From Sporosalibacterium faouarense (GTDB lineage: Bacteria > Bacillota > Clostridia > Tissierellales > VENL01), in assembly GCF_016765695.1 (NCBI RefSeq), contig NZ_JAETGO010000079.1, positions 1-48,501 of the forward strand: a DNA stretch of 48,501 nucleotides, read 5' to 3'. Positions 1-48,501 of this stretch are shown one piece after another. A model generated the notes under the pieces. That model was not told where the DNA came from, made no database searches, and saw only the letters and a list, made by a program, of their open reading frames with translations. Each line of letters starts with the position of its first letter. Within the stretch, counting starts at the first letter, position 1. The position numbers were made by a program, and so were the translations under genes.

Positions 1-282
1 AAAAGTTACTGTATCTGGATCAAAAAGAGTTTTTGGTCTAAATACCATTATTGGAAATGTTCCCGCATAATCTTTTCTGCTAAGATAAATTCTTAAATAT
101 GCATTAGAAAATGTTCCCCCTGGTGGGATTGTTGGTGTATCAATTGTTATCAAGGTTCTGTAAATGTCATTAAGTGAAGTGAAGCTACCTATAAACATTG
201 GGATAGTATCTATAAAGTTCGTATTTGGGTATGCTTTTGCGATGTAAGGATTTTCATTCGGGGTTAATATAATTGTAGGCAT
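1..282 (-). CDS. DNRLRE-domain-like protein, 3' end cut off by window edge
   Basis: The minus strand is open from an ATG at 282 to the window edge, giving 94 residues that start MPTIILTPNENPYIA. An AAAGAAAGGATG Shine-Dalgarno lies just upstream. No signal peptide is visible. The pattern 'ILTPNENPYIAKAYPNTNF', then 'FIGSF', 'YRTLITID', 'IPPGGTFSNAYLRIYL', resembles the start of DNRLRE (disaggregatase-related) beta-sandwich modules, where a short strand precedes 'YRSLLRFD' and 'A.L.LY'. Such modules occur in clostridial surface or structural proteins. The C-terminal part and stop lie outside the window, so full length and repeat number are unknown. The family call rests on pattern recognition only. 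Confidence 0.6.
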   Translation of the reverse strand, partial: MPTIILTPNENPYIAKAYPNTNFIDTIPMFIGSFTSLNDIYRTLITIDTPTIPPGGTFSNAYLRIYLSRKDYAGTFPIMVFRPKTLFDPDTVTF

Positions 283-440
283 CAGTATCATCCTTTCTTT
301 TAAATAATTTTACTAACAAATATTCTTGTAGTTAAATATTTCTTTTCCTGATACATAATATTAGAATGATAAAACAAGGTTACAAAAATGATATAAATAA
401 ACTTGAAATATTGGCTTATTAATTTGAATTCTATGAATTA

Positions 441-449
441 TGGTATAAT
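441..449 (+). promoter_or_regulatory. Extended -10 promoter of the AraC-type gene
   Basis: TGGTATAAT is a perfect extended -10 (TGN-TATAAT). No good -35 is visible at normal spacing, which is usual for this promoter class. Transcription from here would leave a 5' leader of about 70 nt before the AraC-type gene. Confidence 0.5.
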
Positions 450-526
450 GTCAATAATAATTAATAGTTAGTATATTTTTAAAAGAAAGATAAATAAGTC
501 TATTTTATATTTTTAGGAGGAAATTA

Positions 527-1477
527 ATGACTTATCATCAAGGAAGTTTTAATCGTTTTACTTTTGCAGAGCAAACAATTGGAGAGATTAAAAAGTACTT
601 TATAAAGAAAAAGTATGCTGAAGGAACTATTATTTATTGTTTGCTTGAACGTGGATTAGAAATGTTGTTTTTTGATTATAAAGTTGAGTCTAATCAGAAA
701 CTATCTTTATTTGAAAGTCAAGATGTATTAGAAATATTTTATTGTATTAGTGGTGAGATCATTTTAAATTATCATAAGTATAATATTGTATTAAAAGAGA
801 ATATGATTGGTATGTATGACTTTAATGTTTGTCCTAAGTATGTCATGCTGGAAGAAGGAGAAGTTAAAGGTATTAGCCTTATATTAGATATTAATCTAGC
901 TGATGAAGTTATTGGAAGATATCTAAAGAAAGATGTTTTAAAAATGAGTCAACTTAAGAAAATGATCTCTGATAAAAAAGAATTGTTGCTTGCTTTTGGA
1001 AGCAACAATATACGTAAAATATTCACTCAAATTGCTGAAAATACATTTGAGTTTGATAGAGAGTACCTTCTGCTAAAAGCAATTGAACTAATATTAGTAA
1101 TAAGCAAAGGATTGAAGAGTAAATTGCAAGAGAGCCGTACTAATAAAAGAAGTATCCGTGACCGTAGAATATATGAAAAAGCTGTTGTATATATGGAAGA
1201 AAATATGGGGAATACTTTAACAGTTAGTGATATAGCTTATTCAGTCGGGCTTTCACAAAGACAGCTTTCAAATATTTTTTTAGAAATTGCAGATAAGAAT
1301 GTATATGCTTTTTTAAAGCAGATACGCCTTTTAGAGGCAAAACGGATGATAAAAGAAACAAGACTGTCAATAACGGAAATTGCAGGTGAAGTTGGCTGGC
1401 AAAATCCAAGTAAATTTTCCTCTTCATTCAAGAAGGAGTTTGGATATACTCCCAGTTGGTTCCGTAAAGAGTATTAA
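527..1477 (+). CDS. AraC-family transcriptional regulator
   Basis: A 316-aa DNA-binding regulator. The C-terminal ~100 residues (about 215-316) hold the double helix-turn-helix of the AraC/XylS family: 'YMEENMGNTLTVSDIAYSVGLSQRQLSNIF' for the first HTH, and 'LLEAKRMIKETRLSITEIAGEVGW' followed by 'SSSFKKEFGYTPSWFRK' for the second. The N-terminal ~200 residues look like a cupin-type effector or dimerisation domain (PchR-like), with 'YCISGEIILNYHKYNIVLKENMIGMY'. The ATG is preceded by TTTTTAGGAGG. The gene is monocistronic, with a 56-bp palindrome downstream; the unrecognised 1668-2396 gene is the nearest possible target. Effector unknown. Confidence 0.88.
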   Translation: MTYHQGSFNRFTFAEQTIGEIKKYFIKKKYAEGTIIYCLLERGLEMLFFDYKVESNQKLSLFESQDVLEIFYCISGEIILNYHKYNIVLKENMIGMYDFNVCPKYVMLEEGEVKGISLILDINLADEVIGRYLKKDVLKMSQLKKMISDKKELLLAFGSNNIRKIFTQIAENTFEFDREYLLLKAIELILVISKGLKSKLQESRTNKRSIRDRRIYEKAVVYMEENMGNTLTVSDIAYSVGLSQRQLSNIFLEIADKNVYAFLKQIRLLEAKRMIKETRLSITEIAGEVGWQNPSKFSSSFKKEFGYTPSWFRKEY

Positions 1478-1540
1478 ATATGTTTTTATTGCAAAATTGG
1501 ATTAGTATAGGTGGAAATGGAGTTGTCTCTTAAATAGTTG

Positions 1541-1596
1541 AAGCATATAATAGAGCCATAGTTAGATTAATCTAACTATGGCTCTATTATATGCTT
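1541..1596. terminator. 56-bp perfect palindrome, probable bidirectional transcription stop
   Basis: Two 26-base arms (AAGCATATAATAGAGCCATA... and its exact complement) meet at a central TTAA, giving a 56-bp perfect inverted repeat. It lies 63 bp after the AraC-type gene. There is no strong U-tract on either side, so it may be a factor-assisted terminator, a processing site or a mobile-element relic. Confidence 0.55.
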
Positions 1597-1667
1597 GACC
1601 TATTTTAAAATATAAAGTAACTATACGTGGCCTAATACACAATTTTAAAGATTGGAGGTTAAAATAC

Positions 1668-2396
1668 ATGATTGCCCAAAATCGAACATTTTATATTGCA
1701 GAAAGTTTAAAAATTGATAAAAGGAATATTAAGCAGTATAAGAAGTATCTTAAAGAGAACTTAACTAGTTTTTATGAGCAGCTAGATAGGGAAGGTATTA
1801 TTGATTCATATGCTATATTTCAACACAAAAAATCTGTAGAAAAGCATGGTGACTTTGATATGTGGAATTTTCTTATACTTGTGCAGTTGAAAAATAAAGA
1901 GAGTGGAAAAACATTTCTAAATAGAAGAGAAAAAATAAAAAAGATATTGGGGACACAGGTTATACGCATGGAGTTACTCATGACAACTCCAGAAAGTACT
2001 TACCCTATACCATCTTCAACTGTTCAGAAGAGACGAAGCAAGCCAATTTTTGCAGTTGAGTATGTTGACGTACAAGAAGAGTATCTAAAGGAATTTCAAG
2101 ATATTATGATTTTCAATAATGGACCTGCTATGAAGTATATTATGAATAATGCTAAATGGTGCCATAATTTTATAGCATTAGAAACTATAGAAGTCTATTA
2201 TCATAATGAAAATTATCCAAAATGGAATCAGTTACATGTAATCGGTCTTTACCCAGAGTCAATTTTATTTTATAAAAAGGACTTTTCGGAAGGGTTAGAC
2301 CAAGCAAATAATATTTCATTTGATGATAACTTTAATAGGTTAAAAGAAATTCGTACTATGCTGTATAAAACAATAGGAAGAAAAATCCACTATTAA
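1668..2396 (+). CDS. Hypothetical protein, 242 aa, unrecognised
   Basis: I do not recognise this protein. It has no signal peptide or membrane segment and looks like a soluble alpha/beta protein. The N-terminal half (to about residue 115) has 'YKKYLKENLTSFYEQLDREGIIDSY', 'NFLILVQLK' and 'RMELLMTTPESTYPIP'. The second half (about 120-242) repeats a similar order: 'FAVEYVDVQEEYLKEFQDIM', 'HNFIALETIEVYYHNENYPKWN', 'LHVIGLYPESI'. Two such strand-helix-strand halves could be a duplicated dimeric alpha/beta-barrel (ferredoxin-like) fold, as in monooxygenase- or EthD-type proteins; this is inference. A GGAGGTT ribosome site precedes the ATG. Base composition matches its neighbours. Confidence 0.75.
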   Translation: MIAQNRTFYIAESLKIDKRNIKQYKKYLKENLTSFYEQLDREGIIDSYAIFQHKKSVEKHGDFDMWNFLILVQLKNKESGKTFLNRREKIKKILGTQVIRMELLMTTPESTYPIPSSTVQKRRSKPIFAVEYVDVQEEYLKEFQDIMIFNNGPAMKYIMNNAKWCHNFIALETIEVYYHNENYPKWNQLHVIGLYPESILFYKKDFSEGLDQANNISFDDNFNRLKEIRTMLYKTIGRKIHY

Positions 2397-2414
2397 GGTT
2401 AAGTTTTTCTTGCT

Positions 2415-2444
2415 TTGACCTGTTTTTGAGAATAATGATATAAT
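2415..2444 (+). promoter_or_regulatory. SigA-type promoter of the two-component operon
   Basis: TTGACC (2415-2420), an 18-bp spacer and TATAAT (2439-2444) lie about 48 bp before the response-regulator ATG. Confidence 0.6.
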
Positions 2445-2491
2445 TATAATTATAAAAATTGACTTCTTTAGTCAGAATGTTAGGTGAAAAG

Positions 2492-3175
2492 ATGAAAGAA
2501 AAAATATTAGTTGTTGAAGATGAAAAAAGCATTGCTGATGCAATTGCATATGCATTTAAAAGAGAAGGGTATCAAGTCGAAGTTGCATATGACGGAGAGA
2601 CAGCTATTAAAAAAACACTAGAATTTTGCCCCAAGGCCATGATTTTAGATGTAATGCTTCCAGGGATGGATGGTTATGAGGTTTTAAAGAAGGTTCAAGA
2701 CAAGGATAGGATGGGAGTTATTATGTTAACGGCAAAGGAGGATATTGTTAACAAAGTGTTAGGACTTGAACTTGGAGCTGATGACTATATCACAAAGCCC
2801 TTTGACATGAGGGAACTTCTTGCACGATTAAAATCATTGTTAAGGAGAATGCAGTCTATAGTAAAGAGACAAGAATCTTCCGAGGTTGCATTGGGGGGAG
2901 TGGTGATTAATTTAAAACAGAGGTCAGCTTTTGCCGGAAATAAAAAGTTGGATTTGACGCCAAAAGAATATGATTTATTAGTACTTCTAGTTTCTAATCC
3001 AAACAGGGTTTATACAAGAGACCAGATTTTAGATTTAGTATGGGGAATGGATTATATAGGAGGAACTCGTACTGTAGATATTCACATCCAGAGGATAAGA
3101 AAAAAGCTAGGTTCTGAATTCAATGTATTATTGCAAACTGTTCACGGTGTTGGCTATAAAGCTTTAGGGGGTTAA
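2492..3175 (+). CDS. OmpR/PhoB-family response regulator
   Basis: A 227-aa cytoplasmic response regulator. The receiver domain (about 3-118) has the acidic pair E9/D10, phospho-acceptor D53 in 'MILDVMLPGMDGYEVL', and the Thr and Lys switch residues in 'IMLTAKED' and 'DDYITKPFDMRELLARL'. The winged-helix output domain (about 130-227) shows 'LTPKEYDLLVLLVSNPNRVYTR' and 'VDIHIQRIRKKLG'. I chose the ATG at 2492 because TAGGTGAAAAG sits just upstream and the family starts 'MKEKILVVEDE'; a longer reading from TTG 2459 has no ribosome site. It is one base from the kinase gene, so the two are co-transcribed. The likely partner is the kinase at 3177-4649; its regulon may include the lipoprotein that follows. 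Confidence 0.92.
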   Translation: MKEKILVVEDEKSIADAIAYAFKREGYQVEVAYDGETAIKKTLEFCPKAMILDVMLPGMDGYEVLKKVQDKDRMGVIMLTAKEDIVNKVLGLELGADDYITKPFDMRELLARLKSLLRRMQSIVKRQESSEVALGGVVINLKQRSAFAGNKKLDLTPKEYDLLVLLVSNPNRVYTRDQILDLVWGMDYIGGTRTVDIHIQRIRKKLGSEFNVLLQTVHGVGYKALGG

Positions 3176-3176
3176 T

Positions 3177-4649
3177 GTGAGAATAAGTATAAAGATCAGA
3201 TTTAGTATTTTTCTAGCTGTACTTTTGCTTCTTACCTTAATAATTTTAAGTTCATTGGTACTAGAAGGAATTGAAAAGGACCAACAGAAGCAATATGAGG
3301 AGTATTTAGCTCAGCAAGCTAAAACAGCAAATTTATATTTTATCCAGTTAATTTTGGCTGAATCCAGTAAAGTGCCTAGTAATTTTCTAGCATCAAAGGG
3401 AGAAGAATTTGCTGAGCAACTTGAATTGATTATTGGCCAATCAGTTGTTTTATATAATCAATCTGGGACAATAGTTAGTGAAAAAGCACCTCAAAATCAA
3501 TCTAATGATTTAAAGGATGCCCTTCAGTTTGCACTTGATAATAAAACAGCTTATCAGATTGAGAATGATTCCTTGTATTACATGACCCCTTTGAAGGTGG
3601 GAAACGAGCAAGTTGGGGTTATACAGTTTTACTATTCCCTTTCAAGGAACTTAGAGTTTTATAACCATATTAAACTATTATTTATATATATAGGAACAGG
3701 AGTATTTATTCTTAGCTTTATTTTGGCATATTTTTACTTTAATTCCTTTGCTAATGGAATTATCATGCTTGAGAAAATGATATATAGAATTCGTAAAGGT
3801 CATTATGAAACTAAAGTCCTTACTCGTAAAGATGAAATTGGGAAACTAAGTGAAGGTATTCATGAAATGAGTGAGCAAATCATGAAAACCATACAAAATA
3901 TGAAAAAAGAACAAGAGAATTTAAGATTAGCAGTTAATAAATTATCTCAGCTTGAAAAACAGCAAAAACAATTCATTGGTAATGTAACACACGAGTTTAA
4001 AACACCTTTGACATCGGTCAAAGCTTATATTGATTTATTAGAAATGTATCCAGATGATGAAGAACTATTGAAAACAGCGAAAACAAATATAAAAAATGAA
4101 ACTCAACGTCTTTATGAAATGGTTGAGAAAGTACTAGAGTTATCTTCCTTAGAAAAGTATGATTTTGAGTTTAACAAAGAGAAGATAGATGTTAAAGAAT
4201 CAATTTTGCAGGTGTTGAATAGCTTGAAAGGAAAGATGGATAAGTTCGGTATAAATCTGGAAACTGAATTGACTAAGGCTTATGTGGAAGCTGACAAAGA
4301 CAGTATGATAATTATACTTGTGAATCTAATGGACAATGCAATTAAATACAATAAAACAAGGGGCAATATTTCTGTGAAGAGTTATGTGAAAGATAATCAA
4401 GTCATAATTGAAATTGCTGATACTGGTATTGGAATTCCAGAAAAAGTGGTCAATAAAATTTTTCAACCCTTTTTTACAGTTGATAAAAATCGTTCTCGGC
4501 AAAATGGTGGTACGGGATTAGGCTTAGCACTTGTTAAAAATCAAGTTGAAATTCAAGGAGGCTCTATATCTCTTGTAGATACAAGCTCGAAGGGATCTAC
4601 ATTTAGAATTTCATTTCCATTATATAAACTATCAAAAACAAAAAAATAA
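3177..4649 (+). CDS. Membrane sensor histidine kinase (HAMP-HisKA-HATPase)
   Basis: A 490-aa partner of the preceding response regulator. It has a transmembrane helix at about 9-30, an extracytoplasmic sensor region of about 135 residues, and a second helix at about 167-188. A HAMP linker follows, then the HisKA domain with phospho-acceptor His272 in 'FIGNVTHEFKTPLTSVKAY', and a HATPase_c domain with N box 'LVNLMDNAIKYN', G1 'ADTGIGIP' and G2 'GGTGLGLALVK'. The start is a GTG at 3177, with AGGGGG of the upstream gene end as ribosome site. Signal unknown; the coupled lipoprotein gene suggests envelope sensing. Confidence 0.92.
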   Translation: MRISIKIRFSIFLAVLLLLTLIILSSLVLEGIEKDQQKQYEEYLAQQAKTANLYFIQLILAESSKVPSNFLASKGEEFAEQLELIIGQSVVLYNQSGTIVSEKAPQNQSNDLKDALQFALDNKTAYQIENDSLYYMTPLKVGNEQVGVIQFYYSLSRNLEFYNHIKLLFIYIGTGVFILSFILAYFYFNSFANGIIMLEKMIYRIRKGHYETKVLTRKDEIGKLSEGIHEMSEQIMKTIQNMKKEQENLRLAVNKLSQLEKQQKQFIGNVTHEFKTPLTSVKAYIDLLEMYPDDEELLKTAKTNIKNETQRLYEMVEKVLELSSLEKYDFEFNKEKIDVKESILQVLNSLKGKMDKFGINLETELTKAYVEADKDSMIIILVNLMDNAIKYNKTRGNISVKSYVKDNQVIIEIADTGIGIPEKVVNKIFQPFFTVDKNRSRQNGGTGLGLALVKNQVEIQGGSISLVDTSSKGSTFRISFPLYKLSKTKK

Positions 4650-4671
4650 GTTTACATTTTAGAAACATTCG

Positions 4672-4703
4672 TTGAAGTTTTGGAAATAAATCCTTGGTAT
4701 AAT
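4672..4703 (+). promoter_or_regulatory. Extended -10 promoter of the TolB-like lipoprotein gene
   Basis: TGGTATAAT (4695-4703) is a perfect extended -10; a weak TTGAAG (4672-4677) lies 20 bp upstream of it. This gives the lipoprotein its own promoter in addition to read-through from the kinase. Confidence 0.45.
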
Positions 4704-4725
4704 ATGAATCAAGGAGGCGGTTTAT

Positions 4726-5841
4726 TTGAAGAAGAGTAAATTGATTAAAGTTTCAGTTGCTTTGGTATTAGTGTTATCCATCACAGCTTGCAGTGCAGAG
4801 AAAGATGGAAATAGAACTGTTATTAAAGAATCTGATAAAATCATAACAATAATTGAAGATGATAATGATGATTTAGGTGAGATTAAAGTATCAGTAGAAA
4901 AAATTGAACAGTATAAGGATTTAGAAATATCTGATTGGCTAGATGATAACACAGTTATTATTTCAAAGGAAAATGAGTCGTTAGAAAAAATGAGACTAGA
5001 AGAGTTGGCGGACCTATATCCTAAAAGTCTATACCTTTATAATTTAGATACCAAAGAATACGAACTAATTAAAGAAAAAGAAAATATGTTTTTGGGGGGT
5101 GCGAACTTGTCTCCTGATAAGAGGCACGTATTATATTATGGTAACACTTTAGGTGATCCTAGCTATTATATAATGGATATCGACAATCAAGAAACATTTC
5201 GTATTTTCAGTGAAGAAATTGGAGCACCTTATAGTGCTGAATGGACTAGTGAGGGATCAGTTATAGGAGCATCTTATAATGGAGGTGCATATTTAGCGAG
5301 TACATCAGGAGAAATTGCTCCCTTGATAGGTTTAGAAAAAGAATCTTTGTTTATTGTTAGAGAAATGAAAGAATGGATTTATTACAACACAAATTCCAAC
5401 ACAACTTTAATGAGGTTGAATCAGGCGACAAAGGCAAAGATAAGCTTGAATATAAATCATGCGTATAGAGTTTTCCCTGCACCGGATGGAAGTCAAATAC
5501 TAGTTCTACAAGATAACGGGTCAACAAAAACTTTGATTCTATGCGATGCTAATGGTGAAAACATGAAAACCATTGCAGAAGGAACAGAGCTTAATGGGGT
5601 TTCATGGTCGCCAGATCAGCAAATGATTGCATATAGCCTGAAAGAAATTGTAAACGGTAGAACTAGTAGTGACCTTTATATTTACAGCATGTTAACTAAC
5701 GAAGCTACTAAAATAGTGGTTGATGTTGGGAATATAGTAACTTGCTGGAGTCCTTCAGGGAAAGCACTGGCTTATACTGAATGGAATGACTCACGATATA
5801 ATAGTAGCATTGTGTATTTGAAGCAATCGCTACAGGAATAA
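4726..5841 (+). CDS. TolB-like beta-propeller lipoprotein
   Basis: A 371-aa predicted lipoprotein. A short signal peptide ends in lipobox 'SITAC', with the lipidated Cys at residue 22. The mature part has repeated WD40/PD40-like blades: 'LSPDKRHVLYYG', 'SAEWTSEGSVIGASY', 'APDGSQILVL', 'VSWSPDQQMIAYS', 'CWSPSGKALAYTEWN', as in TolB C-terminal propellers. It begins at TTG 4726 with AAGGAGGCGG upstream. It follows the two-component pair by 76 bp, with its own promoter and a terminator after it. By context it may be a ligand-binding or sensory partner of the kinase at the outer face of the membrane. No Tol-Pal genes are nearby, which is expected in a single-membrane cell. Confidence 0.82.
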   Translation: MKKSKLIKVSVALVLVLSITACSAEKDGNRTVIKESDKIITIIEDDNDDLGEIKVSVEKIEQYKDLEISDWLDDNTVIISKENESLEKMRLEELADLYPKSLYLYNLDTKEYELIKEKENMFLGGANLSPDKRHVLYYGNTLGDPSYYIMDIDNQETFRIFSEEIGAPYSAEWTSEGSVIGASYNGGAYLASTSGEIAPLIGLEKESLFIVREMKEWIYYNTNSNTTLMRLNQATKAKISLNINHAYRVFPAPDGSQILVLQDNGSTKTLILCDANGENMKTIAEGTELNGVSWSPDQQMIAYSLKEIVNGRTSSDLYIYSMLTNEATKIVVDVGNIVTCWSPSGKALAYTEWNDSRYNSSIVYLKQSLQE

Positions 5842-5862
5842 ATTAAAATGTATGGTATTTTC

Positions 5863-5890
5863 CCTCTCAACTAGTAGTTGGGAGGTTTTT
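5863..5890 (+). terminator. Rho-independent terminator after the lipoprotein gene
   Basis: CCTCTCAACT / AGTTGGGAGG form a 10-bp stem (one T-G pair) with a 3-nt loop, followed by TTTTTATTATT. Confidence 0.8.
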
Positions 5891-5966
5891 ATTATTGAAG
5901 GAAGTTTTACATAAAATAGTGACTTTTTCAAAAAAATTTATATTTTAATAAAATAAATTATAGCTA

Positions 5967-5997
5967 TTGCATATTACGTTACGTAATGTGCTTTAAT
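5967..5997 (+). promoter_or_regulatory. MerR-type promoter with 19-bp spacer and operator palindrome
   Basis: TTGCAT (5967-5972) and TTTAAT (5992-5997) are separated by 19 bp. The palindrome GCATATTACGT-T-ACGTAATGTGC (5969-5991; one mismatch in 11-base arms) fills the spacer. Over-long spacers with an operator between the boxes are the hallmark of MerR-regulated promoters. It lies about 20 bp before the MerR gene, suggesting autoregulation of the whole regulator-exporter operon. Confidence 0.7.
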
Positions 5998-6018
5998 AGA
6001 AATAAGGAGGAATAAAAG

Positions 6019-6816
6019 ATGCAAAAGGAAAATAGGTTTTCTGTAGGAGATGTTGCTAGATTGACAGGTGTTACCATTCGTACTTTACAATATTACGATA
6101 ACATCGGACTAGTACCTTTAGAAAGAGAAACTACTAATGGGAATAGATATTATAGGGAATCCGATTTAACAAGACTTCAACAGGTTTTATTTTATAAGTC
6201 ATTAGGATTAAAAATTGAAGATATTAAAAATCTTCTTGTAGAGACTGTGACAATAGAACAACTTATCTCTGTTTTAGAAAAGCAGAAGGATATATTTTAC
6301 AACAAGTTAAATGATTTAAAAAGTAGTATAGCATATATTGAAGCAAGTTTAGTCAGCTTGGAAGAGAATAATAGCATTCATTGGGGCAATTTAATTCAAT
6401 TAATAGTATCTTTGAACAAAGAAACTGTTTTTGAATATGAAGATGTTGAATATGATAAACATACTGAAAATATTTTTACTAAATATTATGATAATACTGA
6501 AGCAGTTATGGAAGTATATTGGGACTGGAAAAAACTTATATTAGAAGCTATTTCACATATTCTAAATGATGTCCAGCCAGGAAGTAGACAGGGACAGATA
6601 TTTGCGAAAAAGTGGGTGGATATGATTTTACAAATAACCAATGGGAGAGAAGATTTACTAGAAGCTCATAAAACATCATATGAAAACCGAGGGCAATGGC
6701 CAGAAGAAGATCGTAGACTAATGGAGTTTGCGAATAACTTTATTGATAAAGCTACCGAAGTGTATCTATCATCTGATAAAAATAAAGGTTTGGAGGGAGA
6801 ATATGATAAAAATTAA
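6019..6816 (+). CDS. MerR-family transcriptional regulator
   Basis: A 265-aa regulator. The N-terminal ~70 residues are a MerR winged helix: 'FSVGDVARLTGVTIRTLQYYDNIGLV', then the wing 'ETTNGNRYYRESDLTRLQQVLFYKSLGL'. A coiled-coil helix (about 78-115) leads to a ~145-residue effector domain with 'YWDWKKLILEAISHIL', resembling TipAS-type drug-binding domains. AAGGAGG precedes the ATG. Its last 14 bases overlap the start of the ABC ATPase gene, so the two are translationally coupled. This layout is typical of an exporter switched on by a bound compound; which compound cannot be read from sequence. Confidence 0.88.
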   Translation: MQKENRFSVGDVARLTGVTIRTLQYYDNIGLVPLERETTNGNRYYRESDLTRLQQVLFYKSLGLKIEDIKNLLVETVTIEQLISVLEKQKDIFYNKLNDLKSSIAYIEASLVSLEENNSIHWGNLIQLIVSLNKETVFEYEDVEYDKHTENIFTKYYDNTEAVMEVYWDWKKLILEAISHILNDVQPGSRQGQIFAKKWVDMILQITNGREDLLEAHKTSYENRGQWPEEDRRLMEFANNFIDKATEVYLSSDKNKGLEGEYDKN

Positions 6817-7738
6817 GGATTTAACAAAAAACTTTAAGGATAAAGTAGCTGTAGAAGGACTATCTTTAAATATTCGTCCAGGTGTAGTAACAGGTTTTTT
6901 AGGACCAAACGGAGCAGGAAAGTCAACAACCATGAAGATGATTCTAGACTTAATAAAACCAACTCAGGGAGAAGTAACTATTGACGGAAAATACTATAAA
7001 GACTTAAAAAACACTACTTCAAAGATTGGAGCACTAATTGACGGAAATGCAGTAAATCCAAATTTGACAGCTAGACAACATTTAGAATTAATTGCTACAG
7101 CTGGTGGAATAGCTATTGAGCAAGTAGAAAATATGCTCTATAAGACTGGATTGAGTAAAGTTAAGAGTAATCCAATAGGAGAATTTTCCCTAGGAATGAG
7201 ACAACGTTTAGGGATTGCTGCTGCTCTTTTGGGAGAACCGGAAACTGTGATATTAGATGAACCTTTTAATGGATTAGATGTAGACGGAATCCATTGGTTG
7301 AGGCAGTTAGCTAAAGACTTAGCTAGGCAAGGGAAGGCAGTTTTAATTTCTAGTCATCTAATGAGTGAAGTGCAAGCTGTTGCTGAAAGAATTATTGTTT
7401 TGGCAAAAGGGAAATTAATTGCAGATATGACTATAGAAGAAATGTCTAAAAAAAGCTTGAGTGCGTATATAAAAGTAAAAAGTGAAAACAATGAGTTGCT
7501 AAGTTCTTTATTAAAGAAAAAAGGGGCATTTATTCAAAATGCAAATGATGAAAATTTACATATTCGTAAAATGACGTTGAAACAGATAGGAATTATGGCA
7601 AAAGAAAGTCATATTGCTTTATTTGAATTAAAAGAGATGCAACCTTCACTTGAAGAGCTATTTGTAGAATTAACTGAGGGTAAGGTAGAGTATATATCCA
7701 CAAAAGATATTAGGGAAAGAAAGGATGGTAGGAAATGA
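6803..7738 (+). CDS. ABC transporter ATP-binding protein (BcrA-type)
   Basis: A 311-aa ATPase of a two-gene ABC exporter. It has Walker A 'GPNGAGKST' (about 34-42), a degenerate signature 'FSLGMRQRL', Walker B 'TVILDEPFNGLD' and switch histidine in 'LISSHLMSE'. The C-terminal ~90 residues are the extension common in BcrA/CcmA-like ATPases. I place the start at ATG 6803 because TTTGGAGGGAG lies directly before it and the family starts 'MIKIKDLTKNF'; upstream in-frame codons belong to the MerR gene. It overlaps merR by 14 bp and the permease by 4 bp (ATGA). The likely role is efflux of a peptide antibiotic or other toxic compound sensed by the MerR protein. Confidence 0.9.
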   Translation: MIKIKDLTKNFKDKVAVEGLSLNIRPGVVTGFLGPNGAGKSTTMKMILDLIKPTQGEVTIDGKYYKDLKNTTSKIGALIDGNAVNPNLTARQHLELIATAGGIAIEQVENMLYKTGLSKVKSNPIGEFSLGMRQRLGIAAALLGEPETVILDEPFNGLDVDGIHWLRQLAKDLARQGKAVLISSHLMSEVQAVAERIIVLAKGKLIADMTIEEMSKKSLSAYIKVKSENNELLSSLLKKKGAFIQNANDENLHIRKMTLKQIGIMAKESHIALFELKEMQPSLEELFVELTEGKVEYISTKDIRERKDGRK

Positions 7739-8505
7739 AAAATCTAATTCAATCAGAAATCAAAAAAATCTTTTTTCTCAAATTTTCTAAAAATTATCTT
7801 ATATCTATGATAGCTATGGGCTTAGCATTAGGGATAATCTTTTCTTTAACCACTAATGTAACCCAAGGAAAAGCAATAACAGAATTGTCTCCAATGGATA
7901 TAGTTTCAACAAATATGCTGGGAGTTGACTTAGCTAATGTCATGCTAATTATCTTTACTGCTTTATCAATTTCAAAGGAATTTTCTACAGATGCAATATA
8001 CGTTTCTTTAGTGGTAACACCTAATAGAAAGAAATTCTTTGCTAGCAAAATGATAACTTATTTTTTATTATCTATTGTGGTAAGTATAGTTATGGTAGCT
8101 CTAACCTATTTAACTAGTCAGTTGATTTTATCAGTGCATGGTATGTCTAGAATCGCATTTCAAAATGCCAATTTAAGGCAGTTTCTTTTAGGGGTTTCAG
8201 TTATGCCAGTATTTTATTGTCTCTTAGCAGTAGCGGCTACATTTATATTTGAAAGTAGTGGAGGGTCTATTACTTTCTCTCTAGGAATTATGGCTATACC
8301 TGCTCTTATTAAAATGTTTTCAAGCACTATTCAAAAATTAGTTATGCCAATATTGCCACAGTCAGCAATACATAGTCTATCAGGGGTAGCTGAGCAAAAT
8401 TCTTTCGAATCATTAGGAATATTTTTTAGCATATGTATTTTATTAGCTTGGATTATACTAGTATCATTGATAGCTGTTGTAAAGTTCCAAAAACAGGATA
8501 TATAA
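7735..8505 (+). CDS. ABC transporter permease (ABC-2 type)
   Basis: A 256-aa integral membrane protein with about six hydrophobic helices. It opens with a cytoplasmic 'MKNLIQSEIKKI' and a helix near residues 22-38. 'ALSISKEFSTDAIYVSLVVTPNRKKFFASKMITYFLLS' is the characteristic loop of ABC-2/BcrB-like permeases, in which the E-x-R/T segment precedes '(P)SR..F..AK'. The ATGA start overlaps the stop of the ATPase gene, so the two form one exporter. The substrate is not visible in the sequence. No terminator with a U-tract follows immediately; the next structure is the hairpin at 8602-8640. Confidence 0.85.
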   Translation: MKNLIQSEIKKIFFLKFSKNYLISMIAMGLALGIIFSLTTNVTQGKAITELSPMDIVSTNMLGVDLANVMLIIFTALSISKEFSTDAIYVSLVVTPNRKKFFASKMITYFLLSIVVSIVMVALTYLTSQLILSVHGMSRIAFQNANLRQFLLGVSVMPVFYCLLAVAATFIFESSGGSITFSLGIMAIPALIKMFSSTIQKLVMPILPQSAIHSLSGVAEQNSFESLGIFFSICILLAWIILVSLIAVVKFQKQDI

Positions 8506-8601
8506 CTATTGTAAATATGGTCATATTAATTCATTATATAATAGTAAAATGTTTAATGTTAAAAACACTATACTTTCAATGTTAACTTCAAGTTAGTTGA
8601 G

Positions 8602-8640
8602 ATTAATCTAATATACATTATTTTCGTATATTAGATTAAT
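8602..8640. terminator. Hairpin between convergent genes, overlapping a CDS end
   Basis: Perfect 15-base arms ATTAATCTAATATAC / GTATATTAGATTAAT enclose a 9-nt loop. The hairpin contains the last codons and stop of the minus-strand deacetylase gene. U-tracts are poor on both sides. Confidence 0.45.
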
Positions 8641-9429
8641 TATATCAGAGATATATACAAATTTTATATCTTTATTTTGTAATTTAGGGTACATTGACTT
8701 AATAGCTTTTGCAGTAACTGTTCCTCCTTCTACACCAACATGTCCTATTCCTATAGCATACCCTCTTTCCAAAGCTATTTCGCCTAATTTTTCTATCTGT
8801 TTTTCTATATGATTTTGATTTTGTGTTCCGTCAAGAAAGATATCACGGGTAGCAAATTTAACATTCAAATTTTTTGATATATCTGGTATCACAGATTTTG
8901 GTGTCGTCTTACTATCTATAAAAAATAAATTTCTATCTTTTATAATTTTTAAAACAGATTCAATTATTCTTTCATCTTGAGTAATCTTTGATCCCATATG
9001 ATTATTCATTCCTACAGCAAATGGAATTTGTGATAAACTATCTTCAATGCAGCTCTGAATCTCTTCATTTGATAAATCATCGGTAATTCCTCTTGGGCCT
9101 AACCACTCCTTCTTTCCATGTTCTGGCTCCATTGGGATATGTAATATTACTTCTAATTTTGCTTCGTGAGCTGCCTGAGCATCACTTTCACTAAAAGGTT
9201 GAAATGGCATTACCGCTGCAGTCAAGGGAATATTAAGATTATACATGTCTTCTGTACCTTGACTGTTATTTCCAAAATCATCTATTATTATAGCTATGTA
9301 GCTAGTTTTTCTAGAATTAGTTTCTATTGTATTAGTATGTATGGTTGAAATAATACTTATTATTATAAGGGTTAATATTATAATCATAAAAATTGTTGTT
9401 AAGCGTTTTTTTGAGATTATTATAAACAT
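8608..9429 (-). CDS. Divergent polysaccharide deacetylase family protein (YibQ-like)
   Basis: A 273-aa protein of the divergent polysaccharide deacetylase (YibQ/DUF610) family. An N-terminal signal-anchor helix (about 11-30) is followed by the NodB-like fold: 'YIAIIIDDFGNNSQGTEDM' (the D-D metal-site motif), 'LTAAVMPFQPFSES', 'LHIPMEPEH', 'GMNNHMGSKIT', 'FFIDSKTTPKSV' and 'IGIGHVGVEGGTV'. The preserved His and Asp clusters suggest an intact metal site. It probably acts on a carbohydrate polymer at the outer face of the membrane; the substrate of this family is not established. AGGAGGAAT precedes the ATG. It is transcribed alone, toward the ABC operon. Confidence 0.85.
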   Translation of the reverse strand: MFIIISKKRLTTIFMIIILTLIIISIISTIHTNTIETNSRKTSYIAIIIDDFGNNSQGTEDMYNLNIPLTAAVMPFQPFSESDAQAAHEAKLEVILHIPMEPEHGKKEWLGPRGITDDLSNEEIQSCIEDSLSQIPFAVGMNNHMGSKITQDERIIESVLKIIKDRNLFFIDSKTTPKSVIPDISKNLNVKFATRDIFLDGTQNQNHIEKQIEKLGEIALERGYAIGIGHVGVEGGTVTAKAIKSMYPKLQNKDIKFVYISDIINLIYENNVY

Positions 9430-9509
9430 TTAGTATTCCTCCTTTTATAAAATAAAGAAAGTATTAGCTCATAATACAATATATATTCAAAAATATTTAA
9501 TAAATACAG

Positions 9510-9544
9510 AATCTTAGATAGAAATAATTTTGTAATCTAAGATT
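9510..9544. repeat. Inverted repeat in the 9430-9702 gap
   Basis: AATCTTAGAT (9510-9519) and ATCTAAGATT (9535-9544) are exact 10-base arms around a 15-nt loop, followed by TTTATTTATATTTTTG. It lies between divergent genes, so it may be a transcript stop or an operator. Nothing else is evident in this 273-bp gap. Confidence 0.4.
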
Positions 9545-9702
9545 TTATTTATATTTTTGTTGTGTATTAAACTTATATAGTGATATCAACAATTTTTTAT
9601 AATATTGTTTTGAGACAGCTATTTTATAAACTAAAAGCAGGATTATTGTTCATAGTACGAGAATTAAATATTAAATTAACTATTAATGATAGGAGGCAAA
9701 AT

Positions 9703-10158
9703 ATGTTTGAAGTTAAAAATATTGAGCCAGAAATGACCTATAGTATTAGACATAGTATTCTACGTCCTCATCAGTCATTTGAAGACTGCAAATATGATAC
9801 AGATTTTGAAAAAAATACATTTCATGTTGGAGCATTTTATCAAGGAAGGCTAATAAGTATTGCATCATTTTGTGAAAGAAAAAATATTGATTTTACTAGT
9901 GAAAAGCAATATCAATTAAGAGCGATGGCAACCCTTGAGGAGTATAGAAAGCTAGGGGCTGGAAGAGCAGTTGTTAATTATGCAGAAAGCTTTTTACAAA
10001 GGGAAAAAATTGAGATTTTATGGTGTAAAGGAAGAACTAATGTCCAAAAGTATTATAAAAGACTAGGATTTATAACACATGGCGAAGTCTTTGATTACCC
10101 GCCTATTGGACCTCATATTATTATGTATAAAAAAATAAATGAAGGAAATATATATTAA
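9703..10158 (+). CDS. GNAT-family N-acetyltransferase
   Basis: A 151-aa GNAT enzyme, predicted to transfer acetyl from acetyl-CoA to an unknown amine. The acetyl-CoA-binding motif A is 'LRAMATLEEYRKLGAGRAVVNYAESFL', in which R-x-L-G-A-G-R-A corresponds to the consensus Q/R-x-x-G-x-G/A. The preceding strand 'GAFYQGRLISIASFCE' and the final 'YYKRLGFITHG' complete the fold. I use ATG 9703, which has AGGAGG seven bases upstream. The reading frame is open further 5' but without a ribosome site, and those residues are atypical. Monocistronic. It resembles small uncharacterised YitI-like acetyltransferases. Confidence 0.85.
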   Translation: MFEVKNIEPEMTYSIRHSILRPHQSFEDCKYDTDFEKNTFHVGAFYQGRLISIASFCERKNIDFTSEKQYQLRAMATLEEYRKLGAGRAVVNYAESFLQREKIEILWCKGRTNVQKYYKRLGFITHGEVFDYPPIGPHIIMYKKINEGNIY

Positions 10159-10399
10159 AACTTTTGACAACAATATCTTAATGACTTGATATTCAGCCAC
10201 TTTACAATTCAATTTGGGGGAAAGTTGTCTGTAAGATAGAAAGGGTATTCAATCAATAAGTACATAATTCCTTCATTTGTTATAACTATTATAATACTGT
10301 AATTGTATTTGAAGATTCTATTTTTGGGAATAAATAATAGTGAAGATTAAAATAAATTAATCCTTTAGGCTCGAGTATTTTGGTTAGAGGTGATTGATA

Positions 10400-11764
10400 A
10401 TGGTAAATGAATTATTGAAAAAGCAAAAAGACTTTTTTAAGAAAGGCTATACTAGTGATATTGACTTTAGATTGAATTCCTTAGGAAAACTTAGAAAATC
10501 TATACAGTATTATGAAAAAGATATATTAGAAGCATTACAAGTTGATTTAGGTAAGCCTCATTTTGAAGGATATGCAACTGAGGTAGGATATGTACTTGAT
10601 AGTATAAGTTATATGGAAAAAAATCTCAAGAAATGGACAAAGGATAAAAAAGTCAAAACACCTATTCATCAAGCCCTTACAAAAAGCTTTATAAGGTATG
10701 AGCCCTATGGAACAGTGCTAATAATAGGGCCATTTAACTATCCTTTTCAGTTAATAATAGAGCCGATGATTGGTGCTATTGCAGCTGGTAATACTGTAAT
10801 ATTAAAGCCTTCGCAAGATACAGTAAAAACTGAGGCAATAATAAAAAGGATTATCAATGAGGTGTTTGAAGAAGAGTATATTAGTGTTATAACAGGTGGA
10901 AGAGAAGTAACGTCTGAACTAATTAATTCGAAATTTGACTATATATTTTTTACAGGGAGCGTTCCAGTAGGAAAGATTGTGATGGAGGCAGCATCTAAAA
11001 ATCTAGTTCCAGTTACCCTTGAACTGGGAGGAAAAAGTCCAGTAATTGTTCATAAGGATTCAAATTTAGATAAAGCCGCCAAAAGAATAATGTGGGGAAA
11101 ATTTATTAATACTGGACAGACATGTGTAGCTCCAGACTACGTGTATATACATAAGGATATAAAGGATGAGCTATTACAGAAAATGAAGGAAGTATTAATA
11201 GAGTTTTATGGTGATAAGCCTAAGAATAGTGAAGACTATGGCAAGATAGTAAATACCAGACAATTTGATAGATTAGTAACACTTATAGATGAAGATAAAG
11301 TTTTTTATGGTGGGAATTACGATAGAGAAGAATTATATATAGAACCAACGATTTTAAATAATGTTACTTGGATGGATAAGGTTATGGAGGATGAGATATT
11401 TGGACCTATTTTACCTGTAATGGAGTACGGTGATATAAATAAAGTTATAGATATAATAAATTCTAATCCGAAGCCACTATCCTTTTACATATTTTCAGAA
11501 AATGAACGGATACAAAATATGACTATTGATAGGATATCCTTTGGTGGAGGATGTATAAACGATACTATATCTCACGTAGCCACTCCCTATATGCCTTTTG
11601 GTGGGGTAGGTAACTCTGGTATTGGATCTTATCATGGAGAGTATAGCTTCTATACATTCTCTCACGCTAAAAGTATAATAAAGAAATCAACTATATTTGA
11701 TTTAAATCTTATATTTCCACCATATAAGGATAGAATTAATATACTTAAAAAAGTTCTAAAATAG
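10400..11764 (+). CDS. NAD(P)-dependent aldehyde dehydrogenase
   Basis: A 454-aa class 3-type aldehyde dehydrogenase (YwdH/AldH-like), oxidising aldehydes to carboxylates in the cytoplasm. Catalytic residues are visible: Asn113 in 'IGPFNYPF', general base Glu208 in 'VTLELGGKSP' and nucleophile Cys242 in 'NTGQTCVAPDYV'. The cofactor site includes 'FTGSVPVGK'. The C-terminal 'MPFGGVGNSGIGSYHGEYSF' is typical of fatty-aldehyde dehydrogenases, and the short length fits class 3 rather than the ~500-aa classes. ATG 10400 is chosen over TTG 10394 because TAGAGGTGAT is correctly spaced before it. The 240-bp gap upstream shows no clear promoter. Confidence 0.9.
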   Translation: MVNELLKKQKDFFKKGYTSDIDFRLNSLGKLRKSIQYYEKDILEALQVDLGKPHFEGYATEVGYVLDSISYMEKNLKKWTKDKKVKTPIHQALTKSFIRYEPYGTVLIIGPFNYPFQLIIEPMIGAIAAGNTVILKPSQDTVKTEAIIKRIINEVFEEEYISVITGGREVTSELINSKFDYIFFTGSVPVGKIVMEAASKNLVPVTLELGGKSPVIVHKDSNLDKAAKRIMWGKFINTGQTCVAPDYVYIHKDIKDELLQKMKEVLIEFYGDKPKNSEDYGKIVNTRQFDRLVTLIDEDKVFYGGNYDREELYIEPTILNNVTWMDKVMEDEIFGPILPVMEYGDINKVIDIINSNPKPLSFYIFSENERIQNMTIDRISFGGGCINDTISHVATPYMPFGGVGNSGIGSYHGEYSFYTFSHAKSIIKKSTIFDLNLIFPPYKDRINILKKVLK

Positions 11765-11840
11765 AGTTAGTTTATATATTAAGTTGAAAACTTGTTTGAA
11801 AGGCTGAAATTATGAAGACCAATAAAATGGGGTAGATGAA

Positions 11841-13043
11841 ATGAAAAAAATTAAAATGAGTAAATTACAAGCTCGTCGTTTTCTTGTAAATTATCATGGA
11901 CTAGATAGCTATAATCACTTTGAAGGAGAAGAAGGTGTTTTAGAATTTATGAGAAAGGTAGGATGTATTCAGTATGACCCTCTTAATGTTGTAGGACGAA
12001 ATCCAGATTTAGTTTTACAATCTAGAATTAAAGGGTACACATCAGATATCTTGGAAAAGCTTCTATATACAGATAGATCTTTAGTAGATGGTTGGGACAA
12101 GATGATGGCTATATATAGAAAAGAAGATTGGGCACCTATGGGTCATGTAAGGAATAAGCATATTGAATCTTTTATAGGTACAATGAATAATAGAGGGACT
12201 ATGAAAGCTTTAGACTTAATTGATGAAATAAGGAATATAATAAAGCAAAATGGACCAATACAAGCCCGTGATATAAACATAGGTGTTTCACCGAAAGGGT
12301 CGTGGGGACATAGAAAGCTATCCAGTGTTGCACTTGACTACATGTTTAACAATGGAGAGTTAGGAATATTTAGAAAAAACAATACTCAAAAAGTTTATGA
12401 TTTAATAGAAAATTTATTACCAACTGAAATAATTGATAAGGACTCATTTAATAGTAATTATGAATTTCATAAATGGTACTTCAAGAGGCGTATTGGAAGT
12501 GTGGGAATGATATGGAAACGTAGTGGAGGTGGCTGGCTAGGACATTTTCTCTCAAACAAGGAATTAAGAAATACTATTATTGATGAATTATTAAGTGAAA
12601 ATAGTATTGTACCTGTATCTATTGAAGGAATTAATGATGATTTTTATATTAGGACTGAAGATGTTAAAAACTTTGATTTTACAGAAGTAAAAGAGGATAT
12701 GTCAATGCGTTTTTTAGCTCCACTTGATAATATTTTATGGGATAGGTCTATGATTGAAGAAATTTTTGACTTCAAATATAGATGGGAAGTTTATGTTCCT
12801 AAAGATAAAAGAAAATATGGTTATTATGTGCTTCCTGTGCTTTATGGTGATAAGCTTATAGCTAGATTTGAACCTGAATTACATAGGGGGAATGAACCTC
12901 TAGTAATAAAAAGGTGGTGGTGGGAAGAAGGAATTATAATAACCGATAAAATGAAGAAATCTGTAAAAGATAGCCTAGAAGAGTTTTGCAATTATCTTCA
13001 GGCTGATGGTTTAGCTAAAGAAAGCATTAGCAAAATCTATTGA
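11841..13043 (+). CDS. Winged-helix DNA glycosylase, YcaQ/AlkX-like
   Basis: A 400-aa member of the winged helix DNA-binding (HTH_42) family that includes YcaQ, which unhooks DNA interstrand crosslinks and removes alkylated bases. The N-terminal 'MSKLQARRFLVNYHGL' and 'GCIQYDPLNVVGRNPDLVLQSRI' carry the catalytic Q-x-D signature (Q44-Y-D46). Family knowledge links Q-x-D to the YcaQ/AlkX branch and Q-x-Q to the self-resistance AlkZ branch. Later blocks 'DGWDKMMAIY', 'RFLAPLDNILWDR' and 'FEPELHRG' are also family hallmarks. The ATG is preceded by ATGGGGTAGATG, a modest ribosome site. It stands alone between aldehyde dehydrogenase and a terminator. Confidence 0.85.
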   Translation: MKKIKMSKLQARRFLVNYHGLDSYNHFEGEEGVLEFMRKVGCIQYDPLNVVGRNPDLVLQSRIKGYTSDILEKLLYTDRSLVDGWDKMMAIYRKEDWAPMGHVRNKHIESFIGTMNNRGTMKALDLIDEIRNIIKQNGPIQARDINIGVSPKGSWGHRKLSSVALDYMFNNGELGIFRKNNTQKVYDLIENLLPTEIIDKDSFNSNYEFHKWYFKRRIGSVGMIWKRSGGGWLGHFLSNKELRNTIIDELLSENSIVPVSIEGINDDFYIRTEDVKNFDFTEVKEDMSMRFLAPLDNILWDRSMIEEIFDFKYRWEVYVPKDKRKYGYYVLPVLYGDKLIARFEPELHRGNEPLVIKRWWWEEGIIITDKMKKSVKDSLEEFCNYLQADGLAKESISKIY

Positions 13044-13080
13044 AGATAATATACATAATATCTACTTAATAGACTGTAAA

Positions 13081-13102
13081 GCCCTCAACGATTGTTGAGG
13101 GC
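13081..13102. terminator. Stem-loop after the ycaQ-like gene
   Basis: GCCCTCAAC / GTTGAGGGC, 9-bp perfect stem, 4-nt loop. It lies between convergent genes. The minus-strand side continues TTTAC; the plus-strand side has no real T run. Confidence 0.6.
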
Positions 13103-13179
13103 ATATCTGTTATAGATATTATTTTAATGTAGTTATAGACTCAGAGAGATACATATTATATAGAGGATATAATACGTAT

Positions 13180-14055
13180 TTATTTACTAGGCTTTAACTT
13201 ATTAGACTCTAAGAATTCCAGTATACGACTAGATTGATTAACAACTACGTGTCCTGTATTAGGTAACAATGTATCATTAGTTTGAGAAGTAAATCTCTTA
13301 AGATGATTGATACTTTTTTGAGCAGGAATCAAATTGTCACGTTCTCCAAAGATGACTTGTATTGGCATTGTTAATTTGGATAGAGACACTCCATCAAAAA
13401 CTGGAAGCTTTTCTAATCTAGGATTAAAGTGCTTACTAATCAGTTGTGTGAATTCAAGAGCACTTTTCATATCAGATGTTGATACTGAAGGGGTTGCATC
13501 ATTATACACTAATTTCATGGCTTGTTTTTTACCCCATTTGCCTAATAGAGATAAAAAGAGATTCTTCCATAAAAAGCTAGACTTTGTTTTTGCAAGTCCT
13601 CCTGGGCATAAAAGAACTAGCTGTTCTACCTTATCTGGATATGTGGTTGCAAAATCTAATGCCATCCAGCCACCCAATGATAGACCAACGATTGAGCATG
13701 TCTTGAGGCCAAGTGATTTAAAGGTTTCATCTAGCCAACTAGAATAATCACCGCTTTCATAAGTAGGACGATTGGGGTCAGAGAAACCTGCTTCTCCTAT
13801 TAAGTCGATAGCATAGACATGATGAGTTTTGCTAAATGTTATTACATCACTATACCAACAGAAAGAGTTTGATACACTTCCATGAAGTAATATTAGGGGT
13901 GGATTATCATTTGACCCAGATTCAATTACAAAAGTAGAACCAAAGCTTGTATCAACTTTATATTGTTTGTTCTCAACAGGCCAACTTGATAGTATTTCCT
14001 GATATCTCTTTAAAACTTCTTGTTTGCCTTCTTCAGACTTGAATATTTTTTTCAT
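13180..14055 (-). CDS. Alpha/beta-fold hydrolase
   Basis: A 291-aa cytoplasmic alpha/beta hydrolase; no signal peptide is visible. Oxyanion-hole segment 'LILLHGSVSNSFCW' precedes nucleophile Ser126 in 'VGLSLGGWMAL' (G-x-S-x-G). The acid is probably the Asp of 'IFGERDNLIP', and the His is in 'LPNTGHVVVNQ'. The fold is complete, so it should be active, but the substrate cannot be read from sequence. It is 19 bp downstream of the PadR-type gene and probably co-transcribed, so its expression is likely controlled by that regulator and the operators at 15030-15057. A GAGGGG ribosome site lies before the ATG. Confidence 0.88.
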   Translation of the reverse strand: MKKIFKSEEGKQEVLKRYQEILSSWPVENKQYKVDTSFGSTFVIESGSNDNPPLILLHGSVSNSFCWYSDVITFSKTHHVYAIDLIGEAGFSDPNRPTYESGDYSSWLDETFKSLGLKTCSIVGLSLGGWMALDFATTYPDKVEQLVLLCPGGLAKTKSSFLWKNLFLSLLGKWGKKQAMKLVYNDATPSVSTSDMKSALEFTQLISKHFNPRLEKLPVFDGVSLSKLTMPIQVIFGERDNLIPAQKSINHLKRFTSQTNDTLLPNTGHVVVNQSSRILEFLESNKLKPSK

Positions 14056-14074
14056 AATTTATATTCCCCTCAAC

Positions 14075-14992
14075 TCATTTTAAAAGCCATTCTTCAGCTT
14101 CTTTTTTATTATCATAGACCCTAAAACTATTACTCTTATTTATTTCAAGGGCCATTTCTTTAAATTTACCTTTTTGACTGATGCTGTTTGGAATAATAGC
14201 AGCTACTTTCACATTGTAATTAATAAATTTTTGAATTATATTACCTGCTACCTTAGTCTTAAGTTTATAAAAGTCCTCAGACAATGTATTGTGATGTAAC
14301 ATAAGTAAGTTTGTATCCTTTTCTCCACATAAAGCTACCAATTCTAGAGCATCATCTTCGGTTTTTAGTGGAGTAGCAGCTGACATAAAATCTATATATC
14401 TTTTATGATTTTTTTCTATAACTTCATATTTCAATTTCTCTTTCTCCTTTCTAACTTGATTTTCAAATAACTTTTCCCTTAATTCTTGGATCCAATCTAA
14501 TTCATTCTTATATGAGAATATAATGTTTTTATAAATCATATCCCATATGAAAGCTTCTCTATCATCTCTATTAGGCGTATAACGAGCACGTCTTCTCTTT
14601 TCTTGTTCAATAACTAACTGTATTTTGAGTTCTTCTTCATAACTTGTAAGAAGCCCATTTAACTCTTGGTTAGATAGTACATTAGACCAGGCCAGTTGTA
14701 TTAAAAAAGTCTTTTTAAGTTCAGGGGCTTCTGGGCTAGACATAGTCCACTCCTTTAATTCATTTAAACCTTCATCTGTAATCTTATATGTTTTTTTAGA
14801 AGGTGCTCCATCCTGATGAAAAACTTCACTGGAAACAAAACCTTTATCTTGTAATTGAACTAGGGCTTTATAGATTTGATTATTATTGCCAGACCAATAC
14901 ATAAAAGTGGAATCCTTAAAAATTTTCTTTAACTCATATCCAGTTGAAGGCTTCCAGCTAAGGATACCCAGGATTGCAAATTTAATTGACAT
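14075..14992 (-). CDS. PadR-family regulator fused to a DUF4180 domain
   Basis: A 305-aa fusion. Residues about 1-80 are a PadR winged helix: 'FAILGILSWKPSTGYELKKIF', 'IYKALVQLQDKGFVSSEVF', 'KKTYKITDEGLNELKEW'. A helical dimerisation region extends to about 180. The last ~110 residues ('TPLKTEDDALELVALCGEKDTNLLMLHHNTLSEDFYKLK', then 'AGNIIQKFINYNVKVAAIIP' and 'NSFRVYDNKKEAEEWL') match the DUF4180 pattern, usually found as a stand-alone small protein. ATG 14992 has GGAAGTG upstream. It heads a two-gene operon with the hydrolase and probably represses itself through two palindromes in its promoter. Confidence 0.85.
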   Translation of the reverse strand: MSIKFAILGILSWKPSTGYELKKIFKDSTFMYWSGNNNQIYKALVQLQDKGFVSSEVFHQDGAPSKKTYKITDEGLNELKEWTMSSPEAPELKKTFLIQLAWSNVLSNQELNGLLTSYEEELKIQLVIEQEKRRRARYTPNRDDREAFIWDMIYKNIIFSYKNELDWIQELREKLFENQVRKEKEKLKYEVIEKNHKRYIDFMSAATPLKTEDDALELVALCGEKDTNLLMLHHNTLSEDFYKLKTKVAGNIIQKFINYNVKVAAIIPNSISQKGKFKEMALEINKSNSFRVYDNKKEAEEWLLK

Positions 14993-15029
14993 TAATTACA
15001 CTTCCTTTTTAAATAATTTCATATAACCA

Positions 15030-15070
15030 TAACATATGTTAATAGTAACATATGTTATTTTGATAGTCAA
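15030..15070 (-). promoter_or_regulatory. padR-type promoter with two identical 12-bp operators
   Basis: On the minus strand, TTGACT (15070-15065), a 17-bp spacer and TACTAT (15047-15042) form a promoter. The perfect palindrome TAACATATGTTA occurs twice, at 15046-15057 in the spacer and 15030-15041 just after the -10, 16 bp centre to centre. ATGT...ACAT-type dyads are classical PadR sites. Confidence 0.75.
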
Positions 15071-15292
15071 CTTTTTTTAAAACAAAATTCAGATTAATTT
15101 AATTGAAGAACAACATATTTAAATTTTGATGAGATTAAGTTATTGATCCTCGAGTAATAAAGCATGATTCATGGAATTTTAGTTGTTATATATAAAGTTA
15201 ATTTAGCAAAGAAGAATTATGGGATTTGGACATATGTCCTTTTGCTTAAGAAATATATAAAATATAATATTTATAATAAGAGGAGGAGTGAA

Positions 15293-15982
15293 ATGGAAAA
15301 TATAAATAATCCACGGGTATTAAAAGAGTATGTGGATAAATTCAATATCAACAGTTTATTTCAAGATAATATGATGGAAGATATGAAGTTGTGTAAATTT
15401 AATTCTGAAGAAATTATTTTTTTAGAAGAAGAGCATATAGAGAATTTTTATTTTATAGTTGAAGGCAAGGTAAGAGTGAAGGCTTCATTGAAAAGTGGCA
15501 AGGAAATTTTACTTAGATTTATTCAACCATTTAATACTTTAGGTGAAATTGAACTAATGGGAGATTGTTGTGCCAAGAATAGAGTTGAATCAGTTAAAGA
15601 GTCTTTGCTAATTGGTATTTCAATAGATAAAATGAGAAAATTTGCATTTGAAGATATAAAATTTCTTAAATATATTAATGGAATTTTAAGTCATAAGATA
15701 TCCACAATTGATAAAACTATGGCTTTAAATTTAACATATCCATTAGATGTCAGGTTAGCGAATTATTTAATTACAATAAACTCTACAAATGAAAATAGAA
15801 TTAATGAACTAGAAACTAATGATTTAAATGATATAGCAGAGATATTAGGTAGTAGCTTGAGACATTTGAATAGAGTTATAAAGGACATGAGTGATTTAGG
15901 TATATTGAAGAAACAGAATAAAAAATTGTTAATTCAAGATTATGATAAATTAAAGCAAATGTCTGTTGAACTTTACTTTTAA
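15293..15982 (+). CDS. Crp/Fnr-family transcriptional regulator
   Basis: A 229-aa regulator. The N-terminal cyclic-nucleotide-binding-like beta barrel (about 20-140) includes 'EEIIFLEEEHIENFYFIVEGKVRVKASLKSGKEILL' and 'LGEIELMGD'. The C-terminal HTH (about 150-225) is 'TNDLNDIAEILGSSLRHLNRVIKDMSDLGIL'. No Cys cluster for an Fnr iron-sulfur centre is present. It resembles YeiL-type regulators. I choose ATG 15293, with AGAGGAGGAGTG upstream; the open frame before it lacks a ribosome site. The transporter gene starts 19 bp after its stop, a pairing often seen for YeiL-like regulators and DUF606 transporters. Confidence 0.85.
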   Translation: MENINNPRVLKEYVDKFNINSLFQDNMMEDMKLCKFNSEEIIFLEEEHIENFYFIVEGKVRVKASLKSGKEILLRFIQPFNTLGEIELMGDCCAKNRVESVKESLLIGISIDKMRKFAFEDIKFLKYINGILSHKISTIDKTMALNLTYPLDVRLANYLITINSTNENRINELETNDLNDIAEILGSSLRHLNRVIKDMSDLGILKKQNKKLLIQDYDKLKQMSVELYF

Positions 15983-16001
15983 TGTGAAATGGAGGGGAAT
16001 A

Positions 16002-16445
16002 ATGTATAGAGGAATACTTTTTTCAATAATGGCAGGACTTTTTATAGCAGTACAAGGAATTTTTAATACAAGAGTTAGTGACAAAATCGGTTTTTGGGAA
16101 GCAAATACCTTTGTGAAGGGAACTGCTTTCTTATTTGCTCTCATTATTACTTTGATATCAGGTAAAGGAAACTTTTCAAATATTACACAAATAAATAAGG
16201 TGTATTTATTAGGAGGAGTGATGGGAGCAATAATTGTATTTGGAGTTATGAAGGGAATAACATATATTGGAGCCACTAATGCAGTAACTTTAATAATAGT
16301 ATCACAAATTATATGTGCATTAATAATAAATAGTTTAGGATTATTTGGGGAGAACAAGCTAAGTATTACTCCTATTAAAGTATTAGGATTAGCTTTTATG
16401 TTTGTCGGTATTATCCTCTTTCAATTCAAAGGGTTGAGTGAGTAG
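16002..16445 (+). CDS. DUF606/YdcZ-like DMT-family membrane protein
   Basis: A 147-aa integral membrane protein with about five hydrophobic helices and 'NTRVSDKIGFWEANTFVKGTAFLFALI' near the N-terminus. This is the pattern of the DUF606 (YdcZ) branch of the drug/metabolite transporter superfamily, small proteins thought to act as dimers. ATG 16002 is preceded by TGGAGGGG; the in-frame codons 5' of it overlap the Crp/Fnr gene end. Substrate unknown. It is very likely co-transcribed with, and regulated by, the adjacent Crp/Fnr protein. Confidence 0.8.
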   Translation: MYRGILFSIMAGLFIAVQGIFNTRVSDKIGFWEANTFVKGTAFLFALIITLISGKGNFSNITQINKVYLLGGVMGAIIVFGVMKGITYIGATNAVTLIIVSQIICALIINSLGLFGENKLSITPIKVLGLAFMFVGIILFQFKGLSE

Positions 16446-16579
16446 ATAATCTCTCATATTAAATAGTTATTAGAAGAATAGTGATATTATAAAAATAAAG
16501 GTGGTTTTAATAAAGTAGACAAGAATATTTTAAAACAGATATGTGCTAATTAGGCAACTAAGAAAGGTAGAGGATTAAT

Positions 16580-17359
16580 ATGAAGTTTATATCTATTGGC
16601 GACAATTGTATGGATGTATACAAGCAGATGGGAAAAGCTTTCCCAGGAGGAAATTCAGTGAATTTTTCTGTTTATGTGAAGCAGCTAGGAGAATGTTCTT
16701 CCTATCTAGGAGTAGTAGGTAATGATGATTATGGAGATATCATGATAGAACAAATTAGATCAAAGAAAGTAGATATAAGCCATGTACAAAAAGTAGAAGG
16801 TGAAACTGCCCATACAAATGTAGAGATTAAAAACGGTGATAGGATATTAAATGACTATGATGAAGGTGTTTTAAAGCATTTCAATCTATCTGACGAGGAC
16901 TTACAATACATTAGAAGTCATGACTTTCTGCATACAGCCATTTGGGGAAACTGTGAAAGGTATCTAAACTATTTGAAGGATTATGTAACAATCTCTTTTG
17001 ATTTTGCAGATAGAATTGATTTAGTTAAGATAAAAGAGGTTTGTCCTAATGTCGATTATGCCTTTCTATCTTATAGTGAGGACAATCTTTCTATAAGAAA
17101 TACTTTAGAACAGATAGTTAGTCTTGGTCCAAAATGTGCAGTAGCAACTTTGGGAGCTAATGGAAGTGTTGCTTATGATGGTGTAAGCTTTTATAAAGAA
17201 AAAGCAAAAAGAATTGATGTAGTAGACACATTAGGAGCAGGTGATTCGTTTATAGCTGCATTTATGGTAGGTATAGCAAAAGGCTATGATGTAAGAATGT
17301 GTTTGCAAATGGGAACTAGAAAAGCATCAAAGACAATCACATATTTTGGAGCATGGTAA
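16580..17359 (+). CDS. frlD: PfkB-family sugar kinase, fructoselysine 6-kinase-like
   Basis: A 259-aa ribokinase/PfkB-family kinase. The N-terminal 'ISIGDNCMDVYKQMGKAFPGGNSVNFSVYVKQLG' and short length match FrlD-type fructoselysine 6-kinases, which phosphorylate Amadori products. The second PfkB signature 'DVVDTLGAGDSFIAAFMVGIAKG' contains the catalytic Asp and anion hole. 'AVATLGANGSVAYDG' precedes it. The FrlB deglycase that normally completes the pathway is not next to it, so the substrate is less certain and another sugar is possible. GAAAGGTAGAGG lies upstream of the ATG. Confidence 0.78.
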   Translation: MKFISIGDNCMDVYKQMGKAFPGGNSVNFSVYVKQLGECSSYLGVVGNDDYGDIMIEQIRSKKVDISHVQKVEGETAHTNVEIKNGDRILNDYDEGVLKHFNLSDEDLQYIRSHDFLHTAIWGNCERYLNYLKDYVTISFDFADRIDLVKIKEVCPNVDYAFLSYSEDNLSIRNTLEQIVSLGPKCAVATLGANGSVAYDGVSFYKEKAKRIDVVDTLGAGDSFIAAFMVGIAKGYDVRMCLQMGTRKASKTITYFGAW

Positions 17360-17555
17360 ATAAGGAAGTATTCCTATTGCAATATAATTTTGATAGATAT
17401 TATAATAAAGATGTAGATAAAGCACCGCATAGTATAGAACCCACAGTTAGTGCAAAATCAGTATTTTCTTTGAACCTATCGAGAATGTAGATGAAATTAA
17501 TATAGTTTTAAATGTAGGTTTTGAAGAATTTAAATTTGATAATATAGAAGTGTAA
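17353..17555 (+). pseudogene. Frameshifted small gene or remnant after the PfkB kinase
   Basis: An ATG at 17353 overlaps the kinase stop (ATGGTAA) and opens a 45-residue frame containing 'YNFDRYYNKDVDKAPHSIEP' that ends at 17490. At the T-rich tract 17464-17471 the -1 frame continues as 'FFEPIENVDEINIVLNVG', then 'FEEFKFDNIEV' and a TAA at 17553. Joined, they would make about 66 residues of ordinary-looking protein. I do not recognise the family. Decay by a one-base deletion is the simplest reading; sequencing error or programmed frameshifting is possible. Confidence 0.35.
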
Positions 17556-17573
17556 AAATAATTATTATAAAGG

Positions 17574-17612
17574 ATAAAGGGACTCTTTTGAGTGCCTTTA
17601 TTATGTTTTTTT
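17574..17612 (+). terminator. Rho-independent terminator
   Basis: ATAAAGGGACTC / GAGTGCCTTTAT form a 12-bp stem with one mismatch and a TTTT loop, followed by a run of seven T at 17606-17612. The remaining ~150 bp before the kinase gene is AT-rich with nothing recognised. Confidence 0.75.
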
Positions 17613-17760
17613 GATATTATTTGTTTCTACAATTATAATTAATAATATAAACTTAATTTTATAAATTATAATTTGATAAATAAGTCTGAGCAAGATTATA
17701 AATGTTAAATTTTGTAATTAAATATTTAATAAGCTACTAGCTAAGAAAGATGGTGATAGT

Positions 17761-19857
17761 TTGTTAAAAAGAATAAAAAATATGACTTTACAATTAAAGA
17801 TTACTATTATCTTCATATCAATGACTCTATTAATTTTGCTAATTCTAGGATCTATATTTTATACAAATACTACTGAAACCTTAAAAGAATCTAAGGAAAA
17901 GGAAATGAAGACTATTGCCATTGAAACAGCGAATAAAATTGAGAGATTTCTATTTGAGCGTTCAGGAGATATAGACGTATTATCAGAATCAAAAATTTTA
18001 ACTATGCCAGAAGTTCAGAATAGTACACGGCTTCACTTTTTATCTAATGTTATGGAAGCATATAAGACATATGATAGTATCTTTGTCTTAGATTTAAATG
18101 GGAAAGTGACACTTTCAACTGGTGACGTGCCTAATATTGAGAGAATACGCAATGGATTAATAAACTCAGATTCATATATATCTGAGATAATTACAAATGA
18201 AGAAGGAGAAAAATTAATTTGTTTTTCTAAGTTTTTAATTAATGAATCTGGAGTAAAAATAGGTACTGTAGTTGAAGTAATGAATTTTCACTCCATTGAA
18301 GAAATAGTTGAAAATGTAACTGTTGGGAAGAGTGGATATGCTAAGCTAGAGGTAGTCAAGTCAAATGTGGAAATTAACAGTGACAATCATGCTGTTAAAA
18401 TAAAGAGTCAAGGTGAGGATTATATCACTATTAGTGTACCTATTAAAGAATTTTACTCTAATAAAAGTCAATGGAGTATTAAAGTTTTACAGAGGGAAGA
18501 TGAGGCATATGAAGTTATAAATAATTTTATTAAATACTTATTACTAATATCCTTTGTTATATTTGTCCTGTTTTCTTTCTTATCTATAATTATATCAAAG
18601 GTAATTACTGAGCCTATAAGAAACTTAATGTACAAGGTTAATCAGCTTATGAAAGGAAATAAAAGATATAATTTTAAATACAAGACTAAAAATGAAATAA
18701 AGAGTTTAACATCTTCTTTTGATATATTACTTGAGCAGCTGAACTTTATGATGCAAATGGTTCTTGAAAAGACAGGAGAAGCTGCATATATGGGTGAATT
18801 TAATGAGAATATTAAAGATCTATTTAAAAGTATTTCAAAGGGAATCCTAACAATAGATGCTAAAGGTCAGGTGACATCTATAAATAGAGCTGCAGCACAT
18901 ATTTTAAAGTTGGACTATAATAATGAGTATGATTTAAATATTAATAATAATGAAACCCCGGGATTAGGCGATTTCTTCAAAATTCTAAAAAATAGTTTTG
19001 TTAATGATATAAAATATAGAGGAGAAATATGTAATATTTCCCATGGCAAAGAAGGATTTATTCCTGTTATATTTAATACTCTTAGACAAACTGATCATAA
19101 TGGAGAGCTAATAGGAATGACAGTAATTATTAATAATTTAGAAGAAAAGAGAATGTTTCAAGAGAGCATATTTAGAGAAAAGCATTTATCTCAACTTGGA
19201 GAGCTGTCAGCTGGTATGGCTCATGAAATACGAAATCCATTGGCTTCGATTAAAGGATATGCTCAAATTGCTCGCATGGAGTTAGAAGAAAGTCATCAAA
19301 GTTATGAAGATTTAACTATTATTCTAAATGAAGTTGAGAGGTTAGATAGGATTATTGAACGATTTATGGCATTTGCAAGACCAAACCAACCAATAAAAAC
19401 GGAAGTTTCAATTGGAGACTTGATTGATGAAACAATAAGGTTAATGAAAAGCGACCTTGTTAAGAATAGAATAAAAGTAAAGTTTGTAAGAGCAAATAAC
19501 GATAAGATATTAGTTGACTATGAGCAGATAAAACAAGTACTTATTAATATATTAATCAATGCTATTCAAGCATCCAGCCATGGAGATGAAATTCTTATTA
19601 AAACCTATGGAATCTATAAGGAAAATTTTTTTGCAATTAAAATAATTGACCAAGGGGTAGGCATTAATGATGAAATAATAGATAAAATCTTCACACCTTT
19701 TTATACAACTAAAGAAGATGGTTCCGGGCTAGGTTTATCTATTTCGTCCCAAATTATTAAAAATCATCAAGGATTCCTTGAGATTGACAATACGTTGAAA
19801 AGGGGAACAAGTATACTAATTAAATTGCCAATGAGAGGTGAAGATAAAAATGAATAA
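17761..19857 (+). CDS. Membrane PAS sensor histidine kinase (AtoS-like)
   Basis: A 698-aa sensor kinase paired with the sigma-54 activator that follows. TM1 (about 12-33), an extracytoplasmic Cache-like sensor of about 220 residues, TM2 (about 258-280), a HAMP linker, then a PAS domain ('SISKGILTIDAKGQVTSINRAAAHIL'). HisKA has phospho-acceptor His488 in 'GELSAGMAHEIRNPLASIKGY', and the HATPase domain shows 'LINILINAIQAS', 'DQGVGI' and 'GSGLGLSIS'. This order is typical of AtoS/ZraS-type kinases of NtrC-family regulators. I keep TTG 17761, with GATGGTGATAG upstream; ATG 17782 is an alternative. Ligand unknown; the neighbouring ammonium channel suggests nitrogen-related input. Confidence 0.88.
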   Translation: MLKRIKNMTLQLKITIIFISMTLLILLILGSIFYTNTTETLKESKEKEMKTIAIETANKIERFLFERSGDIDVLSESKILTMPEVQNSTRLHFLSNVMEAYKTYDSIFVLDLNGKVTLSTGDVPNIERIRNGLINSDSYISEIITNEEGEKLICFSKFLINESGVKIGTVVEVMNFHSIEEIVENVTVGKSGYAKLEVVKSNVEINSDNHAVKIKSQGEDYITISVPIKEFYSNKSQWSIKVLQREDEAYEVINNFIKYLLLISFVIFVLFSFLSIIISKVITEPIRNLMYKVNQLMKGNKRYNFKYKTKNEIKSLTSSFDILLEQLNFMMQMVLEKTGEAAYMGEFNENIKDLFKSISKGILTIDAKGQVTSINRAAAHILKLDYNNEYDLNINNNETPGLGDFFKILKNSFVNDIKYRGEICNISHGKEGFIPVIFNTLRQTDHNGELIGMTVIINNLEEKRMFQESIFREKHLSQLGELSAGMAHEIRNPLASIKGYAQIARMELEESHQSYEDLTIILNEVERLDRIIERFMAFARPNQPIKTEVSIGDLIDETIRLMKSDLVKNRIKVKFVRANNDKILVDYEQIKQVLINILINAIQASSHGDEILIKTYGIYKENFFAIKIIDQGVGINDEIIDKIFTPFYTTKEDGSGLGLSISSQIIKNHQGFLEIDNTLKRGTSILIKLPMRGEDKNE

Positions 19858-21196
19858 TTTAAATGTTTTAATTGCAGAGGACGAAGCTAACTTGGCTAGA
19901 TTATTAGATAGAATATTACGAAAAAGAGGGTATAATACTTTTGTAGTTAATAATGGGGAAAAAGCTCTAAATATTGTAAAAAATGAGCCAATTGATATCG
20001 TGATAACAGATATTCGGATGCCTGGGATTGATGGTATAACTTTACTAAAGGAAATAAAAGCATTTGACTCATGCGTTGAGGTTATTGTGATGACAGCATT
20101 TGCAACTGTGGATACTGCAATTGATGCTATAAAGATAGGTGCAAGGGATTATATACGTAAACCTTTTGATGTAGAAGAAGTGCTGGAGGCTATAGAAAAA
20201 GCTAAACTGATAGTAGGGCATAACTCAGAGTATGATACTCATGATTTTAAGACTGACGAGATTTTAGTTACTAATAGTATGTCCATGAGGAGTCTTAAGA
20301 AATTAATCGAAAAAGTAGCAAGTAGCAAAGCTACAGTAAATATATATGGTGAAACAGGAGTTGGTAAAGAACTTGTGGCTAAAACAATTCATGAAATAAG
20401 TGATCGTAGTGAAAAGCCTTTTATTAAAGTTAATTGTTCTGCATTACCAGAGACTCTTTTGGAAAGTGAATTATTTGGATATGAAAAAGGTGCATTTACA
20501 GGGGCTTTTAAGCGCAAGCTTGGTCGTTTTGAGCTTGCCAACGAAGGAACTATATTTTTAGACGAAATTGGTGATGTCTCTCCTTTGATTCAACTAAAAC
20601 TGTTGAGAGTGATTCAACAAAAAGAACTTGAACGCTTAGGAGGAACTCAAACAATACCGCTAGATATTCGCGTTATTACTGCCACTAATAAGGATTTGGA
20701 GGGACTTGTTAAAGAGAATAAGTTTAGAGAAGATTTATATTATAGATTAAATGTCATCCCTATAAAAGTTTCTCCACTACGGGATAGAAAAGAGGATATT
20801 CCTGAATTAGTTAATACATTTATTAGAATTGCTTGTGAGAAAAACAATATACCAATAAAGAGATTTTCACCAAAAGCTTTAGAAATGCTTTCTAATTATT
20901 CTTGGCCTGGTAATGTTAGGGAACTTGAGAACATCGTTGAAAGGATAATTATAATAAGTGAGGGTCAAATAATTGAACACTCAGATTTGCCAGAATGTAT
21001 TTGCTCTGAATTGGACATGAGCGATGGAGGTACCTTAGATGCTAGAAAGGACGAAGTGGAAGAACAAGTTATTAGAAAAGCTATTATAGAAACTCAAGGA
21101 AATATGACAAAAGCTGCTAGAAAACTTGGTGTTTCAAGAAGAACATTATATCGTAAGATTCACAAGTATGAAATAGACGAAAAAGAAATGGATTGA
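19850..21196 (+). CDS. Sigma-54-dependent NtrC/AtoC-family response regulator
   Basis: A 448-aa enhancer-binding protein. Receiver domain with D54 in 'IVITDIRMPGIDG'; AAA+ domain with Walker A 'GETGVGKE' (167-174), the sigma-54 contact loop 'GAFTGA' (214-219) and Walker B 'TIFLDEIG'; C-terminal Fis-type HTH 'NMTKAARKLGVSRRTLYRKIHKYEI'. The intact GAFTGA loop shows that it should activate sigma-54 RNA polymerase. ATG 19850 is chosen, with GAGAGGTG upstream, over GTG 19838; it overlaps the kinase by 8 bp. The consensus -24/-12 promoter directly downstream makes the Amt gene its probable target. Confidence 0.92.
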   Translation: MNNLNVLIAEDEANLARLLDRILRKRGYNTFVVNNGEKALNIVKNEPIDIVITDIRMPGIDGITLLKEIKAFDSCVEVIVMTAFATVDTAIDAIKIGARDYIRKPFDVEEVLEAIEKAKLIVGHNSEYDTHDFKTDEILVTNSMSMRSLKKLIEKVASSKATVNIYGETGVGKELVAKTIHEISDRSEKPFIKVNCSALPETLLESELFGYEKGAFTGAFKRKLGRFELANEGTIFLDEIGDVSPLIQLKLLRVIQQKELERLGGTQTIPLDIRVITATNKDLEGLVKENKFREDLYYRLNVIPIKVSPLRDRKEDIPELVNTFIRIACEKNNIPIKRFSPKALEMLSNYSWPGNVRELENIVERIIIISEGQIIEHSDLPECICSELDMSDGGTLDARKDEVEEQVIRKAIIETQGNMTKAARKLGVSRRTLYRKIHKYEIDEKEMD

Positions 21197-21202
21197 AATA
21201 AA

Positions 21203-21247
21203 TTAATGGGACATAAATGTCACACTGTGAAAAATATGTCCCAATAA
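21203..21247. promoter_or_regulatory. 45-bp imperfect palindrome, candidate enhancer site for the sigma-54 activator
   Basis: The whole element is symmetric about 21225: outer arms TTAATGGGACATA / TATGTCCCAATAA (one mismatch) and inner TCACA-C-TGTGA. It begins 6 bp after the activator gene and sits about 75-120 bp upstream of the predicted sigma-54 start, the usual enhancer distance. It has no U-tract, and a separate terminator follows at 21269. Confidence 0.6.
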
Positions 21248-21268
21248 GTCAATATAAGCACAGCTAAA

Positions 21269-21292
21269 AGTAGGTATTAACCTGCTTTTTTT
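21269..21292 (+). terminator. Terminator of the kinase/activator operon
   Basis: AGTAGGT / ACCTGCT (one G-U pair) with loop ATTA, followed by TTTTTT. It separates the regulator operon from the sigma-54 promoter. Confidence 0.75.
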
Positions 21293-21294
21293 AT

Positions 21295-21310
21295 TGGCAT
21301 AATATTTGCT
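21295..21310 (+). promoter_or_regulatory. Sigma-54 (-24/-12) promoter of the ammonium transporter gene
   Basis: TGGCATAATATTTGCT fits the consensus TGGCAYRNNNNTTGCW at every defined position, with GG and GC ten bases apart. The expected start is near 21321, about 34 nt before the amt ATG. Confidence 0.85.
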
Positions 21311-21354
21311 TCTTAGTTAGTATGTTAAACAAAAAATCAAAGGAGGAGTTATAT

Positions 21355-22572
21355 ATGGGTTTTGATACAGGTAGTACGGCATTTATGCTAATAGCTACAA
21401 GTTTAGTAATGTTAATGACTCCAGGATTAGCATTTTTTTATGGAGGGCTTGTTGGTAGAAGAAATGTTATAACAATTATGATGCAAAGCTTTGTATCACT
21501 GGGGATTACAACAATACTATGGTATACTGTTGGATATTCTTTATGCTTTAGTGGAGATGTTGGAGGTATTATTGGAAATTTAGATATGATGTTTTTAAGA
21601 GGAGTATCTATTACAGACGCTTTCTCTCCCACCAATAATATCCCTATGATTGTATTTATCGCTTATCAAATGATGTTTGCAGTAATCACTCCTGCGTTAA
21701 TAACGGGGGCATTTGCTGATAGAGTAACCTTTAAAGCGTATATTATATTCCAAGTCGCATGGTTACTCCTTGTATATTTTCCATTTACACATATGATTTG
21801 GGGTGGAGGATTTTTATCAAATCTAGGAGTTCTTGACTTTGCTGGAGGTATTGTTGTTCATACTACTGCTGGGATGGCGGCATTAGCTTCTGTCTTTTTC
21901 GTTGGAAAAAGGCACTGTAAGCCAAGTGAGCCGCACAATATCCCTTTAATTGCTATGGGAACTGCTCTATTATGGTTTGGTTGGTATGGATTTAATGCAG
22001 GAAGTGAGCTGCGTGTTGATAGCATTACTACACTGGCGTTCTTAAATACAGATATTGCAGCTTCGTTTGCAGCTATTGTGTGGTTGATTATTGAATGGAA
22101 AGAAGTAGGTAAGCCTAGATTTGTTGGCCTTTTAACAGGGGCGGTAGCAGGTCTAGCTACCATTACTCCAGCAGCTGGATTTATTAGCACAAATATGGCT
22201 GCAATAGTTGGTATTTCTGCAGGTATTGTATGTTACTTTGCAGTTAAGTTGAAAAATAAACTTAAATGGGATGATGCATTAGATGTATGGGGAGTACACG
22301 GTGTTGGAGGTATTTTAGGAGTAATTTGTTTAGGCTTATTTAGTAGTACTGCTGTAAATAGCAGTGGTGCTAATGGATTATTCTATGGTGGAACTCAATT
22401 TTTTCTAGTGGAAACTGGAGCAGTTATCTTTGCTGCTGCTTATGCCTTCGTTATATCTTATGTACTTCTAAAAATAATTAGTAAAATAACCCCTGTTAGA
22501 GTAACAAATGAAGTTGAAGACTTTGGGTTAGATTTTGAAATTCACGGAGAGAATGCTTATTACATTCAATAG
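21355..22572 (+). CDS. amtB: Ammonium transporter, Amt/MEP/Rh family
   Basis: A 405-aa channel with about eleven transmembrane helices. Signatures: 'MTPGLAFFYGGLVGRRNVITIMMQSF' near the N-terminus, 'FPFTHMIWGGGFLSNLGVLDFAGGIVVHTTAGMAALA' with the first pore-lining His, and 'WGVHGVGGILGVICLG' with the second. It carries NH4+/NH3 into the cell under nitrogen limitation. AAAGGAGGAG precedes ATG 21355. An upstream in-frame ATG at 21322 lies at the predicted sigma-54 transcription start, so it cannot have a ribosome site on that transcript. No GlnK/PII gene follows, unlike many amt loci. Confidence 0.95.
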   Translation: MGFDTGSTAFMLIATSLVMLMTPGLAFFYGGLVGRRNVITIMMQSFVSLGITTILWYTVGYSLCFSGDVGGIIGNLDMMFLRGVSITDAFSPTNNIPMIVFIAYQMMFAVITPALITGAFADRVTFKAYIIFQVAWLLLVYFPFTHMIWGGGFLSNLGVLDFAGGIVVHTTAGMAALASVFFVGKRHCKPSEPHNIPLIAMGTALLWFGWYGFNAGSELRVDSITTLAFLNTDIAASFAAIVWLIIEWKEVGKPRFVGLLTGAVAGLATITPAAGFISTNMAAIVGISAGIVCYFAVKLKNKLKWDDALDVWGVHGVGGILGVICLGLFSSTAVNSSGANGLFYGGTQFFLVETGAVIFAAAYAFVISYVLLKIISKITPVRVTNEVEDFGLDFEIHGENAYYIQ

Positions 22573-22581
22573 ATAATAATT

Positions 22582-22606
22582 AAAGGTACCCGCTACGGGT
22601 ACCTTT
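22582..22606. terminator. Terminator between convergent amtB and ppa
   Basis: AAAGGTACCCG / CGGGTACCTTT, perfect 11-bp stem with a 3-nt loop. On the plus strand it runs into TTTATCTTATTT. Confidence 0.8.
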
Positions 22607-22610
22607 TATC

Positions 22611-23093
22611 TTATTTATAGTTTTCTCTAGATTTCGCTATAGTTTTAACTGCTTCTTCTACTCCGGCCCAGCCTTTAACTATAACTTCTTTTTCTTCTAA
22701 ATTCTTATACACTGAGAAAAAATGTTCAAATTCCTTTAGTATATGATTTTCCAAGTCTTCAAGGGATCTTATATTTTCAAATCTTGGGTCATTTGAGGGA
22801 ACTCCTAAGATTTTTTCATCCCTTCCCTTTTCATCTTCCATAATGAACATACCTATTATTCTGGCTTTGATTAAACACCCTGGAAAAGTTGGAAAAGTAG
22901 TTATTACCATGGCGTCTAAGGGATCTCCATCATCTGCCAAAGTATTTTGTATAAATCCATAATCAGCTGGATAATAAACAGGAGAATATAAAACTCTATC
23001 TAATCTAAACATTCCTTTTTCTTTATCAAACTCATATTTGTTGTTACTTCCTCTGGGTATTTCTACAAAAACTTCCATACAAGGAGCCGACAT
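22611..23093 (-). CDS. ppa: Inorganic pyrophosphatase (family I, soluble)
   Basis: A 160-aa soluble pyrophosphatase that hydrolyses PPi to two phosphates and so drives biosynthetic reactions. The family I signature 'DDGDPLDAMV' supplies the metal-binding aspartates. 'MEVFVEIPRGSNNKYEFDKE', 'YPADYGFIQNTL', 'IKARIIGMFIMEDE' and 'HFFSVYKNLE' match the family in order, and the length fits the bacterial class. I choose ATG 23093; the GTG at 23102 used by the longest frame is itself part of the GAGGTG ribosome site. Single gene with its own extended -10 promoter, convergent with amtB. Confidence 0.93.
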   Translation of the reverse strand: MSAPCMEVFVEIPRGSNNKYEFDKEKGMFRLDRVLYSPVYYPADYGFIQNTLADDGDPLDAMVITTFPTFPGCLIKARIIGMFIMEDEKGRDEKILGVPSNDPRFENIRSLEDLENHILKEFEHFFSVYKNLEEKEVIVKGWAGVEEAVKTIAKSRENYK

Positions 23094-23129
23094 AATATAC
23101 ACCTCACTTTATAAATTACAATCATTGTT

Positions 23130-23138
23130 ATTATAACA
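23130..23138 (-). promoter_or_regulatory. Extended -10 promoter of ppa
   Basis: On the minus strand TGTTATAAT reads as a perfect extended -10, about 40 nt before the ppa start. No good -35 is visible. Confidence 0.45.
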
Positions 23139-23159
23139 CTATATATGCTTTATAGACTT

Positions 23160-23204
23160 AAAAAAATGTAATATTTATAAATTTATATTGTTTTACATTT
23201 TTTT
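23160..23204. repeat. AT-rich inverted repeat in the ppa-oppA gap
   Basis: AAAAAAATGTAA (23160-23171) and TTACATTTTTTT (23193-23204) are exact complements around a 21-nt AT-rich centre that is itself roughly palindromic. It could be an operator or a bidirectional stop. It is one of few structured elements in the ~450-bp gap; the others are the cre-like site and the opp promoter. Confidence 0.4.
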
Positions 23205-23296
23205 TCATGCGATCAGAAGAATATGTATTTTTTACTGAGTTAAATTCAATAAAATTATATATATGCAATCTAAAAATGAAAGATGAAATGAAAAAC

Positions 23297-23311
23297 TTGC
23301 AAACGCTTTCA
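23297..23311. promoter_or_regulatory. cre-like site (CcpA-type operator)
   Basis: TTGCAAACGCTTTCA fits the published catabolite-responsive element consensus WTGNAANCGNWNNCW at all defined positions. It lies about 150 bp upstream of the opp -35 box, so either it acts on an undetected promoter or it is a chance match. Confidence 0.45.
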
Positions 23312-23462
23312 TGTCAGGTCTATGGAAGAAATATACAAAAACCACGATATAAATATTAAAATAGCTTAACTATGTCAAAAAATAACAAATAGCACATAGT
23401 CTCAATGTTAAGAAAAAATGCAATAGGAAAACGATATCCTGCAAATTTCAGAAAATTAACCA

Positions 23463-23492
23463 TTGACATTGGATTAGAAATCCTTATATAAT
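23463..23492 (+). promoter_or_regulatory. SigA-type promoter of the opp operon
   Basis: Consensus TTGACA (23463-23468), 18-bp spacer, consensus TATAAT (23487-23492), about 55 nt before the oppA start. This is one of the strongest promoters in the window. Confidence 0.75.
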
Positions 23493-23547
23493 AACAATTA
23501 AATATTAAAAAGTTGTAACATTTCAAATTATAAGGGGGTAAATTATT

Positions 23548-25179
23548 GTGAAAAAATCATTTCGTATTTTGGCTTTGTTACTTGTGCTAGTTTTAGCATC
23601 TTCTATAGCTTTAGTTGGGTGTGGAGACAGTACAGAAGAGAGTGGAAAATATTTAAGATTGGCTAAGGACGTGGAATTATCGTCAATGGATCAACATATT
23701 GCTACAGATGGATTGGCATTTGAGACTATAGCTGCAACAATAGAAGGATTATATAGTTTAGATGCGGCTGGTAATACAATACCTGCTATCGCACTTTCCC
23801 ATGACGTGAGCGATGATGGACTAAAATATACGTTTAAGTTAAGGGAAAACGCAAAATGGTCAAATGGAGATAAAGTTACAGCCAATGATTTTGTATTTAG
23901 TTGGAGAAGATTAGTGAATCCCAATACTGCAAGTGAATACAACTTTATTGCAGATGTAGCTGGACTAAAGAATGCTGCTAAAATAGTGGATGGAGAACTT
24001 CCTAAAGAAGAATTAGGTGTAAAGGCATTAGATGACCATACACTAGAGGTTGAGCTAGAAAGGCCTACGCCTTACTTTATTTCTTTAACAGCTTTTGCTA
24101 CATTCTTTCCTTTAAATGAAGAGTTTGTTACAGAAAAAGGAGATCAATATGCATTAAATCCAGAAAATATATTGTCTAATGGGCCATTTAAGATGGTTGA
24201 GTGGAATAAAGGCTATGGATATAAGTTAAATAAAAATACTGACTATTATGATGCAGAAAATGTAAAAGTTGATGGATTGGAATTTCGTATTATAAAGGAC
24301 CCTCAAACAGCAGTTCTGAAATTTGATTCAGATGAGCTAGACGTGGTGAAATTATCGGCGGAGCTTGTTGAAAAATATAAGTCTGATGAAAGTTTTAAAC
24401 TAATAGGAGCAGGATATTTATGGTATATGTCATTTAATCAGGAAACAGAATTATTTAAAAATGTTAATATGCGTAAAGCTTTTAGCCATGCAGTAGATAA
24501 GTCTCATATTGCAGATAATATACTAAATGATGGTTCTTTGGTGGCTGATTTTATAGTTCCTATAGGATTAGCTACTGGTCCAGATGGCAAGGATTTTAGA
24601 GATGAGGCAGGAACATATTCTCAATATGATAAAGCTTTAGCACTAGACTATTGGAATCAAGCAAAATCTGAATTAGGAAAAGAAGAATTGGAAGTAGAAG
24701 TGTTATTTGATGATTCTGAGACTGTCAAGAAGATGGCAGAATTTATTCAAGCTGAATTAGAGACTAACTTACCAGGATTGACTGTTAAGTTGAAATCACA
24801 GCCAAAGAAAAATCGTTTAGCATTAATGAGATCAGGAGACTTTGAACTTGGACTTACAAGATGGGGGCCAGACTATTCGGATCCGCTAACTTACCTAGAA
24901 TTATTTATAACAGATGGATCATCTAATAGTCCAAATTACTCAAGCCAAGTATATGACGACCTTGTATATTCTGCATCACGTGGAGATCTTTCCTCTGATC
25001 CTATTGGAAGATGGGAGGCAATGATAGAGGCAGAAAGAGTTCTGTTAGAGGAAGATGCAGCAGTTGGACCTTTATATCAAAGGGGATATGCTTTCTTGAT
25101 TAACTCTAAAGTGACAGGAATTGAAGACCATGTTGTTGGAACGCCTTTCATATATAAGAGTGTTGAGATAAGCGAATAG
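23548..25179 (+). CDS. oppA: Oligopeptide ABC transporter substrate-binding lipoprotein
   Basis: A 543-aa extracellular peptide-binding lipoprotein (SBP family 5). The signal peptide ends in lipobox 'ALVGC', lipidated Cys25. 'YLRLAKDVELSSMDQHIATDGLAFETIAATIEGLYSLD' and 'DGLKYTFKLRENAKWSNGDKVTANDFVFSWRRL' are the family hallmarks, the latter just as in OppA. It captures short peptides and delivers them to OppBC. The start is GTG 23548, with TAAGGGGGT upstream. First gene of the five-gene opp operon; a long hairpin between it and oppB may raise its expression over the membrane genes. Confidence 0.93.
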   Translation: MKKSFRILALLLVLVLASSIALVGCGDSTEESGKYLRLAKDVELSSMDQHIATDGLAFETIAATIEGLYSLDAAGNTIPAIALSHDVSDDGLKYTFKLRENAKWSNGDKVTANDFVFSWRRLVNPNTASEYNFIADVAGLKNAAKIVDGELPKEELGVKALDDHTLEVELERPTPYFISLTAFATFFPLNEEFVTEKGDQYALNPENILSNGPFKMVEWNKGYGYKLNKNTDYYDAENVKVDGLEFRIIKDPQTAVLKFDSDELDVVKLSAELVEKYKSDESFKLIGAGYLWYMSFNQETELFKNVNMRKAFSHAVDKSHIADNILNDGSLVADFIVPIGLATGPDGKDFRDEAGTYSQYDKALALDYWNQAKSELGKEELEVEVLFDDSETVKKMAEFIQAELETNLPGLTVKLKSQPKKNRLALMRSGDFELGLTRWGPDYSDPLTYLELFITDGSSNSPNYSSQVYDDLVYSASRGDLSSDPIGRWEAMIEAERVLLEEDAAVGPLYQRGYAFLINSKVTGIEDHVVGTPFIYKSVEISE

Positions 25180-25204
25180 TTATTTGAGGAAAATGTATGA
25201 AAAG

Positions 25205-25236
25205 AGAAAGTCATAGGCTTAAGTCTATGACTTTCT
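25205..25236 (+). terminator. Intercistronic hairpin (attenuator) between oppA and oppB
   Basis: Perfect 12-base arms AGAAAGTCATAG / CTATGACTTTCT surround GCTTAAGT, which can pair further. Only short T runs follow, so it is more likely a partial terminator or mRNA-stabilising structure than a full stop. Confidence 0.6.
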
Positions 25237-25283
25237 TAAAATAATTATTTTAGTGAATTGGGTTGAAATGGAGTTGATAGAGG

Positions 25284-26228
25284 ATGTTTAAATATATTCG
25301 AAATAGATTAATAATTTCAATTGTAACATTACTTGTAATTTTATCTGTGCTTTTTTTATTACTAGACTTAATGCCAGGGTCACCATTTAATGATGAAAAA
25401 CTTAGCGAAGACCAAAAGGGAATGCTCTATGCAAAATATAATCTAGATAAGCCTTTGCATATTAGATATTTCACATATATGAAGAATGTAATATTCAAAG
25501 GAGATTTTGGTGAGTCATATACGATACAAAAAAACGTACCTGTATCAACTTTGCTTAAGGATAGGCTACCGATTTCTATAAGATTAGGTATACAATCTCT
25601 TTTAGTAGGAGCTTTAATAGGTGTCTTATTTGGTTCAGTTGCAGCAATTAATAAAAATTCAGGGTGGGATACCTTTACTACAGTGTTTTCAGTTCTGGGA
25701 ATTTCAGTACCATCTTATGTTTTTGCCCTTGGATTAAGTTATTTTCTAGGTTATAAAATTCATTTATTTCCTTTTACCTATGATATATATAAGCCCTTAG
25801 AATCTAGTGTTCTACCAACCATAGCTTTGTCAATGTTTGTTATAGCAACTGTTGCTAGATTTATGAGAACAGAGCTAGTTGAAGTCCTTGGTTCAGAATA
25901 TATCCTTTTAGCAGAGGCTAAAGGACTAAAAACAAGAAAGGTTCTTATAAAGCACTCTATAAGAAATGCACTAATACCTGTAATAACAGTTTTAGGACCC
26001 ATAACGGTTAGTCTCTTAACGGGATCTCTTGTTATCGAGAGAATATTTGGGATACCAGGACTAGGAGATTTATTGGTAACTGCCATAAGTGTAAATGACT
26101 TTAATGTTGTAATATCTATAGCCTTTTTCTACAGTATGTTTTATATTGCAATGATGTTAATAATTGATGTGCTATATGGTGTTATCGACCCTAGAATTAG
26201 AGTAGCAAAGGGGGAGCAAAATGGATAA
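25284..26228 (+). CDS. oppB: Oligopeptide ABC transporter permease OppB
   Basis: A 314-aa inner-membrane permease with six predicted helices, the first at about 9-30. The N-terminal 'LLFLLLDLMPGSPF' and 'YNLDKPLHIRYFTYMKNVIFKGDFGESY' are typical of OppB/DppB. The EAA loop that contacts the ATPases is 'EYILLAEAKGLKTRKVLIKHSIRNALIPV', and 'GSLVIERIFGIPGLGDLLVTAI' follows. With OppC it forms the channel for peptides delivered by OppA. ATG 25284 follows GGAGTTGATAGAGG. It overlaps oppC by 8 bp. Confidence 0.93.
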   Translation: MFKYIRNRLIISIVTLLVILSVLFLLLDLMPGSPFNDEKLSEDQKGMLYAKYNLDKPLHIRYFTYMKNVIFKGDFGESYTIQKNVPVSTLLKDRLPISIRLGIQSLLVGALIGVLFGSVAAINKNSGWDTFTTVFSVLGISVPSYVFALGLSYFLGYKIHLFPFTYDIYKPLESSVLPTIALSMFVIATVARFMRTELVEVLGSEYILLAEAKGLKTRKVLIKHSIRNALIPVITVLGPITVSLLTGSLVIERIFGIPGLGDLLVTAISVNDFNVVISIAFFYSMFYIAMMLIIDVLYGVIDPRIRVAKGEQNG

Positions 26229-27234
26229 TCTAGCTAAAAAATATGATAAAAAGTCCTTTGAAAGGATATTGAAAAATGAAAAAGTTCAAACTGATGTTGT
26301 GTATAAAGGCATAAGTTTTTGGAAGGATGTAGGACTTAGGTTTTATCAAAACAAAGGAGCTTTGATAGGATTAATATTAATTGTGATAATAGTAATTATG
26401 GCTTTTGTAGGACCTACTATGAATAAACATACTTACAAAAGTTTAGAAACAGAGCATCTCAACTTACCCCCAAGAATACAAGGTATAGAGAATTTAGGAG
26501 TTTTTGATGGTGAAATCAATGGAGTAAATGTATATCAAGAAAAAGGCTTAGATGATGTATATTATTGGTTTGGTACCGATAGCCTAGGAAGAGACATTTG
26601 GACGAGAGTATGGGTAGGAACTCAAGTATCCATATATATAGCTTTACTAGCAGTGGTTATTGATATGTTTATTGGCATGGGCTATGGATTAATTTCTGGA
26701 TATTTAGGTGGAAAAGTAGATGTATTTATGCAGAGATTTATTGAAATATTAAGTGGAATTCCAAATTTAGTTGTTGTAACCCTATTTGTTATGATTTTAA
26801 ATCCTGGAATTTTATCTATTTCATTGGCACTGGTGATAACGGGGTGGATAGGTATGAGCAGAGTAGTTCGTTCTCAGGTTCTAAGACTAAAGGAATTAGA
26901 TTTTATTTTAGCTTCGAGAACATTAGGAGCAAGTACATCTCAAATTATAATAAAAGACTTATTTCCCAATATTTTTGGTCAAGTCATTATAATGAGCATG
27001 TTTTCAATACCAAAGTCAATTTTCTACGAATCATTTTTGGCCTTTATAGGTCTTGGACTTCAGCCTCCTATGGCCTCACTGGGAGTTTTAATTAATGATG
27101 GTTATAAATCAATATTAGTATATCCCCACATGATTATTTCACCAGTAATAGTGTTAGCAATATTAATGTTGAGCTTCAATTTATTAGCTGATGGGTTAAG
27201 GGATGCATTGGACCCTAAAATGAAGGAACATTAG
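26221..27234 (+). CDS. oppC: Oligopeptide ABC transporter permease OppC
   Basis: A 337-aa permease, partner of OppB. The cytoplasmic N-terminus is followed by a helix at about 48-66, then a periplasm-side region with 'WFGTDSLGRDIWTRVWVGTQVS', the diagnostic OppC/DppC motif. Between TM1 and that motif is a ~55-residue stretch (about 70-122) with 'GEINGVNVYQEKGLDDVYYW', longer than in typical DppC. The EAA loop is 'DFILASRTLGASTSQIIIKDLFPNIFGQVI'. AAGGGGGAGC precedes the ATG, inside the oppB end; the overlap implies coupled translation. Confidence 0.93.
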   Translation: MDNLAKKYDKKSFERILKNEKVQTDVVYKGISFWKDVGLRFYQNKGALIGLILIVIIVIMAFVGPTMNKHTYKSLETEHLNLPPRIQGIENLGVFDGEINGVNVYQEKGLDDVYYWFGTDSLGRDIWTRVWVGTQVSIYIALLAVVIDMFIGMGYGLISGYLGGKVDVFMQRFIEILSGIPNLVVVTLFVMILNPGILSISLALVITGWIGMSRVVRSQVLRLKELDFILASRTLGASTSQIIIKDLFPNIFGQVIIMSMFSIPKSIFYESFLAFIGLGLQPPMASLGVLINDGYKSILVYPHMIISPVIVLAILMLSFNLLADGLRDALDPKMKEH

Positions 27235-27263
27235 GTAAAGAAAGTATGAAAGAAGGTGAGAAA

Positions 27264-28310
27264 GTGGAGAAAATATTAGAAGTAAAAAATCTATGCGTAT
27301 CGTTTAAAACCCATAATGGAGTTGTAAAAGCAATTAGGGGTGTTAGCTTTGATCTATTTAAAGGAGAAACTCTAGCAATAGTAGGTGAGAGTGGTTCGGG
27401 GAAATCTGTTACGACTAAAGTTCTAATGGGTATCCTTGCTAAGAATGGAATTATAGAAGAAGGAGAAGTTTTATTTGATAATAAAGATTTGACTAAAATA
27501 ACAAAAAAGGAAATATCAAATATTAAGGGTAAGGATATTGCAATAATATTTCAAGATCCAATGACATCTTTAAATCCCACAATGACAGTAGGGTACCAAA
27601 TAGCAGAGAGTATAATTGAACATCAAGGGCTAACTAAAAATGAAGCTAAAAGTAAAGCTATGGAACTTATTAAGCTTGTTGGAATCAATCAATCAGAAAA
27701 AAGATATAAACAGTACCCACATCAATTAAGTGGTGGTATGAGACAGAGAATAGTGATTGCCATAGCTTTGGCATGCAATCCAAGAATTCTAATTGCTGAT
27801 GAACCAACTACTGCATTGGATGTTACTATACAGGCACAGATATTAGATTTGATTAAAGAGTTACAGGAGAAAATCGGTTTGTCTATAATATTTATCACTC
27901 ATGATTTAGGAGTTGTAGCAAATGTAGCTGACAGAGTAGCTGTAATGTATGCTGGTAAAATAGTAGAATTTGGAACAGCAGAAGAAATTTTCTTTGATCC
28001 AAGGCATCCATACACTTGGGGTCTATTGGCATCTGTACCAGATTTGAATAGTGAAATAAATAAGCTCTATGCTATACCAGGAGCACCTCCTAATTTATTA
28101 TATCCACCTAAAGGGGATGCATTTGCTTTAAGAAGTGACTTTGCATTAAAAGTTGACTTAGAAGAAGAGCCTCCATTTTTTAAAGTAACTGATACACATT
28201 ATGCAGCGACATGGTTACTACATGAGAATGCCCCTAAGGTTGAAATGCCAGAGATATTGAAAGTAAGGATAGAGAGTATGAAGAAAGAGGTGTCTCAATA
28301 TGACTACTAA
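27264..28310 (+). CDS. oppD: Oligopeptide ABC transporter ATPase OppD
   Basis: A 348-aa ATPase energising peptide import. Walker A 'GESGSGKSVTTK', Q-loop 'IIFQDPMTSLNPTMTVG', signature 'LSGGMRQRI', Walker B 'ILIADEPTTALDVT', switch 'FITHDLGVVA', then the OppD/F C-terminal domain with 'HPYTWGLLASVP' and 'IPGAPPNLL'. The four-Cys iron-sulfur motif seen in some OppD/DppD proteins is absent. I choose GTG 27264 with AGAAGGTGAG upstream; an in-frame ATG at 27246 is possible but its ribosome site is weak. Overlaps oppF by 11 bp. Confidence 0.92.
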   Translation: MEKILEVKNLCVSFKTHNGVVKAIRGVSFDLFKGETLAIVGESGSGKSVTTKVLMGILAKNGIIEEGEVLFDNKDLTKITKKEISNIKGKDIAIIFQDPMTSLNPTMTVGYQIAESIIEHQGLTKNEAKSKAMELIKLVGINQSEKRYKQYPHQLSGGMRQRIVIAIALACNPRILIADEPTTALDVTIQAQILDLIKELQEKIGLSIIFITHDLGVVANVADRVAVMYAGKIVEFGTAEEIFFDPRHPYTWGLLASVPDLNSEINKLYAIPGAPPNLLYPPKGDAFALRSDFALKVDLEEEPPFFKVTDTHYAATWLLHENAPKVEMPEILKVRIESMKKEVSQYDY

Positions 28311-29223
28311 GAATCAAGTAATCTTAAGGGTGGAAAATTTAAGTCAGCATTTTAAGTTGGGGAGAAAAAATATTTTAAAAGCAATGGATAAAGTTTCTTT
28401 TACAGTAAATAAAGGAGAGACCTTTGGATTAGTTGGGGAAAGTGGCTCAGGCAAATCTACTACAGGTAGAAGTATTATAAGGTTATATAATCCTACAGAT
28501 GGAGATGTTGAGTTTTTAGGAAAAAGAATTTCAGGAAAGATTGACAAAAGAACAGAATCAATGTTGAGAACAAAAATGCAGATGATTTTCCAAGATCCCA
28601 TGGCATCATTAAATCCTAGAAAAACAGTTTTGGATATAATAGCCCAAGGGTTAGATATCCATAAGTTATATAAAACTAAGAAAGAGAGAAATAAAAAAGT
28701 ATATGACATACTGGAAACTGTTGGATTATCTAAAGAACATGCCCATCGTTATCCCCATGAATTTAGTGGTGGACAACGACAGAGGATAGGGATAGCAAGA
28801 GCTTTGGTTGTAGATCCTGAGTTCGTAATTGCGGATGAAGCTATCAGTGCATTGGATGTATCAATTCAAGCGCAGGTAGTTAATCTTCTAAAAAAAATGC
28901 AGGAAGAAAGAGAGTTAACTTATATATTTATCGCTCATGATCTTTCCATGGTTAGATATATTAGTGACCGAATTGGTGTTATGCATTTAGGGAAAATGGT
29001 TGAAATAGGTTCGGCAAGTAATATTTATAATAATCCAATACACCCTTATACAAAGTCACTGTTATCTGCTATCCCCCATCCAAATCCATTGTTAGAAAGA
29101 TATAGAAAACGGGTCGATTATGATAAATCAAATATTGACTATGACGAAGGTGAATTAGTTGAAATCGAAAAGGACCATTTTGTGTTAGGTACTGAAGGAG
29201 AAATTAAGAGGTGGACAGCATAA
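28300..29223 (+). CDS. oppF: Oligopeptide ABC transporter ATPase OppF
   Basis: A 307-aa second ATPase of the opp system. Walker A 'GESGSGKSTTGRSIIRL', Q-loop 'MIFQDPMASLNPRKTV', signature 'FSGGQRQRIGIARAL', Walker B 'FVIADEAISALDVSIQ', switch 'FIAHDLSMVRYISDR', and the C-terminal 'IYNNPIHPYTKSLLSAIPHPNP' typical of OppF/DppF. Its ATG lies inside the oppD end with AAAGAGGTG upstream, so it is translationally coupled. Last gene of the operon, followed by a strong terminator. Confidence 0.94.
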   Translation: MTTKNQVILRVENLSQHFKLGRKNILKAMDKVSFTVNKGETFGLVGESGSGKSTTGRSIIRLYNPTDGDVEFLGKRISGKIDKRTESMLRTKMQMIFQDPMASLNPRKTVLDIIAQGLDIHKLYKTKKERNKKVYDILETVGLSKEHAHRYPHEFSGGQRQRIGIARALVVDPEFVIADEAISALDVSIQAQVVNLLKKMQEERELTYIFIAHDLSMVRYISDRIGVMHLGKMVEIGSASNIYNNPIHPYTKSLLSAIPHPNPLLERYRKRVDYDKSNIDYDEGELVEIEKDHFVLGTEGEIKRWTA

Positions 29224-29233
29224 ACTATTGAGG

Positions 29234-29278
29234 ACTAGCTTGGTGAAAAAAGTAATCAAGCTAGTTTTTATTTTTTTT
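29234..29278 (+). terminator. Terminator of the opp operon
   Basis: ACTAGCTTG / CAAGCTAGT stem (about 11 bp with flanking pairs), 10-14-nt loop, followed by TTTTTATTTTTTTT. Confidence 0.85.
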
Positions 29279-29293
29279 GAATGGAAAGTTAAC

Positions 29294-29322
29294 TTGACAT
29301 ACCAAAGGGAATATATTACAAT
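29294..29322 (+). promoter_or_regulatory. SigA-type promoter of the XRE cassette
   Basis: TTGACA (29294-29299), 17-bp spacer, TACAAT (29317-29322), about 40 nt before the TTG start. Confidence 0.75.
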
Positions 29323-29363
29323 AAAATGGAAAGGAAGCTTTACAATCATTGTGAGGTGATATT

Positions 29364-29573
29364 TTGAAGAATCGTCTTGATGAAATTAGAAAAAAACATA
29401 ATATGACTCAAGAAGAGTTGGCAGAAAAACTGAAGGTGTCCAGACAAACAATAGGTTCATTGGAGAATGGTAGATATAATCCATCAATAATTTTAGCTTT
29501 TAAAATCGCAAAGTTATTTAAAACTAGTATTGAAGAAATATTTATTTATGGGGAGAGTGAAGAAAATGAATAA
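29364..29573 (+). CDS. Small XRE-family helix-turn-helix regulator
   Basis: A 69-aa Cro/CI-type regulator that is essentially only a HTH_3 domain: 'IRKKHNMTQEELAEKLKVSRQTIGSLENGRYNPSIILAFKIAKLFKTSIEEIF'. Such proteins are usually paired with a small membrane protein, as here: the next gene overlaps it by 8 bp. It starts at TTG 29364, with TGTGAGGTGAT upstream. It is probably a repressor of its own strong promoter. The target and inducer are unknown. Confidence 0.9.
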   Translation: MKNRLDEIRKKHNMTQEELAEKLKVSRQTIGSLENGRYNPSIILAFKIAKLFKTSIEEIFIYGESEENE

Positions 29574-29994
29574 ATGGAAAAATAAAGTTGCTCTGTACTG
29601 GATTCTTCTAATTGTTGGGGTTGTAATAGCGTGTATCGGCGGTTTTCTATTAAGAGAAACAGAACCAAAGGCTTTATCAGGAGTCTTTATAGGTATAGGC
29701 GCAGGATTATTAGGATTATCAGTAGGAGAGCTTATTAATATAAAGGTTGTCAATAGATATCCAGATTATAAACGAATGATAGATATTGAAAATAAAGATG
29801 AGAGAAATATTAAAATTAAGAATCTAGCTAAGGCAAAGGCTTTTGATTTTATGATAAAGGTCTTTGGAATACTAATGCTTGTATATGCATTAATGAATGA
29901 AAAATTAGTGACAATATTAATGCTAGTAGGGGTATATTTATCAGTTGTAACAGTCTATGTAGTATTTTTTAATAAGTATTCAAGAGAAATGTAG
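29566..29994 (+). CDS. Small membrane protein paired with an XRE regulator (DUF2178-like)
   Basis: A 142-aa membrane protein with four hydrophobic helices, at about 9-27, 37-55, 94-112 and 118-136. Between helices 2 and 3 is a charged cytoplasmic loop 'KRMIDIENKDERNIKIKNLAKAKAFD'; a 'DER..I...AKAKA' segment like this is common in the small membrane proteins that accompany HTH genes (DUF2178/DUF3796-like). I choose ATG 29566, with GGGGAGAGTG upstream, over the frame's earlier codons. Function unknown. It overlaps the regulator gene, so the two are expressed together. Confidence 0.8.
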   Translation: MNKWKNKVALYWILLIVGVVIACIGGFLLRETEPKALSGVFIGIGAGLLGLSVGELINIKVVNRYPDYKRMIDIENKDERNIKIKNLAKAKAFDFMIKVFGILMLVYALMNEKLVTILMLVGVYLSVVTVYVVFFNKYSREM

Positions 29995-30052
29995 AGTAGC
30001 TATATTATTTGACTGAGTTAAGTAATTATTAGTCGTAGGAGGGGTGAAATAT

Positions 30053-30517
30053 ATGGATAACAGAGATAAAATAAAAGTATATATAAAAGAAATATCAGAA
30101 ATTAAGGGTAAATCAAGTTCGAAGATAATTAAGGTTTTAAAATTAGAATTACTTGAAAGATGTCTTAAAAGAATAGGCCAGTTTTTAGAAACTTGTGATG
30201 AGTGTAATATATACTTTCAAGAAATTGATGATATAATTTCAAAAGTCAATGAATATGTAGAGAAATCTGATAAAAATACTCTCAAGGAATATCGTTACCA
30301 GATGAAAGGCATAGTGGAACATTTGAAAAAGAAACATGGATTAATAGATGAAGGACATTATGTAAGTCAATATATGACTATAGGAATGACGATTGGAGTA
30401 AGTATAGGAATTACAATGGATAATATCGCAATAGGGATATCATTAGGTATCGCCGTAGGAGTAGCTATTGGATCATCATATGATGCCAAAGCAAAGAAAG
30501 AAGGGAGAGTAATCTAG
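30053..30517 (+). CDS. Hypothetical protein with coiled-coil body and C-terminal glycine-zipper segment
   Basis: I do not recognise this 154-aa protein. Residues 1 to about 105 are charged and helical ('VLKLELLERCLKRIGQFLETCDECNIYFQEIDDI') with a CDEC pair. The C-terminal ~40 residues are a hydrophobic, glycine-spaced segment: 'MTIGMTIGVSIGITM' and 'IAIGISLGIAVGVAIGSSY', a glycine-zipper pattern that can pack two membrane helices. ATG 30053 is preceded by TAGGAGGGG. It lies 58 bp after the membrane-protein gene and before a long hairpin, so it probably belongs to the XRE cassette. Confidence 0.75.
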   Translation: MDNRDKIKVYIKEISEIKGKSSSKIIKVLKLELLERCLKRIGQFLETCDECNIYFQEIDDIISKVNEYVEKSDKNTLKEYRYQMKGIVEHLKKKHGLIDEGHYVSQYMTIGMTIGVSIGITMDNIAIGISLGIAVGVAIGSSYDAKAKKEGRVI

Positions 30518-30535
30518 ATACTGAATTAAAAAAAG

Positions 30536-30565
30536 GCATATATGACAACCTGTTGTCATATATGC
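30536..30565 (+). terminator. Long hairpin after the glycine-zipper gene
   Basis: GCATATATGACAAC / GTTGTCATATATGC, 14-base perfect arms with a 2-nt centre, preceded by an A run and followed by TTAAATAT. The U-tract is poor but the position suits an operon end. Confidence 0.6.
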
Positions 30566-30608
30566 TTAAATATAATATTAGTAACAATACTTATCTAGGA
30601 GAGATAAT

Positions 30609-31496
30609 ATGAGGTTTATTGAAGCTAAAAAAATATTATCTAATTGGTCTGATGGAAAAGGGTGGTTTGGGAACAATTATGGTATGAATATCTATAAAGG
30701 CTGTTGTCATGGTTGTATATACTGTGACTCCAGAAGTGAATGCTACAAAGTATATAATTTTGATGAAGTGAGAGCTAAGAAAGACGTTCTCTTACTGTTG
30801 GAAAAAGAGCTAATTTCTAAAAGAAAAAAAGGTGTTATAGGAAATGGAGCTATGAGTGATCCCTACAATCCCTTTGAAAGAAAATATGAGTTTACCAGAG
30901 GAACACTTAAGCTAATTAATAAGTATGGTTTTGGCGCAAGCTTATTGACAAAATCTGATTTAGTCACTAGAGATGTTGATATATTAGAAAAAATAAAATC
31001 TCATTCTCCTGTCATGGTGAAATTCACCATAACAACTTATGATGATGAACTTTGCAAGAAAATTGAACCTAATGTAACCGTAACCTCGAAAAGATTTTTA
31101 GCTTTAAAGAAGATTTCAGAAGCAGGAATATTTACAGGAGTTCTTTGTTGGCCTATTCTTCCCTTTATAAATGATACAGAGGAAAATATTAAGAGCATTA
31201 TTAAAGCTACTGCTGAAAATGGTGGTAAGTTCGTAGCGCCATGCTTAGGGGTAACACTTAGACAAAATCAGAGAACGTACTTTTATAATAAGCTAGATAT
31301 ACTTTTTCCAGGAGTAAAAGAAAAATATATTAAAACCTTCGGAGATAGTTATGAGTGTAATTCTATTAATATCGATAAATTGAACGATATATTTAAAAAA
31401 GAATGTAAAAAGTATGGGTTATTATATAAGATGTCGGATATCAGAAAAGCTATGAGAAGTAAGTACATACACAAACAGATATCTCTTTTTGATTAG
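30609..31496 (+). CDS. Radical SAM protein, spore photoproduct lyase-like family
   Basis: A 295-aa radical SAM enzyme. The [4Fe-4S]/AdoMet motif C-x3-C-x2-C is Cys32, Cys36, Cys39 in 'NIYKGCCHGCIYCDSRSECY'. Downstream 'GNGAMSDPYNPFERKYEFTRGTLKLINKYGFGASLLTKSDLVTRDVDIL' and 'VKFTITTYDDELCKKIEPNV' match the SplB-like/Rv2578c group of radical SAM proteins, whose reaction is not known for most members. True SplB is longer and has a conserved C-terminal Cys, so I do not call it SplB. AGGAGAGATAAT precedes the ATG. It appears to be monocistronic. Confidence 0.85.
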   Translation: MRFIEAKKILSNWSDGKGWFGNNYGMNIYKGCCHGCIYCDSRSECYKVYNFDEVRAKKDVLLLLEKELISKRKKGVIGNGAMSDPYNPFERKYEFTRGTLKLINKYGFGASLLTKSDLVTRDVDILEKIKSHSPVMVKFTITTYDDELCKKIEPNVTVTSKRFLALKKISEAGIFTGVLCWPILPFINDTEENIKSIIKATAENGGKFVAPCLGVTLRQNQRTYFYNKLDILFPGVKEKYIKTFGDSYECNSINIDKLNDIFKKECKKYGLLYKMSDIRKAMRSKYIHKQISLFD

Positions 31497-31654
31497 GCAG
31501 AGGTATCCATGAATAGTATATAAACTTTATTTAAATACATATTTAGCCAACTTGTGAAAGAAGCGAAATAAAAAGAAATAAAAAGAAATCTTAGAATTGT
31601 ATATGATTAATGAGAATGAAAAAAACATATAGCTTTCTAGCTTTAAAAGAAATC

Positions 31655-31683
31655 TGACCTGAAGCTTAATAGGTCATTTTTTT
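31655..31683 (+). terminator. Probable terminator in the 31497-31838 gap
   Basis: TGACCT / AGGTCA with a 10-nt loop, followed by seven T (31677-31683). Apart from the speA promoter, a tandem AAAAAGAAAT repeat near 31571-31590 is the only other structure I see in this ~340-bp gap. Confidence 0.5.
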
Positions 31684-31774
31684 CTATAGATGTATAATTA
31701 TATTAATATAACTAGGGTAATAATAAAAATGATTAGGTATCATAAAAAATACTTTTGCTTTTACAAAATTTGTA

Positions 31775-31803
31775 TTGACATTGAATTGTCTATTGTATAT
31801 ATT
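31775..31803 (+). promoter_or_regulatory. SigA-type promoter of speA
   Basis: TTGACA (31775-31780), 17-bp spacer, TATATT (31798-31803), about 35 nt before the GTG start. Confidence 0.75.
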
Positions 31804-31838
31804 ATTCTTATTTGAAGAATTAAAAGAAGGTGATAAAT

Positions 31839-33293
31839 GTGTTCAAGAATCAAAATCAGACACCGTTATTTGACGCAATCAAAGCGTATCATGATAGGAG
31901 TGTAATACCCTTTGATGTGCCTGGACATAAACATGGAGTGGGGCTTAAAGAGTTGGGAGAATACCTGGGACCCAAAGTATTAGAGATAGATGTGAATTCT
32001 ATGAAACCTTTAGACAATATTAGTAATCCTGTTAGTGTTATCAAAGATGCTCAAGAATTAATGGCAGAAGCCTATATGTGTGATCACGCTTTTTTCTTAG
32101 TAAATGGAACTACTTCTGGGGTTCAAGCAATGATTATGAGTGTATGTCAACCAGGAGATAAGATAATACTGCCTAGAAATGCCCATAAGTCTGCGGTAAA
32201 TGGAATGATACTTAGTGGAGCCTTGCCCATTTATATTCAGCCGGAAACTAATGATGAATTAGGCATTGCCATGGGAGTAACTTTAGAAAGTATTGAAAAA
32301 GCAATTGCCAAAAATACCGATGCAAAAGCTATATTTTTAATAAACCCTACATACTATGGTGCAGCATCAGATATTAAAAAGATAATAAAATTAGCTCATA
32401 GACACGGAATTGCAGTGTTACTTGATGAAGCCCACGGCGCACATTTGAGCTTTCATAAGGATCTTCCCATATCTGGCATGGAGGTAGGAGGAGATATGGC
32501 AGCGGTAAGTCTCCACAAAACAGGAGGCTCACTGACTCAAAGCTCGGCTCTTTTACTGAATGAAGGCTTTATTGATAAAAATACTGTAAGAACTACACTA
32601 AATTTAATGCAAACAACTAGTGCTTCGTATTTATTAATGACTAGTCTTGATATAGCTAGAAAAATGTTAGCGACAGAAGGTGAAAAGGTAATTTCTAAAA
32701 CTTTAGGTTTAGCAAGATATGCTAGGGAAGAAATTAATAAGATTGAAGGGCTATATGCCTTTGGTAAGGAATTAGTAGGAGAACCAGGAGTTCATGCATT
32801 TGATGAAACTAAACTAGGGGTAAATGTTTCTGGACTAGGCATTTCTGGATTCAAAGCATACGATATACTTCGTGATGAGTACAATATTCAGATGGAGCTA
32901 GGTGATGCATATAATATTCTTGGAATAATTAGTGTAGGCGATACAGAAGAATCAATTCAGGCATTGATTGATGCATTAAAAGATATGAGTAGTAAGTATA
33001 GTGGAAAAAATATTAAGTTTAAAAAGAAAAAGGTTTTAGAGAATCCCGAGGTAATAGTATCACCAAGAAATGCATTTTATGCTCGAAAGAGATTTGTTAA
33101 GCTTGATGAGGCAGAAGGTGAGATAAGTGGTGAATCTATTATGGCATATCCTCCAGGTATTCCAATTGTAACTCCTGGAGAAAGGATAAGCGCTGAAATG
33201 ATAGAATATATTAAATTCTTGAAGAGTCAAAACAGTATATTGACAGATATGGAAGATCCAACTTTAAAAAATGTTAAAGTTTTAGGAGTATAA
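31839..33293 (+). CDS. speA: Arginine decarboxylase, PLP fold type I (biosynthetic, SpeA-like)
   Basis: A 484-aa decarboxylase of the Orn/Lys/Arg family, short Firmicutes type; by context it converts arginine to agmatine. N-terminal 'FDVPGHKHGVGL' and 'NGTTSGVQAMIMSVCQPGDKIILPRNAHKSAVNG', then 'VLLDEAHGAHLSFH' and the PLP-binding Lys227 in 'VSLHKTGGSLTQSS'. 'GIPIVTPGERIS' lies near the C-terminus. I choose GTG 31839, with GAAGGTGAT upstream; GTG 31830 lies within that ribosome site. The partners at 33442 (spermidine synthase) and 34283 (agmatinase) support arginine rather than lysine as substrate. Confidence 0.9.
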   Translation: MFKNQNQTPLFDAIKAYHDRSVIPFDVPGHKHGVGLKELGEYLGPKVLEIDVNSMKPLDNISNPVSVIKDAQELMAEAYMCDHAFFLVNGTTSGVQAMIMSVCQPGDKIILPRNAHKSAVNGMILSGALPIYIQPETNDELGIAMGVTLESIEKAIAKNTDAKAIFLINPTYYGAASDIKKIIKLAHRHGIAVLLDEAHGAHLSFHKDLPISGMEVGGDMAAVSLHKTGGSLTQSSALLLNEGFIDKNTVRTTLNLMQTTSASYLLMTSLDIARKMLATEGEKVISKTLGLARYAREEINKIEGLYAFGKELVGEPGVHAFDETKLGVNVSGLGISGFKAYDILRDEYNIQMELGDAYNILGIISVGDTEESIQALIDALKDMSSKYSGKNIKFKKKKVLENPEVIVSPRNAFYARKRFVKLDEAEGEISGESIMAYPPGIPIVTPGERISAEMIEYIKFLKSQNSILTDMEDPTLKNVKVLGV

Positions 33294-33441
33294 TATAGAT
33301 ATTTTAGAATATTAAAATATTGATGAAATTAGTAGTAAGGTATATAATCGTCTTATTAACTAAGAATGAATATGCTGAAAGCAATTTTAATGAAGTTGGT
33401 AATAGAATACTTAGCGTATAATTTTATTAGGAGGTTTGGAA

Positions 33442-34296
33442 ATGGAACTTTGGTATACAGAGATGCATACAGAAAATGCTAAATTATCGATGAAAGTAAA
33501 GGAACAACTTTTTTCAGAGGAAAGTGAATTTCAAAAGGTAGATGTTTTTGATACCTATGAATTTGGTAGATTACTAACTATTGATGGATTAGTAATGGTT
33601 ACACAAAAAGATGAGTTTGTTTATCATGATATGATTGTACATGTGGCAATGGCAACTAATCCAAATATTAAAAAGGCACTTGTAATAGGTGGCGGTGATG
33701 GAGGAACAGCAAGAGAGTTAACTAGATACAACTCTATTGAGAAAATGGATATGGTTGAAATTGATGAGTTAGTGGTTAGAGCCTCCAAGGAATACTTACC
33801 ATTTACTGCTGGTAAATTAGATGATCCTAGAGTAAATCTATTTTTTGAAGATGGAGTTAAGTTTGTTGAAGATAAAAAGGGTGAATATGATTTAATCATC
33901 GTTGATTCAACAGATCCAATAGGACCGGGAGAAGGTTTGTTTTCTATTGAATTCTATCAAAATTGCTATGATGCATTAACTGAGAATGGAATACTAATTA
34001 ATCAAAAAGAAAGTCCGTATTATGCAAGAGATGCTAAGGAAATGATTAGGGCAGATCAAAAAATTAAAAAGATATTCCCTATTGCTATGACATATAAGTA
34101 CCATATACCTACATATCCTTCTGGATTATGGTTATTTGGATTTGCGTCAAAGGGATTACATCCAATAGAAGATTTAGATGCAGATAAATGGAATGGCTTA
34201 GGTCTAAAAACTAAATATTATAATACTGACTTACATGTAGGGTCCTTTGCTTTACCAAATTATGTAAAAGAGATGATAGAAAATGGTATTATCTAA
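33442..34296 (+). CDS. speE: Spermidine synthase (polyamine aminopropyltransferase)
   Basis: A 284-aa Rossmann-fold aminopropyltransferase: putrescine plus decarboxylated AdoMet gives spermidine. 'FGRLLTIDGLVMVTQKDEFVYHDMIVH' contributes the active-site gate, 'ALVIGGGDGGTAREL' the dcAdoMet site, 'EIDELVVRASKEYLP' the ribose-binding acid, and 'LIIVDSTDPIGPGEGLFSIEFY' the catalytic Asp region. ATG 33442 is chosen, with TTAGGAGGTTTGG upstream. It overlaps agmatinase by 14 bp. No AdoMet decarboxylase gene is adjacent, so dcAdoMet must come from a gene elsewhere. Confidence 0.95.
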   Translation: MELWYTEMHTENAKLSMKVKEQLFSEESEFQKVDVFDTYEFGRLLTIDGLVMVTQKDEFVYHDMIVHVAMATNPNIKKALVIGGGDGGTARELTRYNSIEKMDMVEIDELVVRASKEYLPFTAGKLDDPRVNLFFEDGVKFVEDKKGEYDLIIVDSTDPIGPGEGLFSIEFYQNCYDALTENGILINQKESPYYARDAKEMIRADQKIKKIFPIAMTYKYHIPTYPSGLWLFGFASKGLHPIEDLDADKWNGLGLKTKYYNTDLHVGSFALPNYVKEMIENGII

Positions 34297-35143
34297 AAAT
34301 GTATCCACTTTTATAGGACTTGATAATGAATATGAGGAATCAAAAGTGGTTGTGTTTGGGTGTCCCTATGATGGAACAACATCCTTTAGACCAGGAACTA
34401 GGTTTGCTCCTGGAGTAATGAGAAGTGAATCTTTTGGCCTGGAAACATATAGTCCATATCTTGATTTAGATTTAGAGGATTACAAAGCCTTCGATGCAGG
34501 AGATTTAGAATTTCCATTTGGAAATACTGAAAAGGTCTTAAAGATGATTGAAGATTTTACTGATAATATAGTGAAAGATAATAAAGTACCTATAATGATT
34601 GGAGGGGAGCATTTAGTCACCCTACCAGTCATTAAATCGGTATATAAAAGGCATAAAGATTTATACATTTTGCATTTTGACGCTCATACTGATTTAAGAG
34701 AGGATTATTTAGGAGAAAAACTATCCCATGCAACGGTCATTAGAAGAGCTTGGGAGTTTGTAGGAGATAATAGAATATATCAATTTGGTATTAGATCAGG
34801 TGAAAAGAAAGAGTTTGAGTGGGCAAAAGAGCACACCAATTTAACTAAATTTAATTGTGATGGATTAAATGAAGTGGTTAAATATTTAAAGGATAAGCCA
34901 GTATATATTACTATTGATTTAGATATATTAGATCCATCTATTTTTCCAGGAACAGGAACTATAGAGCCTGGGGGGATTTTCTTCAGTGATATGATAAAGA
35001 TAATAAGTCTGTTCAAGGAATTAAATGTAGTAGGAGCTGATGTAGTCGAATTATCACCTCATTACGATGCAAGTGGAGCATCTACTGCTGTAGCATGTAA
35101 GGTTTTACGAGAATTGATTTTATCTATAGTAGTAAATAAATAG
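34283..35143 (+). CDS. speB: Agmatinase
   Basis: A 286-aa ureohydrolase: agmatine to putrescine plus urea, using two Mn2+. Metal ligands are visible in 'IGGEHLVTLPV', 'LHFDAHTDLREDYLG' (D-A-H-x-D) and 'ITIDLDILDPSIFPGTGT' (D-x-D-x-x-D). 'GCPYDGTTSFRPGTRFAPGVMR' is the N-terminal family signature. The ATG lies within the end of speE, so translation is coupled. With SpeA it completes putrescine synthesis from arginine and feeds SpeE. A strong stem-loop follows. Confidence 0.95.
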   Translation: MVLSKNVSTFIGLDNEYEESKVVVFGCPYDGTTSFRPGTRFAPGVMRSESFGLETYSPYLDLDLEDYKAFDAGDLEFPFGNTEKVLKMIEDFTDNIVKDNKVPIMIGGEHLVTLPVIKSVYKRHKDLYILHFDAHTDLREDYLGEKLSHATVIRRAWEFVGDNRIYQFGIRSGEKKEFEWAKEHTNLTKFNCDGLNEVVKYLKDKPVYITIDLDILDPSIFPGTGTIEPGGIFFSDMIKIISLFKELNVVGADVVELSPHYDASGASTAVACKVLRELILSIVVNK

Positions 35144-35163
35144 TTTTATTAATATAAAAAAGC

Positions 35164-35190
35164 AAGCCCTCACAAAATTGTGAGGGCTTT
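35164..35190. terminator. Terminator between convergent speB and the BCCT gene
   Basis: AAGCCCTCAC / GTGAGGGCTT stem with a 6-nt A/T loop. It is flanked by AAAAAA on the left and TTT on the right, so it can act for both strands. The stem core (GCCCTCA) resembles that of the terminator at 13081. Confidence 0.75.
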
Positions 35191-35273
35191 AAATATATAG
35201 AGGGCTTTTCTATATATCTAAGAGCTATTTTAAAAATTATAAATAGTACTATATAAATGAAAAAGTATAATTA

Positions 35274-36773
35274 TTAATTGTTTTCTAATGCTTTTGATTT
35301 AACTGCTTCATCACTCTTAAGTGCCTTTAATATTGCCCACATTGCGAATATCATTACAAATGCAAAAGGGAATGCAGCAACTATTGAACCTGTTTGTAAT
35401 GCTGTAAGACCACCAGTTAGCATAAGTGTAGCAGCTAATACCGATTGGATAACACCCCAAGTTAGTTTACGAACAGTACCTGGATTTAAGTTACCGTTTT
35501 CAGACATCATACCAAGAACAAATGTTGCAGAATCAGCAGATGTGACAAAGAAAGTACAAAGAAGTACCACTGCAATTGTTGATATTATAGAACCCATAGG
35601 TATCTGTTCCATAATAACAAATAACGCAGTCTCAGTTGTTTGTATTGCTTCTTGAGCTATTCCAAAGTTTTGTAACCCTTCATTTATACCGATACCACCG
35701 AATACAGCAAACCATACGAAAGACCCTAAGGTTGGGGCAACAAGAACACCACCAATAAATTCTCTTATAGTTCTTCCTTTTGAGATACGAGCAATGAAGG
35801 TTCCAACAAATGGAGCCCAAGCTATCCACCATGCCCAATAGAAGATTGTCCATCCACCATACCATGTACTACCACCAAACGGGTCAATCTGGAAGCTATC
35901 TTTTACAACTGAACTTAAATAATCACCTATACCACTAGTAAGTCCATTAATAATTAATACAGTAGGGCCTATAATTAAACCTAATGCAATTAAAACGCCG
36001 CATAATGTAACATTTACATTAGATAGAAATTTAATTCCTTTATCTAATCCAGTTATAGCTGAAATCATGAACAGAACAGTTATAACTGTTATTACTACTA
36101 TTCTTATTAAATTAGTTTCAGGTAGTCCGTATAAGAAATGAAGTCCACTTGTTGTTTGCATTGTAGCCATACCTAAAGAAGTAGCTACGCCTGCAACTGT
36201 TGCAAATATTGCCAAAATATCAATAATCTTTCCTATTGGACCTTTAACTCTTTCCTCACCTATTAAAGGTATGAAAATACTGCTGATAAGACCAGGCTTA
36301 TTCTTTCTAAACTGCATATAAGCCAGTGGAAGAGCTATTATAGTATAGTTGGCCCAAGGATGTAGTCCCCAGTGTAGGAAGGATTTCTTAATAGCGAAGT
36401 TAGCAGCTTCAACCGTTCCCCCATCCATACCTAATGGATTGACAAAGTGGTTGAGAGGCTCTGCAACTCCCCAGAAAACTAAGCCAACACCCATACCTGC
36501 ACTAAATAGCATAGCAAACCATGAGATATTACTATACTCAGGTTTTGAATCATCTGGACCTAACCTTATTTTTCCATATTTACTAAATAACAAGTAAAGA
36601 CAGAATATTACGAAAAGTGACATTGTGATTAAATAAAACCACCCAAAATTACCAACGAAAAAATCAAATGCATCGGTTGTAGCACCTCCGAAGCTATTTG
36701 GAAATATTAATCCCCAACCAACTATTATGGCCACAACTACAAGTGATATAATAAAAACTTGGTTTTTTCTCAT
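35274..36773 (-). CDS. BCCT-family glycine betaine transporter
   Basis: A 499-aa, twelve-helix carrier of the betaine/carnitine/choline family. Signatures: 'MLFSAGMGVGLVFWGVAEPLNHF', the Trp-rich substrate and signature region 'WTIFYWAWWIAWAPFVGTFIARISKGRTIREFIGGV' (read in two overlapping parts), and 'FVTSADSATFVLGMM'. It imports betaine, probably with Na+ or H+. It is the third gene of grdI-grdH-BCCT, 42 bp after grdH, so its main role is likely to feed betaine to the reductase rather than only osmoprotection. AAGGAGGCAGC precedes the ATG. No extended C-terminal osmosensing tail is present. Confidence 0.92.
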   Translation of the reverse strand: MRKNQVFIISLVVVAIIVGWGLIFPNSFGGATTDAFDFFVGNFGWFYLITMSLFVIFCLYLLFSKYGKIRLGPDDSKPEYSNISWFAMLFSAGMGVGLVFWGVAEPLNHFVNPLGMDGGTVEAANFAIKKSFLHWGLHPWANYTIIALPLAYMQFRKNKPGLISSIFIPLIGEERVKGPIGKIIDILAIFATVAGVATSLGMATMQTTSGLHFLYGLPETNLIRIVVITVITVLFMISAITGLDKGIKFLSNVNVTLCGVLIALGLIIGPTVLIINGLTSGIGDYLSSVVKDSFQIDPFGGSTWYGGWTIFYWAWWIAWAPFVGTFIARISKGRTIREFIGGVLVAPTLGSFVWFAVFGGIGINEGLQNFGIAQEAIQTTETALFVIMEQIPMGSIISTIAVVLLCTFFVTSADSATFVLGMMSENGNLNPGTVRKLTWGVIQSVLAATLMLTGGLTALQTGSIVAAFPFAFVMIFAMWAILKALKSDEAVKSKALENN

Positions 36774-36815
36774 TAAGCTGCCTCCTTATTTTAATATAAG
36801 TGAGAGCTGTCTATA

Positions 36816-38129
36816 TTATATTTTTACTGTGAAAACTGTTTGTTCTTTTATATCTGTAGTTAATGCGTCTAGTGCTACTCCAACTCTGTGATAACGTAAT
36901 TTCCATTGTTGTTCTTTAGATGTATCAGGATTTCCTAATGGATAAGGAATAGATATAGTAGGTACAATTTTATTTGAGCCAACTGTTTTAGCAACAGGTA
37001 TTAAGTTGGCCATTTGTACTATCGGGAATCCTGCTCGTTCTATTTCTTTTACGATCGTTGCTCCGCAACGTGTACAGGTGCCTCAGGTCGAAACTAATAT
37101 AACTCCATCAACATTAGCTTCTTTTAAGTATTCAGACATTTCTTTACCCATTCTAGCAGCTTCTGCCTGAGTGGTACCAGTACCAACAGTTGAATAGAAG
37201 TACTCATGAACCTTACCTATTTTTCCTTCTTTTTCATATACTCTTAGAGCATCTAAAGGTAAGATAACATTAGGATCTGCGTCTGCTGCAGCTGGGTCAA
37301 AGCCAGCATGTATAGTTTTGAATTCGCCACTTTTTAATCTCTCCATACTAGAAATATCGTATCTTCCCCATCTAGTTGCTGAAGCTGACTGAATTCTATC
37401 TGGATTATCTACTGGAACTATACCTCCTGTATTGACTAAAGCAATAGTTGCCTTACTTAAATCTTTTATAGGTGAAGCAATTGGAACTCTATCAGCTTTA
37501 GGAATAGGAAGTTCTGTTTCAAACGTTTCCCCATTTAATTTTTTAATAAGCATATCTACAACTCTATCTGATGCAGGAGTATTTGAATCTAACCAAACTT
37601 GATGTCTTATTCCTCTTGGGAAGTATCCCTCATCTTCAGCAGGTAATAGATTTTCATTATTTAATAGCTTATCACCAAACTTAGCTATAGTTTTTATATC
37701 TTTTCTCATTTTAGCTGCACTATGACCACCTTTAAAGATATAAACATCTTTTTTGAACATCTCAACTCCTGGGTTCTCAATATGCATTGATGATATAACT
37801 GGAACTCCAAATTTTTCTTTTACAGCTTTACAAATAACACCACATGCATTTCCGTATCTACCAGCCTGGAATGCAGGTCCTGCAAAGAAAATATCAAATT
37901 CTTTATCTTCTAAAAATCCTAGAATAGTTTCTACGGCTTCATCTTGATTTGATCCCATAAAGTTATCACCACATATTATCGTGTGAGTTACTTGAGCGTT
38001 ATTTAGCTTTTTATCCAACTCAGTTGCAGGGCCAACTAAACCTTCTTTTATCACCGGGGCAAAATCAGCTTTATCTTCTCCACCAATTTGACCAAAAAAT
38101 TGATTTAAATACAAAATAGCCTTTTTCAT
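36816..38129 (-). CDS. grdH: Betaine/glycine reductase component B beta subunit, selenoprotein (GrdH-like)
   Basis: A 437-aa selenoprotein if the in-frame TGA at 37085-37083 is read as selenocysteine (residue 349). The frame continues without break for 88 codons to TAA, giving 'STUGTCTRCGATIVKEIERA' (Sec349-x2-Cys352-x2-Cys355), the active-site motif of GrdB/GrdF/GrdH. The protein opens 'ILYLNQFFGQIGGEDKADF' as in the family. It forms the substrate-specific component with the grdI product and transfers the carboxymethyl group to the Sec of GrdA. Betaine is the likely substrate because a BCCT carrier follows. A hairpin just after the TGA is the probable SECIS. AAGGAGGTG precedes the ATG. Confidence 0.93.
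37056..37085 (-). promoter_or_regulatory. Sec TGA codon and SECIS-like hairpin in grdH
   Basis: On the minus strand, the TGA codon is followed after 12 nt by CGTTGC-GGA-GCAACG, a perfect 6-bp stem with a G-rich apical loop (37070-37056). Bacterial SECIS elements lie directly 3' of the UGA, with a short upper stem and a loop G recognised by SelB. Confidence 0.75.
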
Positions 38130-38141
38130 AGTTTCACCTCC

Positions 38142-39467
38142 TTAAAAGTCCTTCATTGTCTTAGTAGACCATCCAACCACTTGATCTCCACAGAACATAG
38201 CATTATTTTCCATGATTATAGAGCCATCTTCTTTAACAGAAGAACCAAGCTTTTCATCGCCTTCCCATCCACCTGATAATCCATCTCTAGCTAATGATTG
38301 AAGCTCGCCGACAACCGTCTTCATTGGTGGAAGTTTGATAAGTTCTGATACATTACCGCAGGATACAATAGCATCAGCTTTTTCGTCTAATGAAACTAGA
38401 GGCTGAGAAGCTCCATCCCTTCCAGTACATTCATTAGTGAGTCCAACGGTCTTAACACCAGCATCTTCTAGAGCAACAATACAAGCAATAAAGTCAGCAT
38501 CTGGATTACCGTAGCCTTCTTCAGCAACTATTGCTCCATCTGCTCCTAAAGATTTAGCTAATTGTGCAACAAATTGAGCAGATCTTTCTTTCTGTTCGAG
38601 AGCTACATTTAAGTTTGACATTATAACACCTAGGAAGTTTAACGTTTTCCCATGCTCTTTATACAACCTCTTTATTGTGGGAAAATTCTGAAAATCGTAG
38701 GTTGACCATTTTGAAGAACAAGGCATAAAGCTTCCAGAAATCATGGCACCATCTAGAACTTCATTAGGATGCATAAATGTGGGAACCATGTGATTGCAGT
38801 CCCATCCATAGTTAAGATCATTATAACCTGATTCCTCCATTTGAGATTGAGGTTGAAGAACAAGAACCATTGATGGTAAGTTATTGATATCAGTAGACCT
38901 TTTTGTAACTGGATCCAAATCAAAGGTTTCTATTTCTTCAGGCTCTAAATCTTTGACACAACTACCTATATATTCTGACAGCCTCATACCAGCCCATCTA
39001 AGAGCACGATTCTTTTTCTGTTGCTCTCTTTTTTCAAATTCTTCGTTAGTGTCTGCAACTAATACAATGTTCTTGAGCTGAGAATAGTAAGTATATTTAG
39101 CACCTTCTCCACTCATATCTATTAAACCATCTTGAAATCCACCCCAATGTTTTCCAACTACTAAAACACTACATTCTTTTAGGGCGTGAGTTCTACCATT
39201 ACCTACTTGTAGTAACTCTCCAGTTACTCCAGGGAAAACTGGACCTCCTGACACTCTACATCTTGGTTCAATAGCTTCTTTAACAGGAACTAAACGAACT
39301 TCATCACCAGGCTTTACAATTAATAGGTCTGCTTCAGTGATATCTTCATCTTCTTTAACTATAGATAAAGCTTCTTCCTTATTAATTGTAAGAACCCCAT
39401 CTTTAAAGGAAGTAAATTCACCAAAGACAATATCTTTTACGTGAAAATTACCTAGCTCTAAGCGCAT
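38142..39467 (-). CDS. grdI: Betaine/glycine reductase component B alpha, pyruvoyl proprotein (GrdI/GrdE-like)
   Basis: A 441-aa proprotein expected to cleave itself into two chains, with a pyruvoyl cofactor formed from a Cys. By position relative to Cys242 of GrdE (from memory), the likely site is Cys250 in 'AMISGSFMPCSSKWSTYD'; this gives chains of about 249 and 192 residues. The pyruvoyl group binds the amine substrate as a Schiff base or activates betaine. N-terminal 'LELGNFHVKDIVFGEFTSFKDGVLTIN' is characteristic of GrdE/G/I. It is first in the operon with grdH (12 bp apart) and the BCCT gene. AAAGGAGTG precedes the ATG. It could be the sarcosine form (GrdG); the BCCT neighbour favours betaine. 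Confidence 0.9.
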   Translation of the reverse strand: MRLELGNFHVKDIVFGEFTSFKDGVLTINKEEALSIVKEDEDITEADLLIVKPGDEVRLVPVKEAIEPRCRVSGGPVFPGVTGELLQVGNGRTHALKECSVLVVGKHWGGFQDGLIDMSGEGAKYTYYSQLKNIVLVADTNEEFEKREQQKKNRALRWAGMRLSEYIGSCVKDLEPEEIETFDLDPVTKRSTDINNLPSMVLVLQPQSQMEESGYNDLNYGWDCNHMVPTFMHPNEVLDGAMISGSFMPCSSKWSTYDFQNFPTIKRLYKEHGKTLNFLGVIMSNLNVALEQKERSAQFVAQLAKSLGADGAIVAEEGYGNPDADFIACIVALEDAGVKTVGLTNECTGRDGASQPLVSLDEKADAIVSCGNVSELIKLPPMKTVVGELQSLARDGLSGGWEGDEKLGSSVKEDGSIIMENNAMFCGDQVVGWSTKTMKDF

Positions 39468-39506
39468 ATTAACACTCCTTTCTTATTATAAATTATTAAA
39501 TTGAAA

Positions 39507-39562
39507 TGTTACGTATTTAACAATATTGTAACATAATCATGATTACAAAACAATCGTGATTA
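39507..39562 (-). promoter_or_regulatory. grdI promoter with overlapping dyad operators
   Basis: On the minus strand: TTGTTT (39553-39548), 17-bp spacer, TACAAT (39530-39525) with an extended TG. The perfect palindrome TAATCATGATTA (39534-39545) fills most of the spacer, and a near copy AATCGTGATTA (39552-39562) overlaps the -35, 17 bp away. TGTTAC/GTAACA (39507-39512, 39528-39533) flanks the -10. These are likely binding sites for the divergent TetR protein. Confidence 0.6.
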
Positions 39563-39681
39563 TACGATAAATTTATACTATTCAGATTTTTATAAAAATT
39601 ATCTATAGTATTCAATGATTAATTGCATTTATGAATACAAATTTTGTAAATATACTTCAAATAAATTGTTTTAAAAAAGGG

Positions 39682-39697
39682 ATTATGATATCATAAT
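39682..39697. promoter_or_regulatory. 16-bp palindrome upstream of the tetR-type gene
   Basis: ATTATGATATCATAAT is a perfect dyad about 75 bp before the TetR ATG. Its half-site differs from that near the grdI promoter. It may be an autoregulatory operator or a site for another factor. The rest of the ~300-bp intergenic region is AT-rich without other structure. Confidence 0.4.
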
Positions 39698-39770
39698 AAG
39701 AATGAAGAGTACTAAACTCTAGCATAAAGGACATAGGCGAAAATAATAATATGTAGAAGTTGGTGAAAAG

Positions 39771-40421
39771 ATGGAAAAAAAAGAAATTCAGAGAAAAAGA
39801 ATGATGTCTATATTTATTGATGCTGCAGCAAAAATCTTAGAAAATGAGGGTATTGAAGCCATTACTATAAGAAAGGTGGCTAACATAGCAGGGTATAATA
39901 GCGCTACTTTATATAATTATTTTGAAAATATAGACCACTTAGTATTTTTTGCAGCTATGGGATTCATTAAAGAGTATGCATACAATTTAGAAGAGTACAT
40001 TAAAGGTGCAAAAAGTGGGATAGAAAAATACAAATTAATTTGGGAATGTTTCTGTAACTACTCATTTAAGAAACCAGAAGTATATTATGCTATATTTTTT
40101 GCTAGGCTAAATAATTCTCTAGAGGATTATGTAACAGAGTACTATAAAATATTTCCAGAAGAATTAGGGACTCACGGTGAAAACATATCTACAATGCTTT
40201 TAAAACATAATATATATGATAGGGGTAAAACTTCTCTAGAGATATGTGTTAATGAAGGGTATGTAAAAGAAGAAGATATGGAAGAAGTTAATGAGATGAC
40301 ATTACTACTTTATCAAGGAATTCTTTTAAAGGTAATAAATAAAAAAATCGATTCAGCAGAAGCAAGAAAAAGAATTTTAAAATATATTGATCAAACCTTA
40401 AAAGCCTATAGAGTAAAATAA
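39771..40421 (+). CDS. TetR/AcrR-family transcriptional regulator
   Basis: A 216-aa regulator. The N-terminal HTH is 'IFIDAAAKILENEGIEAITIRKVANIAGYNSATLYNYFENIDHLVFFA', typical of TetR proteins; the all-helical C-terminal ligand domain is divergent, as usual. It is transcribed away from grdI and is the obvious candidate regulator of the betaine reductase operon. Betaine or a reduction product would be a logical effector, but this is inference. The ATG at 39771 follows GTTGGTGAAAAG, a modest ribosome site. No clear terminator follows before the GDT1 gene. Confidence 0.88.
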   Translation: MEKKEIQRKRMMSIFIDAAAKILENEGIEAITIRKVANIAGYNSATLYNYFENIDHLVFFAAMGFIKEYAYNLEEYIKGAKSGIEKYKLIWECFCNYSFKKPEVYYAIFFARLNNSLEDYVTEYYKIFPEELGTHGENISTMLLKHNIYDRGKTSLEICVNEGYVKEEDMEEVNEMTLLLYQGILLKVINKKIDSAEARKRILKYIDQTLKAYRVK

Positions 40422-40535
40422 TATAGAATAAGAATATTATAATTAGTTCATGAATTCTATGAAACTTATAAATTGTTTAGCCATTGGAGAGAGATGTATA
40501 TTTGTTTAAGAAATTTGAAACAAAGGAGAAAATAA

Positions 40536-41687
40536 ATGTTTAATGAATTGATAAGTGCTTTTTTCTTTATTTTTGTAGCTGAGATGGGAGATAAAACTCA
40601 AATATTAGCTATGACATTTGCCACGCAATATTCTACGACTAAAGTATTAGCAGGGGTATTTTTAGGGGCATTGTTGAATCATGGTTTGGCGATTATCTTG
40701 GGATCCTATTTAGCAAATGCAATTCCCATGAATACCGTTCAAATAATAGCAGGCATAGCATTTGTTGGTTTTGGACTTTGGGCCTTAAGAGCTGAAGAGG
40801 ATGAAGATGAAGAAAATGCTTCACAGAATAAATTTGGACCAGTATTTACTGTAGCACTGGCTTTTTTTATTGGAGAATTAGGTGATAAGACTCAATTGAC
40901 TGCTATGACATTAGCTACTAGTGCTGATTTTCCAGCATTTATCTTAATGGGAACTGTACTTGGAATGCTTGTAACTAGTGGTATAGGAATATTTATAGGT
41001 AGAAAGGTTGGAGAGAAAATACCTGAAGTAGCTATAAAAACAATTTCTTCAGCAGTCTTTATTTTCTTTGGAACTGTTAAGTTAGTAAGTACTGTTCCTT
41101 CAAACTATATAAATATAATAACTGTCATTATATATGTATTAGTTTTAGGAACTTTTATTTTTATATTAGGAAAGCCAATATTGGAGATGAGAAAATCAAA
41201 GCAAAAAACAGCATTAAAAGAAGTTGCTTCAACATTGTATATTCAAGCGCATCATATGAAGAAAGCTGTAGATGAAATCTGTCTTGGGGAAGAGAAATGT
41301 GGTCATTGTGAAGGCAAGCAATGTTTAATTGGTTTTGCCAGGGATGCATTGGAGTTAGCTGAGAATGAAGAATATATACTCTCGCCAGATTGGGCAAAAT
41401 TACCAACTAAGAATGATGCTAAAGCATTTGATGAAGATAGAATAGTTCATGCTCTTAGTTTATTAGTTGACCATATGACTAGTATAGGGAATTTTCAAGA
41501 TGAAAATTATGTAGTTAATAGAGCCAGAGAAGCACTTGAGAAGATAGCTATTGGCGAAACATTACCTTTAGCGATAACTCTTAATGAGTACATAAAAAAT
41601 ATGAAGAAGAAGGATAAAAAGTTGGCTAAAAAAATAGAAGCTAAAATTATGGAAAATAGAAAAGAAAGGAAAGAAAAAAGAGAGTAG
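40536..41687 (+). CDS. UPF0016/GDT1-family cation transporter with a Cys-containing C-terminal domain
   Basis: A 383-aa protein. The first ~215 residues are a GDT1/TMEM165/MneA-type transporter with the two inverted family motifs E-x-G-D-K-T: 'VAEMGDKTQILAMTFAT' (E16-K20) and 'IGELGDKTQLTAMTLAT' (E114-K118), about six helices, and an acidic central loop 'EEDEDEEN'. Bacterial relatives export Mn2+. The last ~165 residues are a soluble, helical extension not normal for the family, with Cys249-x5-Cys255-x2-Cys258-x4-Cys263 and a Lys/Glu-rich tail. The ribosome site is AAAGGAG. No Mn-type riboswitch is seen in the 114-nt leader. Confidence 0.88.
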   Translation: MFNELISAFFFIFVAEMGDKTQILAMTFATQYSTTKVLAGVFLGALLNHGLAIILGSYLANAIPMNTVQIIAGIAFVGFGLWALRAEEDEDEENASQNKFGPVFTVALAFFIGELGDKTQLTAMTLATSADFPAFILMGTVLGMLVTSGIGIFIGRKVGEKIPEVAIKTISSAVFIFFGTVKLVSTVPSNYINIITVIIYVLVLGTFIFILGKPILEMRKSKQKTALKEVASTLYIQAHHMKKAVDEICLGEEKCGHCEGKQCLIGFARDALELAENEEYILSPDWAKLPTKNDAKAFDEDRIVHALSLLVDHMTSIGNFQDENYVVNRAREALEKIAIGETLPLAITLNEYIKNMKKKDKKLAKKIEAKIMENRKERKEKRE

Positions 41688-41855
41688 GCTTTGGGGGAAG
41701 GACTACTCTCAAAAATATCATATAAAGGGGTCTTTTGATTGGGAATTATTAATATTATACCCACTTATAGAAAAGTTATAACATGAAAATAAAAAATAAT
41801 TATAAATTTTATTTTGCTAAGCAAACACTATATTAAAAATTAATGTTATAGTTAG

Positions 41856-41885
41856 AACCTGCATCCAATTGATGTAGGTTTTTTT
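41856..41885 (+). terminator. Rho-independent terminator after the GDT1 gene
   Basis: AACCTGCATC / GATGTAGGTT (one G-U pair), 5-nt loop, followed by TTTTT. Between 41688 and 42063 I otherwise see an AT-rich dyad ATATATT/AATATAT (41943-41964) inside TTAAGGG...CCCTTAA, and the iadA promoter. Confidence 0.8.
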
Positions 41886-41987
41886 AAAATAGTCATACTA
41901 ATTTTTAAAATAAGAGGATTACATATTAAGGGTTACTCAAGAATATATTTTGTTTGTAATATATAATTCCCTTAAATAATAGGACAG

Positions 41988-41996
41988 TGTTATAAT
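41988..41996 (+). promoter_or_regulatory. Extended -10 promoter of iadA
   Basis: TGTTATAAT is a perfect extended -10 about 68 bp before the iadA start; the -35 region (TTCCCT, 41967-41972) is poor. Confidence 0.45.
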
Positions 41997-42063
41997 TATA
42001 ATAATAGGGTTCACTGAATGAGTATAAGAAAGCTATAAAATATAAATAGAAGGGGGTTGTATC

Positions 42064-43239
42064 ATGATTAAGTTAATAAAAAATGGAGAGATTTATTCTC
42101 CAGATTATCTTGGTAGAAAAGACATCCTTATAGTAGGAGATAGAATAGGATATATAAAGGAAAACATAGATGTTCCTAACGATTTTGTAGACATAGAAGT
42201 AATAGATGCTGAAAATCAATTAGTAGTACCAGGATTTATTGATTCTCATGTCCATATAGTCGGAGGAGGCGGAGAAGGAAGTTATAAAACTAGAACCCCA
42301 GAAATCCAATTAACTGATATAACCAAAGGGGGAGTAACAACTATTATTGGAGTTCTTGGAACCGATGGGACTACAAGAACAATGTCAAATTTACTGGCGA
42401 AAGCCAGAGGATTGGAAGAAGAGGGAATAAGCTGTTGGGTACATACTGGATCATATCAAGTTCCAGTTAGAACCGTTACTGGAAGTATACAAGATGACAT
42501 TATATTAATAGATAAAATCATTGGAGTAGGAGAAATAGCCATATCGGATCATAGGTCTTCACAACCAACTGTTGCAGATATAGCAAAGCTAGCAGCAGAG
42601 GCTAGAGTTGGTGGCATTTTATCTGGCAAGGGTGGCATTATTAATATACATATGGGCTCTGGAGAAAGAAGATTTGATTATTTAGAAGAGATAGTTGAGA
42701 ACACCGAGATACCAATTACACAGTTTCTACCTACCCATGTTGCTAGAAATGAGGAATTATTAGAAGCTGCTATAAGATATGGACAAAAGGGTGGTTTTCT
42801 AGATTTAACAACCAGTACAACTAAGCAATTTTCTGATGATGATATAACAAAATGTAGTAGAGCACTGAGAGAACTTTTAGACAATAATGTTAACATAAAT
42901 AATATAACTTTTAGTTCCGATGGACAAGGAAGTCTTCCAAAGTTTGATGATAAAGGAAAGTTTATTAAACTAGGTATAGGTAAGGTAACTTCGTTATATA
43001 AAGAGGTTAGAGATGCTATTTTAGATGAGAATATTCCAATACAAGATGCATTAAAAGTAATTACTGTTAATCCGGCAAATATTCTTAAACTAGATGGTAA
43101 AGGATATATTGATGAAGACTATGATGCAGATATAGTTCTTATAGATAAAGAGAGCTTAAATATAAAAACGGTTATAGCTAGAGGAAAAGTAATGATAGAT
43201 AATGGAGAAACGCTAGTAAAAGGTACATTTGAAGAGTAA
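42064..43239 (+). CDS. iadA: Isoaspartyl (beta-aspartyl) dipeptidase
   Basis: A 391-aa amidohydrolase that cleaves isoaspartyl dipeptides formed by protein ageing. H-x-H metal site His62/His64 in 'VPGFIDSHVHIVGGGGEG', then His196 ('GIINIHMGSG'), His225 ('FLPTHVARN') and Asp286 ('FSSDGQGS'). Glu157 in 'GVGEIAISDHRSSQ' stands where the E. coli enzyme has carbamylated Lys162, judging by spacing; Glu can bridge the metals instead. Length matches E. coli IadA. AGAAGGGGGTTG precedes the ATG. It fits an organism that lives on peptides and amino acids. Confidence 0.92.
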   Translation: MIKLIKNGEIYSPDYLGRKDILIVGDRIGYIKENIDVPNDFVDIEVIDAENQLVVPGFIDSHVHIVGGGGEGSYKTRTPEIQLTDITKGGVTTIIGVLGTDGTTRTMSNLLAKARGLEEEGISCWVHTGSYQVPVRTVTGSIQDDIILIDKIIGVGEIAISDHRSSQPTVADIAKLAAEARVGGILSGKGGIINIHMGSGERRFDYLEEIVENTEIPITQFLPTHVARNEELLEAAIRYGQKGGFLDLTTSTTKQFSDDDITKCSRALRELLDNNVNINNITFSSDGQGSLPKFDDKGKFIKLGIGKVTSLYKEVRDAILDENIPIQDALKVITVNPANILKLDGKGYIDEDYDADIVLIDKESLNIKTVIARGKVMIDNGETLVKGTFEE

Positions 43240-43382
43240 TTAGATAGATGAAATTAATGTATAAATAATAAATATAAAATTCTCTAATTTCTTATAAATT
43301 TAGTGTTTAATAAACTAGGACTGGGGAATATATAATAATGATAATAAATCTCATTTACGAGTTTGTTATATAAAATTATATA

Positions 43383-43398
43383 TGGTACTTTAGTTGCA
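43383..43398 (+). promoter_or_regulatory. Candidate sigma-54 promoter of the peroxiredoxin gene
   Basis: TGGTACTTTAGTTGCA matches the -24/-12 consensus TGGCAYRNNNNTTGCW at all but two defined positions, with correct GG-N10-GC spacing. A start near 43410 would lie about 58 nt before the ATG. No enhancer site is obvious. No other clear promoter is seen in this ~230-bp gap. Confidence 0.4.
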
Positions 43399-43467
43399 TT
43401 GTTCCAGTATGGGGAGAATGCAGATAGATAAAAGCACTATGATAAACAATTATAAGGAGGAGATATT

Positions 43468-43989
43468 ATGGAAAGATTTGTTGGAAAGAAAGCACCAAAT
43501 TTTAATATGAAAACTGTATTAGGAAATGGTGAAGATTTTAGTGAAGCGAAATTAGACGATTATAAAGGTAAATGGTTAGTAATGTTTTTTTATCCGTTAG
43601 ACTTTACTTTTGTATGCCCTACAGAAATCACAGGATATAGTAAAAGATATGAGGAATTTAAAAAAGAAGGTGCTGAAATATTAGGAGTAAGTGCCGATAG
43701 CGAGCATTCACATAAGGCTTGGATAAATGGAGAATTAGGAAAGCTTAACTTCCCATTAGCATCTGATATGACTAAAACAGTTGCAAGAGATTATGGAGTA
43801 TTAGTAGAAGAAGAAGGGATAGCTCTGAGAGGGCTATTTATTATAGATCCAGAGGGAACTGTTAGATACTCTGTAGTTCATGACTTAAATGTAGGAAGAA
43901 GTGTTGATGAAACATTACGTGTACTTAAAGCTTTAAAAACTGGTGGTTTATGCCCTGTAGATTGGGATGAAGGAAAAGAACTACTATAG
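43468..43989 (+). CDS. 2-Cys peroxiredoxin (AhpC/Prx1 type)
   Basis: A 173-aa thiol peroxidase reducing H2O2 and organic peroxides. Peroxidatic Cys50 in 'YPLDFTFVCPTEITGYS', resolving Cys162 in 'KTGGLCPVDWDEG', and 'VSADSEHSHKAW' plus 'LRGLFIIDPEGTVRY' are typical of the Prx1/AhpC group. Both are cysteine; there is no TGA Sec codon, unlike some selenoprotein peroxiredoxins of amino-acid-fermenting clostridia. No AhpF reductase gene is adjacent, so thioredoxin or another NADH-dependent reductase must supply electrons. AAGGAGGAG precedes the ATG. Confidence 0.94.
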   Translation: MERFVGKKAPNFNMKTVLGNGEDFSEAKLDDYKGKWLVMFFYPLDFTFVCPTEITGYSKRYEEFKKEGAEILGVSADSEHSHKAWINGELGKLNFPLASDMTKTVARDYGVLVEEEGIALRGLFIIDPEGTVRYSVVHDLNVGRSVDETLRVLKALKTGGLCPVDWDEGKELL

Positions 43990-44053
43990 AATATAGAAGT
44001 TGATTTTTATAGTTCCATATAAAAGGTATAAATTCATAAGTAAACATATAGTG

Positions 44054-44084
44054 AAATAACCAGTGGAAAATCCACTGGTTATTT
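44054..44084. terminator. Terminator between the peroxiredoxin gene and nqrF
   Basis: AAATAACCAGTGGA / TCCACTGGTTATTT, perfect 14-bp stem with an AAA loop, followed on the plus strand by TAATTTTG. It separates convergent genes. Confidence 0.8.
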
Positions 44085-44109
44085 TAATTTTGAATTTTAT
44101 TTATTAAAA

Positions 44110-45210
44110 CTATTCAAACTTATCATAGTAAATTAAATCTTTGGGAATTCCTTTATTCGTAAGGATATCTACTACTGAGTCAATCATCCTAGGACTTCCA
44201 CATAAGTAAGCTTCTTTATTGCCGCCATTTTCTAAATATTTTTTCAATGAATCAGTAACTCTACCCTGTTCTCCATCCCAGCCATCTTCTTCAGTAGCTC
44301 TAGATAAGCAAGGGATAAATCTAAAGTTTGGTAACTCTTGTTGAAGGTTTTCAAGTTCATCCATAAAGAATAAATCCTCTAAATGTCTAGCTCCAAAGTA
44401 GAAGGTTGCCTTTCTATTTATATTCTCAGCTTTCATGTAATTTAATATTGCTAAGATTGGAGCCATACCTGTACCAACACCTACCATAACCATTTCTCTA
44501 TCATTATCATGATAGTAGAAATCACCATAGGGTCCATTGAAAACTACATTATCCTTTTCATTTAAAAATTGATGTACATAAGTAGTACATATACCGTTAG
44601 GAACATATCCAATTATAAGCTCTATATGTTTAGTGTCAAAGGGGGAAGATGCTATTGAATATGCACGGTAAACCTCTTCGCTATTTCCCTTGTATTTTGG
44701 AGCTTTAAGTTGTATATATTGACCTGGTTTAAAATTGATTTCTTCATCATCAGGAAGTTTAAATCTTAGATGCTTAATAGTAGGCGTTACATCCTTTATA
44801 TAATCAACATTTGCATCATATTCTTTAACACTAAATAATTCTTCTGGAATTTCTATTTTTATATTTTCTTTAACCTTACATTGACAAGATAGTCGTACAT
44901 TATTTTTCACATCATCATCAGTTAGATAGCCTAGCTCCGTTGGTAATACAGGACCTCCACCTTCTATTACCTTGACTTTGCAGTATCCACAGCTCCCTTT
45001 ACCTCCACAGGCTGAAGGGATAAAAATTTTATTTTCTATAAGAGATGATAATAATGTGTCTCCGCCGTCAACAACATACTCTTTATCATCATTTATTGTA
45101 ATATTAACTTCACCATAATTTGCTATAGTACGATTAGCTAAAGATAATAGAAAAGCTAATATACCAGTAATTGATGAAATTGTACCTACTGTAATTAATA
45201 TAGTACCCAT
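44110..45210 (-). CDS. nqrF: Na+-translocating NADH dehydrogenase subunit F
   Basis: A 366-aa NADH-oxidising subunit of Na+-NQR. An N-terminal membrane helix (about 5-25) is followed by a plant-type [2Fe-2S] domain with Cys68, Cys74, Cys77 and Cys109 ('SACGGKGSCGYCKVK', 'RLSCQC'). Then come an FAD domain ('RAYSIASSP', 'FNGPYGDFYY') and an NAD(H) domain ('VMVGVGTGMAPILAIL', 'YLCGSPRMI'). It passes electrons from NADH through FAD and 2Fe-2S into the membrane subunits. It is the last gene of nqrBCDEF, 10 bp after nqrE. The vertebrate-like ferredoxin-reductase layout is unlike RnfB/RnfC, so the complex is Nqr rather than Rnf. Confidence 0.94.
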   Translation of the reverse strand: MGTILITVGTISSITGILAFLLSLANRTIANYGEVNITINDDKEYVVDGGDTLLSSLIENKIFIPSACGGKGSCGYCKVKVIEGGGPVLPTELGYLTDDDVKNNVRLSCQCKVKENIKIEIPEELFSVKEYDANVDYIKDVTPTIKHLRFKLPDDEEINFKPGQYIQLKAPKYKGNSEEVYRAYSIASSPFDTKHIELIIGYVPNGICTTYVHQFLNEKDNVVFNGPYGDFYYHDNDREMVMVGVGTGMAPILAILNYMKAENINRKATFYFGARHLEDLFFMDELENLQQELPNFRFIPCLSRATEEDGWDGEQGRVTDSLKKYLENGGNKEAYLCGSPRMIDSVVDILTNKGIPKDLIYYDKFE

Positions 45211-45220
45211 TCTATCACTC

Positions 45221-45808
45221 CTATTGTATTTGAACTATACCGGAAAATCCTATAAAAGCTAATGCCATTAAACCAGTAACAATTATTGTGATTCCGGGAC
45301 CTTCCAATCCTTTTGGAACTTTAGCATACTTTAGTCTTTTTCTAATGCCTGCCATAGCAACAATAGCTAGAGTCCAGCCTACACCTGAACCAAACCCAAA
45401 TAATAAGGATTGAAGCATATTATATTCTCTAATTACCATGAATAAGGAAACCCCTAAGATAGCACAGTTTACTGTAATAAGGGGAAGAAATATTCCCAAA
45501 GCATAGTACAAATTAGGTAAATATCTTTCAACAATCATTTCCACAAGCTGAACAAAAGCTGCTATTGTAATAATAAAGACTATAAATCTAAATGATTCTA
45601 ATCCCAGTGGCTCTAATACATGGTGATAAATAACATAGTTTAGCACAGTTGTAAAAGTTAGAACAAAAGTAACTGCCTGACCTAAACCAAGAGAAGTTTT
45701 TATTTCACTTGATACTGCTATAAAAGAACACATACCTAAAAAATTGGTTAAAATTATATTATTAGTAAAAATGGCTGCAAATAAAATAACAACTGGATTT
45801 ATTTCCAT
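45221..45808 (-). CDS. nqrE: Na+-translocating NADH dehydrogenase subunit E
   Basis: A 195-aa membrane subunit with six helices, homologous to RnfA. Cys27 in '[14 protein letters not shown]' and Cys115 in '[13 protein letters not shown]' are the conserved residues that, with those of NqrD, hold the intramembrane iron centre. '[25 protein letters not shown]' and '[20 protein letters not shown]' are family blocks. The start overlaps the nqrD stop by one base (TAATG). Length matches Vibrio NqrE (198). Confidence 0.94.
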
Positions 45809-46440
45809 TAGGCTTTAGCCACCTCCTGTTTATTGCTTTCTTCATCTTCTGGGGATAAAGATCTAGCAACCCAAATCACTATACCTAGCATAAAGAATGC
45901 TCCAGGTGCCATAATCATTACTATCCAATTTGTCCACCAAGCACCTAGCACTTGAATTCCAAATATACTTCCAAATCCCAATAACTCTCTAAAGAAAGCT
46001 ATAATTAATAATATTATTGCATATCCTGTTCCCGAGGCTACACCATCTAAGAAGGCATAAATAGGTGGGTTGTTTTGCGCATATGATTCGCATCTTCCCA
46101 TGATAATACAATTAGTAATAATGAGTCCAACATACGGACCTAATGCTTCGCTCATCTCAGGATAATAGGCCTTTAAGAAAATATCCACAATAATAACAAA
46201 AGAAGATATAATTAGAACCTGAACCATCATTCTTATATGCTTGGGTGTAAACTTTCTTATAAGAGAAACAGTTAACTCAGAGAAAGATGTAACAAAGATC
46301 AATCCTAGTCCCATTACAAGAGAATTAAGCATAAGATTAGTTACGGCTAATGCCGAGCAAATACCTAGTATTTGTCTAAATATAGGATTATCTCCCCATA
46401 CCCCAAGGGTAAATATTTTTCTAACCTTAGTATTGTCCAT
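45808..46440 (-). CDS. nqrD: Na+-translocating NADH dehydrogenase subunit D
   Basis: A 210-aa six-helix subunit, homologous to RnfE and inverted relative to NqrE in the membrane. Conserved Cys28 in '[14 protein letters not shown]' and Cys111 in '[16 protein letters not shown]' pair with those of NqrE around the iron centre. '[32 protein letters not shown]' is characteristic. GGAGGTTAATCTAG precedes the ATG, which lies within the end of nqrC (14-bp overlap). Confidence 0.94.
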
Positions 46441-47047
46441 CTAGATTAACCTCCTTTGCAAAAGATAAAAAGTCTTCAATATCTACATTTAAGAATTCTC
46501 TAACAGAATCTGATGTAAGAGTTGCACCAGATATGGCATCCACATTTCCACCAGGTTTAGGGTTATATATTATGTATTTTCCTTCTTGGGAAGATTCTAA
46601 ATTTATGCCTCGAAACTGTTCTTTGAACCAGCTTTCATCAATTCTTCCACCTAGACCTGGAGTCTCACTATGGGATACGAAATCAATTCCTAATAAAGTC
46701 TTGAAATCCTTTGATATAGCAGCAAAGCCTTTAACAGTACCCCAAAGAGCTGATCCTTCTATAGGGAAAGCGTATCCAATTATATTGCCATTCTCCTCGG
46801 CTGTATAAATTGTTTTATTATTTATTTTTTTCTCAGTAATATTTTCATTGTACTTATCTTCAATAGCCTGAGGGTCTTCATTTTCCGTTTGAATATTAAA
46901 AGCATAAAGTAATTTCCGTCTTATTTTATTATTTTGATTAAAGTCAATCCTATCTGCTGTTGAATAATTAAGGAAGGCTAAGATAGAAGAAAATACTACA
47001 GTTACTATTACCATAAAAAATACTGGATAGCCGATAGATTTTTTCAT
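46427..47047 (-). CDS. nqrC: Na+-translocating NADH dehydrogenase subunit C, covalent-FMN protein
   Basis: A 206-aa subunit with one N-terminal helix (about 7-27) and an extracytoplasmic FMN-binding domain. The flavinylation motif 'DAISGATLTSDSV' places covalent FMN on Thr176. 'SHSETPGLGGRID' is the other family block. At 206 residues it is closer in size to RnfG than to Vibrio NqrC (about 257). Flavin attachment would need an ApbE flavin transferase, which is not in this window. The start overlaps the nqrB stop (ATGA). Confidence 0.93.
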   Translation of the reverse strand: MKKSIGYPVFFMVIVTVVFSSILAFLNYSTADRIDFNQNNKIRRKLLYAFNIQTENEDPQAIEDKYNENITEKKINNKTIYTAEENGNIIGYAFPIEGSALWGTVKGFAAISKDFKTLLGIDFVSHSETPGLGGRIDESWFKEQFRGINLESSQEGKYIIYNPKPGGNVDAISGATLTSDSVREFLNVDIEDFLSFAKEVNLDGQY

Positions 47048-48012
47048 GCTGTCACCTTCTTCGATTGTTTTCTATACTTTTTAAATGATTTAACGCCCTC
47101 ATCTATTATAGGTGCAAAAGTATTTCCAATTAGGATTGCAAACATTATTCCGCCAGCAAATAGAGCATAGCCTCTAATAACCACTGTTATTAAACCAATT
47201 AAAATACCATAAATCCATTTTCCTTCCTTTGTTTTAGGTGATGAGATAGGGTCTGTAGCCATAAATACAGTTCCAAATAAAAAACCACCTGATAATATAC
47301 CGAATAGTGGATTAGGAACTTCAGTAACTCCCATAATATTTAAAATAAAACTTAGGGAAATAAAGCCAACAGCAACTCCTGCAATGGTTTGCCAAGCAGC
47401 AGTTTTTGTATAAATTAGATATATTGCTGCAATAATAATTAAAATAGCACAGGTTTCACCTAAAGAACCAGCTATATTACCCCATAGTAGATTAAGATAA
47501 GGTGTTAATGTACCTGTTCCTCTATAAATTAACATAGGAGTCGAGCTTGAAAGGACATCTATACTACTGGTAATATATTTAGCAAAGCCACCAGGGAAAG
47601 AGGTAGATGCACTTGCCCATTGCGTAGTCAATTCAGTAGGGAAAGATACATACACAAAGGCTCTTGCTACGAGAGCAGGATTAAAAACATTTTTTCCGAA
47701 TCCTCCAAACACTTCTTTACCAAAAACAATTCCAAAAATAATACCAACAACTGCTATCCAATAAGGAGTTCTAGCAGGTAAGGTTAAGGTATATAAGATA
47801 CAGGTTACTATAACTGCTTCAGATATAGGTTTATTATCTCTTTTTTCAAATATCCATTCTGTTAAAGAGCCAAAGATAGTAACTACTGCAAGTAAAATTA
47901 AAGAGCGCCATCCAAAAAAGTAAACTGAAGCTAAAATTAATGGCGCTAAAGAATAAATAACTTTTCGCATCATCATTTGCTTTTTAAATAGATTTTTAAA
48001 ATTCAATTCCAA
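47044..48012 (-). CDS. nqrB: Na+-translocating NADH dehydrogenase subunit B (short, RnfD-like)
   Basis: A 322-aa membrane subunit with about ten helices, homologous to RnfD and thought to form the Na+ path. 'GGFGKNVFNPALVARAFVYVSFP' is the core signature. The flavinylation site is 'DVLSSSTPM' (Thr158 counted from my start), a variant of D-x-x-S-G-A-T. It lacks about 90 N-terminal residues of Vibrio NqrB (about 412 aa) and so is RnfD-sized. I choose TTG 48012 because TTGGGGGTGAC is spaced before it; TTG 48027 and GTG 48021 lie in or before that site. It heads the operon: no nqrA is found upstream. Confidence 0.9.
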   Translation of the reverse strand: MELNFKNLFKKQMMMRKVIYSLAPLILASVYFFGWRSLILLAVVTIFGSLTEWIFEKRDNKPISEAVIVTCILYTLTLPARTPYWIAVVGIIFGIVFGKEVFGGFGKNVFNPALVARAFVYVSFPTELTTQWASASTSFPGGFAKYITSSIDVLSSSTPMLIYRGTGTLTPYLNLLWGNIAGSLGETCAILIIIAAIYLIYTKTAAWQTIAGVAVGFISLSFILNIMGVTEVPNPLFGILSGGFLFGTVFMATDPISSPKTKEGKWIYGILIGLITVVIRGYALFAGGIMFAILIGNTFAPIIDEGVKSFKKYRKQSKKVTA

Positions 48013-48027
48013 AGTTGTCACCCCCAA

Positions 48028-48455
48028 GTATTAATAAAGAAATATACCTATTTTCTAAATATATTCCCAAAATATTAATATAAAAACAAATTTAAGGAAA
48101 AATTTTAAAATTTAATTTAAAAACAAATATAATCCTCAATTGGATAGGAATATTGGCAAATCAAATGGGTCTAATAGGTACAATTTTTAAATGTATTCCA
48201 ATTGTATCTATCGATATCATGGTATATAATAGAATTGTAGGTATAAATACAAACAAAAACTATTATCTAGAAAGTTTCATAGTAAGCAATTACTTGATTT
48301 AGTATCTTAACAACAGCTTTGTGGGGATAATAGGAACTTAAAAAGATGAATATTATACCATTATTGAGTTAGAATTATAGAATATAATAAAGCTGAAGTT
48401 GAGGATTAAGTGAAAGCATAGAATTAGCAATATTAGTGTTTATCTTTTGATAAGA
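48028..48455. other. Non-coding AT-rich region upstream of nqrB
   Basis: About 430 bp with no convincing reading frame on either strand, no tRNA-like fold and no clear promoter. It must hold the nqr promoter on the minus strand, but no -35/-10 pair stands out. No trace of nqrA is visible. Confidence 0.6.
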
Positions 48456-48501
48456 CTCCCACTTCTATAAGTGGGAGAGAAGACTTCTCTTCAGGTGGAG
48501 T
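48456..48501. mobile_element. Paired hairpins resembling an IS605/TnpB-type element end
   Basis: CTCCCACTT-CTAT-AAGTGGGAG (48456-48477) is directly followed by a second dyad AGAGAAG/CTTCTCT (48476-48490) and TCAGGTGGAGT at the window edge. A CCCACTT..AAGTGGG hairpin followed by TCAGGTGGA is a sequence I associate with the transposon-end/omega-RNA region next to tnpB genes in Firmicutes. No tnpB is in the window; it could lie beyond the edge or be absent. Confidence 0.35.

Follow-up and report, generated by a model that had tools for sequence, protein, structure and literature searches.

A GDT1-family transporter carrying a C-terminal four-cysteine domain that recurs as a stand-alone protein, often beside rubrerythrin genes

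We analyzed a 48,501-nucleotide stretch of Sporosalibacterium faouarense DNA (the window) and found that one of its genes encodes a 383-aa protein which is, on the evidence of its sequence, a GDT1/UPF0016 transporter extended by a soluble tail. The tail is fused to the transporter in many relatives, keeps the same four cysteines in them, and has stand-alone relatives with gene neighbours of their own. From profile searches and its two settings, we regard it as a real, separate domain that is absent from the family libraries searched. Our favoured reading, held tentatively and at somewhat less than even odds, is that the protein exports Mn2+ and that a cytosolic domain with a four-cysteine metal site tunes this export to cellular redox or metal state. 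The coordinates of the relevant features are collected in Table 1.

Table 1. Features of the fused gene and its surroundings, in window positions.
Feature	Position	Strand	Basis
TetR-type regulator gene, upstream of the fusion	39771..40421	+	PF00440
GDT1-family transporter with C-terminal Cys4 domain, 383 aa	40536..41687, stop included	+	ORF; Pfam GDT1
First GDT1 repeat	40554..40775	+	PF01169, E 1.7e-23
E-x-G-D-K-T of first repeat, residues 16-21	40581-40598	+	
Second GDT1 repeat	40848..41072	+	PF01169, E 1.5e-18
E-x-G-D-K-T of second repeat, residues 114-119	40875-40892	+	
Seventh long helix, residues 194-221, linking transporter to tail	41115..41198	+	AlphaFold2, pLDDT 88-97 over residues 191-220
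C-terminal helical domain, residues 217-383, no described family	41184..41684	+	Profile searches; fused and alone occurrence
Four-Cys set C1: C249, C255, C258, C263	41280..41324	+	Conservation among fusions
AhpC/TSA peroxiredoxin, possible functional neighbour, downstream of the fusion	43468..43989	+	PF00578

The transporter part matched Pfam GDT1 (PF01169) in two stretches with 137.2 bits, against a gathering cut-off of 27, and its two repeats occupy residues 7-179. Both E-x-G-D-K-T motifs reported by a first-pass annotation of the window are present. Their columns were followed through an alignment of 48 fusions, made of the window protein and 47 others (L139 being cut at its C-terminus, and N-terminally cut fusions and L153 being excluded). 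In the first motif, E16 occurred in 47 rows, with one gap, while G18, D19, K20 and a T or S at position 21 occurred in all 48; in the second, E114, D117, K118 and T119 occurred in 48 rows and G116 in 47. A PF01169 search of the window's genome found no second GDT1 gene. Scanning the 48 fusions against family libraries returned GDT1 in all 48, TauE in 43 and other families in 1 to 4 members each. In the window protein the TauE/SafE match stayed below its gathering score (24.5 bits versus 32.6), and identity as a TauE/SafE exporter was rejected on that score. Among PDB sequences, no solved structure related to the transporter was found.

An AlphaFold2 model built on the alignment of 48 fusions (mean pLDDT 85.5, pTM 0.80) displayed helices and an acidic loop, the latter also seen in the charges; the GDT1 family is built from two inverted sets of three membrane spans with an acidic loop between them. 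After the two repeats, the model places a long helix at residues 194-221, a stretch that is also hydrophobic by sequence. Soluble helices follow it. The membrane domain proposed in the first-pass annotation holds up, except that its count of six helices had overlooked the seventh. Because of this extra hydrophobic helix, the soluble tail begins near residue 217, so that a soluble domain of about 165 residues indeed follows the transporter (residues 217-383). Structure prediction, which had been suggested as a check, gave a helical tail and an additional membrane helix. Two unfused GDT1 proteins of the same order (L214 and L215) end shortly past the stretch matching this helix. The loop with C255 and C258 (pLDDT 65 over residues 251-260) was modelled with less certainty than most other regions. 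Charges are distributed as an acidic loop at residues 83-101, a K/R-rich loop at 156-165 and a K/R-rich start of the tail. Provided that the central loop faces the cytosol, as stated in a GDT1 review (PMC7380456), these charges place the tail in the cytosol as well, and we infer that the tail probably lies on that side.

The tail had been described as resembling no nameable domain, and library and structure searches agreed, giving no convincing match in Pfam, NCBIfam or the PDB. Used alone, it had no match in Pfam at E up to 1 and a single match, far under the cut-off, in NCBIfam. Searches of both libraries with 37 stand-alone members gave scattered weak matches in 1 to 4 members each, with best E-values of 0.00092 (NCBIfam) and 0.002 (Pfam). 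PDB sequence searches gave nothing better than E 0.015. With Foldseek, neither a stand-alone model nor the full model matched anything at E up to 0.001, and a second fold comparison returned weak helical matches alone (best Z 4.0); these fold searches support neither a known nor a new fold. A literature search, with subscription journals mostly outside its reach, found no paper on the tail domain.

The sole cysteines of the window protein are those of set C1, which form, at residues 249-263, the C-x5-C-x2-C-x4-C motif noticed earlier. In the order sampled, 57 long fused GDT1 ORFs are known (54 genomes, second copies in G045 and G054, and G005), and all of them were read except those of G097, G120 and one G054 copy. 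Each of the 54 ORFs read had at least four cysteines past residue 200, exactly four in 43 of them, which rules out a chance motif; the first-pass annotation had itself made its reading depend on such conservation. The exact spacing was kept in 52 of the 54, with L061 and L062 deviating by one residue in one spacer. A histidine pair at residues 239-240, also pointed out earlier, is present in the window protein. It was rejected as a pair of metal ligands, since both columns vary across the 48 rows (K 12, H 11, N 7, R 5 and Q 4 at 239; Q 11, R 6, K 6, E 5 and V 4 at 240). Two known site types were likewise rejected. A rubredoxin-type Fe(Cys)4 site consists of two CxxC knuckles, and C1 holds one. 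A CCHC zinc knuckle follows the pattern C-x2-C-x4-H-x4-C; the window protein has no cysteine outside C1, and the stand-alone relatives have C-x2-C-x3-H-x3-C.

This latter pattern is a second set, C2, which the stand-alone proteins carry in addition to C1. We counted the C1/C2 residues in rows that were not selected by cysteine pattern, although they were found with tail queries containing the motif. Of 62 such fused rows, 56 had 4/0, one had 4/1 and two had 4/4; L222 had 3/4, with its fourth cysteine at a different spacing, and both L221 and the short tail L212 had 0/4. Among 25 stand-alone rows, nineteen had 4/4, four had 3/4 (L040, L041, L226 and L227, each with four or five cysteines there at other spacings) and two had 0/4; the latter (L090_3025 and L225) are short ORFs, and the full ORF of L090_3025 (L224) has C1. 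A further set came from a DNA scan with the cysteine pattern, which gave at least 115 loci, 94 of 115 being confirmed by profile and 21 of 115 having no domain match. Because loci were picked in this way, the cysteine conservation in the alignments built on them, including that of the 48 fusions, is partly by construction, and our conservation counts were taken from the 54 ORFs and the unselected rows above. The 35 pattern-chosen fusions are unbiased with respect to C2, and 33 of them had 4/0, one 4/1 and one 4/4. Of 37 pattern-chosen stand-alone rows, 33 had 4/4, the rest being two with Glu for His, one cut ORF and L122. Fusions therefore retain C1, C2 or both, each set being nearly all-or-none, and the simplest reading would be a pair of four-ligand sites independent of each other, one of which the window protein retains. 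We also observed GDT1 proteins of 239-302 aa (L210-L213). The tails of L210, L211 and L212 are shortened to the apparent second half of the domain, with a CxxC group in L210 and L212 and not in L211, and L213 has no clear tail; the four could represent a gradient of domain decay. L211 and L212 are shorter tails of another family.

A tail search detected the domain in 58 of 150 genomes of the order, and at least 54 of those 58 carry it in a frame 340 aa or longer, that is, fused. With GDT1 present in 90 genomes (the count using the best GDT1 match in 89 of them, and G021 having a split GDT1), the tail is fused in at least 54 of 90 GDT1-positive genomes, and the view that GDT1 proteins mostly stop where the membrane domain does fails in this order. 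The search of the 150 genomes missed a divergent fused tail with the same cysteine spacing in G005. In a sample of the phylum, the domain was found in 56 of 398 genomes, mostly in short frames. A single tail used as query against genome contigs found no relative. The profile search with the tail alone, proposed earlier as a way of telling whether the domain occurs fused or by itself, recovered both forms. Carriers among the matches listed include Tissierella, Anaerosalibacter, Thermotalea, Geosporobacter, Peptoclostridium and Clostridium, MAGs labelled Bacilli, Izemoplasma, Mycoplasmatota and Limnochordia, and a MAG labelled Tissierellales (L204). L204 shares the motif of G010, a genome of the window's family, which makes that order the probable origin of the window. 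The stand-alone form has about 150 aa, and the window's own genome holds both forms, with its stand-alone copy (G000:C12:52040-52417) located before a rubrerythrin.

In a tree of 123 domains (83 fused and 40 called alone), whose data took in the C2 columns, 38 stand-alone rows formed one group (support 97/98) and 77 fusions together with L122 formed a second, weakly supported one (93/90). L122, counted as stand-alone in the set and neighbour counts, is probably a fusion cut by the end of its contig. Six fusions (L083, L100, L180, L218, L221 and L222) fell nearer the stand-alone group, L221 being joined to L227, a long-branched stand-alone row. About three changes between fused and alone suffice on this tree, and the all-or-none set counts thus represent few independent events. 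By search and tree the two forms are the same domain and would share ancestry; a single fusion event followed by loss of C2 would be consistent with these data. The unfused L214 and L215 come from families that also hold fusions and look as if they were GDT1 proteins whose tail was lost.

The neighbours of the stand-alone genes are often redox genes. A rubrerythrin gene lies directly downstream on the same strand in 26 of the 53 stand-alone genes with room for one, and is absent from that place in the other 27, L122 among them. Among 28 rubrerythrins next to stand-alone genes (room not required), 20 have no cysteine and none has a CxxC, so that none contains a rubredoxin domain. In the window's own genome, the stand-alone two-site protein is followed by a 142-aa rubrerythrin (L002:1348-2365, G000:C12), and the two are a candidate redox pair. 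Elsewhere, stand-alone copies adjoin or overlap a nitrite/sulfite-reductase-like gene of 236-238 aa (L090 and L091), which would be a second kind of partner, and the stand-alone gene of L040 neighbours a flavodoxin-fold gene. No constant neighbour was seen in many of the stand-alone loci of Lachnospiraceae and Clostridium.

Around 92 fusions, 68 of them with at least 1 kb of sequence on both sides, no rubrerythrin was found within 2 kb. A peroxiredoxin lies within 3 kb of the fused gene in 8 of 92 fusions of other genomes, as it does in the window; the link is weak, since the window's genome has six AhpC-TSA genes and the fusions near a peroxiredoxin are related to one another. Judging from its position, the upstream TetR-type regulator could possibly control the exporter. 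The order TetR, GDT1-tail, amidohydrolase is kept in the three genomes of the window's family; a TetR-like gene lies upstream of the fusion in L045, with one gene inserted between, and in L048. Recurrent flanking genes of the fusions, which we take to be CheW-like and histidine-degradation genes, look like lineage synteny. PerR-like boxes, counted at up to 3 mismatches with a pattern that we assume to be the consensus, occurred at 21 of 58 stand-alone genes (14.4 in shuffled sequence) and 23 of 91 fused genes (17.4), which is not convincing. Further upstream, at 37045-38129 on the minus strand, the window contains a SECIS_4 element (RF01990, 55.4 bits) directly behind an ORF that ends there. 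The ORF resembles a glycine/sarcosine reductase selenoprotein; given the element and this likeness, its stop is probably a selenocysteine codon and the gene longer than the ORF.

Evidence on the substrate came from the leaders of the fused genes. Of 91 fused genes, 27 had the core of the manganese riboswitch, GGGAGTAG, in the 450 nt before them, where 0.5 were expected; the same was true of 2 of 27 unfused GDT1 genes (L214 and L215) and of 0 of 58 stand-alone genes. Matches to the manganese riboswitch model RF00080 at E up to 0.05 preceded 9 of 33 fused loci, all below the gathering score (best 40.9 bits versus a cut-off of 45), and 0 of 7 unfused or short-tailed loci; a further match precedes the unfused GDT1 of G024. 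At the Rfam gathering score, RF00080 was absent from window positions 36000-46000, from 22 fused and from 20 unfused loci. The window's own fused gene has neither an RF00080 match nor the core element upstream, and its genome has no RF00080 match at E up to 1e-3. Riboswitch-like leaders of fused genes (e.g., L015:686-783) scored 25-41 bits, under the cut-off of 45, and a short variant may escape the Rfam model. A Mn riboswitch upstream of bacterial GDT1 members is reported in PMC7380456. The core upstream of many fused genes indicates that many fusions are very probably Mn2+ exporters, which indirectly supports Mn2+ as the substrate of relatives of the window protein; members of the GDT1 family transport Mn2+ and/or Ca2+.

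These observations can be assembled into a mechanism. The GDT1-family protein, a secondary transporter, would most likely export cytosolic Mn2+ in exchange for protons, with a cytosolic helical domain hanging behind the seventh membrane helix. The four tail cysteines (C249, C255, C258 and C263) would together bind one metal at a putative four-ligand site, which Zn2+, Fe or an Fe-S cluster might occupy. As a sensor or gate, the domain would make export follow cytosolic redox or metal state; peroxide damage to the site might, for example, slow Mn2+ export. Its ancestry would be shared with the stand-alone two-site protein, often encoded beside rubrerythrin. That the site gates export by redox state is a guess on our part. 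Such a brake would be sensible, because a V. cholerae mneA mutant is reported to contain more Mn and to be more resistant to peroxide (PMC7380456). Counting against the proposal, unfused GDT1 proteins work without a tail domain, and two families with fusions also include GDT1 proteins that lack it. Further points against it are the missing riboswitch at the window's gene, the sub-cut-off scores at all fused genes, the presence of the element before some unfused GDT1 genes, the uncertain model around C1 and the absence of rubrerythrin beside fusions and beside 27 of 53 stand-alone genes.

The strongest competitor, to which we give about one chance in three, is a structural Zn2+ site that merely holds a small helical domain together, whose role would be assembly, stability or partner binding with no sensing. 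The four cysteines are a compact set in a short stretch between helices, they persist in the two of 54 ORFs in which a spacer shifts by one residue, as a structural site would tolerate, and either set can be lost while the remainder of the domain is still recognisable. Against this stand the neighbours of the stand-alone relatives, often redox genes, and the many carriers from anaerobic groups, in which Fe-S sites are frequent. We consider a purely structural zinc site nearly as likely as the gating reading.

A more doubtful reading, though worth setting out, makes the domain a redox module whose metal sites, one or two in number, are labile to oxidants. On its own, it would be the electron donor or partner of a rubrerythrin that lacks a rubredoxin domain; fused, it would link Mn2+ export directly to peroxide or iron levels in the cytosol of an anaerobe and hold Mn2+ back under oxidative stress. 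A metal-free thiol switch, in which oxidation to disulfides changes transport, seems unlikely: the CxxC within the set (C255-x2-C258) and the rubrerythrin and peroxiredoxin neighbours of the domain family speak for it, but four cysteines kept jointly and a second set of three cysteines plus a histidine in relatives fit a four-ligand metal site better. The least probable alternative makes the tail a metal donor or buffer, handing metal to the transporter or taking it from cytosolic proteins, as might be suggested by the attachment of a soluble, putatively metal-binding domain to a metal exporter, but four-Cys ligation suits Zn, Fe or Cu better than Mn2+ and no transfer path is evident in the sequence.

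Returning to the favoured reading of a metal-site domain that tunes Mn2+ export, the window protein can be compared with known systems. Like other GDT1/UPF0016 members (MneA of Vibrio cholerae, SynPAM71, Gdt1p and TMEM165), it has two E-x-G-D-[KR]-[ST] repeats and an acidic central loop; unlike them, it adds a seventh membrane helix and a Cys4 domain of about 165 aa. Word searches of the text available for PMC7380456 and PMC4067407 found no use of "cysteine" in either, nor of "fused" in PMC4067407. The stand-alone protein has the same C1 set as the tail, whereas it carries the extra C2 and no transporter. The rubredoxin-like domain of classical rubrerythrins also couples a Cys4 site to rubrerythrin, but it has two CxxC motifs compared with one in C1, and the two show no sequence match. 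Rubrerythrins, which scavenge peroxide, are also described without this domain in PMC5114695.

Taken together, a domain family absent from the libraries searched, with conserved four-ligand sets, occurs in Clostridia and related groups in two settings, namely within a probable manganese exporter and alone, often beside rubrerythrin. In the part of PMC7380456 available, the control described for GDT1 proteins acts on their expression and abundance, and calcineurin is said to affect yeast Gdt1p. If the site does sense redox or metal state, a sensor within the GDT1 transporter itself would here control the protein, and Mn2+ would be tied to peroxide defence.
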